Source: Pseudogemmobacter hezensis (GTDB taxonomy: Bacteria; Pseudomonadota; Alphaproteobacteria; Rhodobacterales; Rhodobacteraceae). From it: DNA of 64,000 bases. The position numbers were made by a program, and so were the translations under genes. Below the pieces are notes generated by a model. That model searched no databases. It was given only the letters and a program-made list of their open reading frames with translations, and had not been told where the DNA came from. Shown here piece after piece: positions 1 through 64,000 of this stretch; the first letter of the stretch is position 1, and every line of letters starts with the position of its first letter. Where the stretch lies: assembly GCF_013155295.1 (NCBI RefSeq), contig NZ_JABJXT010000008.1, forward strand, positions 62,001 through 126,000, read 5' to 3'.

Positions 1-1
1 T

Positions 2-436
2 CTCTACCGTCTCGCCGCCTGGAAAGCGCCTTTCGCAACCCCGATCACCGCAGGCAATGTGCGCTGGACCTCAAGTTTCGGCACCCGCGATGACCCGTTC
101 GGGCGCGGCAGCCGCCGCCATGAGGGCACCGATATCGCAGGCCCCTATGGAACCGCGATCTTTGCCACCGCCGAAGGCACGGTCACGCATGCGGGCTGGC
201 AAAACGGATACGGCCGCCTTATCAAGATCCAGCACGCCTTTGGCGTCGAAACCCGTTACGCTCATTTGTCACAGATCCGTGTCCAGGTTGGACAAAAGGT
301 GTCGCGCGGCGACAGGATCGGTGATATGGGCAATTCAGGCCGGTCGACCGGCACTCATCTTCACTACGAAGTCCGCATCGGTGGCACAGCTGTGAACCCG
401 ATGACCTTCATAAGGGCAGCGAGAAATGTTTTCTAA
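2..436 (+). CDS. M23-family metallopeptidase (LytM), 3' part only
   Basis: The reading frame enters from the left edge, so only the C-terminal ~144 residues are visible. They form a LytM/peptidase M23 domain, a zinc endopeptidase fold that cuts peptidoglycan cross-bridges in the periplasm. The zinc ligands are present: the HxxxD motif in RHEGTDIAG and the HLHYE motif near the C-terminus. An N-terminal signal or coiled-coil region would lie outside the window. The stop codon lies inside the following bactofilin gene (11-base overlap). The M23-bactofilin pair is a known alphaproteobacterial arrangement in which the cytoskeletal bactofilin positions the peptidase. Family assignment is secure; the specific role is inferred from this pairing. 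Confidence 0.9.
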   Translation, partial: LYRLAAWKAPFATPITAGNVRWTSSFGTRDDPFGRGSRRHEGTDIAGPYGTAIFATAEGTVTHAGWQNGYGRLIKIQHAFGVETRYAHLSQIRVQVGQKVSRGDRIGDMGNSGRSTGTHLHYEVRIGGTAVNPMTFIRAARNVF

Positions 437-941
437 GAGCCGCATCAACGAAACGGGCGCGAAACCCGAAGCAGACAAACCCAAGGCGCCGGAGGCCCCC
501 GTGTCGAAACCTTCCATGGATTTCACTCCCTCGGCCCCCAAGGGCAAAGCTGTCGCATCCGTGCTGTCCTCGGATCTGACGGTTGTGGGCAATCTGCGCA
601 CTTCGGGTGATATCCAGGTCGAGGGCACGGTTGAGGGCGATATCCGCGCCCATCTGCTGACCGTCGGCGAAAGCGCCACCATCCGCGGCGAGATCGTGGC
701 TGACGATATCGTCGTCAACGGCCGCGTCATCGGTCGGGTGCGCGGGCTGAAAGTGCGCCTTACCTCGACCGCACGTGTCGAAGGCGACATCATCCACAAA
801 ACCATCGCCATCGAATCGGGTGCCCATTTCGAGGGTTCGGTTCAGCGCCAGGAAGATCCGCTGTCCACCGGGCGCGGCGCGACGGCATCGGTCATCCAGC
901 CCCAGGTCGCCGATGCGGCCCCGGCTGTCGAGACGCCCTGA
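426..941 (+). CDS. Bactofilin family polymer-forming cytoskeletal protein
   Basis: 171 residues, starting MFSKSRIN. A disordered Pro/Lys-rich head (~1-45) is followed by the beta-helical DUF583 core (~48-150), with the typical run of short strands such as TVVGNLRTSGDIQVEGTVEG. A charged/polar tail of ~20 residues follows. Bactofilins polymerise without nucleotide and organise cell-wall enzymes at the inner membrane. The ATG lies inside the end of the upstream M23 peptidase gene, so the two are translationally coupled. A Rho-independent terminator follows at 981. A second, shorter bactofilin with the same MFSK start lies at 51709. Confidence 0.93.
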   Translation: MFSKSRINETGAKPEADKPKAPEAPVSKPSMDFTPSAPKGKAVASVLSSDLTVVGNLRTSGDIQVEGTVEGDIRAHLLTVGESATIRGEIVADDIVVNGRVIGRVRGLKVRLTSTARVEGDIIHKTIAIESGAHFEGSVQRQEDPLSTGRGATASVIQPQVADAAPAVETP

Positions 942-980
942 TCCTCGCATAACCCCGCCGCAAGGCCGGGATGACTATCA

Positions 981-1014
981 AACGGCCCTTCCGATTGCGG
1001 GGGGCCGTTTTTCT
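981..1014 (+). terminator. Rho-independent terminator after the bactofilin gene
   Basis: AACGGCCC (981-988) and GGGCCGTT (1002-1009) form a perfect 8-bp stem followed by a T-rich run. It sits 40 bases after the bactofilin stop and separates that operon from valS. Confidence 0.8.
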
Positions 1015-1137
1015 TTGCCGCATATTCTGATGCCTCAGGCGGGCGATATGCCGCGTTAAGATCTGCCAGCCCCAGCCCGCCTCTTTCCCTTTTCGCGCGT
1101 ATTGGCTAAATCCTGCCTCAGCATAAGGGGAAGCGCG

Positions 1138-4100
1138 ATGGCTATGGAAAAGACCTTCAACGCCCAGGAAGCCGAGGCCCGGATTTCCGAACTCTGGATC
1201 GACCAAAAGGTCGGCCGTGCGGGCGCAAATGCCAAACCCGGCAAGCCCGCCTTCTCCGTCGTCATTCCGCCGCCGAATGTCACCGGCAGCCTGCATATGG
1301 GCCATGCCTTCAACAACACGCTGCAAGATGTGCTGGTGCGCTGGCACCGGATGCGCGGCTTTGACACGCTTTGGCAGCCCGGCACCGATCACGCGGGCAT
1401 CGCCACCCAGATGGTGGTCGAGCGCGAGCTGGCCAAAGACGGCAAGCGCCGCTCGGATTTCTCGCGCCCTGAATTCCTGGGTCTGGTGTGGGAGCAAAAG
1501 AAGAAATCGCGCGGCAATATCATCGGCCAGCTGATGCGCCTTGGCGCGACCTGCGACTGGGACCGTGAGGCCTTTACCATGTCGGGCGCCCCCGATGCGC
1601 CTGCGGGCGAGGAAGGCAATTTCCACGACGCGGTGATCAAGGTCTTTGTCGATCTTTACAACAAGGGCCTGATCTATCGCGGCAAGCGGCTGGTGAACTG
1701 GGATCCCCATTTCGAGACCGCGATCTCTGACCTTGAGGTCGAGCAGACCGAGGTCGACGGCCATATGTGGCATTTCAAATACCCGCTGGCCGGGGGTGAG
1801 ACCTATCTTTACGAAGAGAAGGATGAGGACGGCAACGTCACCTTCTCGGAAACCCGCGACTATATTTCCATTGCGACCACCCGGCCTGAGACGATGCTGG
1901 GCGACGGCGCGGTGGCGGTGCACCCCTCTGACAGCCGCTATGCGCCCATCGTCGGCAAGCTCTGCGAAATCCCCGTCGGCCCGCAAGAGCATCGCCGCTT
2001 GGTGCCGATCATCACCGATATGTATCCCGATCCGACCTTCGGCTCGGGCGCGGTCAAGATCACCGGCGCGCATGATTTCAACGATTACGGCGTGGCGCAG
2101 CGCAATGGCATCCCGCTTTACCGCCTGATGGATACCCGCGCCCGGATGCGCGACGATGGCCTGCCCTATGAGGAAAGCTGCGCCAACGCCAAAGCCATTC
2201 TGGACGGTGCCAGCTATACCGAGGCCGATGTCGACCGCATCAACCTGGTGCCCGACCATCTGCGCGGCCTTGACCGCTATGAGGCGCGTAAGCTGGTGGT
2301 GGCCGAGATCAACGAAGAAGGCCTCGCCGTCACCAAACTGGTGAAGTCGGTCGACAAAGAGACCAATGCCGAGCATCTGGAACGCGTTCCGGTGGTCGAG
2401 AACAAGAAGATCATGCAGCCCTTCGGTGACCGCTCGAAAGTGGTGATCGAGCCGATGCTGACCGACCAGTGGTTCGTCGAGACCTCGAAAATCGTCGGCC
2501 CGGCGCTGGATGCTGTCAGGAATGGCGACACGGTGATCCTGCCCGAGCGTGACACCAAGACCTATTTCCACTGGCTGGAAAATATCGAGCCCTGGTGCAT
2601 CTCGCGCCAGCTGTGGTGGGGCCATCAGATCCCGGTCTGGTATGGTCTGGATCTGCGCCCCGCCGGGTTCAAAGACGATCAGGGCGACAATGCGCTGGAT
2701 GAGGCAGAGATCTTCCGCTTCCTCTTTGATGGCGGATTCAACAATGCCGACCCGGTCTATTTCTGCGCGCCTTCGCTCGATGGTGTGACGGGTCAGTTCC
2801 AGGACGCGCTGGCCCCCCTGCCGATGCCGCTGAACCAGGCCCGCATCGTCGAGGTCGAAAACCGTGAGGCCGCGACCGAGGCCCTGGCCGCAGCCCTGGC
2901 AGACTACAACCTGACCCAGGACCCGACGAAGCTGATCTATCCGGTCTGGCGCGATGCCGATGTGCTGGACACCTGGTTCTCGTCTGGTCTGTGGCCGATT
3001 GGCACCCTGGGCTGGCCGGAACAGACGCCGGAACTGGCGCGCTATTTCCCGACCTCTGTGCTGGTGACGGGCTTTGACATCATCTTCTTCTGGGTCGCCC
3101 GGATGATGATGATGCAGCTGGCCGTCGTCGATCAGGTGCCGTTCAAAACCGTTTATGTTCATGCCCTTGTCCGCGATGAGAAGGGCAAGAAGATGTCGAA
3201 ATCGCTGGGCAATGTGCTGGACCCGCTGGATCTGATCGCCGATTACGGCGCCGATGCGGTGCGCTTTACCCTGGCCGCAATGGCCGCGATGGGGCGTGAC
3301 CTGAAGCTGTCGAAAGACCGCATCGCGGGCTATCGCAACTTTGGCACCAAGCTGTGGAACGCCTGCCGTTTCGCCGAGATGAACGGCGTCTGGGAAGGCC
3401 ACGCCACCAAAGCCGGGCCGCCGGTTGCAGCCGCCACCGCGAACAAATGGATTATCGGCGAGACCGCGAAAGCGCTCGCCGAGGTCGATCTGGCGCTGGC
3501 CGAGTTCCGCTTCGATCAGGCCGCAGACACGCTTTACAAATTCGTCTGGGGCAAGGTCTGCGACTGGTATGTCGAATTCGCCAAGCCGCTGTTCGATGGC
3601 GATGCAGCGGCAGAGACGCGGGAAACCATGGCCTGGGTGCTTGACCAGTGCATGATCCTCTTGCACCCCTTCATGCCCTTCATCACCGAAGAGCTTTGGG
3701 CGACCACCGGCACGCGCGAGAAACTGCTGGTTCACACCGACTGGCCCGAATATGGCCCCGCCCTGATCGACCAGGCGGCAGATGCCGAGATGTCGTTTGT
3801 GACCGGGCTGATCGATGAAATCCGCTCGGCCCGGGCGCAATGCCATGTGCCCGCGGGTCTGAAAATCGACATCGTGGCGACGGATCTGACGGGCGCGGCA
3901 CGTGAGGCCTTCACCCGCAATGAGGCGCTGATCCGCCGCATGGCGCGGATCGACGGTTTCTCGGAAGGCGCGGCCCCGAAAGGCTCGATCCTGGTGGCGG
4001 CGGGTGGCGCTGGCTTTGCCATTCCGCTGGAAGGGCTGATCGACATTGCCGAGGAAAAAGCGCGGCTGACCAAAACGCTTGAGAAGCTGGGGAAAGAGAT

Positions 4101-4251
4101 CGGCGGTCTGAAAGGGCGGCTCGACAATCCGAAATTCGCAGCCTCTGCGCCGGAAGAGGTGGTCGATGAGGCCCGCGCCAATCTCGAAGCCCGCGAGGAT
4201 GAGCGGGCCAAGGTTGAGGTCGCGCTGAAACGCCTCTCGGAACTCTCGTAA
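1138..4251 (+). CDS. valS: Valyl-tRNA synthetase
   Basis: 1037 residues. This class I synthetase charges tRNA-Val in the cytoplasm. The HIGH-type motif is HMGH (~residues 50-53, after NVTGSL) and the KMSKS motif is in [10 protein letters not shown] (~residue 685). The editing domain (CP1) lies between them, and a C-terminal tRNA-binding coiled coil (about the last 70 residues, starting [16 protein letters not shown]) is complete. An in-frame TTG at 1102 exists, but ATG 1138 is preferred because AAGGGG lies 7 bases upstream. The length is slightly above the ~950 typical of E. coli ValS. The gene appears monocistronic, with a terminator immediately after it. Confidence 0.98.
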
Positions 4252-4256
4252 CAGCA

Positions 4257-4287
4257 AAAGCCCGCAGATCACTCTGCGGGCTTTCTT
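4257..4287. terminator. Bidirectional terminator between valS and prfH
   Basis: AAAGCCCGCAG (4257-4267) and CTGCGGGCTTT (4274-4284) pair perfectly with a 6-base loop. T-rich sequence follows on the + strand and TTTTGC on the - strand, so it can end both convergent transcripts. Confidence 0.85.
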
Positions 4288-4303
4288 CTTATTTGCAGCC
4301 CCC

Positions 4304-4939
4304 CTATCTGGCGGGCCGGAAGGCAGGGCCGTCGAACACCAGATGCGGCGCGCCGCGCTGCAGCTGGTGATGCAGCGCATGGCTTTCCCCCTGGGCCGCC
4401 GCCTCGGCCCCGGCCTGATCGGCGGCGATCAGTGCGGCCAGACGCTCCAGCGCGATGCGGCGGTTCTGATGCTGCGAGCGGCTGTCACGCACCACCACCG
4501 ACCAAAGCCGCCCCTTGTCATCGCGCCACCGCGCCCGGATCGCGCTGGCGGTTTTGTTCTGATGCTGACCGCCCGGCCCCCCGGCCCGGATCGCCTGCAT
4601 CTCAACCGCGCCCGGATCAATCGCCACCTGCGCAGGCGGGGGCGTCAGCCGGAAGATCTGGATGAACCAGTTCTTGCGCGGATGTTTCGGCCGCAGGCCT
4701 GAGGCACAGCGCCAAAGCACCACGCCGGCAACCTGCTGCGCCAGCAGATCCGCCCCGGTCCCGCCAAGGACCACCACCGCCGAGGACGGCCCATGCGCCC
4801 CCTCTCGTGCGGCGATGTCCAGATCCAGCCCGTAAAGCGCCACCTGATCCTCCAGCCAGGCCAGGAAATGCGCCACCGCCTGGCGGCACTCGCCCGGGCC
4901 ATTGCCGCTTGAGATCAGCAGGGTTTCAGCCATGCTCAT
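4304..4939 (-). CDS. prfH: Peptide chain release factor homolog PrfH (RF-H)
   Basis: 211 residues, much shorter than RF1/RF2 (~360). It keeps the peptidyl-tRNA hydrolysis loop with the universal GGQ motif (AGGPGGQHQNKT, ~residues 119-130). The codon-recognition part of RF1/RF2 is not recognisable, as is characteristic of RF-H. Family knowledge: PrfH releases nascent chains from ribosomes whose 16S decoding centre has been cut, and the partner RtcB then religates the RNA. The ATG overlaps the rtcB stop in an ATGA, so the two are translationally coupled in the order rtcB-prfH. A second ATG two codons in (4933) is an alternative start. Confidence 0.93.
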   Translation of the reverse strand: MSMAETLLISSGNGPGECRQAVAHFLAWLEDQVALYGLDLDIAAREGAHGPSSAVVVLGGTGADLLAQQVAGVVLWRCASGLRPKHPRKNWFIQIFRLTPPPAQVAIDPGAVEMQAIRAGGPGGQHQNKTASAIRARWRDDKGRLWSVVVRDSRSQHQNRRIALERLAALIAADQAGAEAAAQGESHALHHQLQRGAPHLVFDGPAFRPAR

Positions 4940-6054
4940 GCCGCCTCTCCCTTCTTCCAGGTGATCAGCGGGATCAGCCGCGCAAGGGGGCGGGCAAGGC
5001 CAAAATGCTGCAGATCAGCCAGCACGCTTTCAGGGCGCTTATAGGCCGTGCCCGCCTCTTCCAGCAAAAGGTCTGGATCGGCGCAGACCACCCGCCCGCC
5101 GAAACGGTTGCGGGTAAGCTGCGTCAGCACCGACCGTTCCTTGCGGATCCGCCCATGCATCGAGCTGCGGTCATAGCGCCGCCCCGCCCCATGCGAGACC
5201 GAGGCCAGCGCCTCAGGCACCAGATCCGGCACCGAAAGCAGATAGCTTGGCGCATCGCGCGAGCCTGCCAGTGGAACAAGCCCCAGGTCCGGCGCCGCAG
5301 CACCCTTGCGGTGCAGCCAATGGCCTTGATGCGGCACGACATGGTTGTGAACCGCGTCGCAGATCAGCCGCGCCTCGGCCCCAAGCGCCAGGGCCGCGCG
5401 TTCGGCGATCAGTGCCCGGTTCAGCCGCGCCCAGATCACCGCCGCATCGTGAAGCGCCAGATAGTCGCGGCCTGCCTGGGCATCGGGCGCATAGCCCTGT
5501 TTCCAGGCCTGATCCAGGCCCTCAAACACCGCCGCCCCCCGACTGCGAGAGCCGGAATGCACCAGCAGACAGAGATCGCCGTCCTTCAGCCCAGAGGCCG
5601 CGTCAGCCTCTTCCACCTGCTGCAGCTCGCAAAAATGGTTGCCGCCGCCGATTGTGCCAAGACCTTCTGCGCCAATCAGCCCGGAAAGGCCTGCCGCTGC
5701 AAGTCGCGCCGCCGCCTCATCAGCCTCAGCGCCTTGGTCCAGAGCCGCCAGCCGACGCACCGCTTTGTCGAGTTTCAGCCGATGGCGCGGCAGGTCCAGC
5801 CGATAGAGCGCCATACCGCAGCCGATATCCGGCCCGACAAGCTGCGGCCAGATCCGGTCAGCCAGAAAGGCCGCCCCGACCGGGCCATAGCGCCCAGGAT
5901 GCAGGTCAGGAAAACCCGCGACCGCGACCATGCCAGGCCAGCGGGCGGTCTCGGCCAGCTGATCCTCGGCGCGGCCCTCGATCCAGGTCGTGCTTTGATA
6001 GAATTGTGAGACAGGCGCCCGCAGGCGGCCTTCTCTGGTAATGGGAGTGCCCAT
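4936..6054 (-). CDS. rtcB: RtcB-family RNA ligase, PrfH-associated type
   Basis: 372 residues, shorter than housekeeping E. coli RtcB (~408). It joins 2',3'-cyclic phosphate or 3'-phosphate ends to 5'-OH RNA ends using GTP and manganese. Catalytic signatures are visible: DIGCGM with the metal-binding Cys (~residue 79), GGNHFCEL, HSGSR, and the HGAGR box carrying the histidine that is guanylylated. All key residues look intact. SD GGAAAG lies 7 bases before the ATG. Coupling to prfH marks it as the ribosome-repair subtype rather than the tRNA-splicing type. A possible leader ORF and two hairpins lie upstream (6078-6185). Confidence 0.92.
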   Translation of the reverse strand: MGTPITREGRLRAPVSQFYQSTTWIEGRAEDQLAETARWPGMVAVAGFPDLHPGRYGPVGAAFLADRIWPQLVGPDIGCGMALYRLDLPRHRLKLDKAVRRLAALDQGAEADEAAARLAAAGLSGLIGAEGLGTIGGGNHFCELQQVEEADAASGLKDGDLCLLVHSGSRSRGAAVFEGLDQAWKQGYAPDAQAGRDYLALHDAAVIWARLNRALIAERAALALGAEARLICDAVHNHVVPHQGHWLHRKGAAAPDLGLVPLAGSRDAPSYLLSVPDLVPEALASVSHGAGRRYDRSSMHGRIRKERSVLTQLTRNRFGGRVVCADPDLLLEEAGTAYKRPESVLADLQHFGLARPLARLIPLITWKKGEAA

Positions 6055-6077
6055 ATTCGTCTTTCCAACGCGAGATT

Positions 6078-6137
6078 GCGCCCGGAATGGGGCGCGGGCG
6101 GAACGACGCTGTCAGGGAAATGATCCGTTCAGGATCA
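6078..6137 (-). promoter_or_regulatory. Leader hairpins upstream of rtcB-prfH (possible translation-coupled control)
   Basis: Two perfect inverted repeats lie in the 5' leader: TGATCC-N5-GGATCA (6121-6137) and GCGCCC-N6-GGGCGC (6078-6095). The first contains the stop codon of the putative leader ORF. The second has a competitor: the leader ORF's 3' end (GGCGCGGG, 6147-6140 on the minus strand) is complementary over 8 bases to CCCGCGCC (6098-6091), which overlaps the hairpin's 5' arm. This resembles attenuator or leader-peptide logic, but neither hairpin has a U-tract. GC-rich sequence makes chance pairing possible. Confidence 0.4.
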
Positions 6138-6185
6138 GCCCCGCGCCAGTTCCGACGGCAGAGTTTGGATGCTGATTGCTGTCAT
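6135..6185 (-). CDS. Possible 16-aa leader peptide ahead of rtcB-prfH
   Basis: Very short ORF MTAISIQTLPSELARG with an unusually strong Shine-Dalgarno AGGAGGG (6198-6192) six bases before its ATG. The stop is TGA, with a second in-frame TGA two codons later. It ends about 80 bases before the rtcB ATG. I do not recognise the peptide. The strong SD, its position before a ribosome-rescue operon, and the hairpin overlapping its stop codon make a regulatory leader plausible. Without comparative data it could also be a chance ORF. Confidence 0.4.
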   Translation of the reverse strand: MTAISIQTLPSELARG

Positions 6186-6301
6186 GGGCCGCCCTCCTCA
6201 GACTGATGCGGGTGATTTGGCGGCCTGGATGCCTGTATGGCTGATTCTACGCAAGATACCTGTGGCCCATGCGGCACGCAGGGTTGCACTACGGCAACAT
6301 A

Positions 6302-7276
6302 TCAGATGTCACGCCGGGGCAGCGTCAGGCGAAAGCTGCTGCCTTTCGTGGCGGCAGCCAGGCTCACCCTGCCCCCATGCGCCGCCAGCATGGCGCGAAG
6401 GATCGCCAGCCCCATCCCCGTGCCGCCGCTTTCGCGCCGGGTGGTGAAGAACGGATCAAATATGCGGGCGGCATTGCCGGGGCTGATCCCATGGCCATTG
6501 TCACTGAAATGGATCACGCAGTCCTGGGCGCTCAGACTGGCGGAAAGCGTGATCTCTGTCGCGCCATGCTCGGATGCGTTGCGGGCCAACGGGCTGAGGA
6601 TCAGGCCGAGGCCCTGGGCAGAGATCGGGATCCGCACCGCCTGCCCCGTGATCGTCCAGCGCAGATCCGGCCAATCCTGCGCCAGCGCTGCCTCGATTTC
6701 GGACAGCGTGCTTTCGCCCAGATAGCGGGCCTCACGGGCCCGCGCGACCTCGCGCAGCGCGGCCAGTTGTGCCTCGATCTGGCGGCCCGCCGCGCCGATC
6801 TGCGCCAACAAAAGTGCATCATCGCCCTGCAGCTGCGCCCCGTCGTCAAGCAGCTCGACCCCGGCGCGGATCGCGGCAACCGGGGTTTTCAGCTCATGGG
6901 TGACATGGTCGGTATAGGCGCGCACCGTCGCCTCACGGTCGCGCAACACACCCGCCATGGCAATCACCCGCTGCGCGGTCGCATGCAGTTCATACGTGCC
7001 GAAATGTGTGGGCGGAACAAGGGGTTCGCCGTTTTCAGCGCCCGCCGCGAAATGCTCAAGCGCCAGGATCGGGCGCAACAAAAGCCGCACCAGCAGCCAG
7101 CCCAGCACCGCCGTCGCCGCCGCGATCACCAGCGCGATGACAATCACCGCATGACGAAAGCCAATAACCGGCCCCAGATAGCGCAGCACCACCATGCCAA
7201 GGAAACTGAGCCCCAGCGTCCCGGCCAGCGCACCGCCCAGCACCAGCCCAAGTGAGGGCCGCCAGCGCCGGCTCAT
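6302..7276 (-). CDS. Sensor histidine kinase
   Basis: 324 residues. Two closely spaced N-terminal membrane helices (~11-31 and ~37-65) leave almost no periplasmic loop, so the signal is probably sensed in or near the membrane. A HAMP-like linker follows, then HisKA with the phospho-acceptor histidine in VTHELKTPVAAI (~residue 129) and HATPase_c with LARNASEHG (N box), DNGHGI and GTGMGLAI (G boxes). The start overlaps the response regulator stop by ATGA, giving the operon order DUF4173 protein, regulator, kinase. The partner is the adjacent regulator. The stimulus is unknown; the DUF4173 membrane protein may be a target or co-sensor. Confidence 0.92.
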   Translation of the reverse strand: MSRRWRPSLGLVLGGALAGTLGLSFLGMVVLRYLGPVIGFRHAVIVIALVIAAATAVLGWLLVRLLLRPILALEHFAAGAENGEPLVPPTHFGTYELHATAQRVIAMAGVLRDREATVRAYTDHVTHELKTPVAAIRAGVELLDDGAQLQGDDALLLAQIGAAGRQIEAQLAALREVARAREARYLGESTLSEIEAALAQDWPDLRWTITGQAVRIPISAQGLGLILSPLARNASEHGATEITLSASLSAQDCVIHFSDNGHGISPGNAARIFDPFFTTRRESGGTGMGLAILRAMLAAHGGRVSLAAATKGSSFRLTLPRRDI

Positions 7277-7944
7277 CTGGCCTCCAGCCGGAAGCCCTGG
7301 CCATGCAGGGTGCCGATCGCCTCATCAAGGCCCGCCGTGCTGAGTTTCTGGCGCAGGTTGCGCAGATGGCTGTCAAGCGTGCGGCCGGATACGGCGCTGC
7401 GCGGCCCCCAAACGGCGCTTATCAGCGCCTCACGCGGGACAAAGCGCCCCGCATCAGCCATCAGCCGCGCAAGCAGCTGAAATTCGGTGGCGGTCAGCGC
7501 CAGATCGGACTGGTCTGTGCGACAGATGCGGGCGCCCGGATCAAGGCTTAGCCGCCCATATTGCAGCGGCGCGGACGGCTGCTGGCCTGCAGAACGCTTC
7601 AGGATCGCCCGCACCCGCGCGATCAGCTCGCGCGGGCTGAAGGGCTTGGTCACATAGTCATCGGCGCCCAGCTCAAGCCCGACGATACGGTCAATCTCAT
7701 CATCACGGGCAGTCAGAAACAGGACCGGCACCTCAGAGCGCTGACGGATCCGGCGGCAGGTCTCAAACCCGTCCATCTCTGGCAGGCCGATATCCAGGAT
7801 GATCAGATCCGGGGCCTCACGCGCCAGATGGGTCAGACAGGCCTGGCCGTCGGCGGCGGTGATCACGCTGAATCCCGCCCGCTCGGCTGCGAGGCGAACC
7901 AGATCGCGCAGGCGCGGATCGTCGTCGACGACCAGTATCTTCAT
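7273..7944 (-). CDS. OmpR/PhoB-type response regulator
   Basis: 223 residues. The receiver domain (~1-115) has the acidic pair in VVDDD, the phospho-acceptor Asp in LIILDIGLPEMDG (~residue 51), and the conserved Lys in YVTKPFSP. A winged-helix DNA-binding domain occupies ~125-220. It overlaps the DUF4173 gene upstream and the kinase downstream by ATGA at each side, so all three are co-translated. It should act as a transcription factor phosphorylated by the adjacent kinase. No target operator could be identified here. Confidence 0.94.
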   Translation of the reverse strand: MKILVVDDDPRLRDLVRLAAERAGFSVITAADGQACLTHLAREAPDLIILDIGLPEMDGFETCRRIRQRSEVPVLFLTARDDEIDRIVGLELGADDYVTKPFSPRELIARVRAILKRSAGQQPSAPLQYGRLSLDPGARICRTDQSDLALTATEFQLLARLMADAGRFVPREALISAVWGPRSAVSGRTLDSHLRNLRQKLSTAGLDEAIGTLHGQGFRLEAR

Positions 7945-9473
7945 CCGGCCTCCCCCTCTGCCTGCGCTTGCTGCAGCGCCAGTTTATGCAGCACATCCGC
8001 ATTGCGAAAGCCCCAATCCCGCCAGCCCCGGATCTTCGGAGCACGGCCGGCTGCACAGTAAGACGTCAAAAGCGCTGCTTCAGGACGCCGGTGCGCTGCG
8101 AGCCTTACCTCTGCCGCCGCCTGCGGGCCAAGGTCGCAGATATAGGGAATATCAATCCGGTCACGGCTCAGGTTCTGCGCCGCAATCAACGCCGCGAAAT
8201 TTATGAAGGAAGAGGCGTAAAGCACCGACAATGCGGCACAAAACAGCCTGATCACCACCCAGGAATTGCTGCGCATTGCCAGCACCTGCCAGGCCATCAG
8301 CATCAGTGAAAAGCCGACCAGTCCCATCCAGATCAGCGCATAGAGACGCAGGAATGTCAGGCCATAGGCGTCAATGTAATGATCCAGCCGCAGCGCCGCT
8401 GCCCCGCTCAAAAGGATGTTCTGCACCAGCCACAGCAGCAAAAGAGGCCTCAGCGCCCTGTGCTCTTGCAGGAAAGGACGCGCAGCAAGGGTAAAGCCGC
8501 CAGCCAGCATCGCCGTTGCCAGCAAAGGCCAGGCACCACGATGGGCATATTCGGAAAAGTTCATCCCCGCAGGCAGGCTGGCCCCGCCGATCAGGATCGA
8601 GGCATCGCTGAGGATCTGCAACCCGATCAGCAGGTTGAAAAGGATCAGCGCCCGCAAGACCGAACGCGGGTTCAGCCCCGGCAGCTGCAATACCCGCCAG
8701 GCAGGCAGATGCGCCATCTTTGCTGCGGGTCGGCGGCTGAGAAATGGCAGGATCATCAGCGCAAGCCCGGCCCAGAAACAGACCCGCAGGATCAGGGTCC
8801 AGGGATCCAGCGTCTCGCGCCCCAGCTGCAAAAGCAAAGGGTTGGCCTCAAGGATCAGCGCCAGAAAAATCAACGACCCGCCAAGCGGAAAAGCCCAGTC
8901 GCGCAGCCCGCGCCCGCGCGTGCCACGATCACGATGCGCGACTGCACGCCCCGGCCCAGGGCCACGAGCCGCGAAAGGCCTAAGCAAACCGCGCAAAGCG
9001 AAAAGCCAGCGATCCGGCAGTGCGATCAGGAAATCTGCAAGATGCAGGATGAAGGTGCATGCCCCTCTGCCATGATCGGCTCGGGCCAGAACAACCACGC
9101 TGGAGATCAGACCCGCCAGCAAAAATGCGACCGAAAGCGGCAGCACGTAATCCACCACCGGCAATGCCCCGGCCAAAGAGATCGACAGCGCCACCAGTCT
9201 TAGCCGCAGCGGGCTGCCATGACTGGCCACCAGCGTCACCGCCAGGCTGAAAAGCGCCAGAGACAGGCCGACGTGCTGCTGCCAGAACAGGAAATCCCCC
9301 AGCAAAAGCAGAAGGATAAGACCCATAATTCGTGCAGGATCCCAGCCGCCTTCGCACTGCCTGCCGGGGCTGTCAGACGGGGGCACCGCATCTGGCTGGT
9401 GGGCTTCAGATGCCAACCACCAACCGTCGCGTGACAGGCTGCGCGGCCTGCCGCGCATTTCGAAACTCTGCAT
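7941..9473 (-). CDS. DUF4173 multi-pass membrane protein
   Basis: About 510 residues with at least ten hydrophobic segments. The DUF4173 signature is recognisable (NFSEYAHRGAWPLLATAMLA, then LRLDHYIDAYGLTFLR). The function of the family is unknown. An in-frame TTG at 9482 exists, but ATG 9473 is preferred because GAGGA lies nine bases upstream; the following FEMRGRPRSLSRDGWWLA fits family N-termini as I recall them. A Pro/Gly-rich stretch between predicted helices (~residues 165-190) is likely cytoplasmic. It is the first gene of an operon with the two-component system downstream. Confidence 0.82.
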   Translation of the reverse strand: MQSFEMRGRPRSLSRDGWWLASEAHQPDAVPPSDSPGRQCEGGWDPARIMGLILLLLLGDFLFWQQHVGLSLALFSLAVTLVASHGSPLRLRLVALSISLAGALPVVDYVLPLSVAFLLAGLISSVVVLARADHGRGACTFILHLADFLIALPDRWLFALRGLLRPFAARGPGPGRAVAHRDRGTRGRGLRDWAFPLGGSLIFLALILEANPLLLQLGRETLDPWTLILRVCFWAGLALMILPFLSRRPAAKMAHLPAWRVLQLPGLNPRSVLRALILFNLLIGLQILSDASILIGGASLPAGMNFSEYAHRGAWPLLATAMLAGGFTLAARPFLQEHRALRPLLLLWLVQNILLSGAAALRLDHYIDAYGLTFLRLYALIWMGLVGFSLMLMAWQVLAMRSNSWVVIRLFCAALSVLYASSFINFAALIAAQNLSRDRIDIPYICDLGPQAAAEVRLAAHRRPEAALLTSYCAAGRAPKIRGWRDWGFRNADVLHKLALQQAQAEGEAG

Positions 9474-9567
9474 TCGTCGCAATCCTCTGAACCGAAATCC
9501 CGGCCAGAATGCCCCGACGCATGTGCAGAAACCGCAGGGCAGATGTGCAGAACCTGTGCAGAACCCG

Positions 9568-12423
9568 CTATTCGGCGGCCACCCGCTTTGGCTTCAGCAT
9601 CGGGCCCAGATAGCGCCCGGTATGGCTGGCCGCGATCTTTGCCACCTCTTCGGGCGTGCCGCTGGCAACGATCTGGCCGCCGCCATCACCGCCCTCGGGG
9701 CCGATGTCGATGATCCAGTCGGCGGTCTTGATCACGTCGAGATTATGCTCGATCACCACCACCGTATTCCCCTGATCGACAAGGGAATGAAGCACTTCCA
9801 GCAGTTTCCTCACATCCTCAAAATGCAGGCCCGTGGTCGGTTCATCGAGGATATAAAGCGTGCGCCCGGTGGCGCGACGGCTGAGCTCTTTCGACAGCTT
9901 CACCCGCTGCGCCTCGCCGCCCGAAAGCGTCGTCGCCTGCTGACCAACCTTGATATAGCCAAGGCCCACTTCGCAAAGCGCCTCCATCTTCTCGCGGATC
10001 GAGGGCACCGCCTGGAAGAAATCACGCGCATCTTCACACGTCATATCAAGAACATCGGCGATGCTTTTGTTTTTGAACTTAATTTCAAGCGTTTCCCGAT
10101 TGTAACGCTGCCCTTTGCAGGTCTCACAGGTGACATAGACATCGGGCAGGAAATGCATCTCGATCTTGATGACACCATCGCCCTGACAGGCCTCACAGCG
10201 CCCGCCCTTGACGTTGAAGGAAAAGCGTCCTGGCCCGTAGCCCCGCGCTTTCGCCTCAGGCAGGCCCGAGAACCAGTCGCGGATATGTGTGAAGGCCCCG
10301 GTGTAAGTTGCTGGATTCGAACGCGGCGTCCGCCCGATGGGCCGCTGGTCGATGTCGATCACCTTGTCGAGGTGCTCAAACCCCTTGATCGTCTCGCAGG
10401 GCGCTGGCGTCTCATGGGCCCCATTCAGTTTTATCGCTGCTGTTTTGAACAGGGTCTCGATGGTCAGCGTCGACTTCCCGCCGCCCGACACGCCTGCCAC
10501 ACAAACGAATTCGCCCAGCGGGAACTCTGCCGTGACATTTTTGAGGTTATTCCCCGAAGCCTTTACAACTGTTAGTTTTTTCCTATTCCCCTTGCGCCGC
10601 TCTTTCGGCACTGCGATCTCGCGTTTGCCAGAGAGATACTGGCCGGTGATACTTTCAGGATTGGCGGTAATTTCGGCCGGGGTGCCACATGCGATGATCT
10701 GCCCGCCGTGAACCCCTGCGCCCGGGCCGATGTCGAACACGTAATCCGCCTCGCGAATCGCATCCTCATCATGCTCGACCACCAGCACGGTATTGCCCTG
10801 ATCGCGCAGACCTTTCAGGGTCGCCAGCAGGCGGTCATTGTCACGCTGATGCAGCCCGATAGAGGGTTCATCCAGCACATAAAGCACCCCCGTCAGACCC
10901 GAGCCGATCTGGCTGGCCAGCCGGATCCGCTGGCTTTCCCCCCCCGACAGCGTGCCGGCATTGCGCGCCATCGTCAGATAGTTCAGCCCAACATTTACAA
11001 GGAATCCAAGACGTTCACGGATTTCCTTGAGAATGGCTTTTGCAATTTCATTTTGCTGCCCGGTCAGGGTTTCATGCACGCCCGAGATCCAGTCATGCGC
11101 TTCCTGGATCGACTTCTGCACCACCTGGCCAATATGCAGCCCGGCGATTTTCACCGCCAGCGCCTCGGGCTTCAGCCGATAGCCGTTACATGAGGAACAG
11201 GGGCGATTGTTTTGATAACGCTCCATTTCCTCGCGCGACCAATTGCTATCGGTCTCGCGGTAGCGGCGCTCCATATTGGGGATGATGCCCTCGAAAAGAC
11301 GACGCACCTTATAGACGCGGCCGTTCTCATCATAGGTGAAGTCGATCTCTTCGCCCTTTGATCCGTAAAGGAAAAGCTGGCGGATCTTTTCGGGCAGATC
11401 GCGCCATTTGGTCTTTTTATCGAATTCGTAATGCTTTGCCAGACAATCTACGGTCTGGGTGAAGTAAGCCGATTTCGACTTCGCCCATGGCGCAATCGCG
11501 CCCTGCGGGATCGAGAGGCCCTGGTCGGGCACAACGAGGCGCTCATCAAAGAACAACTCGACCCCCAGCCCGTCGCAGGACGGACAGGCCCCGAAAGGCG
11601 CGTTGAACGAGAAAAGCCGCGGCTCGATCTCGGCGATGGTGAAGCCAGAGACCGGACAGGCGAATTTCTCGGAATAGGTCTTCCGCTCGCCCCCCTCATC
11701 AGCCATCTCGATCACGGCGATGCCGTCGGCCAGGTTCAGCGCGGTGCGGAAGCTGTCGGCGAGCCGCACCTCGAGCCCTTCGCGCACCACGATGCGGTCG
11801 ACCACCACGTCGATATTATGGCGGAATTTCTTGTCGAGCGTCGGCGGCTCTTCCAGCTCGTAAAATTCGCCATTCACTTTGACGCGCTGAAAGCCCTGTT
11901 TACGAAGTTCCAGGAATTCCTTTTTATATTCGCCCTTACGGTCACGCACGATGGGGGCCAGAAGGTAGGCGCGGGTGCCTTCCGGCATCGCCATCACCGC
12001 ATCGACCATATCCTGCACCTGCATCGCGGTGATCGGCAGCCCGGTCGCGGGGGAATAAGGCACACCCACACGGGCGAACAACAGACGGAGGTAGTCGTAG
12101 ATCTCGGTAACCGTGCCCACCGTCGAACGGGGGTTTTTCGACGTGGTCTTTTGCTCAATCGAAATCGCCGGGCTCAGGCCCGAGATATGGTCAACATCCG
12201 GCTTTCCGGCCATATCGAGGAACTGGCGCGCATAGGCCGACAGGCTTTCAACATAACGGCGCTGCCCTTCGGCATAGATCGTGTCAAAGGCCAGCGAGGA
12301 TTTGCCCGAGCCCGACAGCCCGGTGATCACCACGAACTGATCGCGCGGAATGTCGAGATCAACGCCTTTCAGGTTATGCTCGCGCGCGCCGCGCACTTCG
12401 ATAAACTTCTGTTCGGCCATCAT
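9568..12423 (-). CDS. uvrA: UvrA, excinuclease ABC subunit A
   Basis: 951 residues. This DNA-damage recognition ATPase of nucleotide excision repair loads UvrB at lesions. It has two ABC modules: the first Walker A is GLSGSGKSS (~residue 33), the second is [10 protein letters not shown] (~residue 640), and both LSGGE signatures are present. The C-terminal zinc finger (CEAC...CETC) is intact. The first zinc module reads CPVS...CPSC, lacking one Cys compared with E. coli CPIC...CPTC. The frame extends further upstream, but ATG 12423, directly before [16 protein letters not shown], matches family N-termini. A LexA box lies 81 bases upstream. Confidence 0.97.
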
Positions 12424-12503
12424 CACACCGCCATCTTCACGCATTGGGGGATCAACACCGAGAGAGATAGGGCATAATCGCCGCGCCGCCAAGCGCAATA
12501 AGT

Positions 12504-12518
12504 GAACGAAGTATGAAC
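12504..12518 (-). promoter_or_regulatory. LexA (SOS) box upstream of uvrA
   Basis: On the uvrA strand the sequence is GTTC-ATACTTC-GTTC, an exact match to the alphaproteobacterial LexA operator GTTC-N7-GTTC. It lies in the divergent intergenic region between uvrA and psuK. A further GAAC (+ strand, 12525) sits 6 bases from the box. SOS control of uvrA by this operator type is established in the Rhodobacteraceae. Confidence 0.85.
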
Positions 12519-12601
12519 ACCCGCGAACACTATCGAGCGAAGAACAGCTGCGGACAACGGTGCCACTTGTGCAGGCAGGGCGACTGCGCAAGATACGCGC
12601 C

Positions 12602-13495
12602 ATGAGCACCAGGTCTGAGATTCTTTGCATCGGTTCCGTCCTTTGGGACATTATTGGCCGCAGCTCTGCTGTGATGCGGCAGGGCTCTGACGTGCCGGGG
12701 CGCATCACGCGCCTGCCGGGCGGTGTGGCGCTGAACATTGCGATGGGGCTGGCGCGGTTTGGTCTTTCGCCCCAGGTGCTGACGCTGATCGGCCGCGATG
12801 CAGAGGGCGATGAGCTGGTCCATGCCTGCCTGGGCCTGGGCGTCGCCACAGATTTCGCGCTGCGCTCGGATGATCTGCCGACCGACCGTTATCTGGCAAT
12901 CGAGGGTGCCAATGGTCTGATCGCCGCAATCGCGGATGCCCATTCGCTGGAGCTTGCGGGTGCAAAAATCCTTGCCCCCCTGGAAGATGGCAGGCTGGGA
13001 AGTGAGGCCGATCCCTGGGACGGCCAGATCGCGCTGGATGGCAACCTGACCGAGGCTCTGCTGTCTGAAATCGCCGGATCACGGCTGTTTCGCGCCGCAG
13101 ACCTGCGGATCGCGCCCGCCAGCCCCGGCAAAGCGGGCCGGTTGCGCCCCCTGTTGCTGCACCCCGGCGCCACGCTTTATCTGAACCTTGAAGAGGCCTG
13201 CCTTCTGGCCAATATCACCGCCACCGATGCCCGCGAGGCCGCTGATGCGCTGATCGCCCGCGGTGCCGCGCGGGTGCTGGTGACCAATGGCGGCAGCCCC
13301 GCCGCCGAGGCAAGCCAGCACAAACCCACAGTCACCGGCTGCCCGCCGCAGGTCCTGGTGACCCGTGTCACCGGCGCAGGTGACACTTTCATGGCCGCCC
13401 ATATCGCGGCCGAACGGCGCGGTCAGGACCGCGAGGCCGCGCTGCATGCCGCCCTCGCCGCCGCTGCCGCCTATGTTTCAGGAGACATAAACTGA
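12602..13495 (+). CDS. psuK: Pseudouridine kinase (PfkB family)
   Basis: 297 residues. It phosphorylates pseudouridine to pseudouridine 5'-phosphate. The PfkB/ribokinase fold is evident from the N-terminal [15 protein letters not shown] and the C-terminal ATP/anion-hole motif [10 protein letters not shown] (catalytic Asp ~residue 257). The substrate is inferred from the next gene, psuG, whose ATG overlaps this stop by one base (TGATG). A GTG further upstream (12560) is in frame, but ATG 12602 gives the normal family N-terminus. It is transcribed away from uvrA across the shared SOS-box region. Confidence 0.9.
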
Positions 13496-14412
13496 TGACC
13501 CAGATCCCGCTGACCTACTCGCCCGAGGTGGCCGAGGCCCGCAAGAATGGCCTGCCGATCGTCGCGCTTGAATCGACCATCATCACCCATGGCATGCCCT
13601 GGCCGCAGAATGTGGAAACCGCCGCCCGGGTTGAGGCCGAGATCCGCGCCTCGGGTGCGGTGCCCGCGACCATGGCGATCCTGAAGGGCCGCATCCACAT
13701 CGGCCTGACCGAGGCAGAGCTGAACGCGCTTGGCCAGGCCACCGATGTCGCCAAACTGTCCCGCGCCGATCTGGCGGCCTGCGTGGTTCGCGGCGGCAAT
13801 GGCGCAACAACGGTGGCGGCGACGATGATCTGCGCCCGCCTGGCCGGGATCACCACCTTCGCAACCGGGGGGATTGGCGGCGTCCATCGCGGCGCGGAAA
13901 CCTCATTCGACATCTCGGCCGACCTGCAGGAACTGGCGCAAACGGCAGTGACCGTGGTGGCCGCAGGGGCCAAGGCAATTCTCGATCTGCCGAAAACCTG
14001 GGAATATCTGGAAACCGCAGGCGTGCCGGTCATCGCTTATGGCCAGGACGAGCTGCCCTCATTCTGGTCGCGCGCCTCGGGGCTGAAGGCACCGCTCCGG
14101 ATGGATGATCCGGCGCAGATCGCGGCTTCGGCGGCGATGCGGGCGGCGCTTGGCATTCCCGGCGGCCAGCTGGTCGCAAATCCGATCCCGAAGGAACATG
14201 AGATCCCGCGCGAAGAGATCATGCCCCATGTCGAAGCCGCCCTGCGTGAGGTCGAGGCCGGTCGCGTCAGCGCCAAAGAGGTCACGCCCTTCCTGCTTGA
14301 CCGCATCTTTACGCTGACCGAAGGCCGCTCGCTTACCGCCAATATCGAGCTGGTGCTGAACAATGCCCGGCTGGCGGCGCAGATTGCGGCAGCCTCGGCG
14401 AAACTGAACTGA
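13495..14412 (+). CDS. psuG: Pseudouridine-5'-phosphate glycosidase
   Basis: 305 residues, the usual length. It splits pseudouridine 5'-phosphate into uracil and ribose 5-phosphate, breaking the C-C glycosidic bond. Family motifs: VALESTIITHGMPWPQN near the N-terminus, TVAATMICARLAGI, FATGGIGGVHRGAE, the catalytic Lys in AGAKAILDLPKT, and a C-terminal TANIELVLNNA. With psuK it forms a complete two-step salvage/degradation route for pseudouridine from RNA turnover. SD AGGAG lies within the end of psuK. Confidence 0.97.
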   Translation: MTQIPLTYSPEVAEARKNGLPIVALESTIITHGMPWPQNVETAARVEAEIRASGAVPATMAILKGRIHIGLTEAELNALGQATDVAKLSRADLAACVVRGGNGATTVAATMICARLAGITTFATGGIGGVHRGAETSFDISADLQELAQTAVTVVAAGAKAILDLPKTWEYLETAGVPVIAYGQDELPSFWSRASGLKAPLRMDDPAQIAASAAMRAALGIPGGQLVANPIPKEHEIPREEIMPHVEAALREVEAGRVSAKEVTPFLLDRIFTLTEGRSLTANIELVLNNARLAAQIAAASAKLN

Positions 14413-14499
14413 TCAGTCGGGATTTTGGCCGCCACCTGGCAATCGGCCATTGCACCGGGACGGGTCGGGCCCCTAGATTAGCCCGATAAGGGAGTTAGA

Positions 14500-15195
14500 A
14501 TGTCCGACCTGTCCCAGCCGCCGATCCTTCCGCCGCGCCGCGGCTTTTTCGCCAGCCTGCGGGCCAGTTTCCTGACCGGGCTGGTGGTGGTTTTGCCGAT
14601 CGGTCTGACGCTTTACCTTGTCTGGGCGGTGATCGGCTGGATTGACGGCTGGATCCTGCCGCTGATCCCGGCCTATTGGCAGCCTGATGCGGTGCTTTTG
14701 CGCTATCTGGGGCCGGATTATGAATTCCCGGTGCGCGGCGTTGGCGTGCTGGTGTTTCTGGTTTTCACCATTTTGGTGGGCTGGATCGCCAAGGGGATTA
14801 TCGGCCGCTCGGTGATCCGCAAGGCCGAACAGATGGTCGACCGGATGCCGGTTGTGCGCTCGGTCTATGGGGCGATCAAACAGGTGGCCGAAACCTTCTT
14901 CAACAAGAAGGAAACCAGTTTCGACAAGGCCTGTCTGGTCGAGTTTCCCCGCCCCGGCTCCTGGGCGCTTGGCTTTTTGTCAACGCGCCCCAAGGGCGAG
15001 CTGGCAGATAAGCTGACCGCATTGGGCGACGAATTTTCAGCGGTATTTGTGGGGCTTACGCCATTCACCAGTGGCATGCTGCTTTTCGTGCCGACCAAAG
15101 ATCTGATCATTCTTAATGAGACCGGGATCGATGACGCGGCAAAGCTGATTGTCTCTGGTGGCCTGGTCTATCCGACGACCAAAGACGCCATCTGA
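14500..15195 (+). CDS. DUF502 family inner-membrane protein
   Basis: 231 residues with two membrane segments, ~25-47 (TGLVVVLPIGLTLYLVWAVI) and ~82-102 (GVGVLVFLVFTILVGWIAKG). A soluble C-terminal domain carries the DUF502 signatures RMPVVRSVYGAIKQV and TKDLIILNETG. The molecular function is unknown. SD-like AGGGAG lies before the ATG at 14500. It seems to be transcribed alone; the next gene is convergent. Confidence 0.9.
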   Translation: MSDLSQPPILPPRRGFFASLRASFLTGLVVVLPIGLTLYLVWAVIGWIDGWILPLIPAYWQPDAVLLRYLGPDYEFPVRGVGVLVFLVFTILVGWIAKGIIGRSVIRKAEQMVDRMPVVRSVYGAIKQVAETFFNKKETSFDKACLVEFPRPGSWALGFLSTRPKGELADKLTALGDEFSAVFVGLTPFTSGMLLFVPTKDLIILNETGIDDAAKLIVSGGLVYPTTKDAI

Positions 15196-15233
15196 TCCTG
15201 CCGGACGGGCAAACCCTGCTGCCAGCCCGGCCT

Positions 15234-16250
15234 TCAGCCAAACAGGGCTGCGAGATCGGCAGAAGATTCATGACCGATCTTTGCGCCACATTCCGCAAGG
15301 AAGGCGTCACCCGATGCCCGCCCCGCCTCAAACAGGCGCGAGATCAGGGCAGAGGACGGCTGCAGCTTTGAACCTGCGCTCAGCGCATTCATCAAAGCGT
15401 CATCAAGGATGAGGTGGATATGCAGATCCTTCATCTGACCACGTTCAATCCGCCCCTCGGCGATCAGCCGCTTGACGAAGGCGACCGAGCGCAGCTCTGA
15501 CAAAAGCGTGGCATTGAAGCTGATCTCATTCACCCTGTTCTGAATGCCCAGCGGTGTTTCAGGCACCTCATCACGGCGCAGTGGGTTGACATGGATGATG
15601 AGGATATCGTCCGGCAGATCCCTGTCATATAGCGGCCAAAGCGAAGGATTGCCCGCGAAACCACCATCCCAATAGGCCTCGCCGTCGATTTCAACCGCCT
15701 GGAATACCGACGGAAGGCAGGCAGAGGCCATCAGAGCCTCGGGGCTGATCTCGCTGCCCGTGAAAACCCGCGCTTTGCCAGTTCTTACATTGGTTGCGCC
15801 AATGAAAAGAGCGGGCCCCGCATCGGTGCAAACCTGACTGAAATCCAGATCCGCTACCACGGGCGCAAGCGGATTTTGCCAGGCATCGCCCCAGGAATAG
15901 GGGCTGTAGATTTGGGCCGCGATCCCCGATGCGCTGAAGGGCAGCATTGCTTCACCGGCCTCCTGCATCAAACGCATGATCGGCATCATGGGCTGAAACC
16001 AGGGCAGAAGGACACGAAAATCACCAATATCGCCGATGCTTTCCCAAAGCCTCCGCAAACGCTTGCGGGCCGCCTCACGTCCTCCTGCAACCAATCCAGC
16101 CTTCAGCGCTGCGCCATTCAGCGCCCCCGCAGAGGTGCCACTGATCGCGGCAATCTCCAGCCTGCCATCCTCGAGGATGCGGTCAAGAACACCCCATGTA
16201 TAAGCGCCATGTGCGCCGCCCCCCTGCAATGCGAGACTGATTTTGGTCAT
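15234..16250 (-). CDS. Patatin-like phospholipase
   Basis: 338 residues. It is a serine acyl-hydrolase with a Ser-Asp dyad. The oxyanion-hole glycines are in LQGGGAHGAYTWGVL (~residues 8-22), the nucleophile elbow is GTSAG (Ser ~residue 41), and the catalytic Asp is in WDGGFAGNP (~residue 195). No signal peptide is seen, so it is probably cytoplasmic or membrane-associated. It lies 101 bases downstream of bdhA on the same strand, with two palindromes between them. The pairing suggests a link to PHB or lipid turnover, but that is inference. Confidence 0.93.
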   Translation of the reverse strand: MTKISLALQGGGAHGAYTWGVLDRILEDGRLEIAAISGTSAGALNGAALKAGLVAGGREAARKRLRRLWESIGDIGDFRVLLPWFQPMMPIMRLMQEAGEAMLPFSASGIAAQIYSPYSWGDAWQNPLAPVVADLDFSQVCTDAGPALFIGATNVRTGKARVFTGSEISPEALMASACLPSVFQAVEIDGEAYWDGGFAGNPSLWPLYDRDLPDDILIIHVNPLRRDEVPETPLGIQNRVNEISFNATLLSELRSVAFVKRLIAEGRIERGQMKDLHIHLILDDALMNALSAGSKLQPSSALISRLFEAGRASGDAFLAECGAKIGHESSADLAALFG

Positions 16251-16285
16251 GTGAATCCCCTGACAGCAAAGATCGCGTCGGCGCC

Positions 16286-16329
16286 GTTTCCTTCAAAGGA
16301 AACGGACCGGATCCTTACAAGGATCCGGT
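16286..16329. repeat. Two adjacent perfect palindromes between bdhA and the patatin gene
   Basis: GTTTCCTT-ca-AAGGAAAC (16286-16303) is followed directly by ACCGGATCCTT-ac-AAGGATCCGGT (16306-16329). Both have perfect arms and two-base spacers, and share the CCTT/AAGG centre. They would form two hairpins in the bdhA-patatin transcript. There is no U-tract, so mRNA processing or stability is more likely than termination. Confidence 0.75.
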
Positions 16330-16351
16330 GCCGCGCAGGATGAAACCTCGC

Positions 16352-17125
16352 TCAAAGAGCGGTCCAGCCGCCATCCACTGAAATCGTGGTTCCGGTGACC
16401 TGTGCGGCATAATCCGAGCACAGCCAGACAACCGTGCCGCCGATCTGCGTGGTGGTGACAAACTGACGTGACGGCTGGCGCTCGAGCATCACATCCCGGA
16501 TCACTGTCTCGCGGTCCATATTGTGCACCTTCATCTGATCAGGGATCTGCGCCTCGACCAGCGGTGTCAGCACATAGCCCGGACAAACCGCATTGCAGGT
16601 GATCCCCTGCCCGGCCGTTTCCAGCCCGATGGTTTTGGTCATGCCAACCACACCATGCTTTGCCGTCACATAGGCCGATTTGAACGAGCTTGCCGTCAAT
16701 CCATGGGCTGAGGCGATGTTGACGATCCGCCCCCACCCTTTTTCACGCATAAACGGCAAGGCAACTGCGCTGGTATGAAAGGCCGAGTTCATATTGATCG
16801 CGATAATCCGGTCCCAGATATCGGCCGGGAATTCATCAATCGGCGCCACATGCTGAATGCCGGCATTGTTGACAAGGATATCGCATCCACCGGCCTTGCT
16901 GACCAATGCCCGCGCCTCAGTGGCCTGGGACAGATCTGCCTGGATATAGGTGGCTTTGATCCCGTATTTTTCCGCAAACTCTGCGGCCAGGGCATGGTCC
17001 TCGTCACGATTCGTGAAACTGTTGAGGACAATATCGGCCCCGGCCTTCGCCAGTTCCTCTGCCACACCCAGACCGATTCCCGAGTTAGAGCCAGTCACAA
17101 TCGCGCGCTTACCGGACAGATTCAT
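16352..17125 (-). CDS. bdhA: 3-hydroxybutyrate dehydrogenase (SDR family)
   Basis: 257 residues. It interconverts 3-hydroxybutyrate and acetoacetate with NAD, a step in polyhydroxybutyrate use. The classical short-chain dehydrogenase layout is present: TGSNSGIGLG cofactor loop (~9-18), NNAG (~86), catalytic Ser in IVNIASAHG, YVTAK active site (~151-155), and the PGYVLTPLVEAQI loop typical of D-3-hydroxybutyrate dehydrogenases. Length and C-terminus (SVDGGWTAL) are normal. It is transcribed leftward toward the patatin gene. Confidence 0.93.
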   Translation of the reverse strand: MNLSGKRAIVTGSNSGIGLGVAEELAKAGADIVLNSFTNRDEDHALAAEFAEKYGIKATYIQADLSQATEARALVSKAGGCDILVNNAGIQHVAPIDEFPADIWDRIIAINMNSAFHTSAVALPFMREKGWGRIVNIASAHGLTASSFKSAYVTAKHGVVGMTKTIGLETAGQGITCNAVCPGYVLTPLVEAQIPDQMKVHNMDRETVIRDVMLERQPSRQFVTTTQIGGTVVWLCSDYAAQVTGTTISVDGGWTAL

Positions 17126-17260
17126 AATCGCAAACTCCCTGCTGCACCCGCAGTAAAGACTAGCGCCTGAAGTGAGAATTTCCAGTTAAGATTGGTAAAT
17201 ATCGCCTGATCAAGCGCCCGTTTGGCGTGTATCACGCAATGCTTCAGCCAGACCCCCGAA

Positions 17261-17290
17261 TAAAAAAAACGCCGGCACGAAGCCGGCGTT
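17261..17290 (-). terminator. Rho-independent terminator of the candidate small RNA
   Basis: On the minus strand AACGCCGGC and GCCGGCGTT form a perfect 9-bp stem around a 5-base loop (17290-17268), followed by a run of eight T. Strong intrinsic terminator with no annotated gene upstream on this strand except the candidate small RNA. Confidence 0.88.
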
Positions 17291-17337
17291 AAGTCGTTGA
17301 GGCAGGTTTCATACAGGCAAGAAACCTATCGAGCAGT
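17261..17337 (-). ncRNA. Candidate trans-acting small RNA (~75 nt)
   Basis: The unit consists of a promoter (17344-17372), a short non-coding stretch and a strong terminator. Predicted RNA: 5' end near A17337, first hairpin with perfect 7-bp stem GAAACCT/AGGTTTC (17327-17304 region, 10-base loop), a single-stranded linker, then the 9-bp terminator hairpin and U-tail. This is the layout of Hfq-dependent small RNAs, and hfq is also in the window. I do not recognise it as a named family; it lacks the CUUCCUCC motif of the CcsR group. It lies opposite and just upstream of the YejA-like gene. Confidence 0.6.
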
Positions 17338-17343
17338 AAGTCT

Positions 17344-17372
17344 TATATAGTCCTCTCTTCGCCGATGGCCAA
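17344..17372 (-). promoter_or_regulatory. Sigma-70-type promoter for the candidate small RNA
   Basis: On the minus strand -35 TTGGCC (17372-17367), a 17-base spacer, and -10 TATATA (17349-17344). Optimal spacing and a strong -10 for this GC-rich genome; the predicted start is ~7 bases downstream. Confidence 0.6.
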
Positions 17373-17450
17373 GCTAAAAGTTTGAAAACCCTGGAACTCG
17401 GGCTTAGGTTCGCGCCAATCACCCCAGACCCTCCAGGGATTGTTTCCGGA

Positions 17451-19283
17451 ATGCTGATCCAAATTCGTCGCAAACTGACAGGCCACAGGCTTGCCCCTGT
17501 GATTGTGCTGATCGCCGGACTAAGCCCTTTGCCCGCAAAGACAGAGCCCTCGCATGGCATAGCTATGTATGGCGCGCCTGCGCTACCCCCGGATTTTGTG
17601 TCTTTGCCACAAACCAACCCAGAGGCCCCGAAAGGCGGCAGCATCACGCTTGCCCTGCCTGGCACCTTTGACAGCCTTAATCCTTTTATCACCGCAGGCA
17701 ATCCGGCGACCGGGATCACGCCGCTCGTGGTGGAAACACTAATGGGGCGAAATTATGACGAGCCCTTCTCGCTCTATGGGCTTTTGGCCGAATCGGTCGA
17801 TACCGATTCGGCACGAAGCTATGTTGAATTCACCCTGCGTGAAGAGGCTCGATTCGCCGATGGCAGCCCCGTTACGCCCGAAGACGTGCTTTGGTCGTTT
17901 GAAACACTCGGCACTTTGGGCAATCCGCGCTATCACGCCGCCTGGGCCAAAGTGGCCAGCGCCGAGAAAAGCGGTCCGCGCTCTGTCCGCTTCACCTTCA
18001 CCACCGCTGACCGGGAATTGCCGCTGATCCTGGGGCTGCGGCCGGTTTTGCAAAAGGCGCAGTGGCAGGGGCGCGATTTTACCGCGACCTCCTTTGATCC
18101 GCCGATGGGATCGGGGCCCTATACCGTCGCGCGGGTCGAACGCGGCACCTCGATCACCTATCGTCGCAATCCCGACTGGTGGGGCCGCGATCTGCCCTTC
18201 AATCGCGGCCAGTGGAACCTCGATGAGATCCGCTATGAGTATTTCGCCAATCCGCTGGCGATCTTTGAAAGCTTCCGCAGCGGCTTTGTCACCTCTTACC
18301 GTGAGACCAATCCGGCCCGCTGGGCCAGCAGCTATGATTTCCCCGCCATCCGCAGCGGCGATATTACCCTGTCCGAAATCCCCCATCACCGCCCCTCGGG
18401 GATCGAGGGCTTCGTTTTCAACACCCGCAACCCTTTGTTCCAGGACTGGCGGGTGCGCGAGGCGCTGATCCAGGCTTTTGACTTCACCTTCATCAATCAG
18501 GTGATCAATGGCGGCGTCCAGCCGCGGATAGAAAGCTATTTCTCGAACTCGCCCCTTGGCATGATCCCCGGCACCCCCGCCGAAGGTGACGAGCTTGCGC
18601 GGCTTTTGCCCTTTGCCGACAGCCTGCCCCCCGGCACGATTGAGGGCTATCGCCTGCCGGGCGCAAGTGATGCCACCAGCTATCGCCGCCAGCTGCGCAG
18701 CGCCGCGCGGCTTCTGGAAGAGGCGGGTTGGCATGCCGATGACAGCGGCATGCTGCGCGACAGCGCGGGTAGGCCCTTCCGCTTTGAGATCCTGCTGGGC
18801 GTAGGCCAGGATGAGATGATCGCCGTCGCCGCAATCTGGATAGAGGCGCTGCGGGCCCTGGGCATAGAGGCCTCGGTCAATGCGATCGACGCGGCGCAGA
18901 TGCGTGAGCGCACCCGCGAATACCGCTTTGACGTGACGCATTACATCCGCTCGACCTCGCTTTCGCCCGGCAATGAGATGCTGCTTTACTGGGGCTCGGC
19001 GGGGGTGACCCAGCCTGGCAGCGGCAACTGGATGGGGGTTGATACGCCCGCGGTGGATGCGCTGATCGCGCAGATCCTCGGCACCGATGATCCGGCAGAG
19101 TTCCAGACCTCGGTGCGGGCGCTGGACCGGGTGCTGACCGCCGGGCGCTATGTGGTGCCGATCTGGTATTCTGACCGCGCCCGGATTGCGCACAGAAAAG
19201 AGTTGAAATATCCCGCCAAAATCCCACTTTATGGGGATTGGCTGGGATTTCAGCCGGATACCTGGTGGTATCAGGCTGAGTGA
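17451..19283 (+). CDS. Extracellular solute-binding protein family 5 (YejA-like)
   Basis: 610 residues. It is the periplasmic substrate-binding component of a peptide-type ABC importer. The N-terminus is a signal-peptide-like segment (basic MLIQIRRKLTGHR, then PVIVLIAGL). A family 5 binding fold follows: GGSITLALPGTFDSLNPF, YVEFTLREEARFADGSPVTP, and the C-terminal YGDWLGFQPDTWWY typical of the YejA group, which takes up oligopeptides and microcin C-like compounds. The frame also opens at 17382, but ATG 17451 gives the signal peptide. No permease or ATPase genes are adjacent, so it is an orphan binding protein here. The ligand is unknown. Confidence 0.9.
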   Translation: MLIQIRRKLTGHRLAPVIVLIAGLSPLPAKTEPSHGIAMYGAPALPPDFVSLPQTNPEAPKGGSITLALPGTFDSLNPFITAGNPATGITPLVVETLMGRNYDEPFSLYGLLAESVDTDSARSYVEFTLREEARFADGSPVTPEDVLWSFETLGTLGNPRYHAAWAKVASAEKSGPRSVRFTFTTADRELPLILGLRPVLQKAQWQGRDFTATSFDPPMGSGPYTVARVERGTSITYRRNPDWWGRDLPFNRGQWNLDEIRYEYFANPLAIFESFRSGFVTSYRETNPARWASSYDFPAIRSGDITLSEIPHHRPSGIEGFVFNTRNPLFQDWRVREALIQAFDFTFINQVINGGVQPRIESYFSNSPLGMIPGTPAEGDELARLLPFADSLPPGTIEGYRLPGASDATSYRRQLRSAARLLEEAGWHADDSGMLRDSAGRPFRFEILLGVGQDEMIAVAAIWIEALRALGIEASVNAIDAAQMRERTREYRFDVTHYIRSTSLSPGNEMLLYWGSAGVTQPGSGNWMGVDTPAVDALIAQILGTDDPAEFQTSVRALDRVLTAGRYVVPIWYSDRARIAHRKELKYPAKIPLYGDWLGFQPDTWWYQAE

Positions 19284-19351
19284 TATATCCCTATCCGGTA
19301 TCAGGGCCGCGCAGACGGTCTGAAATAATGGGCAGTAAAGGCAGACAGAGC

Positions 19352-19468
19352 ATGAAAAAATACCTGATGATTGGCCTCATTCTGGCGGGGCTTGCGGGCT
19401 GCAACACCGTGGCTGGCGTGGGCGAGGATGTCTCGGGCGGGGCCCGCACCGTTCAGGGCTGGTTCTGA
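19352..19468 (+). CDS. Entericidin A/B family lipoprotein
   Basis: 38 residues. A short signal peptide (MKKYLMIGLILAGLAGC) carries a lipobox LAGC. The tail NTVAGVGEDVSGGARTV is the entericidin signature. Entericidins are tiny envelope lipoproteins; in E. coli they form a stress-linked antidote/toxin pair, but alphaproteobacterial members usually occur singly and their role is unclear. The start is chosen at MKKY; a longer in-frame extension has no signal-peptide logic. Confidence 0.88.
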   Translation: MKKYLMIGLILAGLAGCNTVAGVGEDVSGGARTVQGWF

Positions 19469-19783
19469 TCGCAGATCCTCAGGCGCAGGCCCTTTCGCCG
19501 GCGCTGCTGCCCCAATCCGCCCCTTACACTTATGGCACAGCTTGTCGTTGCGTGTTTTTGCGCAGGCGCGGCTGTGCCTGAAAGCCGTTGAAATAACTTT
19601 GCGCAGGGGCGACGGCCAGGCTACAAGAGCCCGCGCAGACAGAGTCTGATCTCTGCCGCCGGTCTGGTGCGATTGCCACTTCGCCCGATTGGCAGGATCC
19701 TTTGCCGCCACCCTGTAAGCCTGTTCACAGAGGCAACGGCCAAAGCGGTCGGCCCCTGTCTTCCTTAACCAGAAAGCCCTGTT
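19469..19783. other. Intergenic stretch, no gene seen
   Basis: 315 bases between the entericidin gene and the DsbA-family gene. I see no convincing ORF, tRNA or terminator. It presumably carries the promoter of the downstream gene, but no good -35/-10 pair stands out. Confidence 0.5.
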
Positions 19784-20437
19784 ATGAGCAGCGACGCCCC
19801 CCAGAAAGAAGTCCGTCTCGACATCTTTATCGACCCCGTCTGCCCCTGGTGCCATATCGGCATGCAGAACCTGGAGAATGCGCTTGCCGCGCATCCGGGC
19901 CATCCCTTCCGCCTGTTCTGGCATCCGTTCCGCCTGAACCCCGATATCCCCAAAGCGGGCGTCGACAAGCGCGAATATCTGGAGGCGCGCTTTGGCGGCA
20001 AGGAAAAGGTCGATGAGGTCAATCAGCGTCTGCGTCAGGTGGCGCAGGACGCCGGGGGCGAGATCGACCCGGACCGCCCGCCCCGCCTGCCAAACACGCT
20101 GGATGCCCATCGGGTGATCGACTGGGCCGGGATTGAAGGCGTGCAGCATGAGGTTGTCACCCGCATCCTGCAGGCCTATTGGGATGAGGGGCGCGATATC
20201 GGCGACGCCGAAGTGCTGGCAGATATCGCCGCCTCGGCCGGTATGGACCGCGCCGCAACCCTGCGCCTTTTGCAGTCAGACGCCGATAAGGCAGAGCTGA
20301 TCACCCGCGAAGGCGAGGCCCGCCGCAAGGGCGTGAATTCCGTCCCGACCTTCCTGATCGGGCAAAAATATGTCGTCAACGGAGCACAGCCGCCGAAGTT
20401 CTGGGCGGATGTGATCCAGGAAATAGCAAAGACCTGA
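19784..20437 (+). CDS. DsbA-family oxidoreductase (FrnE-like)
   Basis: 217 residues. Thioredoxin fold with inserted helical domain, active site CPWC (Cys20, Cys23) in IDPVCPWCHIG, and cis-Pro loop GVNSVPTFLIG. No signal peptide, so it is a cytoplasmic member of the DsbA/2-hydroxychromene-2-carboxylate isomerase superfamily, as in FrnE proteins tied to disulfide handling and oxidative stress. It is followed after 5 bases by the Bcr/CflA exporter gene, so the two are probably cotranscribed. Confidence 0.9.
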   Translation: MSSDAPQKEVRLDIFIDPVCPWCHIGMQNLENALAAHPGHPFRLFWHPFRLNPDIPKAGVDKREYLEARFGGKEKVDEVNQRLRQVAQDAGGEIDPDRPPRLPNTLDAHRVIDWAGIEGVQHEVVTRILQAYWDEGRDIGDAEVLADIAASAGMDRAATLRLLQSDADKAELITREGEARRKGVNSVPTFLIGQKYVVNGAQPPKFWADVIQEIAKT

Positions 20438-20442
20438 ACACC

Positions 20443-21675
20443 ATGAATACCTCTGGCAGCCCGCGCCCTGCGGGCCCCAACCACGCGAAGCCCGCGCTTG
20501 GGCAAGTGGAATTTATCGCGCTGATTGCGATGCTTTTTGCGACCATCGCGCTGTCGATCGACGCGATGCTGCCCGCGATCACCGAGATCGGGCAGCTTCT
20601 GTCCCCCGAGGCCCCCAATCGCGCCATGCTGATCATTGGCGCGTTTTTCCTGGGCATGGGGCTTGGCACTTTTGTCTCTGGCCCGCTGTCTGACGCCTGG
20701 GGGCGCAAGACTGTGATGATGATCGGCGGCGCGATCTATTCGATTGCCTCGCTGGTGTGCTACTTCGCGGGCTCTCTTGAGGTGCTGATCGCCGCGCGTG
20801 TCGTCCAGGGGATCGGCGCTGCCGGCCCCCGCACCGTCTCGCTTGCTATGGTGCGCGATATGTACAGCGGTCGTGAGATGGCGCGGATCATGTCCTTCGC
20901 TATGATGATCTTCATGGTCGCCCCGGCGATTGCGCCGCTGATGGGTCAGGCGATCATCCATCTGGCCGACTGGCATGCGATCTTCCTGGCCTTCGTGATC
21001 TTCTCTGTGATCAGCCTCTTGTGGCTGGGCCTGCGCCAGCCAGAGACGCTGCCGCTGGCCGACCGCATCCCGCTGAACATTCCGCGGCTGATGGCCTCGA
21101 CGAAGGATCTGTTCTCGCATCGGATCGTGGTGGTGACGATTGTGATCCAGGCGCTGGTGATGGCGGTTCTGGTCTCGCAGCTGTCCTCTATCGCCCCGGT
21201 GTTTGAAAAGCATTTCGGGCGTGGCACCGAGTTTCCGCTGTGGTTCGCGCTGGCGGCGGTCTTCTCGGCGCTTGGCTCGCTGGCCAATGCGCGGCTGGTG
21301 ATGACGGTTGGCATGCGCCGCGTCGTCACCGTCACCTTTGCGGTGGTGCTGACGATCTCGGTCCTGGTGCTGATCTCGCTTTTGTGGATCAAACTGCCGC
21401 TTGGTGCCGACTTCGCGCTGTTCATGATCTGGCTGACCAGCCTCTTTTGCATGATGAGCCTGACCATGGGCAATCTGAACGCACTCGCGATGGAGCCGGT
21501 GGGCCATATTGCAGGCTTTGCGGCCTCGATCATGGCGGGGGTCTCGACGGTGCTGGCGGTTGTGCTGTCGCTGCCGGTGACCCAAAGCTTTACCGACAGC
21601 CATCTGCCGCTGGTCGCGGGTTCGGTGGTGTTCCTGGGCCTGGCGCTGGCGCTGATGCGGCTGACAAAGCGGTAA
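20443..21675 (+). CDS. Bcr/CflA-type multidrug efflux MFS transporter
   Basis: 410 residues with 12 predicted membrane helices. Major facilitator superfamily proton antiporter of the drug-exporting Bcr/CflA branch. The motif A region GPLSDAWGRKTVMM follows helix 2; GIGAAGPRTVSLAMVRDMYSG (quoted in part) matches the conserved helix 4-5 segment of this branch. ATG lies 5 bases after the DsbA-family stop. The exported substrate cannot be told from sequence. It ends at the strong terminator shared with mfd. Confidence 0.92.
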   Translation: MNTSGSPRPAGPNHAKPALGQVEFIALIAMLFATIALSIDAMLPAITEIGQLLSPEAPNRAMLIIGAFFLGMGLGTFVSGPLSDAWGRKTVMMIGGAIYSIASLVCYFAGSLEVLIAARVVQGIGAAGPRTVSLAMVRDMYSGREMARIMSFAMMIFMVAPAIAPLMGQAIIHLADWHAIFLAFVIFSVISLLWLGLRQPETLPLADRIPLNIPRLMASTKDLFSHRIVVVTIVIQALVMAVLVSQLSSIAPVFEKHFGRGTEFPLWFALAAVFSALGSLANARLVMTVGMRRVVTVTFAVVLTISVLVLISLLWIKLPLGADFALFMIWLTSLFCMMSLTMGNLNALAMEPVGHIAGFAASIMAGVSTVLAVVLSLPVTQSFTDSHLPLVAGSVVFLGLALALMRLTKR

Positions 21676-21714
21676 CAGCCAGAGCGCCAAAGACGGCTAC
21701 AATTTATCCCTTTG

Positions 21715-21748
21715 AAAAGGCGCGCGGATTACTTTCCGCGCGCCTTTT
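21715..21748. terminator. Bidirectional terminator overlapping the end of mfd
   Basis: AAAAGGCGCGCGGA (21715-21728) pairs perfectly with TCCGCGCGCCTTTT (21735-21748) around a 6-base loop. It ends the Bcr/CflA transcript on + and the mfd transcript on -. The mfd stop codon and last codons lie inside it. Confidence 0.9.
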
Positions 21749-24700
21749 CTGCAAGGTCACGGGCGATGGCAAAGGCGCCCCGGATCCGGTCAGCCTCAGA
21801 CTTCATCTCGCCCAGCAGCACGATCTTATTGCCCTGCACTTTGGCGGCGGGGCCCTGGTCTTTCAGGAATTCGACCAGGCCTGCCGGATTGGCGAATTTG
21901 TCGTTCTGGAAGGTCAGCGTCGCGCCTTTGGGTCCGGCATCCAGACGGTTGATCCCGGCCCGTTTCGCCATCGCTTTGATGCGCACGATCAGCATCAGCG
22001 TATTGACCTCTTTCGGGATCGGCCCGAAGCGGTCGATCAGCTCGGCGGCAAAACCCTCAAGCTCGACCTTCGACGAAAGGCCGGAAAGCCTGCGATAAAG
22101 CCCAAGCCGGATGTCGAGATCGGGGATGTAATCCTCTGGGATCATCACCGGCACGTTCAGGTTCAGCTGCGGGCTCCAGTCGTCCGAGACATCGGAAAGC
22201 CCGTCGATCTCGCCCGATTTAAGTTTCGCAATCGTCTCTTCCAGCATGTGCTGATACAGCTCATAGCCGACCTCGCGGATATGGCCCGACTGTTCCTCGC
22301 CCAAAAGGTTCCCCGCGCCGCGCAGGTCAAGGTCGTGGGACGCCAGGTTGAACCCCGCGCCCAGGCTGTCGAAACTGGCCAGCAGTTTCAGACGCTTCTG
22401 CGCCTGGGGCGTCAGGATCATCCGGGGCCGCGTGGTCAGATAGCAATAGGCCCGCGTTTTCGAGCGACCGACCCGGCCGCGGATCTGGTGAAGCTGGCTA
22501 AGCCCGAACATATCGGCGCGATGCACGATCATCGTGTTCGCGGTCGGGATATCCAGGCCGCTCTCAACGATGGTCGTCGCCACCAGCACATCGAACCGCC
22601 CGTCATAGAACTGGTTCATCCGCTCATCGAGGTCGCCCGCCGCCAGCTGGCCATGGGCGATGACATAAGAGACCTCAGGCACATGCGCCTTGAGGAATTC
22701 CTCAATCTCGGGGATGTCAGAGACACGCGGCACCACGAAGAACGACTGCCCGCCGCGATAACGCTCACGCAAAAGCGCCTCGCGCAGCGTGACCGTGTCG
22801 AATTCCGAGACATAGGTGCGGATCGCCAGGCGGTCCACCGGCGGCGTTGCGATGATCGACAGATCGCGCACCCCGGTCAGCGACAGTTGCAGCGTGCGCG
22901 GGATCGGCGTCGCGGTCAGGGTCAGCACATGGACCTCGGATCGCATCTCTTTCAGGCGTTCTTTGTGGCTGACCCCGAAATGCTGTTCCTCGTCGATGAT
23001 CAAAAGGCCGAGGTTTTTCAGGTTCACCCCCTTGGCCAGCAGCGCATGGGTGCCCACCACGATATCAACGGTGCCGTCGCCGAGGCCCTTCCTGGTCTCA
23101 GCCGCCTCTTTCGCCGATACAAAGCGCGACAGCGGCCGCACGTTCAGCGGAAAGCCCCGGAACCGCTCGGCAAAGCTGCGGTAATGCTGGCGGGCAAGCA
23201 GTGTGGTCGGGCAGATCACCGCGACCTGCATCCCCGCCATAGCCGCCACGAAAGCCGCCCGCATGGCGACCTCGGTCTTGCCGAATCCCACATCGCCGAC
23301 GATCAGCCGGTCCATGGGCGAGCCCTTTTCCAGATCCGCCACCACATCGCTGATCGCGGCCAGCTGGTCATCGGTTTCGGGCCAGGGGAAGCGGGCGGCA
23401 AAGGCCTCCCATGCGGAATGCGGCACATCCAGGATCGGCGCCGAGCGCAGCATCCGTTCGGCGGCAACCCGCATCAGCTTGTCGGCGATCTCGCGGATGC
23501 GTTCCTTGAGTTTCGCCTTCTTCGCCTGCCAGGCACCACCGCCCAGGCGGTCAAGCAGGCCTTCCTCATGGCCGTAACGCGAGAGAAGCTCGATATTCTC
23601 GACCGGAAGGTAAAGCTTCGCCTCTTCGGCATATTCGATCATCACCATCGCATGGGGCGCGCCCAGAGCGGTGATGGTCTCAATCCCCAGGTAGCGCCCC
23701 ACGCCATGTTCGACATGGACGACCAGATCGCCGACCGAAAGACTGTCGATCTCGCGCAGGAAATTCTCGGCCTTGCGCTTGCGGGCGGGTTTGGCAACCA
23801 GCCGGTCGCCCAGCACATCCTGTTCGGATATGACGGCAAGACCTTTGGCGGTGAAACCCGCCTCAAGCGCCCAGATGATCTGATGAACTGCGCCGGGCTT
23901 GCCTGCGCCTTTGACGGGCGCGGCGTCAACGTCGCGCAGATCGCGGATGGTTTCGGTTGCTATATTCTGATCGGTCAACAGACCGCGCAGACGCTCCAGC
24001 GCGCCTTCGGACCAGGAGGCCAGCACGACATGGCGATCCTGGCGCAGCTGGCGGATATGATCGGCCAGGGCCTCAAAAAGATTGACGGATTCCTGCTGAC
24101 GCTCGGGGGCAAAGCTGCGGCCCGCGCGCCCGCCCGCATCCAGAACCGAGGGTCCGGGGCTTTGTGCCAGCGGCGAAAGGCGGATCTCACGGCGATCAGA
24201 AAGCGCCGTTTTCCAGGCCTCTTCGTCAAGGTAAAGGCCCTGGGGGGGCACCGGCTTATAGACGGAATCCATCTTCGCCCGCGCCGCCATCGCATCATTG
24301 CGGGCGTCATAGGCGTCAGCCACCGCCTCCCAGCGGGCCAGCTGCATCACCGGGACCTGGTCATCCAGCATGACCGTGGCCTCGGGCAGATAGTCGAAGA
24401 TTGTCTCAAGCCGCTCATGGAAGAAGGGCAGCCAATGCTCCATCCCCTGATGCTTGCGCCCCGCACTGACGGCCTCATAAAGCGGATCATCCGAGCCGCC
24501 CGCGCCAAATTCCACCCGGTAGTTCTGGCGGAAACGGGTGATCGCGGGTTCATCCAGGATCACCTCAGACATCGGCGCGAATTCGACCGATTTCAGCTTT
24601 TCCGTGGTGCGCTGGCTGGTGGGGTCAAAGCGGCGGATGCCGTCCAGTTGATCGCCGAAGAAATCCAGCCGCACCGGCCCATCCGGCCCCGGCGGCCAGA

Positions 24701-25184
24701 TATCGACGATGCCACCGCGCAGCGCATAATCCCCCTGTTCGGCCACGGTCGAGGCCGGGGTAAAACCCATACGCGCCAGGAAATCACGCAGCCGTTTCTC
24801 ATCGACACGGTCGCCCAGTTTCACCTGGAACGAGGCCTCTCGCACCACCTGGCGCGAGGGCAGCTTCTGACTGGCGGCATTCAGCGTGGTGACCAGCACG
24901 AAAGCGCCGGGCAATCCTTCGGCCAGCGCCGCCAGCACCGACATGCGCCGGGCCGAGGTTTCAGGGTTCGGCGAGACACGGTCATAGGGCAGACAATCCC
25001 AGGCCGGCAGGCTCAGAACAGGCACACCCGGCGCGAAAGCCCGCAGCGCGGCCCGCATCGCCTCGGCCCGTTTGTCATCGCGGGCGACATGGATGACGGG
25101 GCGGCCCTTTTCCAGCTCGCGTGCAAGCAGGAAGCCGTCATAGCCTTCCGGCGCCCCTCCGAGGATTATCGGCAGATGGACCAT
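21729..25184 (-). CDS. mfd: Mfd transcription-repair coupling factor
   Basis: 1151 residues. This ATP-dependent translocase removes RNA polymerase stalled at DNA lesions and recruits UvrA. Layout: UvrB-homology region (~1-340), RNA polymerase interaction domain with VGDLVVHVEHGVGRYLG (~490-560), SF2 helicase core with Walker A GDVGFGKTEVA (~640), Walker B IDEEQHFG, motif VI QIRGRVGRS, and a C-terminal regulatory domain. All motifs look intact. It ends inside its own terminator hairpin. Four bases separate it from the membrane protein gene upstream. Together with uvrA it gives two NER components in the window. Confidence 0.97.
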   Translation of the reverse strand: MVHLPIILGGAPEGYDGFLLARELEKGRPVIHVARDDKRAEAMRAALRAFAPGVPVLSLPAWDCLPYDRVSPNPETSARRMSVLAALAEGLPGAFVLVTTLNAASQKLPSRQVVREASFQVKLGDRVDEKRLRDFLARMGFTPASTVAEQGDYALRGGIVDIWPPGPDGPVRLDFFGDQLDGIRRFDPTSQRTTEKLKSVEFAPMSEVILDEPAITRFRQNYRVEFGAGGSDDPLYEAVSAGRKHQGMEHWLPFFHERLETIFDYLPEATVMLDDQVPVMQLARWEAVADAYDARNDAMAARAKMDSVYKPVPPQGLYLDEEAWKTALSDRREIRLSPLAQSPGPSVLDAGGRAGRSFAPERQQESVNLFEALADHIRQLRQDRHVVLASWSEGALERLRGLLTDQNIATETIRDLRDVDAAPVKGAGKPGAVHQIIWALEAGFTAKGLAVISEQDVLGDRLVAKPARKRKAENFLREIDSLSVGDLVVHVEHGVGRYLGIETITALGAPHAMVMIEYAEEAKLYLPVENIELLSRYGHEEGLLDRLGGGAWQAKKAKLKERIREIADKLMRVAAERMLRSAPILDVPHSAWEAFAARFPWPETDDQLAAISDVVADLEKGSPMDRLIVGDVGFGKTEVAMRAAFVAAMAGMQVAVICPTTLLARQHYRSFAERFRGFPLNVRPLSRFVSAKEAAETRKGLGDGTVDIVVGTHALLAKGVNLKNLGLLIIDEEQHFGVSHKERLKEMRSEVHVLTLTATPIPRTLQLSLTGVRDLSIIATPPVDRLAIRTYVSEFDTVTLREALLRERYRGGQSFFVVPRVSDIPEIEEFLKAHVPEVSYVIAHGQLAAGDLDERMNQFYDGRFDVLVATTIVESGLDIPTANTMIVHRADMFGLSQLHQIRGRVGRSKTRAYCYLTTRPRMILTPQAQKRLKLLASFDSLGAGFNLASHDLDLRGAGNLLGEEQSGHIREVGYELYQHMLEETIAKLKSGEIDGLSDVSDDWSPQLNLNVPVMIPEDYIPDLDIRLGLYRRLSGLSSKVELEGFAAELIDRFGPIPKEVNTLMLIVRIKAMAKRAGINRLDAGPKGATLTFQNDKFANPAGLVEFLKDQGPAAKVQGNKIVLLGEMKSEADRIRGAFAIARDLAEKARGK

Positions 25185-25188
25185 GGTC

Positions 25189-25713
25189 TCAGTAAAGCAC
25201 AGAATGGGAAAGGTTGCGCCACATGCCGAAAAGCGAGGTGGTGAAAATCGCCACCATACCGATCATCTGCACATAACGGCGCAGCTGGATCAGACGCCGC
25301 AGCAAGGCCTCGCCCTGATTGTCGCCGCCCTCGATCTGCAAAGAGGTGCGCAGGCTCAGCCAGCCCACGGGCACCATCCAGATGGTCATCAGAAACAGCG
25401 CCTGGGCGAATTCGATCCAGTACCAGAAGGCCATCATGGCCAGTGCGGTAAAGAAGAAGGTCAGTCCAAAGAACATCGGCATTGCGGCGGTGCGCGCCAC
25501 GCCCAGCATGCGCCGTGCCCTGATGCCGGCCAGCGTCTCGATATCCAGCTGCGTCTGCCCGCCCTCACGTCGGCCGCGGCTGATCATGTCAAAGGGCACG
25601 CCCAGCACCCAATGGCTGGACATCGACCAGATCACAGCCAGCCCGATCCAATACCAGAGATTTGAGAAGGACCGCAGGTCGATCACTTCGGTGACAATGT
25701 GGTAAAGCTCCAC
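25189..25713 (-). CDS. Conserved membrane protein of unknown function
   Basis: 174 residues with about four hydrophobic helices (~20-38, ~83-100, ~103-120, and a weaker one ~152-168). A polar loop around GGQTQLDIETLAGIRARR lies in the middle. Similar rhodobacterial proteins are sometimes labelled 'component of SufBCD complex' in databases, but I see no Fe-S or Suf motif that supports this. It lies 4 bases upstream of mfd on the same strand, so it is probably cotranscribed with it. Confidence 0.75.
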   Translation of the reverse strand: MELYHIVTEVIDLRSFSNLWYWIGLAVIWSMSSHWVLGVPFDMISRGRREGGQTQLDIETLAGIRARRMLGVARTAAMPMFFGLTFFFTALAMMAFWYWIEFAQALFLMTIWMVPVGWLSLRTSLQIEGGDNQGEALLRRLIQLRRYVQMIGMVAIFTTSLFGMWRNLSHSVLY

Positions 25714-25855
25714 CTGCGCGGCTTCCCTGTCTTAAGGACTGATTGTCGCGCCCCCCGCACTTGAAGAGGCCCCCCTTTCCATGGCAGGCAAGGGCACGGG
25801 CTGCAAGCCCTCTCGACATTTGCCTTGCTCAAAGGCCCCGCTGAATGGCCGCCAT

Positions 25856-26907
<1,052 letters not shown>

Positions 26908-27097
26908 GGCGGGCGATGCGGGCAAGCCTGCGGGTGGGCTGCGCTTTTGATATGGGCATCTGATCCTGGCAAAGGTGGGGAAACCCGCCTCTTGCGACAG
27001 AAAATTGCGCATGGCCGATGACAAAGCCCGCTTGCCCCGCTAGATTTAGCGCAAATGGGGACACAGAGCCCCTGCTTACGGTATTGAGGGCAGAGCT

Positions 27098-27655
27098 ATG
27101 GAAAAACTGACAAGACGCGCCTTGCTGGCTGGTGCAGGATCGGCAACGCTGCTGACGGCGGCCTGCGGCAATGGGGTTGGCTCGAACGGGGCGGCGCAGA
27201 TTGATGCGCGGGTCGATGCGACGCAGAACTATCTCTTCGGCCGCTATCCGGGCACGCGTGAGCTGGCCAGCCGCGCCAATGGCGTGCTTTACATGCCGTT
27301 GATGACCGAGGCCGGATTTGTCTGGGGCGGCGCTTTCGGGCGCGGTGCATTGCGCATCCAGGGCGCGACGGTCGATTATTACTCGGCCACCAAGGCCAGC
27401 GTTGGCCTGCAGATCGGTGCGCAGCAATATGCACATGCGCTGTTTTTCATGACTCCCTCGGCGATGGAAGAGTTCCGTCGCTCGTCCGGCTGGGCGGCTT
27501 CGGCCGATCTGCGCTATGCAACGCCCGAGGAAGGCGCCTCGATCGGCAAGGCCACCACCGAAAGTGAGCCGGTCATCGCGCTGATCTTCGGCCAGCAGGG
27601 GCTAATCGCAGGCGCAACGCTGGCGGGCGTGAAATACACCCGTATCATTCCCTGA
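27098..27655 (+). CDS. SYLF (Ysc84) domain lipoprotein
   Basis: 185 residues. The N-terminus has a twin-arginine-like start (KLTRRALLAGAG) and a lipobox (LTAACG, Cys ~23), so it is probably an envelope lipoprotein. The remainder is a SYLF/Ysc84 lipid-binding domain, with YYSATKASVGLQIGAQ and a C-terminal GQQGLIAGATLAGVKYTRI. The bacterial function is unclear. ATG 27098 follows a weak SD (GGGCAG). Immediately after it lie four 16-bp tandem repeats leading to the DedA gene. Confidence 0.88.
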   Translation: MEKLTRRALLAGAGSATLLTAACGNGVGSNGAAQIDARVDATQNYLFGRYPGTRELASRANGVLYMPLMTEAGFVWGGAFGRGALRIQGATVDYYSATKASVGLQIGAQQYAHALFFMTPSAMEEFRRSSGWAASADLRYATPEEGASIGKATTESEPVIALIFGQQGLIAGATLAGVKYTRIIP

Positions 27656-27660
27656 TCCGA

Positions 27661-27724
27661 CCCGGATCTGAAATGGCCCGAAACTGAAATGACCCGAACC
27701 TGAAATGACCCGGATCTGACCATG
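27661..27724 (+). repeat. Four 16-bp tandem repeats running into the DedA start codon
   Basis: Units at 27661, 27677, 27693 and 27709 follow the consensus CCCGAATCTGAAATGA with few substitutions. The last unit ends exactly with the ATG of the DedA gene. They fill the entire gap between the SYLF gene and DedA, and therefore replace a normal ribosome-binding site. Confidence 0.85.
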
Positions 27725-28291
27725 TCGCTGGAAAGCCTGATTTCTCGCTGGGGGCTTTGGGCGGTATTCTGGGGCTGTTTCTTTGAGGGCGAAACCGCCG
27801 CCGTGCTGGGCGGGGTGATCGCACATCACGGGCTGACAGGGTGGAAGGTCACGGCAATCGTTGCTTTTTGCGGTGCCGTTGCCGGGGATCAGATGTGGTT
27901 TCTGCTGTCGCGCCATATCTCTGGCCAGGGCTGGATCGCCTCGCGGCTGGCGCGGCTGCGGGGGAAACCCGGGGCGGCGCAGATCCGGCAATGGGTATCC
28001 GATCATCCGGACGGGCTGACGCTTGCGTTTCGTTTTGTGCCCGGGACGCGCATTCTGGGCCCGATTTTGCTGGCTCAGGCCGGGGTAAGCTGGCTGCGAT
28101 TTACCGCGCTGAATGCGCTGTCATGCCTGGTATGGGCGGTGGGGTTCACCGCCATCGGCTATCATTTCGGCCTTGCCGCGCATGTGATCCTGGGCCGTTT
28201 GCACGGGCTGCATCTGGGGCTTTTGCTGCTCTTTGTGATAGCGGCGGGTCTGGCGCTGCGCCTGGTGATACGCGCCCGCACCCGCCGCTGA
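27722..28291 (+). CDS. DedA/SNARE-associated family membrane protein
   Basis: 189 residues with about four membrane segments and the DedA signature FVPGTRILGPILLAQAGVSW. DedA proteins act in membrane phospholipid (undecaprenyl or phosphatidylglycerol) flipping and envelope homeostasis. The N-terminal acidic GCFFEGETAAVLGG is the conserved re-entrant region. No convincing SD lies before the ATG because the upstream 64 bases are tandem repeats. It probably shares a transcript with the SYLF lipoprotein gene. Confidence 0.88.
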   Translation: MSLESLISRWGLWAVFWGCFFEGETAAVLGGVIAHHGLTGWKVTAIVAFCGAVAGDQMWFLLSRHISGQGWIASRLARLRGKPGAAQIRQWVSDHPDGLTLAFRFVPGTRILGPILLAQAGVSWLRFTALNALSCLVWAVGFTAIGYHFGLAAHVILGRLHGLHLGLLLLFVIAAGLALRLVIRARTRR

Positions 28292-28339
28292 CAGTCCTTG
28301 CGCCTCTGGCTTTGCGCTTCTGGCGGCGTCTTTCCTGGT

Positions 28340-29206
28340 TCAGCGCGGCAGGCGACGGATCAGGCTGGAGGTGTCATTGCGCCCGCCCCCCATCAGCTGC
28401 ACATCCTTATAGAACTGGTCGACCAGCGCGGTGACCGGCAGGCTGGCGCCGATCTCTTCGGCGGTATCAAGGCAGATCGCCAGATCCTTGCGCATCCAGT
28501 CAACGGCAAAGCCGAAATCGAAACGGTCTTCCAGCATGGTCTGATGCCGGTTCGCCATCTGCCAGCTGCCCGCCGCGCCCTGGCTGATCACCTCGACCAC
28601 GGCAGCACCATCAAGCCCGGCCTTCGCGCCAAAGGCCAGCGCCTCGGAAAGCCCCTGCATCAGCCCTGCGATACAGATCTGGTTCACCATCTTGGCCAGC
28701 TGCCCCGCGCCGACATCGCCGATCCGGCGGCAAATGCGGGAATAGGCGGCAATCACCGGGGCTGCGCGCTCAAAATCCGCCTGTGCCCCGCCGCACATCA
28801 CCGAAAGCACACCGTTTTCCGCCCCCGCCTGACCGCCCGAGACCGGCGCATCGACGTAAGACAGCCCCTTTGCGTCCGCGATTTCCGCCAGCTCACGGGT
28901 GACTTTGGCTGAAACGGTGGTGTGATCGACAAAGACCGCGCCCGGGGCCATGCCCGCAAATGCCCCCTCAGGCGACAGACAAACCTCGCGCAGATCATCA
29001 TCATTGCCGACGCAGCACATGACGAATTCGGCCCCCGCCGCCGCCTCTTTTGCCGAGGGAACCACCCTGCCCTGATGCTGCGCCCCCCAGGCCTGCGCGC
29101 GGGCGGGCGAGCGGTTCCAGACCGTCACCTCATGGCCCTTCGCGGCCAGATGCCCCGCCATGGGGAAGCCCATCACCCCCAGCCCCAGAAATGCGACTTT
29201 TGCCAT
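28340..29206 (-). CDS. NAD(P)-dependent beta-hydroxyacid dehydrogenase
   Basis: 288 residues, 3-hydroxyisobutyrate/tartronate-semialdehyde reductase family. Rossmann motif FLGLGVMGFPMAGHLA at the N-terminus, substrate loop DAPVSGGQAGAENG (~120-133), and catalytic Lys in GAGQLAKMVNQICIAG (~residue 170). It oxidises a beta-hydroxyacid or reduces its semialdehyde; the exact substrate is unresolved. ATG 29206 follows AAAAGGAGCACCGCC. It is convergent with the DedA gene and divergent from the acylase gene. Confidence 0.88.
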   Translation of the reverse strand: MAKVAFLGLGVMGFPMAGHLAAKGHEVTVWNRSPARAQAWGAQHQGRVVPSAKEAAAGAEFVMCCVGNDDDLREVCLSPEGAFAGMAPGAVFVDHTTVSAKVTRELAEIADAKGLSYVDAPVSGGQAGAENGVLSVMCGGAQADFERAAPVIAAYSRICRRIGDVGAGQLAKMVNQICIAGLMQGLSEALAFGAKAGLDGAAVVEVISQGAAGSWQMANRHQTMLEDRFDFGFAVDWMRKDLAICLDTAEEIGASLPVTALVDQFYKDVQLMGGGRNDTSSLIRRLPR

Positions 29207-29292
29207 GGCGGTGCTCCTTTTGCCGTGAATTGCCCTTGGACCTTTGTTCGACTAGGAACCCTTTGAACTCTGGTCGTCAAGGACGGGCCCCA

Positions 29293-31782
29293 ATGCTGAC
29301 CCTTTTTCGCTGGCTGATGCGCATTGTCGCCGGGCTGATCGCGCTGTCGCTTGTGACGCTGATGGTGTTTTACTGGTTCCTGTCGCGCTCACTGGTCGAT
29401 TACAACGAGGATTTCACCCTCGATGGCATCACCGGCCCGGTCGAGGTGGTCAGAAACAACGACTCGGTGCCGCATATTTTCGGCCAGAACGACCATGACA
29501 CCTATTTCGCGCTTGGTTTTGTGCATGCCCAGGATCGTCTGTGGCAGATGACCATGCTGCGGCGCACCGCGCAGGGGCGACTGTCTGAGATGTTCGGCCC
29601 GCGCACCCTGGCCGTGGACGAGCTGGTCCGCCGCTACGACCTTTACGGCCTGGCGCTGGAATCGGTGAAGGCGCAGGATCCCGAAACCCTGGCGGTGCTT
29701 GAGGCCTATTCGGCAGGCGTCAATGCCTGGATCGAGCAGGTCAATTCCGGGGCACGGGGCCGGGGCGCGCCAGAATTCTGGCTTTTTGACCGGGAGATCG
29801 CCGCCTGGGCCCCGGCGGATTCGATTGCCATCCTGAAACTGATGGCGCTGCAGCTGACCGGCCAGGGCCAGAATGAGGTGCTGCGGGCCAGGCTGTCGCT
29901 GACGCTTTCGCCAGAGCGGCTGGCCGATATCCTGCCAGAGGATCCGACGAAGGGCATCACCTCGCCCGATTATGCCAGCCTGATCCCCGGTGCCACGCCA
30001 GGCCCCGGCGCAAAGCCCGTCGATTTCGCCCTTGGCCCGTTTTCGCCGCTGGCGGAACCTGCGCTTGCGGGGGCCTCGAATGCCTGGGCTGCGGCGGCGG
30101 AACGCTCGGCCGCGGGCGGCGCGCTTTTGGCCAATGACCCGCATCTGGGCTTTTCTGCGCCGACCATCTGGTATCTGGCACGGCTGGAGCTGTCGACAGG
30201 CGGCGTGATCGGCGCGACCATCCCCGGCATGCCCGTGGTGATGATCGGGCGCAGCGAGGAAATGGGCTGGGGCCTGACCACAGCCTATCTGGATGACCAG
30301 GACATCGTCATTGAAAAGCTGAACCCCGACAATAATGAGGAATATCAGCTGCCTGACGGCACATATGAGAAATTCACCACCCGCCAGACCGTGGTGCGCG
30401 TCAAAGATGCCGAGCCGCTGACCCTGACGCTGCGCTGGTCGAGAAACGGGCCCGTTCTGTCGGGCCGGCAGTATGATCTGCAATCGGTCACGCCTGCGGG
30501 CCATGTGGCGGTGATGTCCTGGACGGCGCTTTCGCCCGCTGACACCTCGATGACGGCGGCGATGCGGCTGATGAAGGCGAGATCGATCAGCGATGCGATC
30601 GAGGCGGGCCGTCTTTACATCGCGCCGGCGCAGAACCTGATGCTGGCGGGCAAAGAGGGGATCGCGCTGCAGATGATCGGCGCGATGCCGATCCGCGATG
30701 CAGCCCACCCCAGCCAGGGGCGGATGCCTGCACCGGGCTGGGTGGCGGCGACGGGCTTCAAAGGGATCTTCCCCTATGAGGAAAACCCGCGCTTCCTGAA
30801 CCCGCCCGAGGGGATCCTGGGCAATACCAACAACAAGACCGTTGACCGCCCCTTCCCGCATCATGTCAGCTTCAACTGGGGCGACACACAGCGCATCCAG
30901 GCCTGGCTTGCGCTGTTCCAGGCCCGCGAGGTCCATACCCGCGAAAGTTTCATGGAGGCGCAGCTGGATACCGTGAACCCCACGGCGCGGCTGTTGCTGC
31001 CGCTGGTCGGCGCCGATCTGTGGTTCACCGGCGAGGCCGCCCCCACCGGCAGCCAGGAAGAGTTCCGCCAGCGGGCGCTGACCCTGCTGGCCGCCTGGAA
31101 TGGCGAAATGAGCGAACATGCCCCCGAGCCGCTGATCGCCGAGGCCTGGCTGCGCGTGCTGATGGAGCGGCTGGTCCAGGACGAGCTGGGGCCGCTGGCG
31201 CAGAATTTCCGCCGCATCGACCCGGTCTTTATCGAGCGCGTCTACCGCAATATTGGCGGCGCCTCGGTCTGGTGCGATGTGGTGCAATCGGCCCCGGTCG
31301 AGACCTGCACCGATATGGCGCGGATGGCGCTGGACGAGGCGCTGATCCAGCTGTCGGAAGGCTATGGTCGCAATATCGAAAGCTGGCGTTGGGGCGATGC
31401 GCATCAGGCCACGCATGATCATGCGGTGCTGGGCGAGGTGCCCTTCCTGCGCTGGTTCGTCAATATCCGCCAGTCAACCTCGGGCGGGGATGACACGCTG
31501 ATGCGGGGGGTGACGAAAGGCTCTGGCCCGAACCCCTATCTGAACGTCCATGGCGCGGGCTATCGCGGGGTCTATGACTTTGCCGACCCCGACAGCTCGA
31601 TCTTCATCACCGCGACGGGGCAGTCGGGCCATCCGCTGTCGCGCCATTATGACGACCTGGGCGAGCTGTGGCGGCGCGGTGAATACACCCCGATGTCGCT
31701 GGATGCCGATCTCGCCCATGCGGCAGCAGCGGGTGTGATGATGCTGACCCCGGCAGGGGCAGCCGATCAGCCGCAGGAATGA
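29293..31782 (+). CDS. Penicillin acylase family protein (Ntn hydrolase)
   Basis: 829 residues. An N-terminal hydrophobic anchor or signal segment (~10-33) precedes an N-terminal-nucleophile hydrolase precursor. The alpha-chain region is followed by the autoprocessing site in LAGASNAWA (nucleophile Ser, ~residue 262), and the conserved ILGNTNNKTVDRPFP segment lies in the beta chain. Such enzymes cut amide bonds, including acyl-homoserine lactones and beta-lactam side chains; the substrate is not deducible. The frame opens upstream at 29050, but ATG 29293 begins a proper membrane anchor. A 17-bp hairpin follows the stop. Confidence 0.92.
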   Translation: MLTLFRWLMRIVAGLIALSLVTLMVFYWFLSRSLVDYNEDFTLDGITGPVEVVRNNDSVPHIFGQNDHDTYFALGFVHAQDRLWQMTMLRRTAQGRLSEMFGPRTLAVDELVRRYDLYGLALESVKAQDPETLAVLEAYSAGVNAWIEQVNSGARGRGAPEFWLFDREIAAWAPADSIAILKLMALQLTGQGQNEVLRARLSLTLSPERLADILPEDPTKGITSPDYASLIPGATPGPGAKPVDFALGPFSPLAEPALAGASNAWAAAAERSAAGGALLANDPHLGFSAPTIWYLARLELSTGGVIGATIPGMPVVMIGRSEEMGWGLTTAYLDDQDIVIEKLNPDNNEEYQLPDGTYEKFTTRQTVVRVKDAEPLTLTLRWSRNGPVLSGRQYDLQSVTPAGHVAVMSWTALSPADTSMTAAMRLMKARSISDAIEAGRLYIAPAQNLMLAGKEGIALQMIGAMPIRDAAHPSQGRMPAPGWVAATGFKGIFPYEENPRFLNPPEGILGNTNNKTVDRPFPHHVSFNWGDTQRIQAWLALFQAREVHTRESFMEAQLDTVNPTARLLLPLVGADLWFTGEAAPTGSQEEFRQRALTLLAAWNGEMSEHAPEPLIAEAWLRVLMERLVQDELGPLAQNFRRIDPVFIERVYRNIGGASVWCDVVQSAPVETCTDMARMALDEALIQLSEGYGRNIESWRWGDAHQATHDHAVLGEVPFLRWFVNIRQSTSGGDDTLMRGVTKGSGPNPYLNVHGAGYRGVYDFADPDSSIFITATGQSGHPLSRHYDDLGELWRRGEYTPMSLDADLAHAAAAGVMMLTPAGAADQPQE

Positions 31783-31783
31783 A

Positions 31784-31827
31784 AGCGGGCCGCATAGGGC
31801 ATTGAGATCAGCCCTATGCGGCCCGCT
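31784..31827. terminator. Long perfect hairpin after the acylase gene
   Basis: AGCGGGCCGCATAGGGC (31784-31800) pairs perfectly over 17 bases with 31811-31827; loop of 10. It lies between convergent genes. No T-tract, so it may act as an RNA stabiliser or Rho-linked end rather than a classical terminator. Confidence 0.65.
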
Positions 31828-31852
31828 ATCGGTGTCAGTCGCGCAAAGGGCC

Positions 31853-32371
31853 TCAGCGACCCCCGGATGCCCCGGCACCCTGACGGTCGCCGGGCAGAGA
31901 TGGCACGGTCCAAAGCACAAAGAGGCAGACAAATACCGCCACCGTGCTGAAACTTCCGCGCAGATAGAGGCTGCGCAGGGGTTCTGAAAAGCCCCAGCTA
32001 TTGCCGAAATCTGCCGCGAAAAGTTGGCCCAGATGCTCGCCGCCAAGCGCCCAGACCAGGACAAAGCCAAGGGCGATCAGCAGCCGCCCGCCATAGGAAC
32101 AGGCGGCCAGCACCGGCAGCATCGGCAGCGCGGCGATCAGACAATGCAGCGCCAGGCCGCCCGGGGTCAGCGGCAGTGAGGGTGTTTCCGGCAGGCCGCG
32201 CCCCTGCGCCAGATAGGGCATCGCCACCCCGGCGCTGAGGGTCAGGTAATGCGTGCCGCTGGCCAGCACTGTGCCCAAAAGCCCGCAAACCAGCGCCCGC
32301 CCCACCCGCGTCACAGCGCCCGGGCTATTCCCCGGTGTATTCAGAGCATTCGGGCTTACAGTTTCGCCCAT
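31853..32371 (-). CDS. Small membrane protein of unknown function downstream of hflX
   Basis: 172 residues with about four hydrophobic segments (~27-50, ~70-92, ~92-110, ~140-158) and Gly/Pro-rich ends. I do not recognise a family. The start overlaps the hflX stop by 16 bases, so it is the last gene of the leftward hfq-hflX operon, presumably with coupled translation. The C-terminus (RQGAGASGGR) is low complexity. Coding evidence rests on operon fit and a coherent membrane profile. Confidence 0.7.
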   Translation of the reverse strand: MGETVSPNALNTPGNSPGAVTRVGRALVCGLLGTVLASGTHYLTLSAGVAMPYLAQGRGLPETPSLPLTPGGLALHCLIAALPMLPVLAACSYGGRLLIALGFVLVWALGGEHLGQLFAADFGNSWGFSEPLRSLYLRGSFSTVAVFVCLFVLWTVPSLPGDRQGAGASGGR

Positions 32372-33717
32372 TCCGCCGCCTGCCTCTCATTCCATTCGAC
32401 ATCGATGCGCCAGCCCTCATCGGTCTGGCTCTCTGCGGTGATCAACCCGCGCTGATGCAGCCAGGCCCGTTTGCGCCCCGCATCAAAGCCCAGATCAAGC
32501 GTCGCGCGGGTCTTCTCGGCCTCAAAACTGGCCGAGATCGCGGTCAGCAGCTCATCCACCCCCTCGCCGGTCAGCGCCGACAGAACGAAGGTGCCGGGGC
32601 GGCTGGCGGCCTGGGCCTCAAGCGCCTCACGCGCTGAGGGGTCAACCAGATCAAGCTTGTTCCAGATCTCGAACTTCGGCGTTTCGGGCGGCACGCCCAG
32701 CGAGGTCAGGATATCCTCGACATCGGCGGCCTGTTCGGCGGTTTCGGGATGCGAGATGTCCCTCACATGCAGGATGAGATTGGCCGAAAGCACCTCTTCC
32801 AGCGTGGCGCGAAAGGCCGCAACAAGCTGCGTCGGCAGATCCGAGATGAAGCCCACCGTATCCGACAGGATCACCCGGCGCGAACCGCCATTGGCGCCAG
32901 GGATCTCAAGCGCCCGCATGGTGGGGTCAAGGGTTGCGAAAAGCATGTCCTTCGCCAGCACCTCTGCCCCGGTTACCCGGTTGAAAAGCGTGGATTTTCC
33001 GGCATTGGTATAGCCCACCAGCGCCACAATCGGGAAAGGCACTTTCGCCCGCGCCGCCCGATGCAGGTGGCGGGTTTTCACCACCTTTTCCAGCTGACGG
33101 CGCAGCCGGATCGCGTGATCGTCAATCGCGCGGCGGTCGTTTTCCTTCTGCGTCTCGCCGGGGCCGCCGACGAAACCAAAGCCGCCCCGCTGCCGCTCAA
33201 GGTGGGTCCAGGCGCGCACCAGCCGGGTGCGCTGATATTGCAGCGCGGCCAGTTCCACCTGCAAAACGCCCTCTCGGGTGCGGGCGCGGTCAGCGAAAAT
33301 CTCAAGGATCAGCGAGGTCCGGTCGAGAAGTTTGACCTTCCACTCGCGTTCCAGGTTGCGCTGCTGCACGGGCGTCACCGGACCATCGACAAAGACGAGG
33401 CCGATCTTATCTGCCCGCAGGCGCTGGCCGATCTCTTCCACCTTGCCAAGGCCAAAGAGCGTGCCCGGCAGGGTTTTCGAGACCCTGACCACCTCTGACC
33501 AGACCACATCCATATTGGGCAGCGCCGCCGCCAGGCTGACGGCCTCGGCCAGCCCATGCTCGGGCAGGCGGCGGCTGTGACGGCGGCGGATATCGGCATG
33601 CAAAACAACGGCCCGCGTCCTTTCGGTCGCGGTCAGCTGCCACTTGCTGCGCTCTGCCCGGTCTTTGGACAGGGCACCGAAGAAATCGTCCTCACCATCC
33701 GCTGCCCCCTCTGGCAA
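32356..33717 (-). CDS. hflX: GTPase HflX
   Basis: At least 453 residues. It is a ribosome-associated GTPase that splits stalled or hibernating ribosomes. N-terminal HflX domain with FGLGKVEEIGQRL, coiled linker, then G domain: G1 GYTNAGKSTLFN (~residue 220), G3 DTVGFI, G4 NKLDLV. The start is uncertain: the only standard codon is TTG 33717, which lacks an SD. The frame stays open to 33801, and a CTG at 33789 overlaps the hfq stop behind AAGGCG, giving 477 residues. It follows hfq as in many proteobacteria. Confidence 0.93.
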   Translation of the reverse strand: MPEGAADGEDDFFGALSKDRAERSKWQLTATERTRAVVLHADIRRRHSRRLPEHGLAEAVSLAAALPNMDVVWSEVVRVSKTLPGTLFGLGKVEEIGQRLRADKIGLVFVDGPVTPVQQRNLEREWKVKLLDRTSLILEIFADRARTREGVLQVELAALQYQRTRLVRAWTHLERQRGGFGFVGGPGETQKENDRRAIDDHAIRLRRQLEKVVKTRHLHRAARAKVPFPIVALVGYTNAGKSTLFNRVTGAEVLAKDMLFATLDPTMRALEIPGANGGSRRVILSDTVGFISDLPTQLVAAFRATLEEVLSANLILHVRDISHPETAEQAADVEDILTSLGVPPETPKFEIWNKLDLVDPSAREALEAQAASRPGTFVLSALTGEGVDELLTAISASFEAEKTRATLDLGFDAGRKRAWLHQRGLITAESQTDEGWRIDVEWNERQAAEWAKL

Positions 33718-33785
33718 GAGGGGGGCTGGCTGGAATGCAGAGGGATCGTCTGCGGAATCAGAGGGGGGATCTGAAGGCGTATTTA

Positions 33786-34019
33786 TCAGTCTTCGCCTTC
33801 ATAAAGACTGATCGGTGCACCAGGCATGATCGTCGAGATCGCGTGTTTATACACCAGCTGCGACTGGCCATCACGGCGCAGCAGCACGCAGAAATTGTCG
33901 AACCAGGTAATCACACCCTGGAGTTTGACCCCGTTGATCAGGAAGATGGTTACCGGAACCTTTGCCTTGCGGACATGGTTCAGGAAAGCGTCCTGGAGGT
34001 TCTGTTTGTCGCCAGCCAT
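33786..34019 (-). CDS. hfq: RNA chaperone Hfq
   Basis: 77 residues, the short alphaproteobacterial form. Sm1 motif ([23 protein letters not shown], quoted in part as [13 protein letters not shown]) and Sm2 motif YKHAISTI are present. It forms a hexameric ring that pairs small RNAs with mRNAs. The C-terminal tail is very short (PISLYEGED), as in Rhodobacter. SD-like AAAGAAAC precedes the ATG. It lies 222 bases downstream of trkH, so it probably has its own promoter, and is upstream of hflX. Confidence 0.98.
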
Positions 34020-34241
34020 TGTTTCTTTTGCCTTGCGCTTTGGCCCACGTCACGCGCGGGTTTGAATGGTGCGGCAGGACCTGCGTAAATCAGAAGATAA
34101 AACAGCCCCACCAGCCCCGGAAAAGGTAAACCTGCCGGGCTGAAAGGATAATAGGCGGGAATATCAGGGTTTCCAGAGCGGAAATTACGATTCACCCCGG
34201 AGATATGGCCGGAATGCCCGCCACTGTTGCGAAAAAACCAG

Positions 34242-35984
34242 TTATCCCCGGTGCTTGCCGGATAAATGCCGCCCCCCGCGGCCGCGCCAGTTGCCAGGGG
34301 CCAGCAATGCGATCAGCGCCAGCGTCTCCAGGCGGCCCAGAACCATGGTCAGCCCCAGAATCACCTTGACCGGGTCAGAAAGCCCGGCCCAGGACAAAGG
34401 CTCTTCGCCGGCAAGCCAGGCCAGCTGCCCGGTGGTCGTCAGCGCAGAAAGGCAAAAGATCAGCGCCTCTTCAAAGCGCAGACCGAAAACCGTCAGCACC
34501 GCCGTGACCAGCGCCACCGAAATGGAAAAAAGCATGAAGAAGATCCAGGCAAACCAGGCCCCGCGCATCCCCAGCCGCCGATTGGCCGCGCCACCGCTGC
34601 CGATGGAATGGGGGTGGATGATTTTCTCCAGCTCGCGCCGCCCCTGCAGCCACAGCGCCCAGACCCTGAGCAGCGTCACCCCCCCCGCCGTGGTCGCAAC
34701 CCCGCCGCCGATAATCGCCAGCCCCATCAGCATCAGCCCCGGCGAGCCCATCCCCGCCCAGCTGCGCGCCGAAGACCACCACATGCTTTCATAGCCCGTC
34801 GTGGTCAGAAAAGAGGTGGCGGTGAACAGCGCTCCCCAAAAGGCGCGGATCAGCGCGGCAATCCCCTCGTCCGAGCCTGCGCTGGCATCGGCAACCAGAT
34901 GGCGCAGCATCAGCGCCAGCACCACCAGCGCGATCAGAAACAGGCCCAGCCGGATTTCAGGATCCTGGCGCAAAAGGGTGCGCTTTTGCCCAGGCAGCTC
35001 AAACGGCATCAGATGACGGCTGAGCGCGAGCAGCAGGAAGAAGAAAATAAGCACCTCGCCCGCGAGGCCCGAACCCGCCACCGCCCTGCCCGTCCCGGCG
35101 CTGATCCCGCTGGTCGAAAGCGTGCCCATCGCTTGGGTCAGCGCGATCAGACCATCCTCGCCCGCCACCAGCAGCATCAGCCAAAGCGCGAATGTCAGCC
35201 CCAGGTAGACCGGCAAAATCGCCGCTGCGACACGTATCAGCCGCTCTCGCGGGTCGGCGAAACTGCCTGAAAGGCGATGACCCGACGGGGCGGCCGTGCC
35301 GGAAGCAGCCCCTCCACCCCTGGCAGACGTCAGCGGCTGACCGCTCTGCCCCGGCAACTGCCCCGATATCACCTCAGAGCCGCCAAGGTTCAGCGGCGCC
35401 AGCACCGCCCAGGCGGCCAGCAACACGAAAAACCCGCCCAGCCAGCCCGCCATCGCCCGCCAAAGATGCGCCGAGGGCGGCAGACGGTCTGGCGCATAGA
35501 CCGTGGCCCCGGTGGTGGTGAAAGACGATAGCATCTCGAACCACAGGTTCAGCAGCGTGGTGTCGCGCAAAATCGACAGCATCGGCAGCGCGAAAGCAAA
35601 GGGCAAAATCGCATAGGTGCCCGCCAATGCGCCAAGCTGCCCATAGGCCGTGCTGCGCCGCGCGGGCCGCTGGGTGGCAATCGCCAGCATCGTGGTCAGG
35701 GTCAGAAGCAGCAGCGACGCATAGAAAAACGCCTGCGCCGTATGGGCGTCGCGCATGATCGCGGCATGGGCTGCGGGCACCAGGGCAAGCAGGCCAACCA
35801 CCCCCAGCGACAGCACCAGAAGCGGCACCTCGCGCAGGGCAGGGCCACGCGGCTGCCTGAATGCGGGCTGGGGCGGTGCGGGCTGGCGCGGTGCGGGCTG
35901 GCGTGCCGGATTGGGGGCCGGATTGGGGGCCGCGCCGCGCCCGGCATTGCTTTCGGCGGGCGCGTTGTTGGCGGGACCGGGCAT
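34242..35984 (-). CDS. trkH: Trk potassium transporter membrane subunit
   Basis: 580 residues, with ~10 membrane helices in four pore repeats; selectivity-filter regions SFTTTGATVY, GTLSTSGISAG, FLTTTGYESM and SALTTTGQLAW are visible. It takes up K+ with the TrkA regulatory ring. The first ~45 residues are an unusual Pro/Ala/Gln/Asn-rich extension (PAPNPARQPAPRQPAPPQ) encoded by imperfect tandem repeats at ~35866-35935. A second low-complexity insert lies around residues 215-245. The ATG overlaps the trkA stop by one base (TGATG). Confidence 0.94.
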   Translation of the reverse strand: MPGPANNAPAESNAGRGAAPNPAPNPARQPAPRQPAPPQPAFRQPRGPALREVPLLVLSLGVVGLLALVPAAHAAIMRDAHTAQAFFYASLLLLTLTTMLAIATQRPARRSTAYGQLGALAGTYAILPFAFALPMLSILRDTTLLNLWFEMLSSFTTTGATVYAPDRLPPSAHLWRAMAGWLGGFFVLLAAWAVLAPLNLGGSEVISGQLPGQSGQPLTSARGGGAASGTAAPSGHRLSGSFADPRERLIRVAAAILPVYLGLTFALWLMLLVAGEDGLIALTQAMGTLSTSGISAGTGRAVAGSGLAGEVLIFFFLLLALSRHLMPFELPGQKRTLLRQDPEIRLGLFLIALVVLALMLRHLVADASAGSDEGIAALIRAFWGALFTATSFLTTTGYESMWWSSARSWAGMGSPGLMLMGLAIIGGGVATTAGGVTLLRVWALWLQGRRELEKIIHPHSIGSGGAANRRLGMRGAWFAWIFFMLFSISVALVTAVLTVFGLRFEEALIFCLSALTTTGQLAWLAGEEPLSWAGLSDPVKVILGLTMVLGRLETLALIALLAPGNWRGRGGRHLSGKHRG

Positions 35985-37360
35985 CAGAAAAAGTCGATCG
36001 AGACCTGGAACAGGCGCTCGACCTCGGGGACGTCTTTGGTCAGGGCAAAGACTGCGACCACATCGCCTGGCTCGATGCGCATATCGGGCTGGGGTTTCAG
36101 CACCCGATCCCCCTTCATCACACCGCCGACCAGCACGCCCTCGGGGAAGGCGATCTCGCGGATCATACGCCCCGAAATCGGCGAGGTCGACATCACCTGC
36201 GCCTCGATCATCTCGGCCTCGCCATCCCCCAGCGAATAGACCGCCCTGACCCGCCCATGGCGGATATGGCGCAGGATAGAGCTGACGGTCGTGGCCCGCG
36301 GGTTGATCCAGGCGTCGATATTCAGCGCCGCCATCATCGGCGCCATCGTCGGGTCATTGACCAGCGCAATCGCCAGCTGGCAGCCCGCCTGTTTCGCCCG
36401 GACCGAGACCAGCAGATTGGTCTTGTCGTCATCGGTGACCACCAGCACGGCATCGGCGCGGTCAACCGCCGCCTCGGCCAGCAGCTCCATATCCATCCCG
36501 TCGCCATTCAGAACGATGGTGCGCGACAGCTGATCGGCGGCGGCCTCGGCGGTGGCGCGGTCGCGCTCGATCATGCGCACCCGAACCCGGTCAAGCCGTG
36601 CCTCAAGCGTGCGGGCGACGGTCAGCCCGACATTGCCGCCGCCGATGATGACGATGCGGTCCTGTTTGTGGCTGCGTTTGCCGAAGATGCCCAGGCTGCG
36701 CTGCACATCCTCGGCATGGACGAAGATATAGATCTGATCGTCCTCCAGCAGCTGGTCATTGGGGTCGGGCGCGAAAAGCCGCCCCTGGCGGCGCACCCCC
36801 ACCACAATCGCCCTGAGGCCGGGGAAGAGATCATTCAACTGCCGCAGCGGCGTGTTCAGAACCGGGCATTCCGCGCTGAGCTGCAGGCCCAGAAGATGTG
36901 CCCGCCCCTGCATGAAGACCTCGGTATCAAAGGTCTCTGGCGCGGCCAGGCGCTGCAACGCGGCCTCGGCCACCTCGCGCTCGGGGCTGATGATCACGTC
37001 AATCGCCAGCCGGTCGGCATTGTAGAGATCGGAATATCCGGTCTCGAGGTAATTCTGCGCCCGGATCCGCGCAATGCGGCGGGTAACATTGAAGGCGCTG
37101 GCGGCGATCTGGCAGGTGACCATATTCACCTCATCGGAATAGGTCGCGGCGATCACCATATCGGCGTCACGCGCCCCGGCCCGGGCCAGCACATCAGGAT
37201 GGCTGGCAAAGCCGACCACGCCCTGAACATCCAGCATCTCAGTCGCGCGGCGGATCAGCTCGGCATTGGTGTCGACGATTGTGACATCGTTCTTCTCGCC
37301 CGCCAGCTGACGGGCGATCTGCCAGCCAACCTGACCCGCGCCGCAGATGATGACTTTCAT
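35984..37360 (-). CDS. trkA: Trk system potassium uptake regulator TrkA
   Basis: 458 residues. Cytoplasmic NAD-binding gating subunit with two RCK units: nucleotide-binding starts MKVIICGAGQVGWQIARQLA and DRIVIIGGGNVGLTVARTLE (~residue 232), each followed by a TrkA_C domain. It partners with the next gene, trkH. It sits downstream of ntrX, the conserved ntr-trk arrangement of Rhodobacter. Confidence 0.97.
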   Translation of the reverse strand: MKVIICGAGQVGWQIARQLAGEKNDVTIVDTNAELIRRATEMLDVQGVVGFASHPDVLARAGARDADMVIAATYSDEVNMVTCQIAASAFNVTRRIARIRAQNYLETGYSDLYNADRLAIDVIISPEREVAEAALQRLAAPETFDTEVFMQGRAHLLGLQLSAECPVLNTPLRQLNDLFPGLRAIVVGVRRQGRLFAPDPNDQLLEDDQIYIFVHAEDVQRSLGIFGKRSHKQDRIVIIGGGNVGLTVARTLEARLDRVRVRMIERDRATAEAAADQLSRTIVLNGDGMDMELLAEAAVDRADAVLVVTDDDKTNLLVSVRAKQAGCQLAIALVNDPTMAPMMAALNIDAWINPRATTVSSILRHIRHGRVRAVYSLGDGEAEMIEAQVMSTSPISGRMIREIAFPEGVLVGGVMKGDRVLKPQPDMRIEPGDVVAVFALTKDVPEVERLFQVSIDFF

Positions 37361-37451
37361 ACCGCTCTCCTGCCTTTGACGCGCCTGTTATAATGGGCCG
37401 CTATGCGCTGCAATGTGGCGGCGATGCCGCAAGCGCTGGCGGGATGGGGCG

Positions 37452-38867
37452 TCAGCCGTCATCCCCCTCCTGGAATTCCTCATCGAAATAGGCGCTGCGG
37501 GTGCCCGACTTCGACGAGGTCACCACGCCGAGGCTTTTCAGTTTGCGGTGCAGAGCCGAGCGTTCCATGCCGACGAAATTGGCGGTGCGGCTGATATTGC
37601 CGCCGAAACGGTTGATCTGGGTCAGCAGATATTCGCGCTCGAACAATTCCCGCGCCTCGCGCAGCGGCAGGGTTGCGACCGCGCCGCCCAGAACCATGCT
37701 GTCGCCCTGGGCCCCCTGGCCCTCATTTCCGGGCAGCTCGCGGGCCTCGATCTCGCCTGCGCCATCGCCCAGGATCAGCACCCGCTCGATCATATTGCGC
37801 AGCTGGCGGATATTGCCGGGCCAGGACATGGTCTGCAGCATCGCCTCGGCGTCCTGGCTGATCACCCGCTGCGGCAGGCCCTGGCTGCGATGGAAATACT
37901 CGACGAAATGGCGGGCCAGTTCGGGGATATCATCACGGCGATCGGCAAGGCTGGGCACCTGGATCGGCACGACATTCAGACGGTCGAACAGCTCCTGGCG
38001 GAAGCGGCCGGCGCGGATCTCGCCCGGCAGATCGCGCGAGGTCGAAGAGATCACGCGCAGATCGACGCGCACCTTGTCGGTGCCGCCCGCGCGGGTGAAT
38101 TGCTGCTCGGTCAGCACCCGCAGGATCTTGGACTGGGTGCCATTGGGCATATCGCCCACCTCGTCGAAATAGACGACGCCGCCATGGGCCTGTTCCAGCA
38201 GCCCCGCCTCGACGCCACGTTCAGGCGTTTCGCGGCCGAAAAGCACCTCTTCCATCCGCTCTGGCTCAATCGTCGCCGAGGAAACGGTGACAAAGGGCGC
38301 CGAGGCCCGGTTCGAGTTCAGGTGGATATACCGCGCCGCCAGCTCTTTGCCAGAGCCGGGCTGCCCGGTCAGCATCACCCGCCCATTCGATTTCGTCACC
38401 TTGTCGAGATGCGATTTCAGCGCCTTGAACGAGGGGCTGGAGCCGATCATCTCGGTCGAGGTGACATCGCGGCGCTTCAGCTCATTGTTCTCGCGGCGCA
38501 GGCGCGAGGTTTCCATCGCCCTGGCAACAACCAGCACCAACTGATCGATATTAAAGGGCTTTTCGATAAAGTCATAGGCGCCCTGCTTGATCGCGGCGAC
38601 CGCGATCTCGACATTGCCATGGCCGGAAATGATGATCACCGGCACGTCGGGATTGTCGCGTTTGACGGTTTTGAGGATGTCGATCCCATCCATCCGGCTG
38701 TCTTTCAGCCAGATATCAAGCACCATAAGATCGGGCGCTTCAGCGTTGATTTCGCTGATACAATCCTCAGAATTGGCTGCCAGGCGAACTGAATAGCCCT
38801 CATCTTTCAGGATGTCTCCGATCAACTCGCGGATATCTTTTTCGTCATCGACGATCAGAATGCTCAT
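37452..38867 (-). CDS. ntrX: Nitrogen regulation response regulator NtrX
   Basis: 471 residues. Receiver domain with phospho-acceptor in LMVLDIWLKDSRMDG (Asp ~53), AAA+ domain with Walker A TGQPGSGKELAA (~170) and Walker B VVYFDEVGDMP, and C-terminal Fis-type helix-turn-helix (NISRTANFVGMERSALHRKLKS). The position of the GAFTGA loop holds FGRETPERGVEAG, so classical sigma-54 activation is not expected. ATG 38867 is preceded by GGAG and lies one base after the ntrY stop. It pairs with NtrY in redox/nitrogen control. Confidence 0.95.
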   Translation of the reverse strand: MSILIVDDEKDIRELIGDILKDEGYSVRLAANSEDCISEINAEAPDLMVLDIWLKDSRMDGIDILKTVKRDNPDVPVIIISGHGNVEIAVAAIKQGAYDFIEKPFNIDQLVLVVARAMETSRLRRENNELKRRDVTSTEMIGSSPSFKALKSHLDKVTKSNGRVMLTGQPGSGKELAARYIHLNSNRASAPFVTVSSATIEPERMEEVLFGRETPERGVEAGLLEQAHGGVVYFDEVGDMPNGTQSKILRVLTEQQFTRAGGTDKVRVDLRVISSTSRDLPGEIRAGRFRQELFDRLNVVPIQVPSLADRRDDIPELARHFVEYFHRSQGLPQRVISQDAEAMLQTMSWPGNIRQLRNMIERVLILGDGAGEIEARELPGNEGQGAQGDSMVLGGAVATLPLREARELFEREYLLTQINRFGGNISRTANFVGMERSALHRKLKSLGVVTSSKSGTRSAYFDEEFQEGDDG

Positions 38868-38868
38868 C

Positions 38869-41241
38869 TCAGTCTCCATTCCCGCTGTGAGGGGCGTCAT
38901 CGCCCCGTTGCGGGCTATTGTTGTCTGTTGTCTGTTCTGCGGTCTGCGCGGCTGGTTGCGGCGCGAGGTTGCGGCCCATCCGGCGCTTGTGCAGCCGCGG
39001 AAGGCGGATCTCTGCCATGGCGCCGTGATGGGAATTTCCTTCAAAAACAGGGGCATCACTCAGGCTGAGGCTGCCGCCATGTTCCTCGATGATCTTTCGC
39101 ACGATGGACAGCCCCAGCCCTGTTCCTTTGGCGCGGGTGGTTACATAGGGCTCGAACAGGCGGGCCCGGTCTTCGGGCAGGCCGGTGCCATTGTCCAGGA
39201 TGCGGATGACCGTCTCGGCCTCGTCATTGTGCAAGAGGATGCGGATCTGCGGCACATATCCAGCAGACGCCGCATTTTCCGCAAAGGTTTCAGTGGCTTC
39301 CCCGGCGTTCTTAATCAGGTTTGTCAGGGCCTGGCTGATCATCGTCGCGTCCAGATCCAGCAAAAGCGGCCCTTCGGGGATCTCTGTCACAAAGTTGACG
39401 CCGGGCTGGCCGGCCCGTTGCAGGGTCACCGCGTCTTTCACGATTGCGATCAGATCGGTTTCGCGCCGATCCGGTTCCGGCATGCGGGCGAATTTGGAAA
39501 ACTCATCAACAATGCGGCGCAAGTCATTGGTCTGACGCACAATAACATCGGTCAGGCTTTGCAGCTCTTCGACATCCTGCACCTGTTTTGAGAATTTGCG
39601 CTTCACCCGCTCGGCCGAAAGCTGGATCGGCGTCAGCGGGTTCTTGATTTCATGCGCGATCCGCCGCGCCACATCGCCCCAGGCCGCCATCCGCTGCGCG
39701 GATACAAGATCCGTCACATCGTCAAAGGCGACGACATAGCCCTCGGCCCCGTTTTGCTGGTCATGCCGCTCGCCCATGCGCACCAAAAGGTTCTCGATCT
39801 GGCCGCGCCGGGTGATGCGGATCTCTTCCTGAACCAGATTGCCCTTGCTGTCGCGCAGATTGCCAAAAAGGCCCGCGAATTCGGGGACGATTTCGTCCAG
39901 CGGCCGATCATCGACATCCTCGCCCAGGTCCAGGATGCGCAGGGCGGCGCGGTTGATGAAGTCAACGCGCCCGTCGCTGCCCAGCCCGATCACCCCGGCC
40001 GTCACGTTTGAGAGCACCGAGTCGAACACGCGCCGCCGTTCCTCGGTCTCGGCATGGCTGGCCTCCAGTGCGGCGCGCTGGCCTTTCAGCTGCCGGGTCA
40101 TCCGGTTGAAGATACGGCCGAGCATGGCGATCTCATCATCGCCCTGCTCTTCGGTCACCTGCACATCCAGATCACCCTCGCCCACCCGCTGCGCCGCCCC
40201 CGTCAGGCGGCCTACCGGGCGCGACAGCCGTTCCGCAAACCACAGCCCCAGCCAGATCGCCGCCAGGATCACGATCAGCGCGAATCCCAGGTAGATCAGG
40301 CCGAAATTCAGCAAAAGCTTGCCGCGATCCGATTCCAGCTGGTTATAAAGCTTAACGGTCTCGGTGGTTTCATCCAGCAGCGACAGAAGCCGCCCATCCA
40401 CCTCACGCGAGACATAGAGATAGCGGTCAGCATAGGCGGGCAGCCGCACCAGGGCGCGGAACTCATTGTTCGCCCAGTCAGGGATCAAAACCGCGCCGCC
40501 GGCCTGGGCCTTCTCAATACTGCCTGCGGGAACCTGTTCGAAATCAAACAGATATGAGTTTTCCCCCCGGGTTTTCAGCTGCCCCATGCCATCGACCAGA
40601 TAGGCCTCTTTCAGCCCGCGCTGGATCTGCTCCTGCCCCTTCGCCAGCAGGGGGCGCAGCTGATCGTCACGCAGCATGACGCTTTGTTCGCGCGCTGCAT
40701 TCAGAAAGGCCGCCAGCGCAATCGCATCCTGCGCAAGGCTGGCGCTTTGATCGCTTTCATAGGCCTGGGCCGCCGCCAGCGACGAGCCCACGACCGAGCG
40801 CACCCGCTCGGAAAACCAGCCTTCCAGGCCCAGATTGACCGAAAGCACCGCGAAAACCGCGACCAGCACCGTCGGCACCAGCGCCATGCCCGCGAAAACC
40901 CCGGTCAGCCGCATATGCAGCTTTGACCCGGCCGAGCGGCGACGCCGATCCGAGACCATCCGCATGATCCGCGCCAGAACCAGCGTCGCAATCAGCAGCA
41001 CATAGACGAAATCGGCCAGCAGAATCAGCCGCAGCGCCGGCGAGTTGCCAGAGTGATTCATCGGCCCCAGCAGCAGGAAGGTGCCCACCACCAGAACCGG
41101 GCCCAAAAAGACCAGCCCCAGTGTGAAAGCCGTCTGAAACCTGCGCTGACGGCGCAGGCGTGAAACCCTCTGCCAGACATCGCTGCTCAGAATGCGACCT
41201 GATCCTGCCCCTGAACCCGTCCGAGCCATAACCTTCAACAT
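38869..41241 (-). CDS. ntrY: Nitrogen regulation sensor kinase NtrY
   Basis: 790 residues. Several N-terminal membrane helices (~38-58, ~70-90, ~113-133 and ~315-335) flank a periplasmic region. Then HAMP, PAS (~410-510), HisKA with [19 protein letters not shown], and ATPase boxes LIKNAGEATE and GTGLGLSIV. The C-terminal 25 residues are low complexity (QPAAQTAEQTTDNN), encoded partly by 7-base TTGTCTG repeats. It phosphorylates NtrX, encoded one base downstream. Confidence 0.96.
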   Translation of the reverse strand: MLKVMARTGSGAGSGRILSSDVWQRVSRLRRQRRFQTAFTLGLVFLGPVLVVGTFLLLGPMNHSGNSPALRLILLADFVYVLLIATLVLARIMRMVSDRRRRSAGSKLHMRLTGVFAGMALVPTVLVAVFAVLSVNLGLEGWFSERVRSVVGSSLAAAQAYESDQSASLAQDAIALAAFLNAAREQSVMLRDDQLRPLLAKGQEQIQRGLKEAYLVDGMGQLKTRGENSYLFDFEQVPAGSIEKAQAGGAVLIPDWANNEFRALVRLPAYADRYLYVSREVDGRLLSLLDETTETVKLYNQLESDRGKLLLNFGLIYLGFALIVILAAIWLGLWFAERLSRPVGRLTGAAQRVGEGDLDVQVTEEQGDDEIAMLGRIFNRMTRQLKGQRAALEASHAETEERRRVFDSVLSNVTAGVIGLGSDGRVDFINRAALRILDLGEDVDDRPLDEIVPEFAGLFGNLRDSKGNLVQEEIRITRRGQIENLLVRMGERHDQQNGAEGYVVAFDDVTDLVSAQRMAAWGDVARRIAHEIKNPLTPIQLSAERVKRKFSKQVQDVEELQSLTDVIVRQTNDLRRIVDEFSKFARMPEPDRRETDLIAIVKDAVTLQRAGQPGVNFVTEIPEGPLLLDLDATMISQALTNLIKNAGEATETFAENAASAGYVPQIRILLHNDEAETVIRILDNGTGLPEDRARLFEPYVTTRAKGTGLGLSIVRKIIEEHGGSLSLSDAPVFEGNSHHGAMAEIRLPRLHKRRMGRNLAPQPAAQTAEQTTDNNSPQRGDDAPHSGNGD

Positions 41242-41292
41242 CTTGTGGACGGGCCGTAATGCGACCCGTCTGCCACGCTTGATGTTGCGGTT

Positions 41293-42672
41293 TTACATCA
41301 GCTTCCTGCGCCGTGTCACGTGAATATCCAGATCTGTGATCTTCTTGCGCAAAGTATTGCGGTTTATCCCAAGAAGATCGGCACATCTTGCCTGGTTTCC
41401 GCCCGTCGCATCCAGCGCAATCTCGATCAGCGGGCCTTCCACCTCGCGCAAAATACGCTGGTAAACGCCCGGCGGCGGCAGCTGGCCGCCGTGCAGATCG
41501 AAGTAGCGCTTCAGATGCCGCATCACGGTGGCCGAGAGCTTTTCGCTTTCCATCACGCCACGGCTTGGCTCTGCCACTGGCAGCTGGCCCAGCACGGCTG
41601 CCACCTCGGCGCGGCTGATCTCGGCGTCAGAGGCGGTGACCAGCAGGCGGCGGATCGCGTTTTCCAGCTGGCGCACATTGCCGGGCCAGGAGTGGTTGCG
41701 GATCAGCTCGCGCGCGTCGGGGGCCAGCTGGCGGATGGTGCCGAAATCGCGCTCGCCTTTGGCCAGGAAATGCTCGGCCAGAAGCGGGATATCCTCGACC
41801 CGCTCACGCAAGGACGGCACATGCAGCATCACGCCGCCAAGACGGTAGTAAAGATCCTGGCGGAAGCTGCCCGCCTCCATCCGCCCGGCCAGATCAACCT
41901 GGCTGGTGGCAAGGATCCGCGGCGCTTTTCCGGCCATGGAATCATCGCCCAGCATATCCAGCAGCCGCACCACCCGCGCCTGGGCGTCATCGTCGAAATC
42001 ACCGATCTCATCAAAGACGACCGAGCCGCCCCGCGCCCGCGCGATCAGCGAGCTTGGCCCCTCGACCCCTTGCAGATCACTGGCGCTGGCGGTGACGAAA
42101 GGCAGCGTGCGACGGTCGGAAAAATCGTGGATCGCCCGGGCAAGCAGGCTTTTTCCGGTGCCCGATTCGCCAGTGATCAGCGCCGGAATATCGGTGTTCA
42201 TCACCCGCGCAACCAGCCGGTACAAAGCCTGCATCGCAGGCGTCCGGCCCACCAGCGGCAGTTCCTCGGCCGGTTCGCGCACCGGGGCCGCCACGGGGGC
42301 TGCACGGCGCTTTTGCTCCAGCGCGCGGGCCGAGCGTTTCATCAGATCGGGCAAATCGAAGGGTTTGGGCAGATAGTCGAACGCCTCGGCCTCGGCGGCC
42401 TGGATCGCCGTCATGATGGTGTTTTGCGCGCTTATCACGATCACCGGCAGGCCGGGGCGCATACGCGAGATCCGGGGCAGCGCATCAAGCCCGTTCCCGT
42501 CAGGCATGATCACATCCGAGATCACCAGATCGCCCTTGCCCTCTTCCACCCAACGCATCAGCGTCATCAGGCTGGAGGTGGCATGAACCTTGCATCCCGC
42601 CCGCGTCAGCGCCTGGGTCAGAACCGTGCGGATCGTGCGGTCGTCATCGGCAACCAGAACCGTTCCATCCAT
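41293..42672 (-). CDS. ntrC: Nitrogen regulation response regulator NtrC (GAFTGA-less)
   Basis: 459 residues. Receiver (Asp in [13 protein letters not shown]), AAA+ domain with Walker [13 protein letters not shown] (~170) and Walker [10 protein letters not shown], and Fis-type HTH ([20 protein letters not shown]). The GAFTGA loop is missing ([12 protein letters not shown] at that place), matching the Rhodobacter NtrC type known to work with sigma-70 rather than sigma-54. A GTG directly upstream (42675) is also in frame; ATG 42672 is preferred behind GAGG. It is the partner of NtrB. Confidence 0.96.
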
Positions 42673-42675
42673 CAC

Positions 42676-43803
42676 TTACACCTCTTTCTTAGCGGTTTCG
42701 GGCTTATCAGAGTCAGGCTTTGCCTCTTTGGGCACCATCGGCAGCGACAGGCGGAACACGGTGCGCCCGGGCACGGAATCGACCGAGATCCAGCCCTCAT
42801 GATCGGCAATGATCTTTGAGACCAGCGCCAGGCCCAGCCCGGTGCCATTCTCGCGCCCCGAGACGAAGGGGTCGAAGACCTCAGCGGCGATATCGGGCGG
42901 CAGGCCGGGGCCATCGTCAATCACCTCGACATTCAGGGGCAGCGCGCCCTGGCTGCCATCCTTGCGGCGCATGCGCAGGCTGAGGTCATAGAAGGTGCGC
43001 AGCCGGATGGTGCCCCCCTGACGGCCCGCCGCCTCGGCCGCGTTTTTGATCAGGTTCAGAAAGACCTGCATCAGCTGATCGGGATCGGCGAAAGTCGGCG
43101 GCAGCGAGGGGTCGTAATCCTCCTGGATCGTCATATGCGAGGCAAAGCCCACCAGACCCGAGCGTCGGGCGCGATCCAGCGCATCATGGATATTGACGGC
43201 ACGGCGCTCTGGCGGGCGCAGATTGCCGAATTGCTCGACCTGTTCCAAGAGCTTCACGATGCGCCTGGTTTCCTCGACGATCAGATCGGTCATCTCGCGG
43301 TCTTCGGGCGTCAGGCTCATCGACAAAAGCTGCGCCGCGCCAGAGATCCCGGCAAGCGGGTTCTTGATCTCATGCGCCAGCATCTCGGCCATGCCGATTG
43401 CCGATTTCGCCGCCGTTTTCGAGGCCCCCGCCCGGCCAAGGCGGTCGGCAATCTCGCGCGGGCTGAAGATCAGCATCAGATATTCCGGCTGGTCATGCAT
43501 CGGCGCGATATGGACGCCGCATTGCACCGGGGCGCGGTCGCCGCTGGTGACATCGGCATCATTGATCTTCATCGGCGCCTGATTGGCGCGGGCGCGGCTA
43601 AAGGCCTCTTCCATCGGCGCGTCGATCATGATGCGGTCCAGCACCGGCTGGCCGAACAGCGATTTCGCCGAGGCGTTCAGAAAGCTTTCCGCCGCCGGAT
43701 TGGCCTCGCGGATCAGGCCGTCCGGCCCGACCAGCAGCGCAGGCAGTGGCAGCGAGGCCCAGACGACGCCCGGAACCGGCCAGGGGGAACGATAGCTGCT
43801 CAT
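42676..43803 (-). CDS. ntrB: Nitrogen regulation sensor kinase NtrB
   Basis: 375 residues, cytoplasmic. N-terminal PAS domain (~15-120), HisKA with [20 protein letters not shown] (phospho-His ~149), N box [11 protein letters not shown], and G boxes DDGPGLP and GTGLGLAL. It responds to PII signalling and phosphorylates NtrC. The ATG overlaps the dusB stop (ATGA), and its stop abuts the ntrC start, giving a tight dusB-ntrB-ntrC operon. Confidence 0.97.
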
Positions 43804-44864
43804 GCGGCCTCCTCTGTTTCGGCGAATGCGGCGGCGATCAGGGCGCGCACCGCAGCCGGATCTGTCGCGGTCAGCACGCCCTCACGGGCATGTTCCAGCC
43901 CCGCCTCTTCGAGATACCAGCCCAGATGCTTGCGCGCGCAGCGCAGGCCCAGCTGCAGCCCGTAGAATTCGAGGATCTCATCGTAATGGCCGATGATCAT
44001 CGCGGCGCGGGCGGCCCCATCGGGGATCTGCGGCGCGGGCGTGCCGTAAAGCGCATGGCCGATCTCAGCCAGCCGCCAGGGCGCCCCCTGCGCCCCGCGC
44101 CCGATCATCACCCCATCCGCGCCCGACAGGGCCAGCGCCTCGGCTGCGGTCTTTGCGTCAGTGATATCGCCATTGGCGATCACCGGGATCGAGACCGCCT
44201 CTTTCACCCGCCGGATCGCCGCCCAATCCGCCGCGCCCTTGTAGAACTGGCAGCGGGTGCGGCCATGGATCACCACCATCTGCACGCCAACGCCCTGGGC
44301 GCGGCGTGCCAGATCGGGGGCGTTCAGCAGCTGATCATCCCAGCCCAGCCGGGTTTTCAGCGTGACCGGAACCTGCACCGCGCCCACCACCGCCTCGATC
44401 AGCTGCGTCGCCAGATCCAGATCCTTCAAAAGCGCCGAGCCGCACAGCCCCGTCGTCACCCGTTTCGACGGGCAGCCCATATTGATGTCGATGATCCGGG
44501 CGCCCTGCCCCTCACACCATTTCGCGGCCTCGGCCATCAGCGCAGGGTCACGGCCTGCCAGCTGCACGCTGGTCGCGCCCTCGCCAAAGCCCAGCTCGGC
44601 ACGGGCGCGGGCTTCGGGGCGGTTGCGCAATACCTCATCCGAGGCGATCATCTCAGAGACGACCAGCCCCGCCCCGAAGGATCCCACCAGGCGGCGGTTC
44701 GGCAGATCGGTGATCCCGGCCAGCGGCGCCAGAAAGACCGGGGGCCAAAGGCGCAGATCTCCCAGCCGCACCCCAGCCGCCTGCGACTGTGGTGCAGCAT
44801 TCAAAACCGGATTCGGGGCGACCGGCTTCTGGGTGGCAGTATCGGGGCCGGAATTGCGGGCCAA
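43800..44864 (-). CDS. dusB: tRNA-dihydrouridine synthase (NifR3)
   Basis: 354 residues. FMN enzyme that reduces uridine to dihydrouridine in the tRNA D-loop. TIM-barrel motifs: [35 protein letters not shown] with the catalytic Cys, [11 protein letters not shown], and ANGDITD. It is the nifR3 gene of the classic Rhodobacter nifR3-ntrB-ntrC operon. The start is TTG 44864 with AAGGA ~8 bases upstream. The first ~30 residues before GVRLGDLRL are Pro/Ala/Gln-rich and not part of the fold. Confidence 0.95.
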
Positions 44865-45140
44865 GGGCGGTTTCCTTCTGTCTCAGAGTCAGTGCTAGGC
44901 AGGCTCTGGCCCATTTCCAAGGCAAGGGGCCGGATGATTCCTGGGCACAACTGCCCTGGAAAGAGGCATAGCGCAATATTTAGGCATGGATGCATAATAA
45001 ACAGGCAGAAATGCCGCAGATTGTCAGCCGCCCCCGCCTGGCCTAGAAGCAAAGCACCAGACCCAGCCTGCCCGTTTTGGCCTATGCCAATGACGCGGTC
45101 GGGCCTTGCCGCAGATGTCCCAAGCCGAGGCCTATCCTTC

Positions 45141-46409
45141 GTGACAAGCGAGAGCCAGATTTCAGCGCCCCCCCCGCCTGAGAAAACCGCCCCAGACGGG
45201 GTGCTGGTGGTGATCACCGCCGCCGGGCGCGGGCTGCGGGCCGGGGGCGATCAGCCCAAGCAATGGCGCATGCTGGGTGACAGGCCCGTGCTGGCCCATA
45301 CCCTGGCCGCTTTCGCGGGCTTTTCGCGGGTGCTGGTTGTTCATCCCGACGATCGCGCAAAGGCGCAGGATCTGTGCGACCGCCTCGCCCCCGATACGGT
45401 GATTGTCGAGGGGGGCGCCAGCCGCGCCGCCTCGGTGCGCAACGCGCTTGAGGCGATGGCGGACAAGGCGTTCGCGCAGGTGCTGATCCATGACGGCGCC
45501 CGGCCTCTGGTCAGCCAGGCGCTGATCGCCCGGGTGATCGCGGCGCTGGAAACCCACCCGGCTGCCGCGCCTGCGCTGGCGGTGACCGATGCGCTGTGGC
45601 GCGGTGCCTCGGGCCGCGTCACCGGGCTGCAGCCGCGTGACGGGCTGTTTCGCGCCCAGACCCCGCAGGGGTTTCACTTCAACGCCATCCTTACCGCCCA
45701 TCGCTCTGACATGACCGGCACCGCCGCCGATGATGTCGGGCTGGCACTGGCTGCGGGTCTTCCGGTGGCGATTGTCGAGGGCGAGGAAGACAATCTCAAA
45801 CTTACCTGGGCTGCGGATTTCCCCCGCGCCGAACAGATTTTGGCGCAACGCGCCGGGCAAATTTTGGCGCTCAGCGCCGGCGCGGGTTTGGCGCTCAGCG
45901 CCGGGACGCGCGATGCGAAAGGAGATGCTATGGATATCCGCATGGGCAATGGCTTTGACGTGCACGCCTTTACGACGGGCGATCACCTCTGGCTTTGCGG
46001 CGTCAGGGTGCCGCATGAGAAGGCGCTGCTTGGCCACTCGGACGCCGATGTCGGCATGCATGCGCTGACCGATGCCATCTATGGCGCGCTGGCCCAGGGC
46101 GATATCGGCCGCCATTTCCCGCCCTCAGACCCGCAGTGGAAGGGCGCGGAAAGCCATATTTTCCTGCGCCATGCCGTGGCGTTGGCGGCTGAAATGGGTT
46201 TTTCCATCTCAAACTGCGACGTCACCCTGATCTGCGAGCGCCCGAAGATAGGCCCCCATGCAGGCGCGATGCAGGCGGCGCTGTCTGAGATCATGGGGCT
46301 TGAAGCGGCGCGGATCAGCGTCAAGGCCACCACATCCGAGCGGCTGGGCTTCACCGGCCGCGAAGAGGGTATCGCCGCAATCGCAACAGCCCTATTGGTG
46401 AAAGCATGA
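45141..46409 (+). CDS. ispDF: Bifunctional IspD/IspF, MEP isoprenoid pathway
   Basis: 422 residues from GTG 45141 (SD GAGG ten bases upstream); ATG 45090 would add 17 residues and has no SD. N-terminal IspD (cytidylyltransferase) with [24 protein letters not shown] and AQTPQGF. C-terminal IspF (cyclodiphosphate synthase) with [23 protein letters not shown] and [11 protein letters not shown]. Fused ispDF is typical of alphaproteobacteria; it carries out steps 3 and 5 of the pathway. The linker between domains contains three 8-residue repeats ([24 protein letters not shown]). Its stop overlaps pgpA. Confidence 0.94.
45837..45908 (+). repeat. Three 24-bp tandem repeats in the ispDF linker
   Basis: Units start at 45837, 45861 and 45885. 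Each has a perfect GGCGC-N3-GCGCC hairpin core and encodes eight residues in frame. They lie just after the IspD domain and ~20 codons before the IspF start. Confidence 0.9.
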
Positions 46410-46915
46410 TCAACGCAGTCGCAACATTTTTCGGGATCGGCCATCTGCGCCCGGCCTCGGGCACCTGGGCCTCGCTGGCGGCGGTGCTGCTGGGGCTTTT
46501 GGCGATGAACCAGGGGCTTTACTGGCTGGTGCCACTGGGCGCGGTGGCGGCCACGGTGCTTGGGTTTTGGGCGGTGCCGCTTTATCTGCGGGGCCGTGAT
46601 GACAGCGACCCCTCTGAGGTGGTGATCGACGAGGTGGCAGGCCAGTGGATCGCGCTTAGCTTCACCGCGATTCCGGCGATGAACCACGGCCTTTATATCG
46701 GGCTGTGGTGGGGGGCCTGGCCTGCCTGGGTCGCGCCTTTCGTGCTGTTCCGGCTGTTTGACATCTGGAAGCCCTGGATCATCGGCCAGGCCGACCGTCG
46801 TGGCGATGCGGCGGGGGTGATGCTGGATGATGTCTATGCGGGGCTGTTCGCGGGCGTGGGATCTGTAATCCTGGCGGGGCTTTATCATGCGGTGCTGCAA
46901 CCATGGCTGATGTGA
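46406..46915 (+). CDS. pgpA: Phosphatidylglycerophosphatase A
   Basis: 169 residues, inner-membrane enzyme that dephosphorylates phosphatidylglycerol phosphate. PgpA motifs: [15 protein letters not shown] (N-terminal), [14 protein letters not shown] (acidic metal site), [16 protein letters not shown] and MLDDVYAGL. Membrane helices at ~20-60, ~88-115 and ~140-160. ATG overlaps the ispDF stop (ATGA), and its end overlaps the pncC gene by 13 bases. Confidence 0.95.
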
Positions 46916-47403
46916 TCGCAACCCTCGCCGAGGCGGTGCTGCAAGAGGCCCGTGCCCGCGCCCAGATGGTCACCACCGCCGAAAGCTGCACCGGGGGCAT
47001 GGTCGCAGCGGCGCTGACCGAAATCCCCGGCGCATCCGATGTGTTCGAGCGCGGCTTTGTCACCTATTCCAATGCCGCAAAGCAGCAGATGCTGGGCGTC
47101 TTTGAGAAAACGCTGAGCGCCCACGGCGCGGTCAGCGAAGAGGTCGCCCGCGAAATGGCCGAGGGCGCGTTGGCCCATTCGCTGGCGCATATCGCGGTCT
47201 CTGTCACCGGGATCGCAGGCCCTGGTGGCAGCGAGCATAAGCCCGAAGGCCGGGTCTGCTTTGGCCTGGCACAGCGCGGGCGGGCAAGCGTGACCGAGAC
47301 CCGCGATTTCGGCCCTCTGGGCCGGGCAGAGGTGCGCAGACAGGCCACAGAATATGCGCTGCGCCTGTTGCACAACCAGCTGAAACCTTCCGCGCTGGCC
47401 TGA
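46903..47403 (+). CDS. pncC: Nicotinamide-nucleotide amidohydrolase (CinA C-terminal domain protein)
   Basis: 166 residues, the stand-alone CinA C-terminal domain without the N-terminal MoaB-like part. Deamidates NMN to nicotinate mononucleotide, a salvage step in NAD metabolism. Signatures TTAESCTGGMVAAALTEIPG and VTGIAGPGGSEHKPEGRV are complete. It is the last gene of the ispDF-pgpA-pncC coupled set. A 9-bp repeat (CCCCTGTGC, three copies) follows shortly after the stop. Confidence 0.93.
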   Translation: MADVIATLAEAVLQEARARAQMVTTAESCTGGMVAAALTEIPGASDVFERGFVTYSNAAKQQMLGVFEKTLSAHGAVSEEVAREMAEGALAHSLAHIAVSVTGIAGPGGSEHKPEGRVCFGLAQRGRASVTETRDFGPLGRAEVRRQATEYALRLLHNQLKPSALA

Positions 47404-47544
47404 ACGGATCTCGCGCCCTGGGCCAGGCCTGCCTGCGCCCCTGTGCCCCTGTGCCCCTGTGCCCCGCCTGGACCGCCGCCAATCGCAGGCGTCAAGGGGC
47501 GCCTGCGACATTATCCGGCGCGGCCTTTGATCCCCGGCAGATGC

Positions 47545-48348
47545 TTACAGCTGCACCCTGGTCACGCCTTCGGGCAGGATCTGCCCTGGCCGCGCGGTCA
47601 TCAGGACCGACAGCTCGCTCTCGCCCGCCAGCAGCCCCAAAACCTGGGTTGCGGCAGGCTCGATTTCGTCCAGCGCCAGCACAAGCACACCGGGGCGGTG
47701 CACCAGCGCAAGCGCGATCCGCAGCGCCAGCCTTTGCGCCGAAGCAAGGCTGCCCAGTTTCGCCCCGGCCAGCGCCCCCAGCCCGACCAGATCCAGCGCA
47801 TCGGTGATGGCCTGGCGCTGATCGGGGTCATGCACCTCGCCCCAGTCGCAGCCCCGGGGCAAGACCTCTCGCACCAGGGTCTGCCAGAGGCTCGCCTCAG
47901 GATCGCCCTGATCCGGGGCGGGCAGCCAGGCGATCTTGCTGCGGATCTCAGCCGGGCTGAGCAACCAGATATCGCGCCCATCAAGGCAGACCGTGCCCGC
48001 AAGCGCCGCCGCCCGGCGGGTGACCAGGTCCAGGACCCCCTCGGCCAGGACCGGGTCGGCGCTGCAAAGCGCAATCTTCGCCCCGCGCGGCAGGCTAAGG
48101 CTGAAACGCGGCCATTTGCGCCGATCCTGCGCCAGCGGCTGGCCGGGCAAGACAACGCGGCGCAGCTCTATCGCGGGCAGAGCCTGAGGCTGGGGGGGCT
48201 GAGACCGCGACGCCAGGGTCAGAGCGGCAGTGTCTGGGAATGGGGCTATGCGGTTTGGGGCGGGATCAATATGGCGTGGCGCGGGCAACAGCCCATGTTT
48301 GGCGACAGCGCTATCTGGCCCGGGGGACCGGGGGCTTGCAGAAATCAT
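47545..48348 (-). CDS. ABC-ATPase-like protein lacking a P-loop, under a B12 riboswitch
   Basis: 267 residues. After ~58 Pro/Ala-rich residues, the sequence follows a FecE/BtuD-type ABC ATPase: IELRRVVLPG, then LDGRDIWLLSPAEIRSKIAWLP (quoted in part), and a helix ending DALDLVGLGALAG. The Walker A site reads CSADPVLAEG (~95-104) instead of GxxGxGKS. The signature is LASAQ (~201-205) rather than LSGGQ. Walker B VLVLALDE (~221-228) is kept; the H-loop His is absent (LMTARP). It should not hydrolyse ATP normally. ATG 48348 has AAGGAG six bases upstream. It is the only gene behind the riboswitch at 48395-48602, and no btuC or btuF is adjacent. Confidence 0.75.
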   Translation of the reverse strand: MISASPRSPGPDSAVAKHGLLPAPRHIDPAPNRIAPFPDTAALTLASRSQPPQPQALPAIELRRVVLPGQPLAQDRRKWPRFSLSLPRGAKIALCSADPVLAEGVLDLVTRRAAALAGTVCLDGRDIWLLSPAEIRSKIAWLPAPDQGDPEASLWQTLVREVLPRGCDWGEVHDPDQRQAITDALDLVGLGALAGAKLGSLASAQRLALRIALALVHRPGVLVLALDEIEPAATQVLGLLAGESELSVLMTARPGQILPEGVTRVQL

Positions 48349-48394
48349 CAAAATCTCCTTCCGGGACTCCCCGCCCCGGCTGAAAGGTGGTCGT

Positions 48395-48602
48395 GATGAT
48401 GGCAGGTCTCCTGACTTGCGGGTCGCGGCCCCTCTTCGCCTTCCCGACCCGTCAGGGCCAGTGGCTGCTGAAGAAAGGCTCGCCGCTTACAGTTGCGGGG
48501 GCAGTCGGGGATTTGGCACCAAAAGCGCCGCACCCCGTTCCCTTTTCACCCGCTGCCCGCACCCCGGGACTTGCCCGAAGGATGGCAGCAGGAACCATCT
48601 CC
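48395..48602 (-). promoter_or_regulatory. Cobalamin riboswitch upstream of the ABC-like gene
   Basis: On the minus strand, conserved B12-riboswitch elements appear in order: P1 strand GATGG (48599-48595), GGGAACGGGGTGCGG, GGTGCCAAATCCCCGAC, the CCCGCAACTGTAAGCGG core, and the 3' box GTCAGGAGACCTGCC with closing CCATC. It ends ~47 bases before the ABC-like ATG, so it probably controls translation initiation or transcript elongation of that gene. Confidence 0.92.
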
Positions 48603-48770
48603 CGCAGGGAAACGCCGCAGGCAGGCCACGTCAAGCCTTTTTGGCCATTGGGCCGATGACAAAACGCCCCGCTGCCGCCGGATTGCGCGCATGAAAGTGC
48701 TGCGGCGGACAACGCCCGCGTTTGCGAAATGATGTTTGTGACTGCGCCTGCCCGGCGATCAATGGGGCAA

Positions 48771-48953
48771 TCAGTGCGGCAAGCCGGGCCGCAGACGGTT
48801 GACCTTCAGCCATTCGGGCCAGCCCCAGAGCCATTCTGCCCCGGCGATCAGCAGCGCGGCCGCGATCACCCCCAGCACCAGCAGCACCCGGCTCATCGGA
48901 GGCGGATTCCTTGCCCAGCGGGACGCGCGGATCATCCATGCCATTATGTTCAT
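48771..48953 (-). CDS. Small single-helix membrane protein, hypothetical
   Basis: 60 residues. One clear membrane helix (VLLVLGVIAAALLIAGAEWLW) follows a short basic N-terminus; the tail is GWPEWLKVNRLRPGLPH. An internal ATG at 48896 would give a 41-residue form starting directly before the helix (MSRVLLVLG). It lies 51 bases downstream of hpt on the same strand, so may share its transcript. No family recognised. Composition and helix quality support a real gene, but moderately. Confidence 0.5.
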   Translation of the reverse strand: MNIMAWMIRASRWARNPPPMSRVLLVLGVIAAALLIAGAEWLWGWPEWLKVNRLRPGLPH

Positions 48954-49004
48954 CGAGCAGCCTTCCCTCTGTCCTGCGCTGATCAGACCTGAGCCAGACC
49001 TGAC

Positions 49005-49625
49005 TTAACCCTGATCGGTAAACCGGACCTTGCCGATATAGGGAAGGTTGCGATTGCGCTGCGCGAAATCAATCCCATAGCCGACGACAAACTCATCGGG
49101 GATCTCGAATCCGGTCCAGCTGGCGCGGATCGGCACCTCGCGGCGCGAGGGCTTATCAAGCAGCGCACAGATCTCCAGTCGCTTTGGCTGGCGCGACATC
49201 AGCAGGGTTTTCACATGGGTCAGCGTGTGTCCGGTATCGACGATATCCTCGACCACCAGCACGTCACGGCCCTGGATCTCGCCGCGCAGATCTTTCAGGA
49301 TCCGCACCTCACGCGAGCTTTGCGTCGTATTCCCGTAAGACGAGGCCTCAAGGAAATCGACCTCGACGGGCAGGTTAATCTCGCGCACCAGATCGGCGAT
49401 AAAGACGAAAGAGCCGCGCAGCAGCCCGACCACCACCAGCTTTTCGGTGTCATGAAAGGCCTGGGTGATCTCACGCGCGAGGGTCTCGATACGCGCGGCA
49501 ATCGCCTTGGCGCTGATCAGCTGATCAATGACATAGGGGCGTGCAGTGGCGGGCGCAGAAGCAGGCGCGGTGGTGGCCACAGGGCCGGACGGGATGGCAG
49601 AGGGATCAGAGGTGGAATTGGTCAT
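49005..49625 (-). CDS. hpt: Hypoxanthine phosphoribosyltransferase
   Basis: 206 residues. Purine salvage: hypoxanthine (and guanine) plus PRPP to IMP or GMP. PRPP-binding loop [17 protein letters not shown] (~125-141), [13 protein letters not shown], and the C-terminal [20 protein letters not shown] are typical. The N-terminal ~30 residues are Thr/Ala/Pro-rich and outside the fold. ATG 49625 is preferred over ATG 49637 because AGG lies just upstream. It is divergent from the COQ10-like gene. Confidence 0.94.
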
Positions 49626-49820
49626 CGGCCTGGGCATCGGAATGGGTCAAAGATAACGCGGCACCGCCGGGGATTGTGGAGATGCAGCCTTCCTTTTCGC
49701 GCCTATTGCGTGGCGGGAAAAGCGGAAACTGGGGCCCTAAGCCTGATTCCTGTGGTCATTGCCCTTGAAATCCCCGCCCTGGGGGGCGAGATGGGGCCAT
49801 AGCCGAAACGACGGTCTGAA

Positions 49821-50273
49821 ATGCCAAAGCACAACGAAACCCGCAATCTGCCCTGGACGGCACAGGAGATGTACAATCTCGTGGCCGATGTCGAAAGCTA
49901 TCCGAAATTCCTGCCCTGGAATGCGGCGGCGCGGATCCGCTCGCGCAGGCCGGTCGAGGGCGGCGAATTGCTTGAGGCGGATCTGGTGATCTCGTTCAAA
50001 GTCTTCCGCGAGCGTTTTGGCAGCCGGGTGACGCTTTTGCCCGGGCAAAAACAGATCCTGACCGAGTATATCGACGGCCCCTTCCGCTATATGCGCTCGA
50101 ACTGGGGGTTTCGGGATCTGGACAGCGGCGGCTGCGAGGTGACCTTCTTCGTCGATTTCGAGTTCAGGAATGCGATCTTGCAGGGCGTGATCGGGCTGGT
50201 GTTCAATGAGGCCATGCAGCGCATCGTCCGCGCCTTTGAACGCCGCGCGGCCGAGCTTTACGGCGCCAGATAA
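49821..50273 (+). CDS. COQ10/RatA-like START-domain protein
   Basis: 150 residues, a polyketide cyclase/START fold covering the entire protein. N-terminal LPWTAQEMYNLVADVESYPKFLPW and C-terminal NEAMQRIVRAFERRA are the family markers. In mitochondria and alphaproteobacteria such proteins bind ubiquinone and help its function in respiration; in E. coli the homolog is named RatA. The ubiquinone role is the likelier here. It is convergent with bluB. Confidence 0.9.
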   Translation: MPKHNETRNLPWTAQEMYNLVADVESYPKFLPWNAAARIRSRRPVEGGELLEADLVISFKVFRERFGSRVTLLPGQKQILTEYIDGPFRYMRSNWGFRDLDSGGCEVTFFVDFEFRNAILQGVIGLVFNEAMQRIVRAFERRAAELYGAR

Positions 50274-50279
50274 ACCCGC

Positions 50280-50352
50280 CGCCGGATGGGTGCCTCCCGC
50301 CGGATTGGTGCCCCCTCGCCGGGGCGGGCGGCCCCCTTGGGGGAATCCGCCC
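50280..50352. terminator. 18-bp direct repeat plus hairpin between convergent genes
   Basis: Two 18-bp copies (50280-50297 and 50298-50315; consensus CGCCGGATKGGTGCCYCC) are followed by a nested inverted repeat GGGCGGCCCCC-TT-GGGGG-AAT-CCGCCC (50326-50352). It separates the COQ10-like gene from bluB. There is no U-tract, so termination is only a possibility. Confidence 0.5.
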
Positions 50353-50358
50353 AGGCCA

Positions 50359-51702
<1,344 letters not shown>

Positions 51703-51708
51703 TCAGCC

Positions 51709-52083
51709 ATGTTCTCGAAAACCGCCGACCAGACCTCTGAACCCGCAGCGCCCCATGGCGCAGGGCGCAGCAATGCCAATCGCTCGGTGCTTGGCCCGGA
51801 TCTGAAGATCACCGGAGAGATCACCTCGACCGGCGCGCTGGAAATCCTCGGTGAGGTTGACGGCAATATCACCGCCGACGGCCTGATCGTGGGGCAAAAT
51901 GGCCGGGTATCAGGCACCGTGAACGCAGGCAGCGTCGAGGTGAATGGCCGCCTTGATGGCAAGGTCAGCAGCCGGCAATTCGTGATGCGCTCGGCCGCCC
52001 AGGTTGCCGCAGATATCGGCTACCAGACGCTGGTGATCGAAAGCGGTGCCGTGATCGAGGGCCGCTTTACCCGCAACGGCTGA
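51709..52083 (+). CDS. Bactofilin family protein, short form
   Basis: 124 residues. A short disordered head (MFSKTADQTSEPAAPHGAGR) is followed by the bactofilin beta-helix (LKITGEITSTGALEILGEVD, then repeated GxVxG-type turns) to almost the last residue. It is smaller than the first bactofilin and not next to a peptidase gene. The frame opens further left, but ATG 51709 gives the family start. It likely builds cytoplasmic filaments for cell-shape or envelope tasks. It is the second bactofilin in the window. Confidence 0.9.
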   Translation: MFSKTADQTSEPAAPHGAGRSNANRSVLGPDLKITGEITSTGALEILGEVDGNITADGLIVGQNGRVSGTVNAGSVEVNGRLDGKVSSRQFVMRSAAQVAADIGYQTLVIESGAVIEGRFTRNG

Positions 52084-52197
52084 GGCCCTGGGGTGCTGTT
52101 GCAGCGCATGGCCAAGGCAAGACAGCCCGGCCATGCGGATGACGCGACGGCATGACGCGCGACCATTAAGGCCAGCTGAATTCAAAGCGATCAGATC

Positions 52198-52626
52198 TCA
52201 GCGCAGGCCGATTTCGGAAAGCGCACGCTCCAGTTCGGGCGGCAGGCTGTCATCGCCGTCGCGGCCCGCGATCAGATCGGGCGGCACATCCTCAGGGGCG
52301 ATATAGCGCCAGCCCTGAAACGGCCTGCGCGGGGCGGGCGCGGTGCGGATGATCTCACGATCCAGGATGATGGCACAGCGGGCAATCCCGTCGCCGTGAT
52401 CGACCTGCTCAAGCGCCAGCACCCGCTGCCTGCACAGGATCACCCCCTTAATCACCCAGTAAAGCGAGCCGCCCGCCAGCAGCTCTGCCTCGCGTTTTGG
52501 CCACATGCGGGTGACATGGCCCGCCCGCCCCTGCGGCCAATGCACGGCGTTCTGCTCTTGCCAGGCGACAAGATCGGCGACGCTTTCAGAGCCGACGCTG
52601 AGTTTAAGAAGGTTAACGAATCCCAT
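52198..52626 (-). CDS. DUF1489 family protein
   Basis: 142 residues, cytoplasmic. The family pattern is recognised from VNLLKLSVGSESVADLVAWQ at the N-terminus, HVTRMWPKREAELLAGGSLYWVIKG and the C-terminal RPFQGWRYIAPEDVPPDL (each quoted as 20 residues or fewer in part). The function is unknown; it is conserved across alphaproteobacteria. It is transcribed leftward with the nuclease fusion gene upstream but 139 bases away. Confidence 0.88.
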   Translation of the reverse strand: MGFVNLLKLSVGSESVADLVAWQEQNAVHWPQGRAGHVTRMWPKREAELLAGGSLYWVIKGVILCRQRVLALEQVDHGDGIARCAIILDREIIRTAPAPRRPFQGWRYIAPEDVPPDLIAGRDGDDSLPPELERALSEIGLR

Positions 52627-52765
52627 GCGGCGATCATAGCCCCGGCCCCCGCAGCCGCAAGCGCTGCTGCGTGAAGAGTGGCGCGTGAGGGCTGTCGCAA
52701 AAGCACTTGCCCCCGCGCCCGAAACCAGGCTGCAGCCTGTTTAAGACAGCCGCAGCGGATCCGGC

Positions 52766-54547
52766 TCAGCCCTCCGCGTCTTTGGCGCAAAGGGCGATGC
52801 GATAGCGATATGGGGCGGTCTGGGTCACCGCGACGCGGTCTCCCGCCTTCACCCCGAAACGGATAAAGAAATCCCGCGTCCAGCCGCGTTTGCGAAAGAA
52901 GCGTTTGCTGCCATCGAGATCGGTCATCACCAGCTGATCGCCCCCCCAGTCAAGCGAAATCTCACGCGCGGCGGCGCTGGCACGGCCGGAGCCGCCAATC
53001 GCATCCGCCGGGAAACGTTCAAAAAACGGGCGCAGATAGATGTGATTGTGGTCGATATTGCCCTGGGTGATTTCGGTAACCCCGATCAGCGCAGGCAAGG
53101 CTGCAGACATATGCGCAGGTGTATCTGCCGGTGTATCTGCCGGTGTATCCGCAGGTGTTTCATCGCCGTCTGCGGGCGCTGTGCCTTCTGATCGGGGCGG
53201 ACCTGCGCCCTGCCCCGGTTCAGCCAGGGCCGGCGGGGACGCAGGCGCGGGATCATCCTCGATCAGGCTGAAATCCTCATCGGCTTGCGCCACGGGCTTT
53301 GCCGCCGGGCCCGGACCAGCGCCGAGCCCGGGCGTCAGGGTCAGCCGCGCCCCTTCGGCATGCAAGACCACCTCGGCGGCGGCGCGGGCATCCTCTCCGG
53401 CGTCGTGATGCTCGAACTGAAGGCCCAGATGCTGGCGCAGGCTGGCCAGGCCATGACCGCCATTGCCGCGCAGCTCTGGCCAGGCGGCGCGGGCCACCTG
53501 CACGGAATCGCGCCAGCGCCAGTCGGGCACCGGAAGCCCGTTGTGGCGGCAGGCCGCCGCAATCGCCCCGCTGTCAAAACTGGAATGCTGATAGACCGTC
53601 GTGCCCTGCAATGCGGCCTGCAGCACCGGCAGAACCTGGGCAAAGATCGGGGCGCCGCGCACCGTTTTCGCGCTGATCCGGTGCAGCCAGGTAAAGGCCC
53701 AGCGGTCGGTCTGCGGATCGACATAGGTCACCCAGGTCTCGACCGAATTGTCGGGGCGAACGGCGGCAACACCAATCTGGCAGATGCTGCCACGGTCATG
53801 GTTGGCCGTCTCGACATCCAGCGCAAAGAAGCGAAACGGCCCCTTGGGAAAGGGTGTCATCCCTGCGGGCGGTTTTGGAACAGGTGCCACGCCAGGCTTT
53901 GACACAGGCTGTGCCGGGAGCCGTGACGAGAGCCGTGACGAAAGCTGTGACGGGGCCTTCGCCGCGGCCAGAGGCATGCCCTTTATCCCCGAGGTCACCC
54001 GGGCCGTCAGAAAGCGCAGCCGCTGACGCTCCAGCGCGGCCCGCTCAGCAGCCCCCCAGCCCAGCCGCGCCAGCGTCGCCTCGACCTGCGCCACCGGCTC
54101 TTCGCCGGGCGGGGTCTGGCGGCGATTCCAGGCTGTGGCCCCCTCCGGGGCCAGGCGGATCACCTCGGCCTCAGCCCAGGCGATATTGGCGCTGTCGGGC
54201 AAGACCAGCCAGATCGCCCGGCAATGATCGCTTATAAAGGCGCGGCGCAGCGTCTTTGCGAGTGTGCCATCCTCGCGGCTGAGCGTATCATTGCGGTCGC
54301 GCCACATGCGGCCAACATTATACATGGCCGAGAAATAGTGGCTCATCCCCTCAGATCCGCTGCGGTGCCGATGATGGATACGCTCATGCAGGCTTTGCCG
54401 CTGAGAGCTGGTCGAGCCGATATAGCGCAGCACACCCAGGTGATCGACCAGGCCATAAAGGCCACGCGCGTCGCGCGGGGCTTCATCGGTGGGGCGCGGC
54501 GGGGCCGCCAGCAGGCTGGCCAGAAGATCAGCAGGGGAAAGGGACAT
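52766..54547 (-). CDS. GIY-YIG / DEDDh exonuclease fusion protein
   Basis: 593 residues, three parts. (1) GIY-YIG nuclease-like domain (~26-150): GLY 29-31, YIG 42-44, Arg56 and Glu126/128 in AWAEAEVIRL. (2) DnaQ-type 3'-5' exonuclease (~238-400): FFALDVETA (Asp244, Glu246), SSFDSGAI and HHDAGEDA supply all DEDDh residues. (3) A C-terminal domain (~500-593) with NHIYLRPFFERFP and GSKRFFRKRGWTRDFFIRFG that I do not recognise. Linkers are low complexity (LSSRLSSR, PADTPADTPADT). ATG 54547 has AAAGG seven bases upstream. Probable DNA repair or processing enzyme. It appears to be transcribed alone. Confidence 0.85.
   Translation of the reverse strand: MSLSPADLLASLLAAPPRPTDEAPRDARGLYGLVDHLGVLRYIGSTSSQRQSLHERIHHRHRSGSEGMSHYFSAMYNVGRMWRDRNDTLSREDGTLAKTLRRAFISDHCRAIWLVLPDSANIAWAEAEVIRLAPEGATAWNRRQTPPGEEPVAQVEATLARLGWGAAERAALERQRLRFLTARVTSGIKGMPLAAAKAPSQLSSRLSSRLPAQPVSKPGVAPVPKPPAGMTPFPKGPFRFFALDVETANHDRGSICQIGVAAVRPDNSVETWVTYVDPQTDRWAFTWLHRISAKTVRGAPIFAQVLPVLQAALQGTTVYQHSSFDSGAIAAACRHNGLPVPDWRWRDSVQVARAAWPELRGNGGHGLASLRQHLGLQFEHHDAGEDARAAAEVVLHAEGARLTLTPGLGAGPGPAAKPVAQADEDFSLIEDDPAPASPPALAEPGQGAGPPRSEGTAPADGDETPADTPADTPADTPAHMSAALPALIGVTEITQGNIDHNHIYLRPFFERFPADAIGGSGRASAAAREISLDWGGDQLVMTDLDGSKRFFRKRGWTRDFFIRFGVKAGDRVAVTQTAPYRYRIALCAKDAEG
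53115..53162 (-). repeat. Four 12-bp tandem repeats in the exonuclease C-terminal linker
   Basis: Units of consensus GCCGGTGTATCT on the + strand (starts 53115, 53127, 53139, 53151) encode the PADT repeats. A second 12-bp repeat in the same gene (~53919-53954, GAGAGCCGTGAC-like) encodes the LSSR repeats. Confidence 0.88.
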
Positions 54548-54897
54548 GGACGGGCCTTTGGGCAAAACGCAAGCGACCGTCTGCAACAGCATCCGCCCCG
54601 GGAAAGCCGGGCACGCGCATGGCCCGGTCAGCCCGAGGTATTCATGGCCGCACAGAACAGCATGCCCCCTCTACCCCCGCGCCGCAACAGACGCAAAGAA
54701 GAAGCTGCCCTGGTCCTTTGCCCCTTACCCGAATCTCAGGCCCGAATCTCAGGCCCGATTCTTAGCCCCGGATCGCAGGCCCAGGTTTCTGGCCCGGATT
54801 TCTGACCCGGATCAAAGATCCTGAAGCAAAGTCACGGATCATCACAGCAAGGCGGGAAGGACAGCCCGAAAAACCACAGGTGCCCTGGCTTGGGGGC
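54548..54897. other. Intergenic region with repeat array, no gene seen
   Basis: 350 bases between the nuclease fusion start and the metal-sensor-like gene, both leftward. It contains seven 13-bp repeats (54728-54818) and presumably the fusion gene's promoter. I see no convincing ORF or structured RNA. Confidence 0.5.
54728..54818. repeat. Seven 13-bp tandem repeats
   Basis: Units start every 13 bases from 54728 and all begin CCC. The first two are identical (CCCGAATCTCAGG); later ones diverge. The core CCCGGATCTGA-like sequence resembles the 16-bp repeats at 27661. Confidence 0.88.
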
Positions 54898-55434
54898 TCA
54901 GTCTTTGCGCTTTGGCGGTGGGCGCAGGGCCTCTTCCAGACGATGCGCATAGGCCAGCCGCTCTTTATCATTCAGCGTCGCAAGATAGGCACCGATGACA
55001 TCGCTGGCGCTGGTCAGCCGGCGGCTGTTGTGCAGCGATATCGTCGCAAGCGCCGTCTGCATCGCGGCCGGGTCAAATGGCTCGGCCCGCAGCGCGGCCA
55101 GCAGGGGATCGTAATCCTCGCGCAGCTGCTGATGGCCGCGCTTCATCTCTGGCTGGCGGCTGACCCAGGCCTCACGCATGGCCCGCCAGTCCTCGCCGCG
55201 CATTGCGGTTGCCAGCGGCCCAAGCCCGTTGTCACGTCGCCCGCCGCCGCCCTCATGCCCCAGCCAGATCCCGGCCCAAAGCCCGCCAATGGCCAGGTTC
55301 AGCGCCAGCGACACCACCAGCAAAGCCCGCACCCAGCCGCGTGTTCTGACGACCGCAGCAGCAGTCGCGGCACCTGTATCCGAGGGGCTGTCCATCTTAT
55401 CATTCCCAGCCATATGAGACCCGTTATCACTCAT
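54898..55434 (-). CDS. Periplasmic heavy-metal sensor-like protein (CnrX/ZraP type)
   Basis: 178 residues. One N-terminal membrane anchor (WVRALLVVSLALNLAIGGLW, ~33-52), then a periplasmic four-helix-type domain with MREAWVSRQPEMKRGHQQLR and LEEALRPPPKRKD. This matches the CnrX/NccX/ZraP 'periplasmic heavy metal sensor' family. In Cnr-type systems it binds an anti-sigma factor. It is the third gene of the ECF sigma operon. TTG 55440 is an alternative start; ATG 55434 is chosen. The metal ligands typical of CnrX are not obvious. Confidence 0.82.
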   Translation of the reverse strand: MSDNGSHMAGNDKMDSPSDTGAATAAAVVRTRGWVRALLVVSLALNLAIGGLWAGIWLGHEGGGGRRDNGLGPLATAMRGEDWRAMREAWVSRQPEMKRGHQQLREDYDPLLAALRAEPFDPAAMQTALATISLHNSRRLTSASDVIGAYLATLNDKERLAYAHRLEEALRPPPKRKD

Positions 55435-55440
55435 GTCCAA

Positions 55441-55950
55441 TCAGCCTCCGGCCAGAAAATAAATGGCAACCGGCTCGATCTCGAGACCATCCTCTGCGGC
55501 AGAGGCCGGCAGGAAGTTATCGCCAAGCCCGGCCGGATCGGTATAGCCCAGAAACAGCGCCGCCATCATCACCGCCCCAAGCGAGGCCACCACACCGGCG
55601 CCGCCAAAACCCGCACTCAGCGCCGCCCAAAGCCGTGACAGGCCAGATACAGGCGGCCCAGATACAAACACCCCAGGCCGAGACCGCGCGGTTCTGGGCG
55701 CTGCAGTTCTGGGCGCGGCGGGCATCCCGGCTGAGCTGCCCGAGTGGGAAGCCGGGGCCAGATCGCCCCGAACTGCCAGATCAACAGCCAGACCGGCAGC
55801 CTGCTCAGTTTGCGCCGCCGCTGCCGGCATCTGCGCGATTGCATCATTCATCACCCGGGCAAAAAGCGCATCCGAGGGGGCAGCCTCACTGGCCCGCAGC
55901 CTGGCAAAGACCCGATCAAGTTCCGACATGCTGAGCTGATTGTCTGCCAT
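55441..55950 (-). CDS. Putative anti-sigma-like membrane protein
   Basis: 169 residues. Cytoplasmic N-terminal ~40 residues (LDRVFARLRASEAAPSDALF), Pro/Ala-rich linker, one membrane helix (GGAGVVASLGAVMMAALFLG, ~122-141) and a short periplasmic tail. No named family recognised. It lies between the ECF sigma gene (3-base gap) and the metal-sensor-like gene, the place of the anti-sigma factor (CnrY-like) in Cnr-type operons, so that role is inferred from position and topology. Confidence 0.65.
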   Translation of the reverse strand: MADNQLSMSELDRVFARLRASEAAPSDALFARVMNDAIAQMPAAAAQTEQAAGLAVDLAVRGDLAPASHSGSSAGMPAAPRTAAPRTARSRPGVFVSGPPVSGLSRLWAALSAGFGGAGVVASLGAVMMAALFLGYTDPAGLGDNFLPASAAEDGLEIEPVAIYFLAGG

Positions 55951-55953
55951 CGC

Positions 55954-56568
55954 TTACTCTCCCTCAAATCCCAGCAGCGCCCGCTGCCCCGCCAGAGCAG
56001 CCGCAAGCGCCCGCCGCCCCCTTGCCGTCAGGCTTTCAACCGCCTCGACACCCACATTCATCACCGCCGCGATCTCGGGGTTCGAGAACCCCTCAAGATG
56101 GCGCAGCACCACCGCCTCACGCTGGCGCGGCGGCAGATCATTCAGCGCCCGGTCCAGCGCCGCCATCCGTTGCGCCGCAATCAGCTGCGCCTCGGCGCCG
56201 GGGCCGGGATCCGCAGCATCGGGCGCGTCGGTCAGCTCAAGCGGGGTGCCGCCAGTATGACGCTCGCGCCGCTTGCGGCTGCGATAGCGATCCGTCGCCA
56301 GGTTCGAGACCACCTGATAGGCCCAGGTCGAGACACGCGCCTCGCCCTCGCGCCAGCCAGGGGCGGCCCGCCACAGACGGAACATCGCCTCCTGGGCGAT
56401 ATCCTCTGCCTCAGCCCGGTCGCCGCCGCACATCCGGCTGGCAAAGGCCAGCAGCCGCGGCAAAAGCAGGGCCGTCAAAAGCCGCGCCGCCTCGGCATCG
56501 CCGCTGGCATAGCGGGCCAGCAGCAAGGCTTCCTCGTCCTGGCAAGGCAAATCCCGGGGCATATTCAT
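55954..56568 (-). CDS. ECF-type RNA polymerase sigma factor
   Basis: 204 residues. Sigma-70 region 2 (AEDIAQEAMFRLWRAAPGWR, then STWAYQVVSNLATDRYRSRK) and region 4 (LNDLPPRQREAVVLRHLEGFSNPEIAAVMN, quoted in part, with MNVGVEAVESLTARGR) are present and regions 1 and 3 absent. It is the first gene of an operon with a putative anti-sigma protein and a periplasmic sensor, suggesting envelope or metal stress control. ATG 56568 (MNMP) or 56562 (MPRD) could be the start. No convincing autoregulated promoter was identified. Confidence 0.92.
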   Translation of the reverse strand: MNMPRDLPCQDEEALLLARYASGDAEAARLLTALLLPRLLAFASRMCGGDRAEAEDIAQEAMFRLWRAAPGWREGEARVSTWAYQVVSNLATDRYRSRKRRERHTGGTPLELTDAPDAADPGPGAEAQLIAAQRMAALDRALNDLPPRQREAVVLRHLEGFSNPEIAAVMNVGVEAVESLTARGRRALAAALAGQRALLGFEGE

Positions 56569-56834
56569 TCCCGATTGTTAACCCAAAATCGTGACCATAA
56601 GCAAAGCGCCCCTCTGCTCTTGCAAATGATACGTGGCGCAAAGGGGTTTCCGTCGCATGTCTGTCATGAAAAGTGAAAAACGTGTCAGACCCGGCCCAGA
56701 GCGCGCCCCCATGTCCGGTGGGGCCCCCTGTACAGCCCATGTGCAGCCCCTGCGACGATAGTTCTCTGTAAAATACGTCTTAGGCCGCCTAGATTAGAGG
56801 CAGGGAAGAGAATCAGAAAGGCGCAGAGCCAGCC

Positions 56835-57284
56835 ATGACCATCAGCAATACTGAAAATCCTGCTGCCCCGATCGGGCTGCTTGCCGGACAGGACAGCCAG
56901 CACGAAAGCCTGCCAGAGCGGCCGCTGCGCAATGCGATGCTGCGCGGCTGGCGTTGCCGCTGCCCCGCCTGCGGCGCGGGGCCGATGCTGTCGTCATATC
57001 TGAAAGTCCGTGACCATTGCCCGGTCTGCAACGAAGAGCTTTACCATCAGCGGGCCGATGACGGCCCGGCCTATGTGACGATCCTGATCGTTGGCCATGT
57101 GATCGGGCCTTTGATGCTGGCGATCTATGCGCGCTGGAACCCGGACCCGCTGATCACCGCCGTCCTGATGTCGGTGGCGAGTGTGGCGCTTTGTCTTTTC
57201 CTGCTGCCCCGGGTCAAGGGGGCGTTTGTTGGCCTGCAATGGTCGCGGCGCATGCATGGTTTCGGCCCGAATGAGCGAGACTGA
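56835..57284 (+). CDS. DUF983 zinc-ribbon membrane protein
   Basis: 149 residues. A four-Cys zinc-binding segment (CRCPACGAG...DHCPVCNEE, ~42-70) is followed by two membrane helices (~86-103 and ~110-130). This is the DUF983 pattern, sometimes linked to cytochrome oxidase assembly in alphaproteobacteria, but the function is not settled. It is followed 12 bases later by the NUDIX gene and divergent from the ECF sigma operon. Confidence 0.9.
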   Translation: MTISNTENPAAPIGLLAGQDSQHESLPERPLRNAMLRGWRCRCPACGAGPMLSSYLKVRDHCPVCNEELYHQRADDGPAYVTILIVGHVIGPLMLAIYARWNPDPLITAVLMSVASVALCLFLLPRVKGAFVGLQWSRRMHGFGPNERD

Positions 57285-57296
57285 CGAGCGCAAGCG

Positions 57297-58013
57297 ATGA
57301 ACAGGGCTGAGGAGATCCGCGACGCGGCAACTGTCATCCTGATCCGCCGCGATGACGGCACCGGAAAATCCGCCGCCCCCCGCGTCCTTATGGGCCAGCG
57401 CGGGGCGGCGGCCGCCTTCATGCCCTCAAAATTCGTCTTTCCAGGTGGGGCGCTGGACCCGTCAGACAGCGGGCAGGATGATCTGGCCGGCCTGACTGCG
57501 CAATGTCTGACCAGGCTTTCTGAGGGCGGCGTTGCGCCCGGACGTCTGGTGGCCGCCGCATTGCGCGAACTGCATGAGGAAACCGGCCTCGTATTGCGAT
57601 CAGCCCCACAGACTGGCGCGCAGATTAGCCCGCAGGCTGGCCTCCACACTGGTCCCCACACTGGCCCCCAGACTGGCCCTCACACTGGCCCGTATCCGGG
57701 CGGGGCGCCGATGCGCTTTGTCTTTCGTGCGATCACCCCGCCTGGCCGCAGCCGCCGTTTTGATGCGCGGTTCTTTTTGGCAGATGCGGCGGCGCTGGCG
57801 GGGGATCCCGATGATTTCTCAGATGCGTCAGATGAGCTTTCGCATCTGGCCTGGCTGGGCCTGGATCAGGCGCGTCAGCTGGACCTGCCCTTTATCACAG
57901 AGGTCGTTCTGGCCGAGGTCAGCAACCTTTTGCGCGGCGGTCAGCAACCCGGGGTGCCGTTTTTCGACAATTCCGGCCCCTGCCCCTGTTTTCGCCGCAT
58001 AGGCAGCGCCTGA
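57297..58013 (+). CDS. NUDIX hydrolase with a repeat insertion
   Basis: 238 residues. Nudix fold with RVLMGQRGAAAAFMPSKFVFPGGALD and catalytic helix AALRELHEETGL (RExxxEE). Directly after the catalytic helix lies a 32-residue insert of 4-residue repeats (TGPHTGPQTGPHTGP) encoded by eight 12-bp units. Distal residues SDELSHLAWLGLDQARQLDLPF resemble CoA- or nucleoside-diphosphate-acting members related to MutT/NUDT7-8, but the substrate is unknown. Likely cotranscribed with the DUF983 gene. Confidence 0.88.
   Translation: MNRAEEIRDAATVILIRRDDGTGKSAAPRVLMGQRGAAAAFMPSKFVFPGGALDPSDSGQDDLAGLTAQCLTRLSEGGVAPGRLVAAALRELHEETGLVLRSAPQTGAQISPQAGLHTGPHTGPQTGPHTGPYPGGAPMRFVFRAITPPGRSRRFDARFFLADAAALAGDPDDFSDASDELSHLAWLGLDQARQLDLPFITEVVLAEVSNLLRGGQQPGVPFFDNSGPCPCFRRIGSA
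57605..57700 (+). repeat. Eight 12-bp tandem repeats inside the NUDIX gene
   Basis: Units start every 12 bases from 57605, consensus CCCCACACTGGC-like; the middle five are the most alike. The array is in frame and encodes the TGPx repeats. Confidence 0.88.
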
Positions 58014-58071
58014 GGCCAGCATCGCCCCGCATCGTCCCATGCCGCTGCCCCCTTCAGGCCGCTGCCCCCCT

Positions 58072-58662
58072 TCAGAAGGGCAGCAGCATATCGCGGCGAT
58101 AGCCGTTGAAATCGAAAATCTCGGCCGCTGCACGCAGTCTGTCGCGCGGGATCTGGCCGCGATCAAGCACAAAGCCAAAGCTGCCATCAGGGGTGGCGAT
58201 GGCCAGCGTCCGATAACCGCTGTCGACCCAGATCACCCACCAGTCGCCCATGCCCGGCACGCTTAGCCGTCCCGGACCAACCGGCGTTACCGGGCCAGAG
58301 ACGCTGACTTCGCGCCCGTTCAGGCACAGTCTTGCCCGGATGTTCAGGCCCGCCGCGCCGTTTTGCGTGAACTCGGCAGCCCCTGCCCGGCAGCCCTGGC
58401 CGCCCCCCTCGGAAAAGCCCGCGACCTGATGCCAGCCCCCGGCGATCCCAGCTGGCGAAAAGGCCGCAGCCGACCAGATGTCAGCACCTGGACTGCGGAA
58501 TGAGCGCGTCTGATCTGCGGGCTTTTGCGCAGAACAGGCCGCCAGCACCAGAGCTGCCAGCCACAGCCCTGTCCTCCCTGCATGCCGCTGAAATAAGCCG
58601 CGCCGCTTTTTCTTTGTGGCTGCGCCCGCCTCTGTTGCTGATCCCGCGATTACTGGATGCAC
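58072..58662 (-). CDS. Lipocalin family outer-membrane lipoprotein
   Basis: 196 residues. Lipoprotein signal with lipobox LVLAACSA (Cys ~43) after a long basic N-terminus (KKKRRGLFQRHAGR). The lipocalin barrel has the GxW motif in IAGGWHQVAGF and the second conserved strand DWWVIWVDSGYRTLAIAT; C-terminal DRGQIPRDRLRAAAEIF is Blc-like. Such proteins bind fatty acids or lysophospholipids in the envelope. Start GTG 58662 overlaps the upstream gene by 13 bases, indicating coupling. Confidence 0.85.
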   Translation of the reverse strand: MHPVIAGSATEAGAATKKKRRGLFQRHAGRTGLWLAALVLAACSAQKPADQTRSFRSPGADIWSAAAFSPAGIAGGWHQVAGFSEGGGQGCRAGAAEFTQNGAAGLNIRARLCLNGREVSVSGPVTPVGPGRLSVPGMGDWWVIWVDSGYRTLAIATPDGSFGFVLDRGQIPRDRLRAAAEIFDFNGYRRDMLLPF

Positions 58663-59324
58663 TGCGTCATCCTCCGGCCGGAATCGTCCAGAACCTCATT
58701 ACAGCCGAAAAGCGGATCAAAAGGAGAGCATGTGCCCGAGCGGGCCAGGCATTGCCCCGAACACTGGCTGGATGATGTGCAGCTTTTGCCGCCATCCTTC
58801 GTCCTGGACACGCAGGAATACATGCCATTTCCGGCAGCGGCCCAGATGCCCTTGCGCTTTTCACAGGCAAGCCAGGCCTCGCTTTTACGGGTTTCAGAGT
58901 CGGCCGCGGCGGCTTTTGGGGCCTCTGTCGCCGAGGCAGCCCCTTCGGCATCGGTCGCCCCTGTAGCCTCCCCGGCTGCAACACCTGCCGCCGCGGAGGA
59001 TTGCGCCGGCTTTTCAGCCGGGGCAGCTGCCGCGGGCGCTTCGGCAGGTGCAGAAGATGGGCCAGCTGCATTTGTTGCCGCATTTGGCGCAGGATCTGAT
59101 GCGGGATCAGATGTGGGGGCGGCGCTGCCGGTCGCAGGGCCAGGCGCATCCAGCGGCGTTGCCTCAATCGCGCCCCCGGTAAGCACAGAGCCCGCCGTGC
59201 CACCGCCACCGGCTGCGCCGCCCTCACCTTTGTCGCCACCAAAGCCCGGCAGGCAGGCCGACAGACCAAAGGCCAGAACCGCCGCACTCAGCAGCTGCGA
59301 AATACGATTTCCGAACACGCTCAC
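58650..59324 (-). CDS. Lipoprotein with Ala/Pro-rich linker and Cys-rich C-terminus
   Basis: 224 residues. Signal peptide with lipobox LSACL (Cys ~24), a ~120-residue Ala/Pro/Glu/Thr linker, and a C-terminal module of ~70 residues with eight cysteines (WLACEKRKGIW, MYSCVSRTKDGGKSC, SQCSGQCLARSGTC, GCNEV, TQCIQ). Such spacing suggests four disulfides. I do not recognise a named family. The stop overlaps the lipocalin gene start, so both envelope lipoproteins are made together. Confidence 0.78.
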   Translation of the reverse strand: MSVFGNRISQLLSAAVLAFGLSACLPGFGGDKGEGGAAGGGGTAGSVLTGGAIEATPLDAPGPATGSAAPTSDPASDPAPNAATNAAGPSSAPAEAPAAAAPAEKPAQSSAAAGVAAGEATGATDAEGAASATEAPKAAAADSETRKSEAWLACEKRKGIWAAAGNGMYSCVSRTKDGGKSCTSSSQCSGQCLARSGTCSPFDPLFGCNEVLDDSGRRMTQCIQ

Positions 59325-59516
59325 CAGATCACTTTCATCGGCTGCCCTGCCGTTCCTGCCCAGTTATGTCATTGCGCCAGAGACTGACCTGAAACCCGCA
59401 GAGGAACAAGTCACATCCGCCTGGCCGAGGGCCTGACTACTGGCCGAAAGCCGGGCCGAAATGCCAGCCCGTGCAATACCCCCGTGCCAATGCCCCCGCG
59501 CCTCAGGACGGGCGCC

Positions 59517-60557
59517 TCAGAACGGGCGCGGGTGATCGCGGTGCAGCTGATCGATATCGGCCAGCACCTCGGGCGACAGCGTCAGTGCGGCGGCGTCGAT
59601 GCAGGTTTCCAGATCGGCGAGCTTTGTCGCGCCGATGATCGGCAGCGTGACAAAGGGGCGGCTGCGGCAAAACGCCAGCGACATCTGCACCGGATCCAGC
59701 CCATGGCGGGCGGCAACCCCCAGGGTGGCGGCGACCGCCGGGAACACCTGCGGCGTGATGCGGCCGCCAAGGGTGGGCACCACGGCACGGCGGCTGTCAG
59801 AGGGGGTGACATCGCCCGCATATTTGCCAGACAAAAGCCCGGTGGCCAGCGGCGAATAGGCCAGCAGCGGCACATCCTCGATCAGGGACAGCTCGGCATG
59901 GTCAGTGTCGAACTGACGGCAGAGCAGCGAGTATTCATTCTGGCTGCTGACCATGCGCGGCAGGCCCAGCGTATCGGCCAGATGCAGCCAGCGCGCAGTG
60001 CCCCAGACGGTTTCATTCGAAAGACCAATGGCGCGGATCTTGCCCTCGGCGATCAGCGCCTGGGCTGCGGTCAGGATGTCGGTCATCGCCGCCGTCTCGG
60101 CGGCGCGGTCGATGCCGGTCGGCGCATAGTCCCAGTTCTGGCGGAAGTGGTAGCTGCCGCGATTGGGCCAGTGCAGCTGATAAAGGTCGATGTAATCGGT
60201 CTGCAGGCGGCGCAGCGAATCCTCAACCGCAAGGCGCATCACCTTGCCGTCAATCGGCTGATCAGGGCGGATGACCTGGCCCTTGCCCGCAATTTTGGTG
60301 GCGATCACCAGGCGGTCGCGCTGACCCCGGCTGGCAAGCCAGGTGCCGATGATTTCCTCGCTGCGCCCGGCGGTCTCGGCGCGGACCGGGTTGACGGGAT
60401 ACATCTCAGCCGTGTCCCAGAAGGTGACGCCGCGCTCAAGCGCCAGATCGGCCTGGGCATGGCCCTCGGCCTCGGTGTTCTGGCTGCCCCAGGTCATGGT
60501 GCCAAGGCAATATTCCGAAACGGTCAGGCCAGAGCGTCCGAGCGGTATCATCTTCAT
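59517..60557 (-). CDS. Aldo/keto reductase (Tas-like)
   Basis: 346 residues. NADPH-dependent (alpha/beta)8 oxidoreductase. N-terminal MKMIPLGRSGLTVSEYCLGT, catalytic Tyr in FWDTAEMYPVNP, Lys in IATKIAGKG, His in YQLHWPNRG, and cofactor-binding IIGATKLADLE. It resembles E. coli Tas. The substrate is unknown. ATG 60557 has AAGGA nine bases upstream; a longer in-frame N-terminus (to 60614) is discounted. It is transcribed leftward and is 209 bases downstream of lipA. Confidence 0.92.
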   Translation of the reverse strand: MKMIPLGRSGLTVSEYCLGTMTWGSQNTEAEGHAQADLALERGVTFWDTAEMYPVNPVRAETAGRSEEIIGTWLASRGQRDRLVIATKIAGKGQVIRPDQPIDGKVMRLAVEDSLRRLQTDYIDLYQLHWPNRGSYHFRQNWDYAPTGIDRAAETAAMTDILTAAQALIAEGKIRAIGLSNETVWGTARWLHLADTLGLPRMVSSQNEYSLLCRQFDTDHAELSLIEDVPLLAYSPLATGLLSGKYAGDVTPSDSRRAVVPTLGGRITPQVFPAVAATLGVAARHGLDPVQMSLAFCRSRPFVTLPIIGATKLADLETCIDAAALTLSPEVLADIDQLHRDHPRPF

Positions 60558-60766
60558 CGGTGTGGTCCTTTTGCGGGGCCATTGCCCCCTGGTGGTCTGG
60601 CCGCGCCCGGGCAACCGGCGGCCTTTCGCTGCGTTCTAGACAAAGAACAGGCCAGGGAAAACTGCCAAAGCAGCAGCCCCCGGGCCTGCAGTCATTTCAG
60701 GAAAAAATCAGCTGCCCAGGGCCTGCCAGACAACGGCCAACTGCTATAAAATCAGGCAAGGCAGTC

Positions 60767-61717
60767 TCAGACGCGGCCCAGTTTCTCCTGGCGAGCCGTG
60801 CGCAGCTGCGCAAAATCCTCGCCCGCGTGATAGGACGAGCGCGTCAGAGGCGTTGCCGAGACCATCAGGAAGCCCTTGTTGCGCGCCGATTTTTCATAGG
60901 ATGCGAACTCATCCGGGGTCACGAAATCGGCCACCCGGTGGTGCTTCGGCGTGGGCTGCAGATATTGGCCAACGGTCAGAAAATCGATATCGGCCGAGCG
61001 CATGTCATCCATGACCTGCAAGACCTCATGGCGCTTTTCCCCCAGCCCGACCATGATGCCCGATTTGGTGAACATCGAGGGATCAAGGTCTTTGACGCGC
61101 TGCAGCAAACGCAGGCTGTGGAAGTAACGGGCACCGGGGCGGACCTCATGGTAAAGCGAGGGCACGGTTTCCAGATTGTGGTTGAACACATCGGGACGCG
61201 CCTCGACGACCTTCTCCAGCGCGGCGGGGGCGCATTTCAGGAAGTCGGGCGTCAGGATCTCAATCGTGGTGCCGGGCGAGCGGTGGCGCACCGCGCGGAT
61301 GGTCTGGGCGAAATGCTCGGCCCCGCCATCCTCCAGATCGTCGCGGTCCACGCTTGTGATAACCACATGGTTCAGGCCCAGCTTCTGCACCGCATGCGCA
61401 ACGCGGCCTGGCTCAAAGGCATCAAGGTTTTGCGGTTTTCCGGTCGCCACATTGCAAAAGGTGCAGCCCCGGGTGCAGATCTCGCCCATGATCATCATGG
61501 TGGCGTGACCCTGGCTCCAGCATTCGCCGACATTGGGGCAGCCCGCCTCTTCACAGACCGTGACGAGGCGGTTTTCCTTCATGATGTCGCGGGTTTTCTT
61601 ATAGCCTTCGGAATTTGGGGCGCGCACCCGGATCCAGGATGGTTTCTTCGGCTGTTCCTGATCAGGGCGATGCGCCTTTTCGGGGTGCCGCTGGTCGGGA
61701 ATTTTCAGATCGCGCAT
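60767..61717 (-). CDS. lipA: Lipoyl synthase
   Basis: 316 residues. Radical SAM enzyme that inserts two sulfurs into octanoyl groups on E2 and GcvH proteins. The auxiliary cluster cysteines are in [15 protein letters not shown] and the radical SAM cluster in [10 protein letters not shown]; the C-terminal RSSYHAGED serine ligand is present. Length is normal. ATG 61717 starts [16 protein letters not shown]. It is divergent from aqpZ. Confidence 0.97.
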
Positions 61718-61835
61718 GGCATGGCCTCTGGCTTTTTCCCCCTTTTCCGGGGCTTTGGATGAACATAGACATTAACAGGCCCCAAGGCAACGGATTGTGC
61801 ATGAACACATCCCCAGGGGCCACTGTTCAGGATTT

Positions 61836-61854
61836 GCCGGGGGTTGTCCCCGGC
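61836..61854 (+). promoter_or_regulatory. Hairpin just upstream of the aqpZ ribosome-binding site
   Basis: GCCGGGG-GTTGT-CCCCGGC, perfect 7-bp stem, ending 9 bases before the AGGAGGG that precedes the aqpZ ATG. It may affect translation or be a regulator site; no known motif is recognised. Confidence 0.4.
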
Positions 61855-61873
61855 CCTGCTACCAGGAGGGACA

Positions 61874-62569
61874 ATGTCCAAAAAGTTTACAGCCGAGGTT
61901 ATCGGCACATTCATCCTTGTATTTTTCGGCTGTGGCGCAGCGGTGATTGCGGGGGCGAACGGCCTTGAGGGCGTCGGTCTGACCGGGATCTCGCTGGCAT
62001 TCGGGATCTCGATCGTTGCGGCGGCCTATGGGATCGGCCTGATCTCCGGCGCCCATCTTAACCCCGCCGTCAGCCTTGGCATTTTGCTGGCCGGAAAAAT
62101 GTCACCCGCAGATTTCGTGACCTATGTCATCGCCCAGGTCCTGGGCGCGGTGCTTGGCGCGGCGGTTCTCTACCTGATCATGAGCGGCAAGGCCGGCTTC
62201 GTGATGGGGGAATATGCGCTTGGCTCGAACGGATTTGGCGAGAATTATCTTGGCAAGTTCAATATGACCTCGGCGCTGGTCTTTGAGATCGTGGCGACCT
62301 TCGTGTTTGTGACGGTGATTTTGGGCGCGACCCAACCCGGCGCCTCGACCATCCTTGCGGCGCTGGCCATCGGTCTGACGCTGACCGGCATTCACCTGGT
62401 CGGCATCCAGGTGACCGGGGTTTCGGTCAACCCGGCCCGCTCGATCGGTCCGGCTGTCTTTGCGGGCGGCGCGGCCCTCAGCCAGCTGTGGCTTTTCATC
62501 GTGGCGCCGCTGGTCGGGGGGGCCCTGGCGGGCATCGTCCATAAGATCGGCCTGACCCGCGCTGACTGA
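61874..62569 (+). CDS. aqpZ: Aquaporin Z
   Basis: 231 residues, six membrane helices plus two half-helices. Both NPA boxes are present: GAHLNPAVSLG (~62-64) and VSVNPARSIG (~186-188). Selectivity-filter residues fit a water channel: Phe in TM2 region, His in GIHLVG and Arg after the second NPA. It mediates osmotic water flow across the inner membrane. ATG 61874 has strong SD AGGAGGG; an upstream in-frame start (61844) is discounted. A terminator follows. Confidence 0.96.
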   Translation: MSKKFTAEVIGTFILVFFGCGAAVIAGANGLEGVGLTGISLAFGISIVAAAYGIGLISGAHLNPAVSLGILLAGKMSPADFVTYVIAQVLGAVLGAAVLYLIMSGKAGFVMGEYALGSNGFGENYLGKFNMTSALVFEIVATFVFVTVILGATQPGASTILAALAIGLTLTGIHLVGIQVTGVSVNPARSIGPAVFAGGAALSQLWLFIVAPLVGGALAGIVHKIGLTRAD

Positions 62570-62590
62570 GCAGCCCTCAGCTACGACATG

Positions 62591-62624
62591 AACGCGCGCC
62601 CTGCCAAAGGGCGCGCGTTTTTCA
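62591..62624 (+). terminator. Rho-independent terminator after aqpZ
   Basis: AACGCGCGCCCT (62591-62602) and AGGGCGCGCGTT (62608-62619) pair perfectly with a 5-base loop, followed by TTTTCATT. Confidence 0.88.
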
Positions 62625-62650
62625 TTCTGTCGGCGCTAAGCGGCCCGCGC

Positions 62651-63907
62651 CTAGCCGATCAGCGGCCCAGAGCGGCCATAGGTCTCATCATAATGGCGGC
62701 GCAGGCGCAAAAGCGCGATCCGCAGCACGATTTTGCCAGAACGCGCTGCCCAGCCCATCCGCCGCTCGGCGCTTTCGACCCCTTCCAGGAAGCAGCACAC
62801 CCTGAGCGCAATATCCCCCAGCCCCGGCCCCAGATCATCCAGAGCAGCCGCCACCCTGGCCCGCGCCCGGCCCGGCCCCTCAGCCGGCCCCGCGCCGCTC
62901 TGAAAGCTGCCGCGCGAACCGGCGGTGAGGAAGTTCTCCCAGTTTTGCGCCACACGTGGCCCCATCTGCGCCAGCTCGAAATCCTCGCGCAGACGCTCGG
63001 CCGCGGCGACGAGGTCATGGCTGAGGAAGAGTTCACCATTCTTCTCGCGCCGCCGCCCCAGCACCGCGACCGGGCTTTCTGCGGTATTGAAACGGGTGCG
63101 GCGCGGTCCCTCATCGCTGGGAATGCTGCGCTCGACATAGGCGCGATGCGGTGTGGTGAAGGGGGCTGCTGCCTCGGAAAGGCCCGTTGCCGCGCCCCCG
63201 GATGCGGCGCGCCCCTCATCCATCTGGCGCCGCAATGCGGCCCGCCCGGCCTGGGTGATGCCATAGGTCGAGATCCGCCCCGTTTTGCGGCAGCTGATCC
63301 AGTCTTGCAGGCAAAAGGCCTGGGCGATCCCGCGTTCCAGCACCGCCGTTCTGACGGTGCGCCCATCGGGCAATTCGCGCAGCACGGCGGCCTTTTCCAT
63401 GTCATTTGCAAAGGCCAGAACTGCCCCCGGCTCTGCCAGACGGCGCAGGATCCGCAAGGCCTCACGGCCCAGCTCGCCCTCATCCGGCAGGGTTTCAGGG
63501 GACTGAGTTTCGGGCGACAGAGGTTCGTGATGTAACGCAGCACCCCGACCTGCAGGGGCTGCGGCCAATGCAGCTGCCCGGGCCGGGCTGACGGTGTGGG
63601 ACAGGGGTTGCGCGGGGATGGGTGTCATGCTTTGGGGCACCTTCTGGCCGTCAGGGGAAGAGGGAATACGCACCGACTGACTAAGCAGGCTGAGAGCTGC
63701 ATCCATCAGCGGATCGTCGCGGCGGCACTCGTATCGCCTGACCTGTCGCATCACGGTCGAGGCATGCACCCCCCGCGCCCGCGCCAGCGCCCTGAGCGAT
63801 ATCCCCTCTTCGGTATGGCCAAGATACAGCCTGACTGGTTCGGGCACCCAGCCGGGCAGATCCGGCAGCGAAACCATGGGGTCAAAGTCTGTGGTCTGTT
63901 CCATCAT
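62651..63907 (-). CDS. HTH/DUF6456 regulator-like protein
   Basis: 418 residues. N-terminal helix-turn-helix (EEGISLRALARARGVHASTVMRQVRRYE, quoted in part as GVHASTVMRQVRRYE, ~30-60), long Pro/Ala-rich linker, a second wHTH-like segment (~150-235), and C-terminal DUF6456 domain with ESPVAVLGRRREKNGELFLS and AAERLREDFELAQMGPRVAQNW. It is conserved in Rhodobacterales and related to CtrA-network genes in annotation habit, but its function is not established. Start MMEQTT at 63907 (or 63904). 63908-64000 holds its presumed promoter. Confidence 0.85.
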   Translation of the reverse strand: MMEQTTDFDPMVSLPDLPGWVPEPVRLYLGHTEEGISLRALARARGVHASTVMRQVRRYECRRDDPLMDAALSLLSQSVRIPSSPDGQKVPQSMTPIPAQPLSHTVSPARAAALAAAPAGRGAALHHEPLSPETQSPETLPDEGELGREALRILRRLAEPGAVLAFANDMEKAAVLRELPDGRTVRTAVLERGIAQAFCLQDWISCRKTGRISTYGITQAGRAALRRQMDEGRAASGGAATGLSEAAAPFTTPHRAYVERSIPSDEGPRRTRFNTAESPVAVLGRRREKNGELFLSHDLVAAAERLREDFELAQMGPRVAQNWENFLTAGSRGSFQSGAGPAEGPGRARARVAAALDDLGPGLGDIALRVCCFLEGVESAERRMGWAARSGKIVLRIALLRLRRHYDETYGRSGPLIG

Positions 63908-64000
63908 CTGTTCAGAACATCCGGCTGAGGTATCGGGCAGCTTAGCGGGAACATGGTTACTCAGGCGTTAACTGGTTACGATTTGTCCATAATTGTTTCC

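Follow-up and report, generated by a model that had tools for sequence, protein, structure and literature searches.

The window, a stretch of 64,000 nucleotides from Pseudogemmobacter hezensis (genome G000 below), contains a cobalamin riboswitch followed by a gene for a degenerate ABC ATPase. This open reading frame (ORF) very probably originates as a dead BtuD, the ATPase of a vitamin B12-type importer. On the whole it is probably best described as an orphaned, catalytically dead BtuD relic, which was kept for a role other than ATP hydrolysis after catalysis had been lost and which is now being lost itself.

Organization of the riboswitch-ATPase locus

The features of the locus are listed in Table 1. 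The aptamer, identified by cmscan with an E-value of 6.5e-32, is complete, as the preliminary description had stated, and lies upstream of the start codon, which places the ORF in a cobalamin riboswitch regulon. The spacing of 47 bases given earlier has to be corrected to 35 bases between the Rfam match and the ATG at 48348. The open frame extends over 47545-48351 (minus strand) and, read from this ATG, has the 267 codons described before. Its codon-usage score is the best of the six frames (0.24, compared with 0.26 for bluB, outside the training set, and 0.30 for hpt, inside it), and is low across roughly the first 100 codons.

Table 1. Features of the locus, with positions in the window.
Feature	Positions	Strand	Basis
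Cobalamin riboswitch aptamer (RF00174)	48384..48614	-	cmscan, 128.3 bits (gathering 31.5), whole model 1-189
Hairpin with 7-bp stem (CCGGGGC/GUCCCGG), directly 5′ of the Shine-Dalgarno sequence, presumed expression platform	48361..48379	-	folding
Shine-Dalgarno sequence AAGGAG, six bases 5′ of the ATG	48355..48360	-	sequence
Gene for a 267-aa BtuD-like ABC ATPase, catalytically dead by prediction (pseudo-NBD)	47545..48348, stop included	-	ORF, profiles, alignment
NBD-like part, about residues 62-267	47548..48165	-	AlphaFold model m34cbd8669caa, pLDDT of ten-residue blocks 70-95

The hairpin in front of the Shine-Dalgarno sequence is presumed to control the gene as its expression platform; this assignment is a presumption because stable folding is seen for the window sequence (z -2.4) but not, when taken on its own, for its counterpart in the five relatives folded alongside (z -1.3 to +1.4). 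Since the riboswitch and the ribosome-binding site are both whole, control by adenosylcobalamin is expected. As the class of the riboswitch suggests, low adenosylcobalamin would allow translation of the ORF and abundant adenosylcobalamin would prevent it, so that B12 would act as a repressor.

The neighbouring genes were named by eye as cinA, hpt, a coq10-like ORF and a bluB-like ORF. In agreement with the preliminary description, neither btuC nor btuF adjoins the ATPase gene, and the gene adjacency of a BtuFCD importer is absent here. The genes cinA, coq10-like and hpt are adjacent in all seven relatives examined (of the 12 other genomes of the genus), and at this locus none of the seven contains an ATPase or riboswitch stretch in the 8-9 kb fetched. 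Compared with the same seven relatives, hpt-coq10 is inverted in the window (47404-50300), and the cassette of riboswitch and ATPase gene borders the inversion on one side. Capture by a mobile element was considered and rejected, all repeats found in 46900-51700 being short and imperfect. A second cobalamin riboswitch (51211-51388, minus strand; 101 bits) lies about 2.6 kb from the first and leads the ORF at 50359-51666 (minus strand), which is presumably bluB-like.

ABC fold and loss of the ATP-handling motifs

Profile comparisons indicate that the similarity to ABC ATPases, on which the preliminary description was built, is weak but real. The ORF matches the Pfam model ABC_tran (PF00005) with 25 bits, exactly at the cut-off (E 3.2e-5), and its best NCBIfam model is FecE with 31 bits (E 1.3e-7), far below the cut-off of 375. 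A profile of nine intact relatives finds the stop-to-stop frame with an E-value of 2.6e-14, at rank 2 of the 896 window frames of at least 40 residues. With hhalign, a profile of three degenerate sequences matches the ATPase of G003, a genome of the same genus, with a probability of 99.2%, and against solved chains the same profile has nucleotide-binding domains (NBDs) of ABC transporters among the best 60 of its 239 matches.

The structure prediction proposed earlier as a check likewise yields an ABC NBD. The AlphaFold model based on seven sequences has the NBD fold with a pLDDT of 80, although its input alignment includes intact relatives, which was counted against the argument for a kept fold. 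The best Foldseek match of this model is an ABC ATPase (E 9.6e-13), and the 50 matches listed are ABC ATPases or ABC-transporter subunits. When only the three degenerate sequences are used, the pLDDT is 57 and the Foldseek matches are again ABC ATPases. To judge from these models, the ABC NBD fold is kept in the window protein.

ABC ATPases handle ATP with a set of well-known motifs. In an alignment with relatives, Walker A (GxxGxGK[ST]) is absent from the window protein, which reads CSADPVLAEGVL instead, and the position of the LSGG signature is occupied by LASAQ (LASAQRLA), both as claimed before. The column of the Q-loop glutamine holds an alanine (AWLPA), and there is no H-loop histidine within the aligned segment. 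The reported survival of Walker B arose from a register error: in register, VLVLAL stands opposite VLVLDE-like segments of the relatives, the columns of Asp and Glu are occupied by Ala and Leu, and the DE of the window protein sits two residues downstream of these columns. With five motifs gone (Walker A, Q-loop, signature, Walker B and H-loop), a working ATPase is ruled out on sequence; the protein would be catalytically dead, and is expected neither to hydrolyse ATP nor to supply the missing half of a composite ATP site. The earlier designation as a cobalamin-controlled pseudo-ATPase fits the whole riboswitch, the predicted fold and the missing motifs.

In the columns of Walker A and the signature, shared replacements occur in the window copy, the copy in G001 (Paracoccus sp. 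IB05) and a second copy on contig C28 of G000. This suggests that both losses predate the split of the three, and constraint on the protein would thus be post-catalytic. The three copies also have in common a derived CDWGEV segment, which is absent from the aligned intact ATPases of G003 and of G034, a genome of another genus.

Probable origin from a riboswitch-led importer operon

In G003 and G034, the only genomes among the pattern sites described below in which the flanks were read to the end, an intact ATPase gene is part of an operon with the order riboswitch, DUF1636, ATPase (btuD), btuF-like and btuC-like. Matches of the operon genes include DUF1636 with 81 bits (G034) and Peripla_BP_2 with 89 bits (G003); the models nearest to the permease are F420-0/BtuC, below their cut-offs. 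The operon ATPase resembles that of the window in its riboswitch, its Shine-Dalgarno hairpin, its ABC fold and a GRD[IL]WL motif. Unlike the window copy, which lacks them all, it has the P-loop, the Q-loop glutamine, LSGGE, LDE and the histidine, and in G003 and G034 it adjoins btuF and btuC. ATPases of the operon kind are also present in G070, G379 and others.

An exact pattern search with the Shine-Dalgarno hairpin sequence GGCGGGGNGNCCCGGAAGGAG gave 15 sites, distributed over 12 of 394 family genomes, which were sampled almost one per genus. An ATPase with an intact P-loop lies downstream of 11 sites, two sites are the dead copies of G000 itself and two have no ATPase; the pattern misses some members, such as the riboswitch-led copy of G011. 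A profile of the window, G001 and G005 (Pseudogemmobacter humi) copies matches 77 of the 394 genomes at E ≤1e-14, its own genome counted. The P-loop is kept in 19 of 19 fetched loci other than its own (18 by pattern, and L178 through L123, where its gene was read), the degenerate G011 copy being matched by the profile outside these 19. Six candidates were scored per genome, and weak degenerate copies elsewhere may be missed.

The closest known systems also include the Fe(3+) dicitrate ATPase FecE and the vitamin B12 ATPase BtuD, FecE being the best NCBIfam model in spite of its low score, but their catalytic motifs are absent from the window protein. Heterodimeric ABC transporters can have degenerate nucleotide-binding sites; one composite site works in them and the membrane partner is kept. 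The window protein resembles their degenerate NBD in its loss of catalytic residues, and differs in that no motif is left and no cognate partner was found. A literature search listed nothing on the window gene or its module; PMC4520260 deals with a model of DUF1636 as a thioredoxin-like ferredoxin fold, and cobalamin regulons are a subject of PMC3766115.

Copies within the genus

Cobalamin riboswitches are present in all 13 genomes of the Pseudogemmobacter-like genus. An intact ATPase is found in one genome (G003) and an open but degenerate, riboswitch-led copy in five (G000, that of the window, G001, G002, G005 and G011), while in G004, G006, G008, G009 and G010 a profile search with the window and G001 sequences gave nothing that exceeded the ABC background. 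The ABC_tran scores are 113 bits for G003, 76 for G011, 49 for G002, 35 for G005, 27 for G001 and 25 for the window. The P-loop lysine is retained in the G002 copy, which is preceded by a DUF1636-like ORF (36.5 bits), and the Q-loop glutamine in that of G011.

Three further copies are broken. The C28 copy of G000 is frameshifted and its riboswitch is truncated, with none at the gathering score; the window gene, previously called lone, is so at its locus but not in its genome. At the 5′ riboswitch side of the C28 copy lies an ORF named by eye, which is taken to be transposase-like from its IS3-type motifs. The copies of G007 and G012 occupy the same fabI locus as that of G001 and are missing the 5′ half and the riboswitch; the G007 copy has six one-base indels relative to G001. 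By eye, the surroundings differ among the copies of the window, G001/G007/G012, C28, G005, G002 and G011.

A wide species scan gave 12 loci, two of which were judged by eye to be true relatives (Paracoccus sp. IB05 and P. humi); the other 10, which match parts of the query with 24-53% identity, were taken for ABC ATPases of other kinds and left out. No plasmid relatives of the ORF were found at E 1e-5.

Two riboswitch-led DUF1636-like ORFs, a lone one in G009 (L064:181-597) and a degraded one in G011 (L059:1067-1471), are other leftovers of the DUF1636-btuD-btuF-btuC operon. In G011 a gene for a TonB-dependent receptor (L122:4228-6294, minus strand) follows the degenerate ATPase; it scores 420 bits with a copper-receptor model, for which the cut-off is 472.

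Phylogeny and selection

In a tree of 18 rows, in which long branches make deep placement unsure, the window copy groups with G001 (support 100/99) and both with G005 (98/95). The G011 copy, with an end branch of 1.66, groups (96/88) with the intact ATPase of G003, whose end branch is 0.13, and the degenerate copies evolve fast. On this tree motif loss took place separately in the G011 copy and in the window clade, and probably separately in G002 as well.

Identities between the window and G001 copies are.613,.642 and.428 at codon positions 1, 2 and 3 over 243 codons, of which the first two are somewhat inflated by the protein-guided alignment. Tests with a custom codon-likelihood script gave an omega of about 0.07 for the intact branches and 0.32 for the G011 branch, where omega=1 is rejected by 6.8 lnL. 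For the window branch omega=1 is rejected by 6.3 lnL with 14 rows (p about 4e-4) and by 3.0 lnL with four rows (p about 0.014), and for all branches of the four-row set by 119 lnL; the point estimates for the window clade were saturated (about 0.01), unusable and discarded. In a neutral simulation that started from the G001 gene, a frame free of stops had a probability of about 0.01 for t 0.5-0.6, falling to 0.002 for t 1.0. Past constraint on the ORF at the protein level is thus statistically supported.

The frame of the window ORF is open and neutrality is rejected on its branch, and at the sister locus change appears to have been near-neutral of late: mismatches between G001 and G012 are even across the codon positions (11/9/12), as under neutrality, those between G001 and G007 being 8/9/19. 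These even mismatches and the indels of G007 make a present role of the window copy less likely, and its retention of a non-ATPase role today is somewhat doubtful.

Partner genes and a second importer

No close orthologue of the operon BtuF or BtuC was found in G000, G001, G002, G005 and G011 (best matches 31-34% for BtuF, with none in G011, and 39-41% by E-value for BtuC); the binding protein of the DUF1636 operon was searched in six genomes, with G006 and G010 outside this set. As the preliminary description had surmised, a B12-type importer is encoded elsewhere in G000: contig C25 carries a riboswitch-led btuFCD-like operon with a binding protein, a permease and its own complete ATPase. To judge from their riboswitches, both importers would carry B12; the nearest model of the C25 binding protein is the siderophore protein EitA (318 bits, cut-off 640). 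This binding protein occurs at 46% identity or more in nine of the 13 genomes, each time directly behind a riboswitch by coordinates, and these include G000, G001, G002 and G005, four of the five genomes whose dead copy is open. It has no match in G006, G010 and G011, and only a 32% relative of its own in G003, which fits the replacement of one importer by the other.

Other riboswitch-led loci were observed in the genus. On contig C5 of G004, one identical block occurs in three copies (44957, 140196 and 261290; L161, L162 and L067), with identity over 6.7 kb between two of them and over 3.4 kb to the third, as fetched; by eye it contains a MerR-like gene, a cobalamin riboswitch and cbtAB-like genes. 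The riboswitches L004 (G000 C10:26967-27176) and L118 (G001 C14:92418-92631) lead ORFs that by eye resemble Rieske-type ring-hydroxylating oxygenases, an unusual target of a cobalamin riboswitch.

Discussion

At the level of sequence, the riboswitch, the fold, the loss of motifs, the kinship with the operon ATPase and the lack of close partner orthologues can be regarded as established. In the preferred explanation the window ORF would be the orphaned ATPase gene of a lost B12-type importer operon (riboswitch - DUF1636 - btuD - btuF - btuC). Its product would have lost five motifs, at least Walker A and the signature before the window copy and its nearest relatives separated. Because constraint as a protein persisted after the loss of catalysis, it would probably have served B12-starved cells for a long time in binding or as a scaffold, independently of ATP, and the gene would now be eroding and disappearing within the genus. 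Counted against this explanation are the broken C28 copy, the cut-down copies of G007 and G012 and the near-neutral change between G001 and G012.

The same broken copies and even codon positions speak for a plain decaying pseudogene, in which the importer was replaced, selection ended, the frame is open by chance and only the riboswitch looks fresh. Such decay is also in line with the loss of every catalytic motif, the close partner orthologues that were not found, the end branch of G011 compared with that of its intact sister, and the other riboswitch-led btuF-type gene in most of the genus. It is nevertheless rather unlikely, since the window branch rejects neutrality, the first two codon positions are far better conserved than the third, and neutral drift would seldom have left the frame without a stop. 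The decay that the preliminary description had offered as an option is borne out as far as the normal P-loops outside the genus and the fast evolution are concerned, but not by the window frame, which has no frameshift. That the RNA is the working part, persisting as a regulatory RNA with the ORF as a passenger, is very improbable. The riboswitch is better conserved than the ORF (about 80% identity over 206 nt between the window and G001) and also precedes the DUF1636-like remnants of G009 and G011, but the ORF shows codon-level constraint behind an intact Shine-Dalgarno sequence and start codon, and no riboswitch is left where the ORF has been cut down (G007 and G012).

The preliminary description had further envisaged a partner or regulator of the surviving importer. 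The dead NBD would then dock on the BtuC-like permease or on BtuD and tune uptake under starvation, in keeping with its predicted fold and with a riboswitch of the same class as that of the C25 operon. This role is improbable and did not find support: the C25 operon already holds a complete ATPase, a mixed dimer without a complete ATP site would, by argument, lower uptake just when B12 is scarce, and in G011, which has an open dead copy, neither kind of btuF passed the thresholds of the search. A mixed ATPase dimer with the C25 BtuD was itself rejected by argument, as it would have no complete composite site. An extension of the preferred explanation, in which a genus-specific class of cobalamin-riboswitch-controlled pseudo-ATPases arose by at least two independent motif losses and was kept for ATP-independent use in B12-starved cells, is unlikely.

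The locus cautions that a riboswitch and an ABC fold are insufficient to name a gene a B12 transporter. Here a metabolite riboswitch would have outlived the transport system that it governed, the RNA remaining whole while the ATPase lost its catalysis, and this loss would have occurred in more than one line within a single genus. If a role of the protein is confirmed, the window gene would represent a natural example of an ABC nucleotide-binding domain that is used independently of ATP; if there is none, it would provide a well-resolved record of how a B12-type importer decays step by step once it has apparently been replaced.
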